Assembly: GCA_946404585.1 (NCBI GenBank) | Contig: CAMJEC010000004.1 | Span: forward strand, 1 to 35,133 | Source: an uncultured Caryophanales bacterium | GTDB taxonomy: Bacteria > Bacillota_I > Bacilli_A > RFN20 > CAG-826 | Reading direction: 5' to 3' | Length of the DNA: 35,133 bases | Shown here: positions 1-35,133 of the stretch, piece after piece | Numbering within the stretch: the stretch's first letter is position 1 | Layout: every line of letters starts with the position of its first letter | Notes under the pieces: model-generated | What the model was told of the DNA's origin: nothing | Database searches by the model: none | What the model saw: the letters and a program-made list of their open reading frames with translations, nothing else | Made by a program: the position numbers and the translations under genes

Positions 1-27
1 AGCCTTATTAAAGATTGGAAAGACTGA
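1..27 (+). CDS. C-terminal end of an upstream gene (partial)
   Basis: The first eight codons of the window are open and end at a TGA, giving a tail of SLIKDWKD. The next gene starts 12 bases later with a GAGG ribosome-binding site lying just past this stop, so the two are probably co-transcribed. TarJ-type enzymes usually follow a TarI-type cytidylyltransferase, so that is the likely identity. This comes from context only; eight residues cannot show it. Confidence 0.4.
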   Translation, partial: SLIKDWKD

Positions 28-39
28 GGTTGTCCTTTA

Positions 40-1080
40 ATGTTTAATAATATTTTTAAAGTTACCTCTCCTGGTGTCATTGAAAAGTTCATCGACACTG
101 TGGAAGACATGGATAATAAGGTCTTAGTTAGAATAGACACTATGGCCATCTGTAAAGCGGATATCCGTTACTTTTTAGGTAACCGTGATATCAACGTTTT
201 AAATCATAAATATCCACTAGCCCCAATTCATGAAGCGGTTGGTGAAGTGGTTAAAGATCCAACAGGCACATATAAGAAAGGTGATAAAGTTATCTTAGTG
301 CCTAACTCATTTGATGATAAATTCTATAGTGATAACTCCAACCGTAGATGTCATAGAAAAGACTTAGGTGATAACTATTATCCTAAAGCTGTTTTTAGAA
401 GTTCTACAGCGGATGGTTTTTTAAGAAACTACTACACGTGTAGCCCGGATTTACTAGTTAAGTATGATGAATCCATTGCTCCAAGTATTGCGGTTTTCTC
501 CGAATTATTAAGCGTCGCGACTGCGGCATTACGTAGAATAGACTTTAATGAAGTCGAGAAATTAGCGTTATTCGGTGATGGCATTATGGCCTATATCGTT
601 TATATCATGCTTAGATATGATCATCCTGATTTAGATTTAACAGTCTTTGGTATTGATGACCATAAATTAGAATCTTTTAAGAACGCGAAAACTGCGAAGT
701 TTGAAGAGTATAAGGGTGAGAAGTTTGACACTCTTATCGAAGCGGTTGGTGGCAAGTTCTCCGCGGATGCGATTAACAATATGATTGATTTATCAATCCC
801 AGGCGCTGATTTAATCTTAATGGGTGTCAACGAAGAGAAATCCCCTATTAATACTAGATTAGTGTTAGAAAAAGGCTTATCGCTTAAAGGTGTTACAAGA
901 AGTACAAAGCAAGACTTTGAACATGTCGCTAAGGCATTGAACGATAAGAAAGTACAAGAAGCTTTATCCATTATGGTCTTATCAGAGAATAAGATTAATA
1001 ATGTTGGTGATATTTATAGATGTTTTGAAGCAGATATTAATAACAAAAAAGAAATCGGTAAAAACTTAATGCATTGGTGA
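40..1080 (+). CDS. tarJ: TarJ-like zinc-type polyol-phosphate dehydrogenase (ribulose-5-phosphate reductase family)
   Basis: This is a medium-chain alcohol dehydrogenase of 346 residues. Near residues 37-40 it has a Cys-Lys-Ala-Asp motif where the first zinc ligand lies, and near 65-70 the PIHEAVGEVV segment that matches the GHE region of the family. A nucleotide-binding half follows, with LALFGDGIMA around 170-180. The length fits TarJ proteins, which reduce ribulose-5-phosphate to ribitol-5-phosphate for CDP-ribitol and teichoic acid synthesis. The start is the ATG preceded by GAGG about 10 bases upstream. Downstream genes also make nucleotide-sugar precursors, which supports an envelope role. 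Another sugar-alcohol dehydrogenase of the same family remains possible, since the exact substrate cannot be read from the sequence. Confidence 0.65.
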   Translation: MFNNIFKVTSPGVIEKFIDTVEDMDNKVLVRIDTMAICKADIRYFLGNRDINVLNHKYPLAPIHEAVGEVVKDPTGTYKKGDKVILVPNSFDDKFYSDNSNRRCHRKDLGDNYYPKAVFRSSTADGFLRNYYTCSPDLLVKYDESIAPSIAVFSELLSVATAALRRIDFNEVEKLALFGDGIMAYIVYIMLRYDHPDLDLTVFGIDDHKLESFKNAKTAKFEEYKGEKFDTLIEAVGGKFSADAINNMIDLSIPGADLILMGVNEEKSPINTRLVLEKGLSLKGVTRSTKQDFEHVAKALNDKKVQEALSIMVLSENKINNVGDIYRCFEADINNKKEIGKNLMHW

Positions 1081-1128
1081 ATTCACGGTCATTTTACTTT
1101 TTAAGCTTTTACATATTTTCAAATTACG

Positions 1129-1158
1129 TTGAAAAAAACAATTGTAGCAGAATACATT
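1129..1158 (+). promoter_or_regulatory. Sigma70-type promoter for the capE-like operon
   Basis: TTGAAA and TACATT are separated by 18 bases in the 95-base gap after tarJ. An AAAGGA ribosome-binding site follows before the ATG at 1176. The spacing suits a vegetative promoter. Confidence 0.5.
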
Positions 1159-1175
1159 TTTGAAAGGAAAACAAT

Positions 1176-2213
1176 ATGAGCATCTTTAAAAACAAGATTT
1201 TAATGATTACCGGCGGAACAGGATCGTTCGGTTCTACTGTGTTAAATCGTTTTTTGACTACTGATATCAAAGAGATTAGAGTGTTTTCTCGTGATGAAAA
1301 AAAGCAAGATGATTTACGTCACGAATTGCAAATTAAATACCCTATAGAATCTGAAAAAGTAAAATTTTATATAGGCGATGTTCGTTCTTTAGAATCTGTA
1401 AGAAGCGCTATGCATGATGTAGATTACATTTTCCATGCTGCAGCTTTGAAGCAAGTTCCTTCTTGTGAATTTTTCCCAATGGAAGCTGTGAGAACTAACA
1501 TTATTGGTACTGATAATGTTTTAACTGCCGCTATTGAAGCTGGAGTTAAAGCGGTTATTTGTTTATCAACGGATAAAGCGGCATATCCAATTAACGCTAT
1601 GGGCAAATCAAAAGCCCTTGAAGAATCTGTGGCTATTGCAAAATCAAGAGAATCTAAAAAAACTAAAATATGTTGCACTAGATACGGCAATGTTATGTGC
1701 TCACGAGGTTCTGTTATTCCTCTTTGGATTGACCAAATTAAATCAGGCAACCCAATAACTATTACATCTGGTGAAATGACTAGATTCATTATGTCTTTAG
1801 AGGAAGCTGTTGATTTAGTTATGTTTGCCATGGAATATGGTGAGAATGGGGACTTATTAATCCAAAAAGCACCAGCATGTACAATTCAAACACAAGCTGA
1901 AGCAGTGTGTGACCTTTTTGGCGGCAAAAAAGAAGATATCAAAGTCATTGGCATTAGACATGGCGAAAAGATGTTTGAAACATTATTAACCAACGAAGAA
2001 TGTGCTAGAGCCATTGATATGGGCAATTATTATAGAGTCCCTTGTGATAATAGAGGACTCAACTATGATAAGTACTTTACAAAAGGTGATTCTGCTAGAA
2101 ACACTCTTACAGAGTTTAATTCAAACAATACAGAATTGCTAAACGTTGAACAAGTCAAAGAAAAATTGTTATCTTTAAAATACATTCAAGAAAGATTGGC
2201 AGAAGGCAAATAA
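1176..2213 (+). CDS. capE: UDP-GlcNAc 4,6-dehydratase (5-inverting), CapE/FnlA family
   Basis: This 345-residue protein is an extended short-chain dehydrogenase. It begins with the Rossmann motif TGGTGSFG at residues 12-19, has a GDV segment near 68-70, and carries HAAALKQVPSCEFFP, typical of the CapE/FnlA/WbjB group. A STDKAAYPINAMGKSK stretch replaces the usual YxxxK region, as known for this family. The length matches FnlA (about 344). These enzymes convert UDP-GlcNAc to a 4-keto-6-deoxy-L-talo sugar, the first step to UDP-N-acetyl-L-fucosamine. The two following genes match the next two steps and are almost contiguous, so the trio forms an operon. The start has a good AAAGGA site 7-8 bases upstream. 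FlaA1/PseB-like enzymes are a less likely reading. Confidence 0.85.
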   Translation: MSIFKNKILMITGGTGSFGSTVLNRFLTTDIKEIRVFSRDEKKQDDLRHELQIKYPIESEKVKFYIGDVRSLESVRSAMHDVDYIFHAAALKQVPSCEFFPMEAVRTNIIGTDNVLTAAIEAGVKAVICLSTDKAAYPINAMGKSKALEESVAIAKSRESKKTKICCTRYGNVMCSRGSVIPLWIDQIKSGNPITITSGEMTRFIMSLEEAVDLVMFAMEYGENGDLLIQKAPACTIQTQAEAVCDLFGGKKEDIKVIGIRHGEKMFETLLTNEECARAIDMGNYYRVPCDNRGLNYDKYFTKGDSARNTLTEFNSNNTELLNVEQVKEKLLSLKYIQERLAEGK

Positions 2214-2214
2214 T

Positions 2215-3069
2215 ATGAAGTTTTTGATTTGTGGTTGTAATGGTATGGCGGGGCACACAATAGCCCTATATTTAAAGGAACAAGGTCATGAAGTCTTCGG
2301 CTTTGATATTAGAAAATCAGAATTAATCGACTCTGTAGCAGGTAACGCTATGGACAAGGACTTTGTTGCTAATCTTATTAAAGAAGGTAACTATGATGCA
2401 GTTATCAATTGTATAGGCATTCTCAATAAAGCCGCTGAAGATCATAAAGCGTTAGCAACATATCTAAATTCCTATTTTCCACATTTACTAGCAGAATTAA
2501 CCGATGGAACAAATACCCAAGTAATCCATATGTCAACAGACTGCGTTTTTTCTGGAAAAAAAGGTGAGTATAAAGAATTAGATTTCCAAGATGGTGAAAC
2601 TTTCTATGATAGAAGTAAGGCTCTTGGCGAACTAAATGATAATAAAAATATCACATTGCGTAATTCCATTGTAGGACCAGATATTAATCCTAAAGGCATT
2701 GGTTTATTAAACTGGTTTATGCAACAAAATGGTGAAGTCAATGGTTACACAAAAGCAATGTGGACTGGCCAAACAACATTGCAGTTAGCAAAAACAATGG
2801 AATATGCCGCTAAAACTAGAGCACATGGTTTGGTTAATGCTGTTCCAGATAGATCTATTTCAAAATACGAATTACTGAAGTTATTTAATAAATATATGAG
2901 AAATGATGAATTAGTAATTAATCCTATTGAAGGAATAAATGCTGATAAGAGTTTGAAAAGAACTAATTTTGAAATGGACTATATTATTCCTGACTATGAA
3001 ACAATGGTTAAGGAATTAGCGATTTGGATGAAAAAGCACAAAGAGTTATATCCACACTATAAACTTTAA
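2215..3069 (+). CDS. NAD(P)-dependent 4-keto-sugar reductase, FnlB/WbjC-RfbD family
   Basis: This 284-residue short-chain dehydrogenase has the N-terminal dinucleotide motif CGCNGMAGH (residues 6-14). It also has NCIGILN near 62-68, STDCVFSG near 108-115 and the catalytic pair YDRSK near 131-135. This is the pattern of dTDP-4-dehydrorhamnose reductase relatives. Lying between CapE-like and WecB-like genes, it is best read as the reductase making UDP-2-acetamido-2,6-dideoxy-L-talose in the FucNAc pathway. It lacks the C-terminal cupin half of Staphylococcus CapF, so it resembles FnlB rather than CapF. It starts one base after the capE-like stop, with AGAAGG inside the preceding gene as its ribosome site. 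Confidence 0.75.
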   Translation: MKFLICGCNGMAGHTIALYLKEQGHEVFGFDIRKSELIDSVAGNAMDKDFVANLIKEGNYDAVINCIGILNKAAEDHKALATYLNSYFPHLLAELTDGTNTQVIHMSTDCVFSGKKGEYKELDFQDGETFYDRSKALGELNDNKNITLRNSIVGPDINPKGIGLLNWFMQQNGEVNGYTKAMWTGQTTLQLAKTMEYAAKTRAHGLVNAVPDRSISKYELLKLFNKYMRNDELVINPIEGINADKSLKRTNFEMDYIIPDYETMVKELAIWMKKHKELYPHYKL

Positions 3070-3086
3070 TAGAGGGGGCTTTAATT

Positions 3087-4211
3087 ATGGCAAAACTTAA
3101 ACTAATGACGATTGTTGGCACAAGACCAGAAATCATTAAAATGTCAGCAATAATTAAAAAATGCGATAAGTATTTTGATCATGTTTTAGTTCATACTGGT
3201 CAAAATTATGATTACCAACTAAATCAAGTTTTCTTTAATGATTTAGGATTAAGAGAACCAGATTACTATCTGGGTGTTGTTGGCGATAATCTTGGGCAAA
3301 CAATGGGCAACGTTATTGCTAAATCCTACGAATTGATGAGTAAAGTCAAACCAGATGCTATTATCGTTTTAGGTGATACAAATTCTTGCTTATGCGTTAT
3401 TGCTGCAAAACGTTTACATATTCCCGTATTCCATATGGAAGCTGGCAACAGATGCAAAGATGAAAATCTTCCAGAAGAAGTCATTAGAAGAATTGTTGAC
3501 GTTACTTCCGATGTTAATCTATGTTATTCAGAACATGCTAGAAGATATATTCTCGATAGTGGCGTTAGACCAGAGTACACATTTGTGGTTGGCTCACCAA
3601 TGAGAGAAGTTCTAGATGGATGTAAAAAAGAAATCGAGAACAGTAAGATTCTTGAAGAACTCAAACTAAAGAAAAACGGATACATCTTATTATCTGCTCA
3701 TAGAGAAGAAAACATTGATAATGAAGGCAACTTCATGAGTTTAATGAATGCTGTTAATTCTATGGCGGAGAAATATGATATGCCAATTCTCTACTCTTGC
3801 CATCCACGCTCTAAAAAGTATATTGAAGCAAGAGGCTTTAAATTTGACAAGAGAGTCATACAACATCAACCATTAGGATTCTTTGATTACAATAAATTGC
3901 AGCAAAACGCTTTTTGTGTAGTCAGTGATAGTGGAACAATTCCAGAAGAGGGATCATATTTCAAATTCCCTGCTGTTAGTGTTAGAACATCAACGGAACG
4001 TCCAGAAGCTATGGATAAAGGCGTGTTTGTTATTGGTTCCATTACATCTGAGCAAGTTTTACAAGCTGTCGACCTAGCTGTCGAAATGCATAAAAATGGC
4101 GATGATGGATTAACTGTTCCTTCTTATGATGATGAGAACGTATCCACAAAAGTTGTCAAGATAATACAAAGTTATACTGGCATCATTAATAAGATGGTGT
4201 GGAGAAAATAA
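3087..4211 (+). CDS. wecB: Non-hydrolysing UDP-GlcNAc 2-epimerase family (WecB/FnlC/CapG-like)
   Basis: This 374-residue protein opens with IVGTRPEIIKM (residues 9-19). It then has LVHTGQNYDYQLN, VLGDTNS near 95-101, HMEAGNR near 117-123 and SDSGTIPEEGS near 281-291, all hallmarks of the WecB family. After CapE- and FnlB-like genes it should act as the FnlC/CapG enzyme that epimerises UDP-PneNAc-type sugar at C2 to give UDP-FucNAc; a plain UDP-GlcNAc to UDP-ManNAc epimerase is the alternative. The length is normal, and a strong GAGGGGG ribosome-binding site sits 11 bases before the ATG. The gene ends at the breakpoint where the next gene has lost its 5' part. Confidence 0.85.
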   Translation: MAKLKLMTIVGTRPEIIKMSAIIKKCDKYFDHVLVHTGQNYDYQLNQVFFNDLGLREPDYYLGVVGDNLGQTMGNVIAKSYELMSKVKPDAIIVLGDTNSCLCVIAAKRLHIPVFHMEAGNRCKDENLPEEVIRRIVDVTSDVNLCYSEHARRYILDSGVRPEYTFVVGSPMREVLDGCKKEIENSKILEELKLKKNGYILLSAHREENIDNEGNFMSLMNAVNSMAEKYDMPILYSCHPRSKKYIEARGFKFDKRVIQHQPLGFFDYNKLQQNAFCVVSDSGTIPEEGSYFKFPAVSVRTSTERPEAMDKGVFVIGSITSEQVLQAVDLAVEMHKNGDDGLTVPSYDDENVSTKVVKIIQSYTGIINKMVWRK

Positions 4212-4459
4212 CGAAACAGTAGGTGGCTCGCATTGCTACTGTGTGCGCAACACTCGCCGAAAAGAAAACCAAAGGCGTTAAAGTTATTATCTATGAACCA
4301 ACATTAGAAAATGGTTCAGAATTCTTTGGCAGTAAAGTAGTTAATAACTTAGAAGAGTTTAAGAAATTATCTAATGCAATTATTGCTAATAGATATGATA
4401 GTTGTTTAGATGATGTTCAAAATAAAGTATATACAAGAGATTTATTTAGAAGAGACTAA
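4212..4459 (+). pseudogene. C-terminal remnant of UDP-glucose/nucleotide-sugar 6-dehydrogenase
   Basis: The 78 codons from 4223 read [29 protein letters not shown] and [10 protein letters not shown], ending in [10 protein letters not shown]. This is the usual C-terminus of Ugd-type UDP-glucose dehydrogenases, which are normally about 390-450 residues. A TAG stop lies in frame directly before the GTG at 4223, and no Rossmann or catalytic part is present upstream. The gene has therefore lost more than 300 residues. The break lies 10-12 bases after the wecB-like stop, which points to a deletion joining the two. It is followed by an intrinsic terminator, probably the original end of the polysaccharide operon. 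Translation of the stub from GTG cannot be excluded, but it would not be an enzyme. Confidence 0.8.
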
Positions 4460-4484
4460 CTGTTAACTAAATCAATTGTAAAAT

Positions 4485-4510
4485 AGCGCTGCCGAGAGGT
4501 GGCGCTTTTA
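4485..4510 (+). terminator. Intrinsic terminator after the polysaccharide operon
   Basis: AGCGCTGCC and GGTGGCGCT form a nine-pair stem (two G-U pairs) around a GAGA tetraloop, followed by TTTT. It marks the end of the envelope operon and the edge of the defence island. The ORF-track start at 4499 lies inside this hairpin. Confidence 0.8.
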
Positions 4511-4588
4511 AATTGCTTACAAACCATCACATATTTATTGTTGCTTGATTCTATTCAAGATATTATAGTTATAACGCAATTATCGTTT

Positions 4589-5629
4589 ATGAATAACTTT
4601 GAGTCATTTTTACAAGAAACGAAAAATAATAGATCCGTTGAAATCAAATCCGTTCAAAATAAGGGCTATTCATCAAATAGTAAAGAATATAAGTTTTTTG
4701 ACTACTTTTCCGTCAAATATTTAGAACGAGAATATAAGTTTTCGTTGTTTTTAAATAATAATGAGGCAAATTTTCTTATTGTTGAAGAATACTGTGATGA
4801 GCATAACAGTGTTATAAAAAAACGCTCGAAATACTATTCGATGATAGCACTATTTGAAGAGGTAATATCTCTAGATAAAGATAAAATGTTTCTTGATGCT
4901 ATTTCTAATGGGGAACGTGAGACAATAAAGATGGAGTATCGTGGATATTTGTACGCTTTAGAAATCCCGATGATTAGTAAAAAGAATCGCCGAAAGCTAA
5001 TCAAGGCCAACTCAAATCTTGTTGGGTTATTTTTACTGTTTTCGCTAATACAGAATAAAAGCAATTGTATATTAAAGCGGCAACCTGAATACCAAGATGG
5101 TATTTATAGATTTTTTCAAGTTTATTGTGATTATAGATATGACAACGAACCAATGAAAAAAAGAGGTTGGACGATAGAAAAACAAACATTTATATATAAA
5201 ACTTATTTCCCTATTAAAATGATTAGAATTGAGTTTAGTGGAAAAGAAGAAATGAAAGAGGAAAGGATCTTTTTTGAGAAACTGAAAACAGTTAACAGCG
5301 AAGAAGACTCTATAAATGTGTTCCTCGATGAGTTCAACAAGAAGAATGGAACAACTATTCTTAAAGAAAATATTGATTCCTTTCCAATGCTATCAACAAA
5401 AGAACTAGAACAAAAGGAAATTCAAAGATGTACAAACATGACGTCTTTTATGGCGGATTCAAAAAAAGATAGATTTTATACAAAGAAACCAATTGCGCTA
5501 GGTATTAATAGAAGGTCATACATTTTTATTATCGAAAAATTCAACAAAAAATACTATTTGACCGAAGAAGAATTAAATGAAATAATTAAAATTGACCCTA
5601 GAAAGTCTTCCGCTGATGGCGGGAGCTAA
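4589..5629 (+). CDS. Unknown protein encoded directly upstream of the retron-like RNA and RT
   Basis: I do not recognise this 346-residue protein. The ORF track starts it at a GTG (4499) inside a terminator hairpin, so I choose the ATG at 4589 (MNNFESFLQ). A weak TTGATT/TTATAA pair with 18-base spacing lies just upstream, and there is no Shine-Dalgarno. The sequence is Lys/Glu-rich, with a short hydrophobic stretch near residues 145-153 (LVGLFLLFS) that is too short to call membrane-spanning. No catalytic motif stands out. Its last 12 codons overlap the predicted 5' strand (a1) and first hairpin of the retron-like RNA, and the RT gene follows in the same direction. It is therefore a candidate accessory or effector protein of that system, by inference from position. 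Confidence 0.6.
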   Translation: MNNFESFLQETKNNRSVEIKSVQNKGYSSNSKEYKFFDYFSVKYLEREYKFSLFLNNNEANFLIVEEYCDEHNSVIKKRSKYYSMIALFEEVISLDKDKMFLDAISNGERETIKMEYRGYLYALEIPMISKKNRRKLIKANSNLVGLFLLFSLIQNKSNCILKRQPEYQDGIYRFFQVYCDYRYDNEPMKKRGWTIEKQTFIYKTYFPIKMIRIEFSGKEEMKEERIFFEKLKTVNSEEDSINVFLDEFNKKNGTTILKENIDSFPMLSTKELEQKEIQRCTNMTSFMADSKKDRFYTKKPIALGINRRSYIFIIEKFNKKYYLTEEELNEIIKIDPRKSSADGGS

Positions 5630-5744
5630 GGAAGCGCTTTCCTTAATAACAATTAATAAATTCGTTTTGTTTCCAACTTGCTCGGCCGCATAGGCCTCGC
5701 TGGCGCAGGAAGCAAATCGAAAGTATGAATTCTTATGTGGGGTC
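5594..5744 (+). ncRNA. Retron-like msr-msd RNA candidate upstream of the RT
   Basis: This roughly 151-base segment folds by eye into a retron-like plan. The ends pair as a1 (5594-5605, GACCCTA plus further pairs) with a2 (5733-5744, ending GTGGGGTC). Hairpin 1 joins CTTCCGC (5607-5613) to GCGGGAG (5619-5625). Hairpin 2 joins AAGGAA to TTCCTT (about 5628-5644). A long arm joins TTCG-T-TTTGTTTCC (5661-5674) to GGAAGCAAA-T-CGAA (5708-5721), 13 pairs with one mismatch, topped by a GC-rich loop with GGCC/GGCC. G5601 sits unpaired within the a1/a2 stem after CCCTA, a plausible branching guanosine. A T-run follows a2. The RT starts 18 bases downstream. The first 36 bases overlap the upstream ORF, which is unusual. 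Confidence 0.6.
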
Positions 5745-5762
5745 TTTTTTTGAACAATAATT

Positions 5763-7709
5763 ATGAGTAAATATATAATCAAAAAAACAGTTGAGATTTC
5801 AAAACCATTGGTATTTTTGTGTGGCTCTTATTACAACTCAGACAATAAAGAGGACAAGAGAGGAATAACCTGTGACTATTTGAAATACCGTTCCAGCGGA
5901 AAATTATACCCATTGATAGTTGATAACTTTTTAGATCTTGATGCTATCGAGAGTGTAGATTTTTCAATTGAAAAATATGAAGAATTAATATCAAATATCT
6001 CGGTACTAAATATTATTTATTTAGAATCATTTTCAAGTGCTTCTGAATTGGGACTGTTTACCAGCAATACATCCACAACTAAAAACCTGGTATTTTATCC
6101 AGATAGTTCTAACCTTATTCTAAATAAAATCGGCTATTTTATCAGAAATGGTGTCTTTGATGGAAAAAGCGAAATGATTGTTCATCACCCATATTTGGCG
6201 CTTGTAGAGCGATACGCTCACGGAACAGATTATGTTGACGAATACTATTACTTTCTGAAAAACGAAATTCCTGATGAACTAAAGCCTATTCTTAATGAAG
6301 AAATTGATGCTGTCGCTAGTAAAGAATACTCTCCGGAGTTTTTGCTTGATGAAACTATTCCGAAAACACTCGGCATGATGTCTTTCTTAATTAATGTTTC
6401 GCTCGAAAAGGTGTTTTTTTCAGCTCAAACTGCCTTTTATATGCTTTATGCAATAATTGTTAGAAATAACATGTTGGACAGCATTCTCACTCTTGACCCG
6501 GATACTGAATGCTTAAAGTGTTTAAAATCATTAGAAGACAGCATATTTAATACTATTGAATTCGGTAAAATCTTAGAAGAGTGTGAAAATTATTCATTAG
6601 AAATACTAACCTTCAAGGAACCGCTCGAGTTTATCAAATATGCGCTATTCTTTATTAAATATCTCACAAGAGAGATGTTTAGCAAAAACAAAAAAATGGT
6701 TTCCAAAGCTTTAATTACAAAATCAGATGATATCTTCTATTGTTGTGATGATTATAAACTTTTAGAAAGCAAGCTGATGCCTTTTCATGAAAATATTAGT
6801 GGAATTGCAAAAACAAAAGGCATTAAACGCTTTACCCTTTATAAAAATCATAGAAGTAGGAGCATTATTGCCTATTCAGATGATGAAAGCGGTGAAGAAT
6901 TAAGGAAGGCACATCAAGTTATAAGTGATGGTCTTGCTAAAATATCGAAAGATTTTTCTTTATTTTCTTCGTACTCTTATGCATACAAAGATGGGAAAAA
7001 CACTCTCTTGTGCATCAAAAAACACATCAATTCCTCTTACTTTTTGAAAATGGATATTCACAAATTTTTTGAAACTATGAAACCAACGATATTTTTGAAG
7101 AAATTGATGGATGCTTTTGAAAAGACAACAGAATATAAGACGATGGATGATAAACAAAGGAAAAGATTTGAATCAAAACTCAATTCTTATATCAACTTGA
7201 TAACTATTTCTGGTTCTTTTCCGGTCGGCTTTGTTTCATCTCCGATTGTCTCCGAAATATATTTGAACAAATTTGATAAAAAAATAACTACACTTCTTGA
7301 GGGAGGAGGAATCTTTTACACAAGATATGCAGATGACATGCTCTTTTCTTCTAGCGAGAAATTCGATCATAATAAAATAATTGAATTGGTTAAAAATATG
7401 CTTAATGACGAAGAACTTAGCGTTAATGACGAAAAAACGATGTATAAAGAATTGAAAAACGTTGGTGATTCAATAAGGTTTGTTGGATTGAATATTGTAA
7501 AAACGCAAGAGTCTAATTCGATTACTATTGGCAATACTTACATAAGACGCTTGGCAAGAATGAAAGCTTTCTCTTCTGGTGGAGAATATGATTCAAAAAA
7601 AATCACTGGTTTAGAAAACTATTTAAAATATAACGACCCTGCTGGATATAAAAAGTATCTTAATGTAGTAGATGTTTACTTAAAAACTAACAATTTAAAA
7701 AAACAATAG
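5763..7709 (+). CDS. Reverse transcriptase with N-terminal nucleoside-deoxyribosyltransferase-like domain (retron/DRT-like)
   Basis: This protein has 648 residues. Residues 15-125 resemble the NDT/SLOG-type Rossmann fold: PLVFLCGSY, then LYPLIVDNF, then YLESFSSASELGLF, with E95 in the ELG motif where NDT enzymes carry their nucleophile. A helical linker follows. The RT palm spans about 360-600: RSIIAY, the motif A segment FLKMDIHKFF with D431, PVGFVSSP at about 487 in place of the usual PQG-x-x-SP, YADD at 522-525, and FVGLNIV as the motif E region. IKKH before motif A sits where retrons have NAxxH, so the family match is loose. Retron, DRT (unknown-group RT) and group II-like assignments all remain possible, but there is no maturase or endonuclease domain. 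The upstream folded RNA favours retron-like. There is no Shine-Dalgarno before the ATG. Confidence 0.85.
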   Translation: MSKYIIKKTVEISKPLVFLCGSYYNSDNKEDKRGITCDYLKYRSSGKLYPLIVDNFLDLDAIESVDFSIEKYEELISNISVLNIIYLESFSSASELGLFTSNTSTTKNLVFYPDSSNLILNKIGYFIRNGVFDGKSEMIVHHPYLALVERYAHGTDYVDEYYYFLKNEIPDELKPILNEEIDAVASKEYSPEFLLDETIPKTLGMMSFLINVSLEKVFFSAQTAFYMLYAIIVRNNMLDSILTLDPDTECLKCLKSLEDSIFNTIEFGKILEECENYSLEILTFKEPLEFIKYALFFIKYLTREMFSKNKKMVSKALITKSDDIFYCCDDYKLLESKLMPFHENISGIAKTKGIKRFTLYKNHRSRSIIAYSDDESGEELRKAHQVISDGLAKISKDFSLFSSYSYAYKDGKNTLLCIKKHINSSYFLKMDIHKFFETMKPTIFLKKLMDAFEKTTEYKTMDDKQRKRFESKLNSYINLITISGSFPVGFVSSPIVSEIYLNKFDKKITTLLEGGGIFYTRYADDMLFSSSEKFDHNKIIELVKNMLNDEELSVNDEKTMYKELKNVGDSIRFVGLNIVKTQESNSITIGNTYIRRLARMKAFSSGGEYDSKKITGLENYLKYNDPAGYKKYLNVVDVYLKTNNLKKQ

Positions 7710-7710
7710 C

Positions 7711-7829
7711 CTATTCCTCTATCTATTTTTAAAATGCACTTTATGAAAAAGCTTAATTGTTTTATTGCTACGCTAGTAGGTGCTTTTATTATTAGGCGTC
7801 GTTTCATAACGGTGCTTTTTATAATATGA
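7711..7829 (+). pseudogene. Broken 5' end of a lipoprotein gene (copy of the 14904 gene)
   Basis: From about 7737 to 7792 this segment matches 14898-14953 almost base for base (three or so differences). The match covers the start codon and the signal peptide MKKLNCFIATLVGAF. After that the frame runs IIRRRFITVLFII and stops at 7827-7829, so the lipobox Cys and the whole mature protein are missing. A shorter match, TATTCCTCTATCTATTTTT, precedes it and resembles 14788-14806. It fills most of the gap between the RT and the 1168-aa gene, so that gap is a scar of an earlier rearrangement. Confidence 0.75.
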
Positions 7830-7892
7830 ATCTTTTGTTTGCTTTTTAATCTTTTTATGGCGAAGCATTTAGATGATTTATAAAATAAAACT

Positions 7893-10800
7893 ATGAGCAA
7901 AACAAAAGTCACAAATACTGCTATTGATATTATTAAAAACTTTGATACAACCGATCTTCTTGCAACGCTGGGCGGTATTAATCTTTCTTTTGATAATCAA
8001 AACAAGAACTACGCCACCTCCTATTATTCTACATTTATACTTTTTAATCAGAACAATGGAAAACCAAAACCGAGTAGAAAAACTTTGATTCAACTGGTAG
8101 AAGAATTAAATAAGAGTGGGATTATCTATACGATGCAAGATCCACCAGAAGCTCCTTTCTTTCAAAAGATTATGTTTGATAGGGATTATGCTGTTTTTAA
8201 TGGCGTTGATCATCATGCGGCATTTTTCGTTTCGCGTTTATGTGAGTTGTTATTATTTGGTGATGAAGAATTACTACCTAAAGAGTTCTTGCTTCTTCTA
8301 ACGAGAATCATTAAAGCGGTTTTGAGCATCTTGGATAAAATCTATGGGTCACTCAAACCAAAATACGATGATGTGATGGAGTATTCTGGGGATCGACCAA
8401 TATTTCTTCCATCAAATATCGAATATTTAAAAACATTATTATTTTTCGATAAGAGTGATTTTTATCAATTGGGTCTGTCCGAAGAAGAAATACAAAGATA
8501 TTTGGTCTTTCATAAGTTTTCTTCTTTGAACGTTAATGAATACTTGGGAAAGGGAATCCCTTACTATTGCAAGCGACCTTTTCTTGACTGTGGAGAAAGA
8601 CTGCTATTGATTGATCCAACTTCTATTAACACTTACATAAGAATCATTTCTATAGAACTATCTGAGTTGTATAAATGTAAAGAGCAATTTATCGATATGA
8701 TTAACTATACCTTTGCAGATTGGGGCATGTGGTGTATTAGAAAAAATATTATGAATTATGCTAACGAGGATAAGGTTTTTTCTAATTTCAAATATGCAGA
8801 CACTCCTAATTACAAAGAAGCAATTATTCAGTTTTCAAAAAGCAAACTAATCGTTTATTCTGCTTGTTTTGATAACAATTTAGAAGGAAAGCATACAAAG
8901 ATAGATGTCGACAAGCATCTTTCTTTGATTAAAAAGCAACTGGATGAATTGCCATATAATTACAGTGTGATACATGTTGCTCTTTGCTTTTCATATGGAG
9001 CGGGCCTTGATGTCCGTGAATCATCGGTTTTTAAAAATAGCAGTATAGTGCTAGCTTTTGATGAATTCGAAAGTTTTACCATAAACGAAAAATATAAGCC
9101 GTGCGCTTTGTTTGATGCTGTAAACTACATTCAAACCACGAAACATATCTTTCCACCTACAATGGGTGCTATTAATCGAATTGCCTTCCTACATTCGAAA
9201 GACTATGACTTTTATTTAGACAAGAGAGCAGATGCCTATAATACAAATCTTTTCGTTGGGTTTGAATTCACTTACTCTTATCGCACTTTAGCTGCAACAG
9301 AGGAATGGTTGTTTATTGCACCATTTTACAACCAATTTGTTTTGTTGGAAAAAGATTCTGACAATCTTTATTACTCGAGCAATAGATTCTTTGACAATAG
9401 TAAAGTAATAACGTGCAATAGGTATCCTAGTGGAGCAGTTTGGGTTTATTCAAGGCAATTTGATTACAATTTGGTAACGTTTATAGGCATGGTTAACTAT
9501 TGGCTCACCAAACTAAAAAACTTATTAGCCAAGACAATAGATAGATATTTTTACATTGAATTGGAGCTTAATTCTAAAAGCGATACGGTAGTTAAGCTTA
9601 TAAATAAGACGTGTTTACTCAATATAGTTCCAATATTGAAGTCTGTCAGCAACGGAGCTTCATTTGATGAGATATCATTAATTAAAGATATTCTCAGTAG
9701 AATAGGTCTTTTGTTGCCATCGGTTAATAGCTATTTAAGCGAAGCATCTTTGGACCCTAACAAAAGGTACAATACGCCATTAAGTACAGACCAAATAATG
9801 TTAATTCCTTTTCAACGGCAGCTACGACCTGTTTTTGTTAACAAATATCATTCTTCTTTGTTTGATGACGCAATTGGAAGAGATTATGCAATTGATAAAT
9901 GCAAACTTACACCTGGAAGTATTATCCCTAATGCTGATGCGTTTTTGAAGGGAGCGGTGGAAAAACTCTTTAATGATTTGGATAAATGTGCAAAGAAATT
10001 CGATTGGCTTTTAGCGGTTAAATTTATCTATGAATACCAGGAAGACTATTTGCAAAAACTGCTAATAAATAAAAGGAATTTCAAAATAAAATACTCACTT
10101 TATGACAACCACATCAGAGAGATTAACCAGATTTATTATGATTTGAATAACGCTTCACCTTGTATTAGGTTCTTACTTCAATATTTCTCGACGATGCAAT
10201 ATGGAGGCAAACAAATTATGGATGAGTGTGATTTAGAGATTCTAGTCACCCTTACAAACAAGATTATCCATTTTGCAAACATTGATGATGGAATTGTTTT
10301 CAAAATATTGCCAGACAAGATGGTTTTCTTAGATTCCAAAAGAATCGATATCGAATTAACGAATTTAGAAAAATTCAATAGATTTATTGCCGGAGAAATG
10401 ATAAACGATTTAATCGGAGAAGATATATCTCTGAGCAATAATAAGTGGCCATTCAATAAAGAACTCAATGAAGCATATTTAGATGAATATGGGTTCACTT
10501 TTGAACAAATGTCTCAAGTGATAGCTTTAATTCTTGCGATTGGGCAAGAGCAAGAAGATGAAATTAAAGAAGCTTCTATCAGTGATATTTTAAATCGTTT
10601 TCATGAAGTTAACAGTCCAGAAATAAAGATTGATGAAAAAACCATTTTGCTTGTCGTTAACCACCTTTCATTAATGAAAAGAAGCGTGTTTTTCGATTCA
10701 ACTATCGGAAATTTTAGAGAACTATATCCTTGGCGATTTAATCGAAAGGAATCTATCACTAGAAAGCCTTTGATTAAATTTAATGATAAGTTGTTGTGGG

Positions 10801-11399
10801 GCAACAGAACGCTGTATCAATGTTTTGTTTTTACTTTAGATCATATTTATGATGGTAGCGCCCCTACAAAGAATCATAGTAGTGGCAAGATTAAAAATCT
10901 TAATGGGAAAGTATTGAGACTTAAAGGGGAATGCTTTAATGATGTTGCCCTAGACCATTTATCTAAAATAATGCCTGATTTGCATTTCTTCAAAGGTATT
11001 AAATCTTTTAATAACAGAAGAATAAGCAATGATAAAGGAGAATTTTTAGGCGACATCGATATATTAGGTATAGACGAGGAAAAACAAAGAATATATTTGA
11101 TTGAGGCGAAAAATTATCAATACTCGAAAAATATGGCGGAGTTTGGATTTGAGCTAGGCGAGTTTTTTGGCACCAAGAAAAACAAAGGATTCATTCAAAA
11201 AGAGATGAATCGGGTTAATTGGGTCAAAAACCACATAGACGATGTGAAGAAAGAATATAAATTAAAAGGTGATAGCTGGAACGTTCTATATACCTTTTTA
11301 TCAGATAAACCTTTGCTTTGCTCTATATTTGGTGAAGCGACATTTAATAATGTTTCAATTGCGAAAATAAACAAAAAATATTTGAACTCATTAAAATAA
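7893..11399 (+). CDS. Large protein with C-terminal PD-(D/E)xK nuclease domain
   Basis: This protein has 1168 residues and no recognisable domain over the first 1000. The C-terminal 150 residues look like a restriction-endonuclease fold: a helix beginning GECFNDVALDHL, then GDIDILGID with D1054 and D1056, then YLIEAKNYQ with E1071 and K1073, giving the D-(x)n-E-x-K signature. NERD, Mrr-like and type IV-like nucleases have this pattern. No Walker motif was seen. The ATG is six bases after TAAAAT with no Shine-Dalgarno, so it may be leaderless. It lies between a retron-like RT and AAA/TOPRIM genes and has no obvious partner, so it could be a stand-alone defence nuclease or the effector of the RT system. 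Function is inferred from the nuclease motif and the neighbours only. Confidence 0.65.
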   Translation: MSKTKVTNTAIDIIKNFDTTDLLATLGGINLSFDNQNKNYATSYYSTFILFNQNNGKPKPSRKTLIQLVEELNKSGIIYTMQDPPEAPFFQKIMFDRDYAVFNGVDHHAAFFVSRLCELLLFGDEELLPKEFLLLLTRIIKAVLSILDKIYGSLKPKYDDVMEYSGDRPIFLPSNIEYLKTLLFFDKSDFYQLGLSEEEIQRYLVFHKFSSLNVNEYLGKGIPYYCKRPFLDCGERLLLIDPTSINTYIRIISIELSELYKCKEQFIDMINYTFADWGMWCIRKNIMNYANEDKVFSNFKYADTPNYKEAIIQFSKSKLIVYSACFDNNLEGKHTKIDVDKHLSLIKKQLDELPYNYSVIHVALCFSYGAGLDVRESSVFKNSSIVLAFDEFESFTINEKYKPCALFDAVNYIQTTKHIFPPTMGAINRIAFLHSKDYDFYLDKRADAYNTNLFVGFEFTYSYRTLAATEEWLFIAPFYNQFVLLEKDSDNLYYSSNRFFDNSKVITCNRYPSGAVWVYSRQFDYNLVTFIGMVNYWLTKLKNLLAKTIDRYFYIELELNSKSDTVVKLINKTCLLNIVPILKSVSNGASFDEISLIKDILSRIGLLLPSVNSYLSEASLDPNKRYNTPLSTDQIMLIPFQRQLRPVFVNKYHSSLFDDAIGRDYAIDKCKLTPGSIIPNADAFLKGAVEKLFNDLDKCAKKFDWLLAVKFIYEYQEDYLQKLLINKRNFKIKYSLYDNHIREINQIYYDLNNASPCIRFLLQYFSTMQYGGKQIMDECDLEILVTLTNKIIHFANIDDGIVFKILPDKMVFLDSKRIDIELTNLEKFNRFIAGEMINDLIGEDISLSNNKWPFNKELNEAYLDEYGFTFEQMSQVIALILAIGQEQEDEIKEASISDILNRFHEVNSPEIKIDEKTILLVVNHLSLMKRSVFFDSTIGNFRELYPWRFNRKESITRKPLIKFNDKLLWGNRTLYQCFVFTLDHIYDGSAPTKNHSSGKIKNLNGKVLRLKGECFNDVALDHLSKIMPDLHFFKGIKSFNNRRISNDKGEFLGDIDILGIDEEKQRIYLIEAKNYQYSKNMAEFGFELGEFFGTKKNKGFIQKEMNRVNWVKNHIDDVKKEYKLKGDSWNVLYTFLSDKPLLCSIFGEATFNNVSIAKINKKYLNSLK

Positions 11400-11640
11400 A
11401 CAGCACTCTTAGTGTATATTCAGTAAAGTTCTAAACTCTTCTTTCATGTACTCGCTGTTTTGGATGGCAATTAAAGTTTATCACACACGAGATGGAACTG
11501 TAGGTATCATATCGTGTTCATTCCCAAATATCGTAGGAAAGATATATGGGTAGTTACGTTCTGTTATAGGACAAATATAAGGCTAAATATTTAGTGCTAT
11601 CTTCAGTAGAATTGTTATTATATTACTGGTGGTATCTATT
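11400..11640. other. Intergenic region without clear signals
   Basis: About 240 bases separate the large nuclease gene from the next ORF. An imperfect inverted repeat (ACACGAGAT with ATC-A-TA-TCGTGT, around 11492-11518) is the only structure seen. No terminator, RNA gene or ORF could be supported. Confidence 0.3.
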
Positions 11641-12468
11641 ATGAAAATCAAAGCCAAACAATATCGTGAATTCTATTTGGGCTGTTTAAGACTCTATGGT
11701 CTAATTGATTCCAACAATGCTTTTATTGTTTTTAAACATTATTATCCTGACGCTAAGAAGATGGATTTTATTAATGATTTAAAAAGTAGATTATTAACTT
11801 TTTCTCAAGATTATTGTATATGGAAGACCGCTAAAAGGAATGTATATCTCATTACTTCCGCTATTACTGACGAAGAAGAAATAGAAAACTTAATAAGTTT
11901 GCAAGGAGATAAGCCATTTTATATTCCTGATAATTATGATGATTTTTTAAATTGTGCTTCGTATCAAAGTTTTAAAAAGGAAAATGAAAAAGATGTAAAC
12001 GTATTACTTAACGTTTTAAAGAAGTGTCATAAAGATAAAAGCTTATTACAAGCTGAAATATCGTTAAGTATTCTTTATGAAGATATTAGAGATGCCGATA
12101 TTGTTCCTGATATAGATCCAATAACAATGGCGTTAAAAAGGCTTCTTGTTTGGGGCTATGAGATTAACAGACAACAAATAGAACAGATTGCAAGTTATCT
12201 TATGAAATTATTCAATAATATGAGGCATTACGCTAATCGTGGCTATACTCCAAATGAAATGAAAAAGTTGTCTAAGCCTTTTAAGAAAGACAACGTAATA
12301 ATGACCATTGGACCAAATATGCGAAAGATGTTTGAAAGTGGTGAAATGAACGCTAAAGAATATCTTGATGAAATTATTAATAGTGATTTGCCACCAGTAA
12401 CTAAGAAATCATTAATTAGTGAACTGAAAAAGATAATTGATGATATTGATAGTATTCCTAAAGCATAA
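11641..12468 (+). CDS. Hypothetical protein, unknown function
   Basis: I do not recognise this 275-residue, mostly helical protein. I prefer the ATG at 11641 (MKIKAKQYREFYLG) over the upstream start in the ORF track, because GGTGG lies 8 bases before it. Residues 190-205 read MRHYANRGYTPNEM, a phrase seen in some helical and SEC-C-associated proteins of Firmicutes, but no Cys cluster follows, so no metal-binding tail is present. The C-terminus is Lys/Asp-rich (KKIIDDIDSI). It sits alone between the large nuclease and an ISL3 remnant. The gene may be defence-related, but nothing in the sequence shows it. Confidence 0.55.
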   Translation: MKIKAKQYREFYLGCLRLYGLIDSNNAFIVFKHYYPDAKKMDFINDLKSRLLTFSQDYCIWKTAKRNVYLITSAITDEEEIENLISLQGDKPFYIPDNYDDFLNCASYQSFKKENEKDVNVLLNVLKKCHKDKSLLQAEISLSILYEDIRDADIVPDIDPITMALKRLLVWGYEINRQQIEQIASYLMKLFNNMRHYANRGYTPNEMKKLSKPFKKDNVIMTIGPNMRKMFESGEMNAKEYLDEIINSDLPPVTKKSLISELKKIIDDIDSIPKA

Positions 12469-12501
12469 CGAGAGCGCATCAAATAATCGCAATAATTAGA
12501 G

Positions 12502-12576
12502 AGCCTATAACATAAAAAGTGGATTTAAGTAGTGATACCCAACTAAACCCACTTAGGCTACAACATTAAAAGTGGA
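12502..12576. repeat. Two 22-bp direct repeats at the ISL3 end
   Basis: AGCCTATAACATAAAAAGTGG (12502-12523, one base more) and AGGCTACAACATTAAAAGTGG (12555-12576) agree at 19 of 22 positions, 53 bases apart. The outer copy, starting GAGCC, looks like the terminal inverted repeat of an ISL3-family element. The inner copy may be a subterminal transposase-binding repeat. The opposite end of the element was not found. Confidence 0.4.
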
Positions 12577-12940
12577 GACCCTTTCACGCGTTGTGTGAGA
12601 GGGTCTTTTCTTTTACCTAAAACTAATAGAACTCTCTTCCTAAATCTTTCGAAATTTCGATATCCATTTGCGTCCTTGATAAGTGTTTTAATTGCATTAT
12701 TTAATCCTTCAGCAGAGCCGTTTGAATAACGTTTTCCATTCTCATTTCTTACTGCAATAGCGTTTGCAATTTCTATTTTCCATTTATTGTACGTATTAGC
12801 GACTCTAACAAGCCCTTCATCTTCAGTCCTTTTTAACTGGTTGATAATCTTTTCGAAGAATTTTTACTATTTCGTTTGTATATGCTTGTGCTTCATAAAA
12901 TGTTTTTTTGGAGTTAAGGCCATATAAATACAAGAAAAAG
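12558..12940 (-). pseudogene. ISL3-family transposase remnant (C-terminal part, frameshifted)
   Basis: Read on the minus strand, this segment gives LYGLNSKKTFYEAQAYTNEI, then after a one-base frame change near 12865, FFEKIINQLKRTEDEGL. It continues with RYSNGSAEGLNNAIK and GYRNFERFRKRVLLVLGK before a TAG stop at 12558-12560. The SNGxxEGxNNxIK and GYRNFxxFRxR phrases are diagnostic of the DDE ISL3 transposase C-terminus. A full transposase would be about 400 residues; only about 125 remain and the frame is broken, so the element is dead. It occupies most of the 578-base gap between the 11641 gene and the AAA ATPase and marks past transposition in the island. Confidence 0.8.
12576..12611 (+). 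terminator. Strong hairpin with T-tract inside the ISL3 remnant
   Basis: AGACCCTTTCAC pairs with GTGAGAGGGTCT (one G-U) around a short loop, followed by TTTTCTTTT. In the plus direction it can terminate transcription from the 11641 gene. On the minus strand it falls in the transposase C-terminal codons, so it was carried in by the element. Confidence 0.6.
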
Positions 12941-12982
12941 ATACATTTTTAATGAATATAAACAGAAAAAGTGTCTATAAAC

Positions 12983-13010
12983 TTGAAAATGATTAAAATT
13001 ATGCTATTAT
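12983..13010 (+). promoter_or_regulatory. Promoter for the AAA ATPase/TOPRIM-like pair
   Basis: TTGAAA and TATTAT are spaced by 16 bases. An AAAGGAGAG ribosome-binding site lies downstream, 8 bases before the ATG at 13047. This gene uses a normal leader, unlike several others in the window. Confidence 0.5.
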
Positions 13011-13046
13011 ATCTTTGCTGTTATTTGAAAAAGGAGAGTATACGCC

Positions 13047-14192
13047 ATGAAGCTTTTGAAATTAAAAGTTCCAAGAGGATACAAAATGTTGTGTAAAAAC
13101 TTTGAGATTAATTTTCTTACAAAAACAAGAGTTAACAAGTCTGCTAATAACGATGATTTAATCGAATTGGAGAATGATTTTTATTATCCAAAAGAAACCG
13201 CGTTTATTGGCAAGAATTCATCTGGAAAGTCAACAACGCTAGAATTAATACATATCTGCTTATATTTATTACAATTCGGTAGAATACCTGCAGCTTTTTT
13301 TGACGAAGATGATAGTTTTTCCCTTGAAGTTATTTTCTTTGAAAAAGGCAAAATCTACAAATATTGTGGCGACTATATTTGCAATAAATTAATTGCGGGT
13401 GAATATTTGGCAATCGTAAGTGAAGATTTGAATCGTGGTGACTATAATTCAAATACAAGGAAAGACCTTTCAAATATTAATTTTACTAGAGTCAAAGATT
13501 TTATTGAAAAAGCAAGTCCTGACACTTCTTGTATCCATAAGTACGTAAACGATGGACTTACGCATCTTTTTGTTAATTATTTCGAGGATAACGTTGATAT
13601 GTTCGTGCCATTCTATTCAATTATCGATGAAAATTATGGCAAAGGCTCTTTCATGAAACTTGTTTATCTTTTTGATGATAGCATAGAAAAATTGGCTCCA
13701 AATTTTGATAAAAAAGGCAAAAACGATGGCTTTATTTTCAAAAGAGTTAATTGGAAGGAAAAGATTGTTTCTGATGGGTACTTAAAAAACAATCTTTCTT
13801 CTGGAACCATTCGAGGCATTAATCTATATGGCGCGGCTATCGTGTCTTTTGTTCATGGTTCACATCTTCTTGTTGATGAATTAGAAAAGAATTTTAACAA
13901 GAACCTTATTGGCAACCTTATACAAATGATTAATGATCCAACCTTAAATAAAAATAACGCTACTTTGATTTATACAACACACTATTCTGAATTATTAGAT
14001 GAAACAAAGCGTTGCGATAATGTTAATGTTTTACATAGAGAGCAAGACATTATTACTTTAAAGAATATGTGCTTAGACTATACACAACGCACTGACATGC
14101 TCAAGAGTAGTAGTTTTGATCAAAATGCTTTTGATACGACCCTTAATTACAATCGTTTAATGGACCTTAAAAGGATGCTAAGAAGATTATGA
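13047..14192 (+). CDS. AAA/ABC-type ATPase, first gene of a two-gene defence-like pair
   Basis: This 381-residue protein has a Walker A loop GKNSSGKST at residues 55-63. It has an ABC-signature-like LSSGTIRG at 250-257, Walker B HLLVDELEKN at 273-282 with D277-E278, and TTHYSEL near 311-317 with the switch histidine. This is the layout of OLD/RloA-type SMC-like ATPases that drive a partner nuclease. The next gene overlaps by four bases (ATGA) and has TOPRIM-like residues, so the two are translationally coupled and likely form a complex. The arrangement recalls PARIS AriA/AriB and RloA/RloB, although the proteins here are short. A strong Shine-Dalgarno supports the start. An anti-phage role is inferred from family and context. 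Confidence 0.8.
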   Translation: MKLLKLKVPRGYKMLCKNFEINFLTKTRVNKSANNDDLIELENDFYYPKETAFIGKNSSGKSTTLELIHICLYLLQFGRIPAAFFDEDDSFSLEVIFFEKGKIYKYCGDYICNKLIAGEYLAIVSEDLNRGDYNSNTRKDLSNINFTRVKDFIEKASPDTSCIHKYVNDGLTHLFVNYFEDNVDMFVPFYSIIDENYGKGSFMKLVYLFDDSIEKLAPNFDKKGKNDGFIFKRVNWKEKIVSDGYLKNNLSSGTIRGINLYGAAIVSFVHGSHLLVDELEKNFNKNLIGNLIQMINDPTLNKNNATLIYTTHYSELLDETKRCDNVNVLHREQDIITLKNMCLDYTQRTDMLKSSSFDQNAFDTTLNYNRLMDLKRMLRRL

Positions 14193-14698
14193 AAGTAGCA
14201 GCATGTGAAGGAAAAAGTGAATTAAGATTAATACTTCAACTTCTTGAAAGAGGCATCTTTTTTGCAAAGGCAGAAGAATTAATTGATGATCGCCCTATTC
14301 ATATGCGCCAATTAAAAGAAATAGCTACTTTGATTAATACCTTGGATATTGATGAAACAATAGATGTTTATCGAATTGGTGATACACAAAAAGACAACTA
14401 TGATTTATCCGGATTTGAAGCCAGAAAAAGCAAGATAACTATTTATAAAGTGTGTACAAAGCCAGAAATTGAGATACTTGTAATTATCAGCGAAGGATTG
14501 TATAAGGATTTTTGTAAAAAACATCGTGAGCATAATATTTCACCAAAAGAGTATTTAAAAATTTATGTTAAAGGGTATTCATCTGTTGAGAAATATATTG
14601 AATCTCATGATATTGTTCCGGCAATCAAAGAGTATAAAAGAATCAAAAAGCACAAAGATGATGAACTCTATCTTGCTGATTTAATTAACGATGAATAA
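14189..14698 (+). CDS. Small TOPRIM/RloB-like protein, partner of the AAA ATPase
   Basis: This 169-residue protein begins ACEGKSELRLILQLL, with E7 in an EGKSE motif like the first acidic motif of TOPRIM folds. GDTQKD follows at 64-69, in the place of the DxD motif. CTKPEIEILVII resembles the PxFE-type motif of RloB proteins, and the C-terminus is Lys-rich. It is shorter than RloB (about 200-230) or AriB (about 300), so it may be a minimal version. Its ATG overlaps the ATPase stop. The motif reading is by eye, so a nuclease role is plausible, not shown. The terminator at 14751 ends the transcript. Confidence 0.6.
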   Translation: MKVAACEGKSELRLILQLLERGIFFAKAEELIDDRPIHMRQLKEIATLINTLDIDETIDVYRIGDTQKDNYDLSGFEARKSKITIYKVCTKPEIEILVIISEGLYKDFCKKHREHNISPKEYLKIYVKGYSSVEKYIESHDIVPAIKEYKRIKKHKDDELYLADLINDE

Positions 14699-14750
14699 AT
14701 TGCATCAATCGATAACAAGGTCTTCCAAGAACTGAACCACATATTAAATT

Positions 14751-14775
14751 AGCCGCCTCAATTGGTGGCTTTTTC
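14751..14775 (+). terminator. Intrinsic terminator after the AAA/TOPRIM-like pair
   Basis: AGCCGCC pairs with GGTGGCT (one G-U) over a six-base loop, followed by TTTTT-rich sequence. Confidence 0.75.
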
Positions 14776-14822
14776 TTTATTTATGCATATTCTTCTATCT
14801 ATTTTCTAAATACATGCTATTA

Positions 14823-14851
14823 TTAGGCTATAACCATCATATACGTATAAT
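14823..14851 (+). promoter_or_regulatory. Promoter of the lipoprotein gene
   Basis: TTAGGC and a perfect TATAAT are spaced by 17 bases, 52 bases before the chosen ATG. GGGAG lies about 18 bases before the ATG, far for a Shine-Dalgarno. Confidence 0.5.
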
Positions 14852-14903
14852 TTGAATCAAATAATAAATATTGGTTCCAGGGAGTTTTTTAAAAATACAC
14901 TTT

Positions 14904-17018
14904 ATGAAAAAGATTAGTTGTTTTATTGCTACGCTAGTAGGTGCTTTTACTATAGGATTAATTGGTTGTGCTCCTAAATTACCAACCACTAATTATGAGA
15001 AGGTGAAGTTTGCCTTTAATGGTGTGGAAAAATCATTCAAGAATAAGAAGGCCTCAAATAAGGCTCTAATGGTGCTTCCTAAATCTAAGATAGGGGGATC
15101 TAATCCTTCAGGAGCGTTAGATACTATCTTTAATCTATATACTGAAGAAGATAAAAGAGATGATTTCTTAGATGATATTTCCTATAACGAACCACCGATG
15201 ATTCAGTTCCAATATGTTAAGAAAGTATTAGAAAAGATTGGTAATGGGTATGAGTTTAATAAGAAATACTATGACACCATCACTGGTGAGATGTATCTAG
15301 ATATTGAAACAGGACTTAAACAAGATAATAAAGATGAATATAAATATGACTATACCTTTATTTTAGGTATGAGTATTAATATCGATGATACTGATTTAAT
15401 TACCGCGGATGTATCATTCGATATTAATCTATCTAAGGGTAATAATACTTATAAAACAAAATGGTATGTAGGAATAGAACTAGATTATGATATGACTAAC
15501 AATTCTCCTAACTATACAATGACTATGGTCACGGAGAACGATGAAAGAGAATTACCATATTATAATCGATATACATATGAATATGATTATGTAGAAGTAA
15601 AGGACTCCTCTATTAATGAATGGAGAAAGTTCTGTATGGATAATGATCATAGATTATATAAAGATGATAACCATCAAGACTTTAATAGTTATATTAATGA
15701 AGGATGTAAATATAAAGTAGATGCTTGTTCTTGGTTTAAAAATGGCACTTACTATAAGAGTAAGAAAACAAGACAAGAAGGTCAGTACGCTGATACAGTA
15801 GCAAATGCCTTATTTAAAGATTTGGGAATGAACGCTAATGAGATTGATGCTGATACATTCTTTGATAAAAGTGGTACACAAAATAGTGTTATTAAAACTT
15901 GTTATAATGACTTCACTAAAATAAGAAAAGAAGACATCATCTATGACTTAGTGTGTAAAGATGAAAATCATGATGAAGATAAAGTAGCAACATCTATTAG
16001 AGCCTTAAATAGTGATTTAACCGGAGGAGCGGGTGGTTATCAAGTTCCTGGTAATACATCTATAAGACAGTTATTAAGTAACTTTAAAGATAACTTTAAT
16101 GAGAATGTTATCATCCATCTATATTATCTTGATCAACATGAAGGTAGATTATCTGAAATCACTGATTTAAGTTCATTAAGATATTTTCTAAAAGAACAAA
16201 ATAAAGAAGAAAGTATAGAAGTCAATCTAGATGAATCACTATATGATGCAGTAGTAAGAGGCAACTTCCAACAAAGAGAACTATCTTTAGCATTCTTAGA
16301 TAATAACTTTATCGGTGGTTATATGGATTTCTACTACGCTGGTGAATTCCCATCACCAAGCTATGTTAAACCAGAATTCCCTAAAGTACTTAAAGATTTA
16401 GGTGTTCCTGAATATGAAGGTGAAAAATATACATATGGTGATAATAGTGTTCTAGATAAAGCACCATATAAATTAGAGATAAGAAACACCAATGGTAATG
16501 AAGAAGCTAACTATAGAACAAAACTATTAAAAAATGGTTTTGAAGTAACTGAACTATTTGGTTATAAAGAATATAAGAAACAAGTTAATGCAAAGATGAT
16601 TAGTATTAGTATTAACAATGCTCAAATAGATAATGGATATCTAACAATCACTATTGGTGTTGAAGATGCTCCAACTGTATTAGAAGTTACTTCCATCTCC
16701 CTAGTGGGTTCATTTAACGATTGGAATGTAACCACTAACTGTATTGAATTTACAAAAATTAATGAAGATAATTGGAGATTAAATGAACAACGCCTAGATG
16801 CAGGCGCTAAATTCAAAATAGTTATTAACCATACATGGGAAATCCATGGTGGTTATGGTTATAACGATATATTTGGTATAGAACAATTTGGAAAACTATT
16901 AACATCCGCAGACGCTGAGAATAATATCAAAGTAAATGTGGCGTGTGTCATTAGCATTGTTGCACAAGTAGACGAGAATAACGTTAGCTTCTTTGTTGAA
17001 AATGCAATACAGGAATAG
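14904..17018 (+). CDS. Large secreted lipoprotein with C-terminal carbohydrate-binding-like domain
   Basis: I choose the ATG at 14904 over the upstream start in the track because it opens directly into the lipoprotein signal MKKISCFIATLVG. A LIGC lipobox follows, with Cys at about residue 22. The mature part of about 680 residues is rich in Asn, Asp and Tyr, with many beta-like segments, and has no catalytic motif that I recognise. Residues about 590-700 include ISLVGSFNDWN and FKIVINHTWE, which resemble CBM48/starch-binding or SusE/F-type domains. It is expected to be anchored to the outer face of the membrane, perhaps binding glycans. Its 5' end is repeated as a broken copy at 7711, which suggests a multicopy family and recombination. 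It looks like host-surface cargo between defence genes. Confidence 0.7.
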   Translation: MKKISCFIATLVGAFTIGLIGCAPKLPTTNYEKVKFAFNGVEKSFKNKKASNKALMVLPKSKIGGSNPSGALDTIFNLYTEEDKRDDFLDDISYNEPPMIQFQYVKKVLEKIGNGYEFNKKYYDTITGEMYLDIETGLKQDNKDEYKYDYTFILGMSINIDDTDLITADVSFDINLSKGNNTYKTKWYVGIELDYDMTNNSPNYTMTMVTENDERELPYYNRYTYEYDYVEVKDSSINEWRKFCMDNDHRLYKDDNHQDFNSYINEGCKYKVDACSWFKNGTYYKSKKTRQEGQYADTVANALFKDLGMNANEIDADTFFDKSGTQNSVIKTCYNDFTKIRKEDIIYDLVCKDENHDEDKVATSIRALNSDLTGGAGGYQVPGNTSIRQLLSNFKDNFNENVIIHLYYLDQHEGRLSEITDLSSLRYFLKEQNKEESIEVNLDESLYDAVVRGNFQQRELSLAFLDNNFIGGYMDFYYAGEFPSPSYVKPEFPKVLKDLGVPEYEGEKYTYGDNSVLDKAPYKLEIRNTNGNEEANYRTKLLKNGFEVTELFGYKEYKKQVNAKMISISINNAQIDNGYLTITIGVEDAPTVLEVTSISLVGSFNDWNVTTNCIEFTKINEDNWRLNEQRLDAGAKFKIVINHTWEIHGGYGYNDIFGIEQFGKLLTSADAENNIKVNVACVISIVAQVDENNVSFFVENAIQE

Positions 17019-17032
17019 GAACAAACAATATC

Positions 17033-17108
17033 GTGAGAAAAAATCTCACGGACTATTTACATAAAGTTTTATAAGTGTCATAATATCTATGAGAAAAAAT
17101 CTCACGGA
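17033..17108. promoter_or_regulatory. Promoter framed by two identical palindromic operators
   Basis: GTGAGA-AAAAA-TCTCAC-GGA occurs at 17033-17052, and ATGAGA-AAAAA-TCTCAC-GGA at 17089-17108, one base different and 56 bases apart. Between them lie TTTACA (17056-17061) and CATAAT (17079-17084), spaced 17. The first copy sits just upstream of -35. The second sits just past the expected start point and runs into the GGAG that serves as Shine-Dalgarno for the ATG at 17117. No T-run follows either hairpin, so they are better read as repressor operators (or an RNA hairpin at the ribosome site) than as terminators. Confidence 0.7.
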
Positions 17109-17116
17109 GTTGTTTT

Positions 17117-18394
17117 ATGCTAAAAGAATTCAGGGTCTCTAACTTCAAATCAATTCAAGAAGAGCAAACTTTTACCATGGAAGCTTGCCCAAAGACTGTT
17201 GTGTCTGAATATCCAGAACACGTTACTAACATTGGTGGAGAAAGATTATTAAAAGTTTCATCCATCTATGGTCCTAATGGCGGTGGTAAATCTAATTTAT
17301 TTAAAGCGCTTAATACTTTTGGATTAATTGTTTTGCAAATGCAAGTATTAAACGATTCAATTAAAAACGAGAACTATTTTCCTAACTTATACACAAATGA
17401 AAAAAATACCAGTTTCACAATGTTTATCGTCAGAGATGGATTTGAAATTGGTTATTCTTTGATTGCTAATTTGAATAACGTACAACAAGTTGTTGCTTCT
17501 GTTTTCTCACTCCAATATGTTTGGGCGATTGATGTTTCAATTGTCGAGGAAGAATTAACTTGTCGTAAAATAGGTGAAAGCACTTTTAAAACGGTCTTTA
17601 AAAGAAATAAAGATGGAAGTGTAGTTTCTGATGCTTTAGATGACATCGATTTAATTAAAAATCAGAGATTATTATCTAAAAACCAAACTTTTATTAAGTA
17701 CTTCAAAGATTCTTTTGTTAGAGGGAATACTGAATCTGAAGTTACTCCATTATTCTTGTTTTATGATGAAATCGCTTCATATGTTTGGGCAAGAAGAGAA
17801 TTAAGAACATTTAATTATTTACAAGACGCTGTTAGTTTATTAACTCCTTGCTTAAATAAAGCTAGAGAGATGCTTAATGCATTAGATATGAGAATCACAA
17901 AGCTCTATTTCAAGGAAAAAGACCCAGGTGTGTATTACTTATATATTGAAAGAAAGACTGAAGATGGCAAAACCATTTCTATTCCATTAGCCAATGAATC
18001 TAGTGGCACCATTAAAGCGGTCAATATTATCTTTGATATTCTTGTTTCTAAAGAAGAAAGCGTCTGCATCGCAGATGACTTTGATGCGCATTTACATCCA
18101 AAGCTTATTAAAGCAATCGTGGAATTCTTTGCCTGTGAAAATAACAAAAAGAGACAACTTATTTATAACTCTCATGACATTACTAATATGAGCAATAAAC
18201 TTTTTAGAAGAGATGAGATTTGGTTTGCTTATAGAGATGATAATTACGCTACTCAATATGTCCCATTATCAAATATTGTTAACTATAAAGGTGAGATGGT
18301 TAGAAAAGACGCCGTGTATGGTAAACAGTATCTTGAAGGTAGATATGGTGCAGATCCATTCATTAAGAAAGGCTTAGGGTGGTGCAATGATTAA
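17117..18394 (+). CDS. RloA-like AAA ATPase (AAA_15/AAA_21 family)
   Basis: This 425-residue protein starts with FRVSNFKSI, the usual N-terminal strand of SMC-like ATPases. It has Walker A GPNGGGKSN at 52-60. ESSGTIKAVNII near 295-306 acts as the ABC-type signature, followed by VCIADDFDAHLHPKL near 313-327 (Walker B and HLHP) and NSHDITNM near 350. In Walker B the usual catalytic Glu after the Asp is an Asp (DD instead of DE). The next gene is RloB-like and overlaps by 8 bases, matching the known RloA-RloB pairing, first noted as extra genes in type I restriction loci and now treated as a candidate defence pair. No hsd genes are nearby. It is under the palindrome-flanked promoter. Confidence 0.85.
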   Translation: MLKEFRVSNFKSIQEEQTFTMEACPKTVVSEYPEHVTNIGGERLLKVSSIYGPNGGGKSNLFKALNTFGLIVLQMQVLNDSIKNENYFPNLYTNEKNTSFTMFIVRDGFEIGYSLIANLNNVQQVVASVFSLQYVWAIDVSIVEEELTCRKIGESTFKTVFKRNKDGSVVSDALDDIDLIKNQRLLSKNQTFIKYFKDSFVRGNTESEVTPLFLFYDEIASYVWARRELRTFNYLQDAVSLLTPCLNKAREMLNALDMRITKLYFKEKDPGVYYLYIERKTEDGKTISIPLANESSGTIKAVNIIFDILVSKEESVCIADDFDAHLHPKLIKAIVEFFACENNKKRQLIYNSHDITNMSNKLFRRDEIWFAYRDDNYATQYVPLSNIVNYKGEMVRKDAVYGKQYLEGRYGADPFIKKGLGWCND

Positions 18395-19079
18395 ACTACG
18401 TGGTAGAAAGAACATACCCCTAACACTTATGGCTTTTGGTAGGCACTTAGTCTACGCCGAAGGAACAAAAACAGAGCCGCTATATGTGGAAGATTTAAAA
18501 CTATTTGTTTCTGAGCAATTAAATGTTTCAAAAGAAGACATTGAAATAGTGCCAGTTAAAACCAATAAAAGTCAGCATACTGTTGAACTAGTTCAATATG
18601 CAATTAAAGATGTTGAAAAGCGCTTAAATAATCAAGAAACAATTAATTACGTATGGATTTTCTATGATAAAGATGACTATCAGGATTTTGATAAAGCATA
18701 TAAATTAATCAAAAAGCAAAATAAGGTAGGCTCTGATATTGAATGGAAAGCGTGTTGGTCAAATGAATGCTTTGAAGTATGGGCTTATCATTATTTTGAA
18801 AATTTAGAATCACAAATTGATAGAAAACTATATATTGAGAAGATTAATGATTTCTTAAAGAAAAATGGCTGTAAAGAGAAATACAACAAAACAAGAAAAG
18901 ATATACATCACTTTCTAACAAACAATGGTGGCGATATAAGATTGGCCACTAAATATATGAAAGCAAAAGACACTAATTCTGATAGCAAACCAAATCCATC
19001 AAGTGGAATATATCAATTCGCGGAATATCTATTGGTCTATATTGATAACGAAAAAGCAAAAACCAAAAGAATGAATTAA
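18387..19079 (+). CDS. rloB: RloB-family protein (TOPRIM-like nuclease candidate)
   Basis: This 230-residue protein contains VYAEGTKTEPLY at residues 22-33 (E25), the DxD-type motif FYDKDD at 92-97 (D94, D96), and SNECFEVWAYHYF near 124-136. These are conserved features of RloB proteins, and the length is typical. The start codon overlaps the RloA-like gene by 8 bases, so coupling is expected. The family is predicted to be a TOPRIM-like nuclease controlled by the ATPase. The gene ends in a terminator at 19112. The family call is firm; nuclease activity is a family-level prediction. Confidence 0.85.
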   Translation: MIKLRGRKNIPLTLMAFGRHLVYAEGTKTEPLYVEDLKLFVSEQLNVSKEDIEIVPVKTNKSQHTVELVQYAIKDVEKRLNNQETINYVWIFYDKDDYQDFDKAYKLIKKQNKVGSDIEWKACWSNECFEVWAYHYFENLESQIDRKLYIEKINDFLKKNGCKEKYNKTRKDIHHFLTNNGGDIRLATKYMKAKDTNSDSKPNPSSGIYQFAEYLLVYIDNEKAKTKRMN

Positions 19080-19111
19080 ATAGGAATTAATCCATCAAGA
19101 ATTCTATATAT

Positions 19112-19138
19112 GCGCCTCTTTAAACGGAGGCGCTTTTA
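19112..19138 (+). terminator. Intrinsic terminator after the RloAB-like operon
   Basis: GCGCCTC pairs with GAGGCGC over an eight-base loop, followed by TTTT. The tail GGCGCTTTTAAA is the same as in the terminator at 4485, so this is a recurring terminator form in the genome. Confidence 0.8.
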
Positions 19139-19150
19139 AAAGAATAATCT

Positions 19151-19178
19151 TTGAATAATAAAAAAGAGTTTGTATACT
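19151..19178 (+). promoter_or_regulatory. Promoter of the aminotransferase gene, leaderless type
   Basis: TTGAAT and TATACT are spaced by 16 bases. The ATG at 19185 begins six bases after TATACT, where transcription should start, and there is no Shine-Dalgarno. Confidence 0.65.
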
Positions 19179-19184
19179 CTTCTT

Positions 19185-20336
19185 ATGAAACCAATATCTA
19201 AGCTCATTACTAATATGAAGCCTTCTGGCATCAGAGAGTTCTTTAACTATGCTTCTGAAAGGCCAGAGATTACATCGTTGGGTGTGGGGGAACCAGATTT
19301 CACAACACCCCAACCAATTATTGATGCTGCTGAAGAGAGTTTGGATAAAGGCAAAACATTCTATACCTCTAACCAAGGCTTACCATCTTTAAGAAAGAGA
19401 ATTAGTAAATACTTACAAGATAGATTTGGAGTAGACTATAACTCCGATGCAATGATATTAACTGCTGGATCGTCACAAGGCATCTTAGCGGCTTTAATGG
19501 CAATTATTAATCCAGGTGATGAAGTCATCGTTACTGAACCAACATATATCTGCTATATCCCAGATATTGAAATGTGTGGTGGTAAAGCAGTAGTGATTCC
19601 TTTAAAAGCGGAGAATAACTTCAAACTCACAAAAGAAGAACTTGCTTCACACATCACTCCAAAGACTAAAGCAGTCTTCTTATCTTTCCCTAATAACCCA
19701 ACTGGGGCAATTATGACCAGAGAAGATTTAAAAGAAATAGCGCCTTTAATCTTGGATAATGACCTATACGTTATTAGTGATGAAATATATGCTGAATTAA
19801 CATATGGTAGAAAGCATTGCTCAATCGCGGCCTTGCCAGGCTTTAAGGAAAGAACCATCTTAATAAATGGCTTCTCTAAAGCTTTCGCTATGACTGGTTG
19901 GAGATTAGGCTATGTATGCGCTCCTAAAGAAATACTTGATCAAATATTAAAGATTCAACAATATATCATGCTCAGTGCTCCTACAATGGCGCAGTATGGT
20001 GCGAAAGCCGCATTAGATTACTGTATACCTGATATGGAAAACATGGTCGCGGAGTACAATCGTAGAAGAGAATACCTATTAAAGTCATTTAAAGAACTCG
20101 GTATAGATTGTTTTAACGCTGAAGGTGCATTCTATTTATTCCCGTCTATTAAGAAGTTTGGAATGTCTTCTAGAGAATTCTGCTTAAAACTATTAAATGA
20201 ATATGATGTCTTAGTTGTTCCAGGAACAGCATTTGGTGATAGTGGTGAAGGCTATATCAGAATTAGCTATGCTGCGAGTATGGAAAAAATAGCATCTTTT
20301 ATTGATGCGTTGAAACAACTGTGTGATAAAGAATAG
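19185..20336 (+). CDS. Class I/II pyridoxal-phosphate aminotransferase
   Basis: This fold-type I aminotransferase has 383 residues. It has AGSSQGILAAL near 90-100 (phosphate-binding loop), FPNNPTGA near 165-172, SDEIYAELTY near 195-204 and NGFSKAFAMTGWRLGY near 228-243, in which the Lys after FS forms the Schiff base. The family includes aspartate, alanine and aromatic aminotransferases (PatA/AspC-like); the substrate is not certain. The start is ATG at 19185, because the track's TTG at 19170 lies within the promoter. It is transcribed alone after the RloB terminator. It and the aminotransferase at 26098 flank the second defence island. It is probably a core metabolic gene. Confidence 0.9.
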   Translation: MKPISKLITNMKPSGIREFFNYASERPEITSLGVGEPDFTTPQPIIDAAEESLDKGKTFYTSNQGLPSLRKRISKYLQDRFGVDYNSDAMILTAGSSQGILAALMAIINPGDEVIVTEPTYICYIPDIEMCGGKAVVIPLKAENNFKLTKEELASHITPKTKAVFLSFPNNPTGAIMTREDLKEIAPLILDNDLYVISDEIYAELTYGRKHCSIAALPGFKERTILINGFSKAFAMTGWRLGYVCAPKEILDQILKIQQYIMLSAPTMAQYGAKAALDYCIPDMENMVAEYNRRREYLLKSFKELGIDCFNAEGAFYLFPSIKKFGMSSREFCLKLLNEYDVLVVPGTAFGDSGEGYIRISYAASMEKIASFIDALKQLCDKE

Positions 20337-20365
20337 AGTATTTAGACATTTAGTTACAATTACTT

Positions 20366-21115
20366 ATGACAAACCAAAACGATAATCCTTCCTTAATTAA
20401 TCGCGATGTTCTTGCTGAAGTTCTTTCTAATTTTATTGATGCATTAAAAAAAGCAGAAGATGACTTCTCAACTTCTTTGTTTAATACATTCAACAACCTA
20501 GTTGAAATCTATAAAGACTCACAAATATCGCAGGAAGAAAAAGAACGAATTTTAGATTTATCCAGAAAACTTGCGGATGAGCAAATGATTGCTACTTTAG
20601 ATGAAGATGTTGCTTTTTTTGAAAATTTTAAATGCACATCAAAGAACATAAAAACTTTCTATAATCGTTATTCTAAAGGAGAAGAATTCTCTTATTTGAT
20701 TAGCGAATTAAAAGAATCCGAGAAGATAGATAAACGATATTTACTGGAGGCTATCAAAAACTATAAGCACAAAAGCTACATGTCATGTGCAATGCTTCTG
20801 CTATCTATCATTGATGCCCGTTTTCTTTTGACGAGTGAAGACGAGAATGGTTTAAAAAGAAAACTAACAAGCACGTTAGCGTTAGAAAAGTTAGAAGAAA
20901 TAAAAGAAGAAAAAACATTAGATTTCGTTTTTTTAATAGAAACAAATACGTTGTTTATTCTATGCAATATGTTTAAGCACGCTCATAATTTCAAAAAAGA
21001 ACCTGATTACATAAACAGGAATTTCCTTTTTCATGGGCTTTCCAAAAGAAGAATTGATAAATATGACTGTATAAAACTTTTTATCATATGCTCATATGTG
21101 AATTATCTATTTTAA
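20366..21115 (+). CDS. HEPN-domain protein, probable RNase of the defence island
   Basis: This 249-residue, largely helical protein has SYMSCAMLLLSIIDARF around residues 137-153, like the first long helices of large-type HEPN domains. RNFLFHG at 218-224 gives the R-x4-H motif of HEPN ribonucleases, placed as usual near the C-terminal helix. Residues 1-100 form a separate helical region of unknown role. There is no Shine-Dalgarno; TACAAT lies five bases before the ATG, so translation may be leaderless. It is followed in the same direction by an MBL-fold gene (90 bases later) and the TIR operon. HEPN proteins often act as toxins in toxin-antitoxin or abortive-infection systems. The motif is seen, the activity is inferred. 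Confidence 0.6.
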   Translation: MTNQNDNPSLINRDVLAEVLSNFIDALKKAEDDFSTSLFNTFNNLVEIYKDSQISQEEKERILDLSRKLADEQMIATLDEDVAFFENFKCTSKNIKTFYNRYSKGEEFSYLISELKESEKIDKRYLLEAIKNYKHKSYMSCAMLLLSIIDARFLLTSEDENGLKRKLTSTLALEKLEEIKEEKTLDFVFLIETNTLFILCNMFKHAHNFKKEPDYINRNFLFHGLSKRRIDKYDCIKLFIICSYVNYLF

Positions 21116-21204
21116 ATATTTGTAAGATATGTGCTTCTAATATTTGTTTGACGATAACTAATTTTTTTATTACCATATTGTTGTTTAGTATTCGGCTATT
21201 TTAG

Positions 21205-22488
21205 ATGGGCACAATTAAAGAATTCTACAAGAGCAGACCACATTTTTTTAAGATGATTGATGATTCGACGTTTCTTTTTTGTGTGCTGAAGAATATTGAT
21301 TATAAAAAAGAAGAAGTTGAAGTAGAAAAATACTACGTCGCTCAAAGAGAATATAACATCTTTAAAAATAAAGTATTTAATGGATGTGTCGATGGTAAAA
21401 TCGACATTCCTAAAATAGGTCATTGTGCGAATACCTTATCGTTCAGTTCTTTTTTTGATATTTTTAATATCAGCATTAAAGAAGCGTCTTTGAACAATAA
21501 AACAAGTGTTATAAATGAAATAAATGCTCAATTATCATCAATTGCCCTTACGGTGAGAAAAAGTAAATATGTAAGAATAAATGACTTTGGAAAATTAAAC
21601 GAAGAGCTCGAAAGAGTATTTCGTGAAGGCAGTAACAACATTGAGGAAATAAAATGGCTTCCTGATGACGGAAAAGAAAAGTTCTTAAGACTATTCAATG
21701 TCGGACAAGCGAATTGCTCAGCTCTCTATTACGATAAAAAAGTGGTTTCATTTTTTGATTTAGGAAACAAAAACAGAAGAAATGGAGAGCCAGTAGCAGT
21801 GTTAAAAAGAAGTCTTAGCAATAATGAGATGCCTGTATCTATTATCATATCTCATTTCCATGATGATCACGTGAATTTGGCTAACTATCTACCTTTCAAA
21901 AAGTTTGGACAAGTTCTGTTTATCTTTCCGTTTGTAAAAAACCCAAATAACATATGCTATAAAGCTAGATTTTTAGTTCTTGCTGCTCATGCGTGTCCTT
22001 CAAAAATATATTTTGTTAAGGAAAGCGTCCCTGTTCCATTAATTGTTAACAACATCAAATTATATAAGGGCCGCAACATGGGCGATACTCTTGAAAATGA
22101 CATAGTTAATGCGGAAGGGATTATTTCATCATTCAACCTAAACGGAAAGAAAGTTGTAATTCCCGGTGATTCTTATTATGAAAACTGGCCAACTAAACTT
22201 GATGCTGATTATCTTGTTATTCCTCATCATGGAAGCGAATACGTTGGTGATTTAAGCAACATTAAAACGGAAAAAGTTAAGAAAGCATTTATTTTTTCAA
22301 AAAGAAATAGTAAATACCACCACCCAAATTTAGTTCACGCTAAAAAATTTACTAGGGTTGAGTTATTTTCGAACAGTATTAAAAATGGCCAAAACGTAAT
22401 GTTTGATAAAAGTGAAATGATTTACGAAGAAGACTTACCACATGGAATCTTTTTCAAAAATAACTCGCGACATACAGACTGGGAGTAA
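21205..22488 (+). CDS. Metallo-beta-lactamase-fold hydrolase in a defence island
   Basis: This protein has 427 residues. The first 150 are of unknown type. The MBL domain runs from about 160: LRLFNVGQANCSAL, then HFHDDH at 217-222 (metal-binding HxHxDH), GDSYYENW with the bridging Asp, IPHHGSEY and SKYHHPN. The pattern is close to the ComEC-type MBL domain, which acts on nucleic acids or nucleotides, but no membrane segments are present. The gene sits between a HEPN gene and a TIR operon and ends 25 bases before the first TIR start, so it may be co-transcribed. TTGACG and a weak TACCAT lie upstream; no Shine-Dalgarno is visible. It may be a nuclease or a nucleotide-signal hydrolase; the sequence does not decide. 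Confidence 0.75.
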   Translation: MGTIKEFYKSRPHFFKMIDDSTFLFCVLKNIDYKKEEVEVEKYYVAQREYNIFKNKVFNGCVDGKIDIPKIGHCANTLSFSSFFDIFNISIKEASLNNKTSVINEINAQLSSIALTVRKSKYVRINDFGKLNEELERVFREGSNNIEEIKWLPDDGKEKFLRLFNVGQANCSALYYDKKVVSFFDLGNKNRRNGEPVAVLKRSLSNNEMPVSIIISHFHDDHVNLANYLPFKKFGQVLFIFPFVKNPNNICYKARFLVLAAHACPSKIYFVKESVPVPLIVNNIKLYKGRNMGDTLENDIVNAEGIISSFNLNGKKVVIPGDSYYENWPTKLDADYLVIPHHGSEYVGDLSNIKTEKVKKAFIFSKRNSKYHHPNLVHAKKFTRVELFSNSIKNGQNVMFDKSEMIYEEDLPHGIFFKNNSRHTDWE

Positions 22489-22512
22489 TAGATAATCTCC
22501 ATTATCTTTATT

Positions 22513-23343
22513 GTGAGCAACAACATTATGGATACGAATGAATTAAGTAGAACCAAATTATACGAATACGCATCTAAGAATATACGAAAGATTGATATTT
22601 CTTTTAACTCTGTTGATGTTGTTTCAAATGTTTTGTCTCAGAGCTCTTTATTTCTTAATAAAATCGAGCCAATGGTTCGTCAAGACAAAACTGCTGAAGA
22701 TTTTGACAAGATTTTTGAAGAAAGCTTAGCGGCAATTAAGGATGAAACCATGAAGGAGAGACTTAATTCATCATTCCTAGAGCGCAAAAAAGCTATAGAA
22801 AAGAAAAAGCCTAAGTCTTTTGAGTCTTGGTTTGCGATTGTTTTGAACGCCCTTATTGATTATCAAAACAAAATAATTGAAGAGCAATACATATTTTCTG
22901 AAAAACTAAATAAAACAGTAGGAGATGGCAAGAATAGGAAAAAGACTTTTTTATCCTATGCCTTTGAAGATAAGGGGCTTTCTCTCTCCCTTTATATTTA
23001 TTTTCATCTACATGGTGGATTTTTATATGTTGACTGGATGTGGAACAAGGCAATTAAAAAATGCTCTCTTCTAAAAAGTATTATCAACAAAGAATTGAAA
23101 ACTTCTGCTCAGTTATTATTTTTAAGAACAACTACTAGCGAACTCAAAATTCAAGGTAACCACACGATAAGACAATGGTGCTCTTGGGAAATAGGTAACT
23201 TCTATACAAAAAGACCTAACGAAAAATTCATTTTAGATTTTTATTCCACGGCAAGTAACAATTTCTTTTTAGAAACATTCAAAGTTATGAAAAATGTTGT
23301 GAAAGGAAGAATTGTTGAAAAGAAAAACAATATAGGAGATTAA
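22513..23343 (+). CDS. TIR-domain protein with helical N-terminal half (first gene of Thoeris-like operon)
   Basis: This protein has 276 residues. Residues 1-140 are helical and charged. From 143 a TIR fold is visible: TFLSYAFEDKG (strand A), then LYVDWMW, then TSAQLLFLRT and QWCSWEIG at 221-228, with E226 in the position of the catalytic Glu of NAD-cleaving TIRs. The start is GTG at 22513 or ATG at 22528; no Shine-Dalgarno favours either. The next gene begins three bases after its stop behind AGGAGA, so the two are in one operon. It differs from the two ThsB-like TIRs downstream in having the long N-terminal region, which may sense infection. An NADase or cyclase function is inferred from the family. 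Confidence 0.7.
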   Translation: MSNNIMDTNELSRTKLYEYASKNIRKIDISFNSVDVVSNVLSQSSLFLNKIEPMVRQDKTAEDFDKIFEESLAAIKDETMKERLNSSFLERKKAIEKKKPKSFESWFAIVLNALIDYQNKIIEEQYIFSEKLNKTVGDGKNRKKTFLSYAFEDKGLSLSLYIYFHLHGGFLYVDWMWNKAIKKCSLLKSIINKELKTSAQLLFLRTTTSELKIQGNHTIRQWCSWEIGNFYTKRPNEKFILDFYSTASNNFFLETFKVMKNVVKGRIVEKKNNIGD

Positions 23344-23345
23344 GT

Positions 23346-24077
23346 ATGGGGCACAAGATATTCATAAGCTATAAATTTCATGACACACATGTCTATCAAG
23401 AAGTTAAACATGATTTGTTCGAAGCTAGAAAAGTAGGGGAAAGAACTCCAAGAGAGTATGTTAATGTTTTGGAAACATATATAAAAGAACATTCTGCCCA
23501 TTATTATAAAGCTGAAGAAGATAACGAACCGTTAGACGGAAAAACTGATGAGCAAATATGGGAATTTCTTAAAGACAAGATGTTCGATTCCACGATGACG
23601 ATTGTTTTAATTTCGCCATGTATGAAAGAAAACAAAAGAGAGAAAGATCAATGGATACCACGTGAAATACAATATTCTTTAGGTATTCAAACAAGAAATA
23701 ATGCGAGTGGAAATCCAGTTAGAAGCAACACAAACGCTATGATGGCAATAGTTCTTCCTGACGAAAATGGAAAGTACGATTACTATTTCGAAGATAAGAA
23801 GTGCTGTCCAGATGGATGCCGTGTTAATAAAACAAGCACATTGTTCTACATACTTAAGAAAAACGTTTTTAATTTGAAAGACGGTAATAGTTTTCGCATT
23901 TGTGAAAAAGAATCAAAAATTTATTCTGGCGGCAACCATTCATTTATTCCATTTTACAAATGGTGTGATGTCAATAATGAACAAAAGCTCGAGAAAGCAA
24001 TTGAACATTCTTTTGAAATATTAAACAATAGAGAAAAATACGACATTTGTCATGAAATAGAACCAAGGAGTAATTAG
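23346..24077 (+). CDS. thsB: ThsB-like TIR protein, first copy
   Basis: This 243-residue protein starts MGHKIFISYKFHDT, the ThsB/DUF1863 TIR opening. STMTIVLISPCM follows near 82-93, and QWIPREIQYSLG has E107 in the catalytic position. Known ThsB proteins sense phage and convert NAD+ to a cyclic ADP-ribose isomer that activates ThsA. The C-terminal half (about 120-243), with CCPDGCR and ICEKES, is less recognisable. AGGAGA is spaced normally before the ATG. The gene lies between another TIR gene and the PNP-SLOG gene with gaps of two bases, so they are clearly one operon. The second ThsB-like copy at 25461 is shorter and divergent, so they may recognise different triggers. Confidence 0.8.
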   Translation: MGHKIFISYKFHDTHVYQEVKHDLFEARKVGERTPREYVNVLETYIKEHSAHYYKAEEDNEPLDGKTDEQIWEFLKDKMFDSTMTIVLISPCMKENKREKDQWIPREIQYSLGIQTRNNASGNPVRSNTNAMMAIVLPDENGKYDYYFEDKKCCPDGCRVNKTSTLFYILKKNVFNLKDGNSFRICEKESKIYSGGNHSFIPFYKWCDVNNEQKLEKAIEHSFEILNNREKYDICHEIEPRSN

Positions 24078-24079
24078 AT

Positions 24080-25420
24080 ATGAGCATGCGTGATAACTAT
24101 TTGCTTAAAAGAACAGAAATACTTATTGTTTTTGCCAACAATGAAGAATTTAAAGGTTTTAAGGAATTTATTAGTGGAAAAACATCAATTAAAGTTGGAA
24201 ATACTTTTTTTGTAGCGGGTCGAGAGATTACCCCAATTATTGCTTACAACTATCATATTTGTTGCTTTTTGACTTCGTCGCCGGTAGGTGGATTAAGTAT
24301 CAGTGCAGAATTAAATAATGTTGCTAATTATTTTGAGAATCTAGCTTATATAGTCAACATAGGTTGTTGTGCCACAGCAAAGAAAAAAGTCGAAAAAGAC
24401 GTTATTTTTGCAGAAAAAATATTTGATGCTGATTTAAAAAAAGAAGAAAAACGTGGGACAAAATACTATTGTTCAGAGAATAAACATCTACATTTTGACA
24501 ATGCAATAAAAGCCTTTGTGGATGGTTTTAAGTGCCAAGATTTTAAAGCCATGTATGAGCCAATTATTTCGAGTTCATCTCTTGTTAGAAATTTTTGGAA
24601 GAAAAGGAGCTATTTGAAACAATATCCCACTGGTAAGGGCATTGAGATGGAAGGCAAAGCCGTTTCTGATTATGCTCTTCAAAGAGGAATCGAATGGATG
24701 CTTATAAAGGGAACAAGCGATAACGCTATCAAAAAGGATAGTAGTGCATTGCAAAGACCAATGACAAAATATGCAACGCAATTATTTTTTGGATTGCTAA
24801 AGAAAGAATTATTGAAAAGAAAAAGGCTCCCTGTGTTTGTAGGAGGCGCTGTTGCCCCAGGCTGTGAATTTAATGATAGAGATAGTTATATCAATGTAGA
24901 AAACGATTCTTTTGAATTGGGTAAGACTCTTTACGAAGCAAATTACAAAGTGGTAAATGGTCTAGGCCTCGGAGTTGGCACGAGTCTACTTGCTTCGGCA
25001 TATGACTATTGTATAAGCAATAGCATTAATGAAATTTCTGAATGTGTGGAAGTGTTTCCATTTCCTAGAATGATTGGACAGAAAGTTAACAATTTAAGTG
25101 AGTTTTACAGAAAACATAGAAAAATGATGATTGATAAATCTCTTATAGGCATATTTATTTTTGGCGATAACAGCAAAAAAGGAAAAAGCAATGGACTTCA
25201 AGAAGAATACGATGAATGTGGTGCGTCTATGTTGCCAAGGTTTGTCATACCAACCGAAGGATATTATTCTTGCGATTTGTTTGATAGCCACAGTTATAAA
25301 GGGATGAGTGATGTAATCGCAAAAAACTGTAAAAAGATTAAGAAGGAAAACAGCTTTTCAAATAACTTGAAAATTATTATGAAATCTATCCAAGACTTGG
25401 ATGAGTATTTTTACAATTAG
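24080..25420 (+). CDS. Nucleoside phosphorylase-SLOG fusion, ThsA-like effector
   Basis: This 446-residue protein has two domains. Residues 12-245 match the PNP/MTAN nucleosidase fold: IVNIGCCATA near 91-100, GIEMEGKAVSDYAL at 187-200 with the ribose-binding E189-M190-E191, and IKGTSDNA at 209-216 with D214 as the likely acid. Residues 250-400 look like a SLOG domain: PVFVGGAV, then LGKTLYEANYKVVNGLGLGVG and later FGDNS. In classical Thoeris, ThsA is a SIR2 domain followed by a SLOG that binds the TIR-made signal. Here a nucleosidase replaces SIR2. It lies between two ThsB-like TIR genes with AAGGAG before its ATG. I infer a signal-activated enzyme that cleaves a nucleoside, nucleotide or NAD-related substrate; the substrate is unknown. 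Confidence 0.75.
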   Translation: MSMRDNYLLKRTEILIVFANNEEFKGFKEFISGKTSIKVGNTFFVAGREITPIIAYNYHICCFLTSSPVGGLSISAELNNVANYFENLAYIVNIGCCATAKKKVEKDVIFAEKIFDADLKKEEKRGTKYYCSENKHLHFDNAIKAFVDGFKCQDFKAMYEPIISSSSLVRNFWKKRSYLKQYPTGKGIEMEGKAVSDYALQRGIEWMLIKGTSDNAIKKDSSALQRPMTKYATQLFFGLLKKELLKRKRLPVFVGGAVAPGCEFNDRDSYINVENDSFELGKTLYEANYKVVNGLGLGVGTSLLASAYDYCISNSINEISECVEVFPFPRMIGQKVNNLSEFYRKHRKMMIDKSLIGIFIFGDNSKKGKSNGLQEEYDECGASMLPRFVIPTEGYYSCDLFDSHSYKGMSDVIAKNCKKIKKENSFSNNLKIIMKSIQDLDEYFYN

Positions 25421-25460
25421 TTTGATTATCGAAGATTGTGTAATTAGAGGAGGAATATTT

Positions 25461-26054
25461 ATGGGACACAGAGTTTTCGTATCGTACAAGTATAGTGATG
25501 CAGTTAACACAAGAGAAGAGATAAGAAAGAAGTTGGGCGATGAAGGACAATACTACAATGGAGAAAAAGGATTTGTAGCATTAAACAATGCCGATTCTAC
25601 AATCAAAGAGTATCTTAAAGAGATGATTTTTGGTACCTCTGTGACAGTTGTTATCATTTCTCCGCAAGTTGTTTTTAGTGAGTGGGTGGACTGGGAGATA
25701 AGATATTCTCTCAGACAACAATCAAGGTTTGATTCTACCTCTTTTAGAAATGGCATAGTTTGTGTAATACAGAGCCAAAAAGATTGGGCTGGTAATGAGA
25801 ATTGTCAATGGGCGTTGGATTCAAACGGAAAATATAAGAGAAACATTTTTCCACAAGCGATTTTAGATAATATGCAGACATATTTTAATGAAAATGCTTA
25901 TTTAAATGCACTATTTGGACTTAAAACAGATTGCGCCAAAGACTATTGCGTCTTAGTTAGCGAAGCATCTTTTAAGAAAGATCCGACAAAATATATTGAA
26001 GAAGCATATAGGCGAGCTCATGATGGTAGCTATGAAGTGGTTGTCAACAAGTGA
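25461..26054 (+). CDS. thsB: ThsB-like TIR protein, second copy
   Basis: The start is ATG at 25461, which has AGGAGG seven bases upstream; the track's 25401 start is rejected. The 197-residue protein opens MGHRVFVSYKYSDA. It has GTSVTVVIISPQV near 58-70 and EWVDWEIRYSL at 74-84, with E79 as the catalytic Glu, closely like ThsB of Bacillus cereus Thoeris. It starts 40 bases after the PNP-SLOG stop and closes the operon. Having several ThsB genes with one effector gene is known for Thoeris, which supports the comparison. No terminator follows before the next promoter at 26083. Confidence 0.85.
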   Translation: MGHRVFVSYKYSDAVNTREEIRKKLGDEGQYYNGEKGFVALNNADSTIKEYLKEMIFGTSVTVVIISPQVVFSEWVDWEIRYSLRQQSRFDSTSFRNGIVCVIQSQKDWAGNENCQWALDSNGKYKRNIFPQAILDNMQTYFNENAYLNALFGLKTDCAKDYCVLVSEASFKKDPTKYIEEAYRRAHDGSYEVVVNK

Positions 26055-26082
26055 GTACGTTAAATAATTGTGCTGTTTTGTG

Positions 26083-26091
26083 TGATATACT
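26083..26091 (+). promoter_or_regulatory. Extended -10 promoter of the second aminotransferase
   Basis: TGATATACT is an extended -10 element (TG-N-TATACT). The ATG at 26098 lies six bases after it, so transcription should start at or next to that codon. A convincing -35 was not found. Confidence 0.5.
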
Positions 26092-26097
26092 ATGAAT

Positions 26098-27309
26098 ATG
26101 AAATGCACAGAACTTCAAAATAGCTTCAGTCTTTATAAGATTTCTCACCTAAACATTTCCATGGCCCGTGGTAAACCTTGTCCTGAGCAACTAGATTTAT
26201 CTATTCCTATGTTAGACATCTTTAACAGTAATTCAAATCTAGTTATAAATGACATTGATTATCGTAACTATGGCATATTAGATGGTATCCCTGAATGTAA
26301 AAAAATGTTTTCTTATATTACAGGTTTAAAAGAAGAGAATATTATTGTTTATGGCAATTCATCGCTTAGTATCATGGCGTCCCTCCTAGATAAGAGCATG
26401 ATCCATGGTGTTAATGGAGGTATTCCATTCTCTAAACAATCTCATATTAAATGGTTATGTCCTGTCCCAGGATATGATAGACACTTTACTATATGTGAAG
26501 CATTAGGCATTGAAATGATTAATATACCTATGCATGAAGATGGACCAGATATGGACTTAATAGAAGAATATATTAAGGATCCAGAAGTTAAAGGCATATG
26601 GTGCGTACCAAAGTACTCAAACCCAACAGGTAATACATATAGTGATGAAGTTATTAGAAGATTCGCTAGATTAAAACCAGCAGCATCTGACTTTAGAATC
26701 TACTGGGATCTAGCGTACCTCCCTCAATCAACATTTGATGGTAACTATGAACCATTGCTTAATATCTACGATGAATGTGTAAAGAATAACAACGAGGATA
26801 TTGTGTATATATTCACATCTACATCTAAGATGACTTTCCCAGGCAGTGGTGTTGCCATGTTAGGGGCATCACCAACTAACTTGAAAGACATCAAAAATAC
26901 ACTTAAATATCAAACCATTGGTTATGATAAGTTAAATCAATATAGACATGCTTTATTTTTAAAAGATGAAAAGACTATTAGAGAACATATGAATAAACAT
27001 GCTGCCATATTAAAACCAAAGTTTGATTTAGTTTTAGACATATTTGAAAAAGAAATAAAAGACATCGCTAGATGGAGTAAACCTAAAGGAGGATACTTTA
27101 TATCCCTTTATGTTAAAAACGCCTCAGAAGTCGTAAAAACATGTAAAGAATTAGGAGTAACACTTACTGATGTCGGTAGTGCATATCCTTATCATAAAGA
27201 TCCTGATAATGAACATATTAGAATATGTCCAAGTTATCCATCATTAGGAGAGTTGAAGACCGCTAGTGAAGTTATCTGCTTAGCGGTCAAGATGGCTTAT
27301 AACAAATAA
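26098..27309 (+). CDS. Aminotransferase of the type Ic aspartate aminotransferase group
   Basis: This protein has 403 residues from the ATG at 26098. I prefer it over the ATG at 26092, which touches the -10 box. DYRNYGILDGIPECKKMF near 60-78, VYGNSSLSIM near 88-97, CVPKYSNPTGN near 175-185, and TSTSKMTFPGSGVAM near 240-254 with the PLP-binding Lys are typical of the Asp_aminotransf (type Ic) family. This differs from the aminotransferase at 19185. The family transaminates aspartate and related acids. Its expression looks independent, with its own promoter and a strong terminator at 27314. It forms the right border of the second defence island. Confidence 0.85.
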   Translation: MKCTELQNSFSLYKISHLNISMARGKPCPEQLDLSIPMLDIFNSNSNLVINDIDYRNYGILDGIPECKKMFSYITGLKEENIIVYGNSSLSIMASLLDKSMIHGVNGGIPFSKQSHIKWLCPVPGYDRHFTICEALGIEMINIPMHEDGPDMDLIEEYIKDPEVKGIWCVPKYSNPTGNTYSDEVIRRFARLKPAASDFRIYWDLAYLPQSTFDGNYEPLLNIYDECVKNNNEDIVYIFTSTSKMTFPGSGVAMLGASPTNLKDIKNTLKYQTIGYDKLNQYRHALFLKDEKTIREHMNKHAAILKPKFDLVLDIFEKEIKDIARWSKPKGGYFISLYVKNASEVVKTCKELGVTLTDVGSAYPYHKDPDNEHIRICPSYPSLGELKTASEVICLAVKMAYNK

Positions 27310-27436
27310 AAAGAAATCGTTCCATTTCCGGAACGATTTTTCGTGTACCGACCAGAGCAGTTAACATTCTGGAACACCGTACCCACTCATCTCTAAGCGC
27401 GTCGTGGTCGTGCACTGATTCTCCACCTTCGGCACA
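27310..27436 (-). ncRNA. Putative structured small RNA on the minus strand
   Basis: This stretch is far more GC-rich than its surroundings and has no ORF. On the minus strand TGTGCCGA (27429-27436) pairs with TCGGTACA (27344-27351), eight pairs closing a domain of about 93 bases. Inside it CCAGA pairs with TCTGG next to the closing stem, and GTGG can pair with CCAC. A minus-strand promoter (TTGAAA/TATAAT) ends 6 bases before the domain, and a perfect ten-pair terminator with T-run follows it. The predicted transcript is about 125 bases. It does not match tRNA, SRP RNA, 6S or a riboswitch that I can recall. The family is unknown. Confidence 0.5.
27314..27340. terminator. Bidirectional intrinsic terminator
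   Basis: AAATCGTTCC and GGAACGATTT form a perfect ten-pair stem with a six-base loop. T-runs follow on both strands, so it serves the aminotransferase on plus and the putative small RNA on minus. Confidence 0.85.
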
Positions 27437-27441
27437 TATTT

Positions 27442-27468
27442 ATTATAAATTATTTTTATATTTTTCAA
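27442..27468 (-). promoter_or_regulatory. Minus-strand promoter of the putative small RNA
   Basis: On the minus strand TTGAAA and a perfect TATAAT are spaced by 15 bases, somewhat short, and the expected start is about 27433-27436, the edge of the structured segment. Confidence 0.45.
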
Positions 27469-27505
27469 TGAGTGATATTATTTTTTCATAAAGAAGGTCT
27501 CATAT

Positions 27506-28852
27506 ATGTATAAGAGTGAGTATTTAAACCGTATTTTAGACGAAGTTAGAGCTAAATACGCTGAACAAAAAGAATTTATCCAAGCGGTAGAAGAATTCCT
27601 TGATTCTATGGATTTCATTGTTGATAAGGATCCTAGAATTGAAGAAAACGCTATTTTGGAAAGATTAGTGGTTCCAGAAAGAATTATTCAATTTAGAGTG
27701 CCATGGGTTGACGATAATGGCAAAATTAGAGTCAATACTGGCTATCGTGTCCAATTTAATTCCGCGATTGGTCCATATAAAGGCGGTATGAGATTTGATA
27801 AGTCTGTTAATTTATCAATTCTTAAATTCTTAGGTTTTGAACAAACATTTAAGAACTCCTTAACTGGTTTACCAATGGGTGGTGGTAAAGGTGGTTCTGA
27901 TTTTGATCCACGCGGTAAGAGTGACGCTGAAGTCATGAGATTCTGCCAATCCTTTATGGCGGAGCTCTTCCGCCATATTGGTCCAGATACCGATGTCCCT
28001 GCTGGTGACTTAGGCTTTGGTGCTAGAGAAATTGGTTTTATGTTTGGCTATTATAAGAAACTTAGAAATGAATGGAGTGGTGTCTTTACAGGTAAGAACA
28101 TCTCCTATGGTGGTTCCTTATATAGACCAGAAGCCACAGGCTATGGTTTATTATACTTTACTGAAGAAATGTTAAAGGCCTACTTTAATGATTCTATTAA
28201 AGGTAAAAGAGTTATCGTCTCTGGTAGTGGTAAAGTCGGTTCAATGGCCGCGCTTAAGGCTAAAGAATTAGGCGCTACTATCGTTGGTATGTCTGATATC
28301 AATGGTTGTGTATCTGATCCTAAAGGCTTAGATGTTGATTTAATCTTAGAACTCGCTAAAGCTAAAGGTGAATTTGTTAACGACTATGTTAAGAAATATC
28401 CACAAGTTAAATATAGTAAAGTATCTAGAGATTTATGGAAAACACCATGTGATATTGCCTTACCATGCGCAACACAAGGTGAAATCAATTTAGAAAACGC
28501 TAAAGAGTTAAAAGCTAATGGCTGTTACATGTTAGTGGAAGGCGCTAATATGCCATGTGACTTAGAAGCTATTAGATTCTTTAATGAAAATGATGTCATC
28601 TTCTCACCAGGTAAAGCCAGTAATGCTGGTGGTGTTGCGGTCTCTGGTTTAGAAATGAGCCAAAACGCTATGCACTTATCTTGGACAGCGGAAGAAGTTG
28701 ATGAAAAACTTAAAGGCATTATGAAGAACATCTTCAAACAATGCTATGAAACCGCGAAGAAGTATGGTGAACCTAAGAACTTAGCGTTAGGCGCTAATAT
28801 CGCAGGCTTCTTAAAAGTCTACGACGCTATGCTTGCTGAAGGTATTGTGTAA
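27506..28852 (+). CDS. gdhA: Glutamate dehydrogenase, probably NADP-specific
   Basis: This 448-residue protein has the normal length for hexameric bacterial GDH. GPYKGGMRFDKSVN near 90-103 and GLPMGGGKGGSDFDP near 120-135 carry the substrate and catalytic lysines. DVPAGDLGFGAREIGFM follows, with GKRVIVSGSGKVGSMAA near 230-247 as the nucleotide-binding loop. It catalyses 2-oxoglutarate plus ammonium to glutamate, supplying amino groups for the neighbouring aminotransferases. AAGAAGG lies eight bases before the ATG, and an extended -10 TGATATTAT is upstream. A strong terminator follows. NADP preference is inferred from the gdhA-type family. Confidence 0.95.
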   Translation: MYKSEYLNRILDEVRAKYAEQKEFIQAVEEFLDSMDFIVDKDPRIEENAILERLVVPERIIQFRVPWVDDNGKIRVNTGYRVQFNSAIGPYKGGMRFDKSVNLSILKFLGFEQTFKNSLTGLPMGGGKGGSDFDPRGKSDAEVMRFCQSFMAELFRHIGPDTDVPAGDLGFGAREIGFMFGYYKKLRNEWSGVFTGKNISYGGSLYRPEATGYGLLYFTEEMLKAYFNDSIKGKRVIVSGSGKVGSMAALKAKELGATIVGMSDINGCVSDPKGLDVDLILELAKAKGEFVNDYVKKYPQVKYSKVSRDLWKTPCDIALPCATQGEINLENAKELKANGCYMLVEGANMPCDLEAIRFFNENDVIFSPGKASNAGGVAVSGLEMSQNAMHLSWTAEEVDEKLKGIMKNIFKQCYETAKKYGEPKNLALGANIAGFLKVYDAMLAEGIV

Positions 28853-28876
28853 TATCTTATTAACAATTAATAAAAG

Positions 28877-28899
28877 AACCGCTTAAAAGCGGTTTTTTT
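28877..28899 (+). terminator. Intrinsic terminator of gdhA
   Basis: AACCGCTT and AAGCGGTT form eight pairs around a two-base loop (the inner pairs will open), followed by a run of seven Ts. The stop of the minus-strand RelB-like gene lies just beyond. Confidence 0.85.
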
Positions 28900-29139
28900 C
28901 TATTTGTCTTCCTTCTTATCTTCAGTAGGTGCTTGATAAGGAGTGCCTATCTTTGAAGCAAAGTATTGATTATTTATATTAGGGGGTATCTCTGTACTAA
29001 ATGGTATCTTCCCATTTATAATGCACTGATAAAAGAATAGGCTAACTGCTTGGGACATATCCATACCCATGTTCTCAAATAACTTAGCGGCCTCTTCTTG
29101 AAGCTTAGAATCAATCATGAAATATATAGGTGTAATCAT
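28900..29139 (-). CDS. RelB/DinJ-family antitoxin without a visible toxin partner
   Basis: This 79-residue protein starts at the ATG at 29139, because the track's TTG at 29157 lies upstream of the -10 box. IDSKLQEEAAKLFENMGMDMSQAVSLFFYQ matches the N-terminal ribbon-helix-helix of RelB/DinJ antitoxins, with KIPF next, as in the family; the C-terminus is acidic and loose (APTEDKKEDK). On the minus strand TATTAT lies six bases before the ATG, with no Shine-Dalgarno. Downstream on this strand comes the 3' end of convergent gdhA, so no RelE/YafQ toxin gene follows, and none precedes it. It is probably a solitary antitoxin or a DNA-binding regulator. Confidence 0.8.
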   Translation of the reverse strand: MITPIYFMIDSKLQEEAAKLFENMGMDMSQAVSLFFYQCIINGKIPFSTEIPPNINNQYFASKIGTPYQAPTEDKKEDK

Positions 29140-29329
29140 ATCTACATAATAAAACAAAATAATAAGAATTTAATAATAAATCTATTTAAAGTTCATTTTA
29201 GTTTTACCTTCTAATATGCCGTTGTAAACTTTTCTTACAATCTTGGTAAACATATTTATATGGCAAATCTTTGGAATGCATTATAACAAAGTTATAAGTA
29301 CTATAGTAATAATAGTAAGTAAAGCAAAG

Positions 29330-29357
29330 TTGACACAAAATAGTTTGCTTTTATTAT
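29330..29357 (+). promoter_or_regulatory. Promoter of the HTH-GlmM operon with inverted repeats
   Basis: TTGACA and TATTAT are spaced by 16 bases. AGCAAA before and TTTGCT after the -35 form an inverted repeat (29322-29351), and TACTATAGTA is a palindrome just upstream. These may be operator sites. Confidence 0.6.
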
Positions 29358-29405
29358 AAAAAATACATTATGATAAGACAGCAACAACAAAAGGGAGGTC
29401 TCTTT

Positions 29406-31049
29406 ATGACCATTGGTGAAAAAATCGTTCACTTGAGGATAGTGAACAATATTTCTCAAGAAGAATTAGCGAAGATCTTAAAAGTCTCTAGACAGTCTAT
29501 GTCTAAATGGGAAAATGGTGAAAACCTTCCTCCATTAACAGCGATTAAAGATCTATGCGCTATCTTCAAAGTAACTGCTGATGAATTAATTGATGATAAC
29601 ATCGTTATTCATAAAGGTTACAAATTAGAATTACCAAATGAACACATTAAAACCAAATACTTTGGTACAGATGGTTTCAGAGGTGAGGCTAATGAATTAT
29701 TAAACTCAGATAGAGCGTATAAGATTGGTAGATTCCTTGGTTGGTTCTACTCTAATCCTAAATACAATATGCAAAAGCCAGGCTATAGAGCCAAGATCGT
29801 TATTGGTAAAGATACAAGACGTTCTTCTTATATGCTTGAATATGCTGTTGCAGCAGGTGCAGCATCATCTGGTGCGGACGTTGAACTTCTCCACGTTACA
29901 ACCACTCCATCTGTCTCTTATATCGTGAGACAAGACTGCTTCGACTGTGGTGTGATGATTACTGCTTCTCATAACCCATTCTATGATAATGGTATTAAAG
30001 TCATTAACGGTAATGGTGAAAAGTTAGAAGACGCAGTGGCGTATCTCGCTGAAGCTTATTTAGATGGTGATTTCAAAACCTTAGGTTTAGAAGAAGGTGA
30101 AACTGATTTACCATTCGCGAAACGTAGTGATATCGGCACAATTAATGACTACTCCAGTGGTAGAAATAGATATATTGGCTATCTCATCTCTTTAGCCAAA
30201 CACTCCATGAAGAAATTAAAAGTGGGCTTAGATGCCGCGAACGGTGCTTCTTGGATGATTGCTAGAAGTGTATTCGAAGCACTAGGGGCTCAAGTCTTTA
30301 TCATTAATAACCATCCAGATGGTTTAAATATTAACTTCAACGCTGGTAGTACACACATTGAAAACTTCTGTAAATACGTTAAAGACAATAAGTTAGATGT
30401 TGGCTTTGCCTTCGATGGTGACGCTGATAGATGTATCGCTGTTGACGAAAACGGTAAAGAAGTTGATGGTGATAAGATCATGTACTTATTAGCCTGTAAG
30501 TTACAAAACGAAGGCTCTTTAGATAAGAACACCGTCGTGGCCACAATTATGTCTAACAGTGGTCTTGCTAAAGCCTTAAAACAAATTGGTGTTAATTTAG
30601 AAAGAACCCAAGTTGGTGATAGGTTCGTCTTTGAAAGAATGGTCAATGAAGGCTATGTCTTAGGCGGTGAACAATCTGGTCATATCATCATTAAGAAATA
30701 CGCTACTACTGGTGATGGTGTTTTAACCGCTATCATGGTCGCAGAAGAAATGCTTGAAAGAAAAGAAGCATTATCTAAACTCGTGGCCCCAGTTAAAGTG
30801 TTACCACAAAAACTTAAAAACGTTAGAGTCACTGATAAAGCTGCAACTGTGGAAGATGAAGTCGTTAAAGCGAAATTTGACGAAGTTAATAAAGAAATCG
30901 GTGATAACGGTAGAGCCTTATTAAGACAATCTGGTACCGAACCAGTTGTTCGTATCATGGTGGAACTTGGTTCTCTTGCGGAATGTGATAAATATATCGA
31001 CGCGATTTATAACGTCATTAAGAAGAGAGGTTATGTCATCGATGAATAA
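29406..31049 (+). CDS. glmM: XRE-type HTH domain fused to phosphoglucosamine mutase
   Basis: The start is the ATG at 29406 with AAGGGAGG upstream. The protein has 547 residues, about 100 more than usual GlmM. Residues 3-60 are an XRE helix-turn-helix: GEKIVHLRIVNNISQEELAK, then VSRQSMSKWENGENLPPL, then VTADELI. From 84 the mutase begins KYFGTDGFRGEAN, with ITASHNPFYDNG holding the phosphoserine near 188, DGDADR as the metal loop, and RQSGTEPVVRIM as the phosphate-binding end. It should interconvert glucosamine-6-phosphate and glucosamine-1-phosphate for UDP-GlcNAc. Genes for a GlmU-like protein and NagB follow. The fusion is in frame with no break. It could regulate its own operon, which is inference. 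Confidence 0.9.
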   Translation: MTIGEKIVHLRIVNNISQEELAKILKVSRQSMSKWENGENLPPLTAIKDLCAIFKVTADELIDDNIVIHKGYKLELPNEHIKTKYFGTDGFRGEANELLNSDRAYKIGRFLGWFYSNPKYNMQKPGYRAKIVIGKDTRRSSYMLEYAVAAGAASSGADVELLHVTTTPSVSYIVRQDCFDCGVMITASHNPFYDNGIKVINGNGEKLEDAVAYLAEAYLDGDFKTLGLEEGETDLPFAKRSDIGTINDYSSGRNRYIGYLISLAKHSMKKLKVGLDAANGASWMIARSVFEALGAQVFIINNHPDGLNINFNAGSTHIENFCKYVKDNKLDVGFAFDGDADRCIAVDENGKEVDGDKIMYLLACKLQNEGSLDKNTVVATIMSNSGLAKALKQIGVNLERTQVGDRFVFERMVNEGYVLGGEQSGHIIIKKYATTGDGVLTAIMVAEEMLERKEALSKLVAPVKVLPQKLKNVRVTDKAATVEDEVVKAKFDEVNKEIGDNGRALLRQSGTEPVVRIMVELGSLAECDKYIDAIYNVIKKRGYVIDE

Positions 31050-31713
31050 GAAAGCTGTCTTAACTAAAGATCTCTTCGATTGTAGTAGTGATTTCCTTAG
31101 AGAATATTTTGATAACTCAACCTATCCTTGGGAATTACTTCCTCAAATTAAAGAAATTATTAAAAAAGTCTTAGAACAAGGCTTACCAGGTTATACCTTA
31201 CTTAAAGAAGGTGTCCTCGTAGGGGAAAATGTTAGCATTGCACCTACCGCGACAATCATTCCTCCAGCGATTATTGGTAATAATACAGAAATTAGACCAG
31301 GCGCTTATTTAAGAGGTAATGTCATTGTTGGTGATAACTGTGTTCTAGGTAATTCTTGTGAATTTAAAAACTGTATCCTCTTATATCACGTCCAAGTCCC
31401 ACATTATAGCTATGTTGGTGATAGTGTGCTTGGTAACTACGCTCATATGGGTGCGGGTAGTATCTGCTCTAACTTAAAGAGTGATGGTAAGAATGTCGTT
31501 ATACACGGTGATAAGGATTATGAAACAGGATTAAGAAAAATAGGCGCTATCTTAGGTGATTATGCTGATATTGGCTGCCAATCTGTTCTTAACCCAGGTA
31601 CAGTCATTGGTCAACACTCTCAAATCTATCCATTATCTATGGTCAGAGGTGTTGTCCCAGAAAATAGTATTTATAAAGCAAAAGACAATATTGTCGTAAA
31701 GGAGAAAAGATAA
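31042..31713 (+). CDS. Left-handed beta-helix transferase-like protein (GlmU C-terminal-like)
   Basis: The ATG at 31042 overlaps the glmM stop by eight bases; ATG at 31033 is a less likely start because AGAGAGG is only two bases before it. The 223-residue protein has hexapeptide repeats from about 70 to 190 (IAPTATIIPPAIIGNNTEIRPG and similar), then LGDYADIGCQSVLNPGTVIG. It resembles the acetyltransferase half of GlmU or a UDP-GlcNAc-pyrophosphorylase-related protein, and lacks the nucleotidyltransferase GxGTRM motif. With GlmM before it and NagB after it, an acyltransferase step on glucosamine-1-phosphate is the natural guess, but the substrate is not proven. Confidence 0.75.
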   Translation: MNKKAVLTKDLFDCSSDFLREYFDNSTYPWELLPQIKEIIKKVLEQGLPGYTLLKEGVLVGENVSIAPTATIIPPAIIGNNTEIRPGAYLRGNVIVGDNCVLGNSCEFKNCILLYHVQVPHYSYVGDSVLGNYAHMGAGSICSNLKSDGKNVVIHGDKDYETGLRKIGAILGDYADIGCQSVLNPGTVIGQHSQIYPLSMVRGVVPENSIYKAKDNIVVKEKR

Positions 31714-31715
31714 TT

Positions 31716-32438
31716 ATGAAAGTCGTCGTTGGCACAAACGAAGAAATCAGCAAATTAATCGCTGAAGAATTTATCAAACAAGTTCAAGCTAAACCAAATA
31801 GTGTTCTCGGTTTAGCAACAGGTACATCCCCAATTGAAGTGTACGCTAATATGATTAAGGCTAATAAAGAAGGTCGTGTATCATTTAAAGATGTCGCGAC
31901 ATTCAACCTTGATGAATACATCGGTTTAGAAGGAACACATGATCAATCATATCGTTACTTCATGAACAAATACTTATTCGATGGTTTAGATATCGATAAA
32001 GCGCGTACACACGTGCTTAAAGGTGTCGGTGATTATTTATCCTATGCTAATCAATACGACGCTCTAATCGCCTCTTTTGGTGGCATCGACCTTCAAATCT
32101 TAGGTATTGGTAGTGATGGTCATATCGCTTTCAATGAACCAGGTACTCCATTTGATTCCTTAACCCATGTCGCTGAATTAACAGAACAAACAATCAAAGA
32201 TAACTCAAGATTATTCAATGATATCTCTGAAGTTCCTACAAAAGCGGTCACCATGGGCTTAAAGAGCATTATGAATGCAAGAAAGATTGTTTTAATCGCT
32301 ACTGGTAAAAACAAAGCACAAGCTATCTATAACTTATTAAAAGGCCCAATGACTGAAGAAGTTCCATGCTCCATCCTTCAAAAACACCCAGATTGCACAA
32401 TCTATGTTGATGAAGATGCATATAGCTTAGTAAAGTAA
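31716..32438 (+). CDS. nagB: Glucosamine-6-phosphate deaminase
   Basis: This 240-residue protein has LGLATGTSPIEVY near 32-44, FNLDEYIGL near 69-77, and GIGSDGHIAFNEPG near 128-141 with the catalytic Asp and His. ATGKNKAQAI follows near 194. The length is that of short NagB enzymes, which lack the C-terminal allosteric part of E. coli NagB. It interconverts glucosamine-6-phosphate with fructose-6-phosphate and ammonium. AAGGAG before the ATG and a two-base gap put it in the glmM operon. Its stop codon is directly adjacent to that of the convergent NERD gene, with no terminator visible between them. Confidence 0.95.
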   Translation: MKVVVGTNEEISKLIAEEFIKQVQAKPNSVLGLATGTSPIEVYANMIKANKEGRVSFKDVATFNLDEYIGLEGTHDQSYRYFMNKYLFDGLDIDKARTHVLKGVGDYLSYANQYDALIASFGGIDLQILGIGSDGHIAFNEPGTPFDSLTHVAELTEQTIKDNSRLFNDISEVPTKAVTMGLKSIMNARKIVLIATGKNKAQAIYNLLKGPMTEEVPCSILQKHPDCTIYVDEDAYSLVK

Positions 32439-33134
32439 TTAGATTTTAATTAACTTATTACACTTAGAACATTTTAAGCCATTAGGCACAATAGAGAGTA
32501 TGCCCCCACAGTCGGGGCATATTTTCTTTTCTATCGCTATTCTTAACTTCTTTTGATATTCTCTTCTATCTTTAGTGATCTTCTTAATACTTTCTAAATG
32601 CATCTCATCATTCACGTAAGCTTCTTTATCTAGAAGTGTTTGATAGATTGATTCAATGACTTCTTTAGATAATGGTTTATCACTAGTGATTAAATTAATT
32701 CTTTTCAAGATATCGTTAGGGCCACAGACATTAAATAAATCTAATTCATCTACGTTACTACGTACAAACACCACAAAGCAGTAGATAGGGTAGTCCTTAC
32801 CTAGTGTTCTTTTGATAATTCTTATATGTGATTGATTTTGTTTAAGGGGATTATGGAATGTTTCAGTTTTCACTCTTCCTTTATATGGATATGTCTTTTT
32901 CCAATATGAATCATCTTCCAAACCAGTGATACGACCAAAGTGATTCTTTGTCTCAATAACAAAAATACCATTTTCTCTAACGAGAATATGGTCTATTTGA
33001 TGAGAGACATTATTGTCCCCTAATAACACTAGATTATTGATTAAACGATGAAAGGAGGAATCCTTATCCAAAGTAAGGGATACCAGTTGTTCTCCTTCTT
33101 CTCCGCGTTTCAGTTTTCTAGATGTTTTCTGCAT
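32439..33134 (-). CDS. NERD-domain protein with C-terminal zinc ribbon
   Basis: This 231-residue minus-strand protein has a nuclease-related domain: LLGDNNVSHQIDHILV (D) and GIFVIETKNHFGRI (E-x-K) near residues 35-65. Its C-terminal zinc ribbon has CPDCGG and CSKC (residues about 204-227). NERD proteins belong to the PD-(D/E)xK fold group and often act with helicases or in DNA processing. It overlaps the preceding gene of the pair by 17 bases, so the two are probably co-transcribed, and its stop abuts the nagB stop. The role is unknown; a housekeeping DNA-related function is as likely as defence. Confidence 0.8.
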   Translation of the reverse strand: MQKTSRKLKRGEEGEQLVSLTLDKDSSFHRLINNLVLLGDNNVSHQIDHILVRENGIFVIETKNHFGRITGLEDDSYWKKTYPYKGRVKTETFHNPLKQNQSHIRIIKRTLGKDYPIYCFVVFVRSNVDELDLFNVCGPNDILKRINLITSDKPLSKEVIESIYQTLLDKEAYVNDEMHLESIKKITKDRREYQKKLRIAIEKKICPDCGGILSIVPNGLKCSKCNKLIKI

Positions 33135-33549
33135 TAAGAATTGGTGTTAATAATTTAAGAGTGTCTTCGTTTAATAAGTCGTTCATTAAGTAGGCAAATG
33201 TATTCATGACCTCTTGTTCGTCTTTTAAACAAATCGCTGTATAGTGGAGTTCTAAATAATCTTTATCTTTGATGTTAGTGATATACGCTCTAAACCAAGG
33301 ATTGTTATCATTAAAATGATTGATGAGATACAAAGTATCATATGTTCTTTCAGAGACATCAAATGTTAAGAATAAATGAATTGTGCCCGCTTTATAGACC
33401 ACAAATCTTAGATAGACAGAATTAGTAAAATATTTCTTCGCGGTAATTTGACTATGAACAGTTAAAGATTCCGCTGTTTCTTCATCGACTTGTAAGCCAA
33501 TTTTTTCACCGTATTGTAATAGTTGTTCTTTTAATTTTAAAAGATCCAT
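33118..33549 (-). CDS. Hypothetical protein, first gene of the NERD operon (YbjN-like?)
   Basis: This 143-residue protein has no clear motif. The N-terminus is helical (LKLKEQLLQYGEKIGL), the middle has beta strands (VYLRFVVYKAGTIHLFLTF), and NPWFRAYITNIKDKDYLELHY resembles the type III chaperone-like/YbjN fold. That is a loose match. AAGGAGAT lies properly before the ATG. It overlaps the NERD gene, suggesting a joint role. It has a divergent promoter from the glycosyltransferase gene. Confidence 0.6.
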   Translation of the reverse strand: MDLLKLKEQLLQYGEKIGLQVDEETAESLTVHSQITAKKYFTNSVYLRFVVYKAGTIHLFLTFDVSERTYDTLYLINHFNDNNPWFRAYITNIKDKDYLELHYTAICLKDEQEVMNTFAYLMNDLLNEDTLKLLTPILNAENI

Positions 33550-33579
33550 AGAGTATATCTCCTTAATTAGAGTGTAGTT

Positions 33580-33588
33580 ATTATAACA
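33580..33588 (-). promoter_or_regulatory. Extended -10 promoter for the NERD operon
   Basis: On the minus strand TGTTATAAT is a TG-N-TATAAT element, about 30 bases before the ATG at 33549. A clear -35 was not seen. Confidence 0.45.
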
Positions 33589-33595
33589 TAATTAT

Positions 33596-33623
33596 TTGAA
33601 TAATTAGTGTATGTGTGTAAAAT
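33596..33623 (+). promoter_or_regulatory. Promoter of the glycosyltransferase gene, near-leaderless
   Basis: TTGAAT and TAAAAT are spaced by 16 bases. The ATG at 33632 lies eight bases after TAAAAT with no Shine-Dalgarno, so the transcript starts within about two bases of the codon. Confidence 0.55.
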
Positions 33624-33631
33624 AAGTGGGT

Positions 33632-34345
33632 ATGAAATTAAGTATCGTTGTTCCTTGCTATAACGAAAGTAAGGATATCGCTAAAAATAGCGAGATTATC
33701 AAAAACTATTTAGAGTCTATTAAACAAGACTATGAATTAATCTTAGTCAATGATGGTAGTAAAGATAACACTAAAGAAGTGATAGAAGCTATCCCAGGTG
33801 TTAAGGCTTTATCATATGAACCAAACCGTGGTAAAGGTGGAGCGGTTAAATATGGTATTGAAAATGCCACTGGTGACTATGTCTTATTTATGGACGCTGA
33901 TTTATCTACAGACTTAGAGGCTATTGATAAATTTATTAAATTAGCCCCTAACTATGATATGGTCATTGGCAGTAGGCACGCTAAAGATAGTGTCATTAAA
34001 AAGAAACAACCAGCCTTAAGAGTGTTTATTGGTTGGTGCTGCCGTAAACTTGTTAATATGAAGTTCCACTTCAAATATAAAGACACACAATGTGGCTTTA
34101 AAGCGATGAGAACAGATATCGCTAAAAAGATTGTCTCTAAACAAGTCGTTAATAACTTCGCCTTTGATGTTGAATATCTATATATCGCTAAATTAAACAA
34201 TTTATCCATTTATGAAATGGGTGTCATCTGGGCGGATGATCGTGGTAGTACTGTTTCACCATTAAAATCATCCATTAAGTTCTTTAGGGATTTATCATTT
34301 ATTAAAAAGCATAAAAAGACTTATCTATTTGATGAAGAAAAGTAA
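33632..34345 (+). CDS. Family 2 glycosyltransferase (Alg5/polyprenyl-phosphate sugar transferase-like)
   Basis: This 237-residue protein starts at ATG 33632 (MKLSIVVPCYNE); the track's GTG two codons earlier is less likely given the promoter. It has LVNDGSKDNT near 41-50, PNRGKGGAVKYGIENATGDY and FMDADLSTD near 87-96, with the metal-binding DxD. GSRHAKDS and CGFKAMR are typical of dolichyl-/undecaprenyl-phosphate glucosyl- or mannosyltransferases (DPM/Alg5-like). No C-terminal membrane segments are present. It probably moves a sugar onto a lipid carrier for wall glycans. A terminator follows directly. Confidence 0.85.
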   Translation: MKLSIVVPCYNESKDIAKNSEIIKNYLESIKQDYELILVNDGSKDNTKEVIEAIPGVKALSYEPNRGKGGAVKYGIENATGDYVLFMDADLSTDLEAIDKFIKLAPNYDMVIGSRHAKDSVIKKKQPALRVFIGWCCRKLVNMKFHFKYKDTQCGFKAMRTDIAKKIVSKQVVNNFAFDVEYLYIAKLNNLSIYEMGVIWADDRGSTVSPLKSSIKFFRDLSFIKKHKKTYLFDEEK

Positions 34346-34366
34346 GAGCTTTTGCTCTTTTATTTT
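34344..34366 (+). terminator. Intrinsic terminator of the glycosyltransferase gene
   Basis: AAGAGC pairs with GCTCTT around a TTTT loop, followed by TTATTTTT. It begins inside the stop codon region. Confidence 0.7.
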
Positions 34367-34426
34367 TAAAATAAATAATACTATAAACTTGCAAATGCAC
34401 TCTAAATATAGTAAAAAAAGGTGCAA

Positions 34427-35044
34427 ATGAAAGAAAATACTAACTATTCAAAGATTCAAAAAATATTTAAAAACAATGGTGGCTTTATCACCAGAGCAGA
34501 TATTGATGCCGCTGATATACCATCATGGTTTCTTTCTGACTTTGTAAAAAGAAATAACCTGATAAAAGTAGCGCCTGGTTTTTATGCCTCTAACGATTTC
34601 CTAGTTGATGATCTGTTTGTTCTTCAAAAGAGATTTTCAAAATACATCTTTTCAGGAATAAGCGCTCTATATCTACATGGTCTTACAGATAAGATTCCTA
34701 TTGAAATAGAAGTTACTGCACCTCAAAACTACAACCCATCTAGAAAGATAATTAGCAACCTCTCTATCCACAAAATATCTAGTGACGATAGATATTGTCT
34801 TGGAATAGAAGAAGTAAAAACAATGTTTGGTAACATCGTTAAAGTATATGATGCAGAGCGAACAATATGTGATGTTATAAAATATCGTGATAGATATGAT
34901 TCCGAAACCTTTGTTAAAGCGGTTAAGTCATATATTAAAAAAACAAATAATCAAATCAAACTCTTTAGGTATGCTAGAGAACTTGGAATAGAAAAGAAAG
35001 TTTATGAAGTAATGGAAGTCTTTACTGACGCTTTTAACTTATAA
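34427..35044 (+). CDS. AbiEi-family antitoxin-like protein, apparently solitary
   Basis: This 205-residue protein starts at ATG 34427, and AAAAAGGTG lies just before it. The N-terminal wing-helix reads FKNNGGFITRADIDAADIPSW, then LIKVAPGFYA. This is followed by FSGISALYLHGLTDK, VYDAERTICDVIKYR and FVKAVKSY. This pattern is the AbiEi antitoxin/transcriptional regulator of type IV systems. The cognate AbiEii nucleotidyltransferase toxin normally overlaps or follows immediately. Here a terminator lies 45 bases after the stop and the next coding signal runs the other way, so no toxin appears in this window. GTGC/GCAC repeats upstream (TGCAAATG twice) could be its own operator. Confidence 0.85.
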   Translation: MKENTNYSKIQKIFKNNGGFITRADIDAADIPSWFLSDFVKRNNLIKVAPGFYASNDFLVDDLFVLQKRFSKYIFSGISALYLHGLTDKIPIEIEVTAPQNYNPSRKIISNLSIHKISSDDRYCLGIEEVKTMFGNIVKVYDAERTICDVIKYRDRYDSETFVKAVKSYIKKTNNQIKLFRYARELGIEKKVYEVMEVFTDAFNL

Positions 35045-35133
35045 TCAAATCAATAAGCGAACTATCACTTAATAAATCAAACAAATCATCCTCGTTATTA
35101 ATGACGAGGTTTTTTGTTCTATCATAATAATGA
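35039..35133 (-). CDS. Possible C-terminal end of a convergent gene (partial)
   Basis: A minus-strand frame is open from the window edge to a TAA at 35039-35041 and reads DRTKNLVINNEDDLFDLL, then SDSSLIDLIIS. Its acidic, regular tail looks protein-like, but 31 open codons can arise by chance, and the hairpin at 35089 lies within it. Confidence 0.3.
35090..35115 (+). terminator. Intrinsic terminator after the AbiEi-like gene
   Basis: CCTCGTTA pairs with TGACGAGG (one G-U) around a four-base loop, followed by TTTTTT. Confidence 0.75.

Follow-up and report, generated by a model that had tools for sequence, protein, structure and literature searches.

The window, a stretch of 35,133 nucleotides from an uncultured Caryophanales bacterium, carries a single uninterrupted reading frame that encodes an XRE helix-turn-helix (HTH), a short linker and a complete phosphoglucosamine mutase (GlmM) in one polypeptide (Table 1). 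Translation is unlikely to begin at the upstream ATG (29370), because homologues align from the methionine at 29406, which follows a good ribosome-binding site; the residues encoded between the two are unconserved. The first-pass annotation had described a continuous frame leading from a strong ribosome-binding site through an XRE domain into a complete GlmM with all active-site motifs, and the open reading frame and profile matches confirm this description. Between a glutamate dehydrogenase gene and the fusion lies a small RelB-antitoxin-like gene (28900-29139, - strand), and a gene for an AbiEi-like antitoxin or regulator sits at the window edge (34421-35044, + strand).

Table 1. Features of the XRE-GlmM locus (coordinates are those of the window)
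Feature	Position	Strand	Basis or detail
Second, upstream palindrome TATAACAAAGTTATA, possibly an auxiliary site	29282..29296	.	window genus only
Predicted operator GTAAAGCAAAGTTGAC, candidate HTH target	29319..29334	.	motif in fusion promoters
Promoter region, two overlapping candidates	29330..29374	+	read from sequence, consensus scoring of homologous promoters
Promoter candidate 1	TTGACA 29330-29335, TATTAT 29352-29357	+	
Promoter candidate 2	TTGCTT 29345-29350, TATGAT 29369-29374	+	
Ribosome-binding site AAAGGGAGG	directly 5′ of ATG 29406		precedes fusion start
XRE-GlmM fusion gene	29406..31049	+	547 aa, continuous ORF
XRE helix-turn-helix domain, residues about 1-66	29406..29603	+	Pfam HTH_3, five-helix model
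Linker, residues 67-82	29604..29651	+	conservation table, dN/dS, pLDDT
Phosphoglucosamine mutase (GlmM), complete, residues 83-547	29652..31046	+	TIGR01455; PDB matches
Left-handed beta-helix acetyltransferase, probably split-off GlmU acetyltransferase half	31042..31713	+	Hexapep, GlmU C-terminal models
nagB, glucosamine-6-phosphate deaminase	31716..32438	+	TIGR00502 265 bits, cut-off 236.9

The protein matched TIGR01455, the GlmM equivalog model, with 489 bits against a cut-off of 447.55 (residues 86-539, model positions 1-441 of 442), and Pfam recognized PGM_PMM domains I-IV. The catalytic serine loop (TASHNP), the metal-binding motif (DGDADR) and the sugar/phosphate loops (GGEQSGH and RQSGTEP) are intact in the window protein, and 42 aligned homologues show no or almost no variation at the key residues of these motifs. 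An AlphaFold2 model of XRE-GlmM (mean pLDDT 85.9) was confident over the enzyme part, and the best PDB matches, both by sequence and by model fold, were GlmM of B. subtilis, B. anthracis and S. aureus. Because of its sequence and because it is the sole GlmM-level match in its own genome (an assembly about 72% complete), we infer that the fusion has mutase activity on glucosamine phosphate.

The N-terminus matched Pfam HTH_3 (41.2 bits, cut-off 23) and HTH_19, and the AlphaFold2 model placed the five HTH helices at residues 3-13, 18-24, 29-36, 44-54 and 58-62. The recognition helix, RQSMSKWE (residues 29-36), is nearly invariant, with R29, Q30, S33, W35 and E36 identical across 59 fusions. Comparison of the window genus and its nearest kin gave similar dN/dS values for the HTH (0.07) and GlmM (0.08) and a higher one for the linker (0.28). 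The linker varies in length and sequence between homologues, and residues 71-80 have a mean pLDDT of 53. Purifying selection on the HTH is thus as strong as that on the enzyme, and by every test available the fusion is selected to work.

The assembly that contains the window is fragmented (99 contigs, about 1 Mb, about 72% complete), and a sequencing error or mis-join in it might have united two genes; alternatively, an internal start could leave the cell with plain GlmM. Both possibilities had been raised when the fusion was first noted, along with a search for it in related genomes. That search revealed about 60 other loci, from independent assemblies, with the same open XRE-GlmM fusion, which rules out a sequencing error or mis-join. 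Since no ATG, GTG or TTG lies in frame between codon 41 and FGTDG, in the GlmM core, of the window gene, an internal start giving a separate plain GlmM is unsupported. Together with purifying selection across the HTH, these observations make it exceedingly improbable that the cell makes plain GlmM by any of these routes.

The other fusion loci belong to the window genus, to other rumen and gut Bacilli and to Oscillospiraceae-type Clostridia. The fusion is present, whole or as contig-edge fragments, in 15 of the 16 other genus-level genomes and also in two further genera of the window's family (G021 and G030), and a scan of representative genomes recovered full fusions in metagenome-assembled genomes of other Bacilli and of Clostridia/Oscillospiraceae. 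Among 295 genomes sampled from the order to which one clostridial carrier belongs, about 30 hold the fusion and others have plain GlmM. In one clostridial genome (G324), a plain GlmM is present in addition to the fusion.

To place the fusion in the history of the enzyme, we used a tree built only from the GlmM portion of 60 fusions and from 42 plain proteins. By parsimony, the fusion/plain label changes three times on this tree, which would most simply correspond to one gain and two losses (in L097 and in L086 with L088); fine branching is partly weak, such that the two losses can be re-read as extra gains. The bacillar fusions nest inside clostridial diversity, and other members of the window's family have only distantly related plain GlmM (~40-45% identity). 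Thus, the fusion probably arose in Clostridia and then moved into these Bacilli.

The gene for the hexapeptide acetyltransferase overlaps the fusion stop codon, and its counterpart adjoins the fusion in most fusion loci. Third in the operon is nagB, in the window genus as in many other fusion loci. The order glmM-hexapeptide-nagB is kept in many fusion loci, and some clostridial loci are without a nearby hexapeptide gene or nagB. In 13 of 16 genus genomes (including L133-L136) the GlmU match stops at model position 327 of 452, so the operon's hexapeptide gene is probably the acetyltransferase half of a split GlmU; no GlmU match was found in the window's own genome, whose assembly is about 72% complete. 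We considered nagB as a replacement for GlmS and dropped this idea because glmS is present; nagB is therefore best read as a competing deaminase. The operon looks like two consecutive steps to GlcNAc-1-phosphate combined with a drain, nagB, at the branch point.

In three relatives (G017, G018 and G039), plain glmM adjoins the c-di-AMP cyclase gene cdaA, a linkage that is the classic Firmicutes operon (PMC6368335). GlmM from the cdaA/dacA-ybbR-glmM operon is the same enzyme and also acts in regulation by inhibiting the c-di-AMP cyclase (PMC6368335), but is without the HTH of XRE-GlmM. In the window genome, cdaA lies on another contig (L157, contig C36) and is followed by a NUDIX-like gene rather than glmM. 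Judged by gene order, the fusion is evidently a replacement for the native cdaA-linked glmM in the window's lineage.

Comparing promoters side by side as hand-oriented sequences, we read a palindrome upstream of the fusions. The clostridial form, GCAAC-N5-GTTGC, occurs in 35 of 59 fusion promoters and 0 of 43 plain glmM promoters, with 0.02 expected from shuffles, and without exception (36/36 sites) the base inside the left arm is Y and that inside the right arm is R. The window genus has a related palindrome, GTAAA-N6-TTKAC. The common motif, GYAAM-N5/6-KTTRC, is exact in 50 of 59 distinct fusion promoters, against 0.8 expected, and all 59 match it with at most one mismatch. Of 42 plain glmM promoters, 1 has an exact match, about as many as chance would give (0.3). 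These counts come from the same promoters in which the motif was discovered, and the fusion loci are mutually related, amounting to about three independent contrasts. Since upstream neighbour genes vary between fusion loci, the palindrome travels with the fusion. We found no operator palindrome upstream of glmM in either HTH-loss lineage. A different palindrome, CGCATACTATTATGCG, is shared by the HTH-loss loci L086 and L088, directly 5′ of the ribosome-binding site of plain glmM. The upstream palindrome of the window genus (TATAAC-N3-GTTATA or ATAAC-N3-GTTAT) was present in 8 genus loci (0.02-0.08 expected) and 0 of 43 plain loci.

Folds of the XRE type occur widely and in some cases bind non-DNA partners, so the HTH could be a passenger, or a dimerisation or RNA-binding appendage, with the palindromes belonging to another regulator. 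However, its recognition-helix residues are invariant, selection on it equals that on the enzyme, and where the HTH is missing, in the two loss lineages and at plain loci, the palindrome is missing too. We consider a passenger role very unlikely.

We also scanned whole genomes. The 16 whole fusion genomes yielded 21 occurrences of the strict motif GCAACYNNNRGTTGC. The fusion promoter accounted for 17 of them, and the remaining 4 are at the chance level given by a reversed-pattern control (5). In 14 plain-GlmM genomes there were 9 occurrences, none beside glmM. An extended form, RGTAAANNNAANTTNACA, had 11 matches in 16 window-genus genomes, all 11 at fusion promoters; the fusions match by construction, as the pattern was derived from them, but the absence of other matches does not follow from this. 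In its strict forms, the palindrome is thus found essentially once per genome, at the fusion promoter. Since these scans used strict forms only and weaker half-sites are also present at fusion promoters, the HTH might regulate a wider wall-precursor regulon in which its own-promoter site is merely the strongest. We think this unlikely, as strict sites outside the fusion promoter were at chance level and no second recurrent site was seen.

The palindrome therefore accompanies the HTH: loci without the domain, including those that lost it, lack the site, and across whole genomes it is essentially confined to the fusion promoter. This pattern strongly supports the proposal of the first-pass annotation that the DNA-binding domain controls the glmM-hexapeptide-nagB operon, and the DNA it had singled out (29300-29360) was the right region, as the predicted operator (29319-29334) falls within it. 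From the same sequence comparisons, we infer that the HTH binds the palindrome and so controls transcription.

With promoters assigned by consensus boxes and transcription start sites that are guesses, site positions fell within narrow classes. In Clostridia, about 20 loci have a site centred at -65 and 11 loci a second one 22 bp away, at -43; in Bacilli, sites were centred at -52 (11 loci), with an additional site at about +11 in L041-L045. The window operator either overlaps the TTGACA -35 box or lies at about -54, depending on the promoter candidate. Lambda cI bound at OR1/OR2 activates PRM, and the clostridial -65/-43 pair resembles the arrangement of such an activator. The sites at about +11 in some Bacilli look repressive. 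In two loci, L020 and L048, nagB and the fusion are transcribed in opposite directions from a shared 150 bp region. L048 has one GTAAA-N6-TTTAC between the nagB and fusion promoters, with its right arm on a candidate nagB -35, and L020 has a one-base variant of this sequence between the divergent genes; a site over the divergent nagB -35 in these two loci also looks repressive. The predicted site positions would allow activation or repression. Control by a riboswitch or ribozyme was dropped as a candidate since the fusion leader had no Rfam match.

Our data favor a model, which we consider likely, in which XRE-GlmM is a bifunctional trigger enzyme whose HTH binds the palindrome at its own promoter and sets operon transcription. 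It is very probably a single-target autoregulator of the operon of glmM, the split-GlmU acetyltransferase and nagB. In such a scheme, the GlmM half, as the cell's only GlmM, would make glucosamine-1-phosphate, and the enzyme would bring the XRE half into a dimer. The paired XRE half would bind the palindrome at the promoter, setting transcription of glmM, of the acetyltransferase for the next step and of nagB, which drains the same substrate. The substrate or phospho-state of GlmM may change DNA binding. Flux sensing, the other half of the first-pass proposal, with sugar phosphates altering DNA binding, is plausible because of the trigger-enzyme precedent.

A more detailed version, which we put forward tentatively, is that GlmM is a metabolite sensor in which the phospho-serine or bound glucosamine phosphate signals to the paired HTHs. 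One operator would then switch wall-precursor synthesis together with nagB, from a lambda-cI-like activator position in Clostridia and with added repressor positions in Bacilli. Another possibility is that XRE-GlmM autoregulates only as a dosage homeostat, with binding reporting the amount of GlmM rather than flux or sugar phosphates. A single-target site suffices for a dosage circuit, and the variable, low-confidence linker between the domains makes ligand-driven communication non-obvious. However, in PutA and similar known enzymes that bind DNA, substrate acts as the switch (PMC8249747). The presence of nagB in the operon or divergent from the fusion also fits a metabolite-responsive switch. 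We view control by dosage alone as possible, if somewhat doubtful.

Several known systems resemble trigger enzyme control by XRE-GlmM in part. NagC, a dedicated ROK-family regulator of nag and glmUS genes with several targets, is a sugar-binding HTH protein that ties amino-sugar breakdown (nagB) to UDP-GlcNAc synthesis. As proposed for XRE-GlmM, one HTH protein joins nagB-type breakdown and UDP-GlcNAc synthesis, but NagC has a ROK sugar-kinase fold, acts at several targets and is not homologous to GlmM; Pfam detected no ROK domain in the fusion protein. The DNA-binding domain of PutA is a ribbon-helix-helix. Unlike XRE-GlmM, PutA is a membrane-associated proline dehydrogenase of catabolic redox metabolism, and its fold, pathway and operator are different. 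Like XRE-GlmM, it is a complete enzyme with its own DNA-binding domain and a single operator region beside its own gene, and it is classed as a single-target trigger enzyme (PMC8249747).

PutA, NadR and BirA are all trigger enzymes, i.e., enzymes that also regulate (PMC8249747). XRE-GlmM has the structure of one, as an intact enzyme and a DNA-binding domain are joined in one polypeptide with both under selection, and its predicted operator lies where the target of one would, at the promoter of its own pathway. NadR and BirA of E. coli, like XRE-GlmM, act in biosynthesis and carry an HTH at the N-terminus, and, as proposed for the fusion, they regulate genes of the pathway they serve. They are different enzymes, however, and reported to be multi-target (PMC8249747), whereas XRE-GlmM has essentially a single site in each genome. 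BzdR likewise links an XRE HTH to an enzyme-derived, shikimate-kinase-like domain; however, this domain is a C-terminal effector sensor that has lost enzyme activity in its authors' model (PMC3602430), while GlmM is intact. Pfam detected no shikimate-kinase-like C-terminal domain in the fusion protein. In the open-licence literature searched, we found no description of XRE-GlmM or of GlmM as a trigger enzyme, and the joining of GlmM to a DNA-binding domain, together with a matching site at its own promoter, appears to be an undescribed combination.

The supply of UDP-GlcNAc is a cell-wall control point, and its known controls (the glmS ribozyme, NagC and GlmR) act elsewhere. If our model is true, a GlmM that reads its own promoter would be sensor, switch and enzyme in one protein, at an essential step and in two bacterial classes. 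With a single dedicated predicted operator, a clear origin and two natural losses, XRE-GlmM would be an unusually clean case for the evolution of an enzyme into a regulator. The replacement of a native, cdaA-linked glmM by a self-regulated one would also bear on how c-di-AMP signalling and wall synthesis are coupled.
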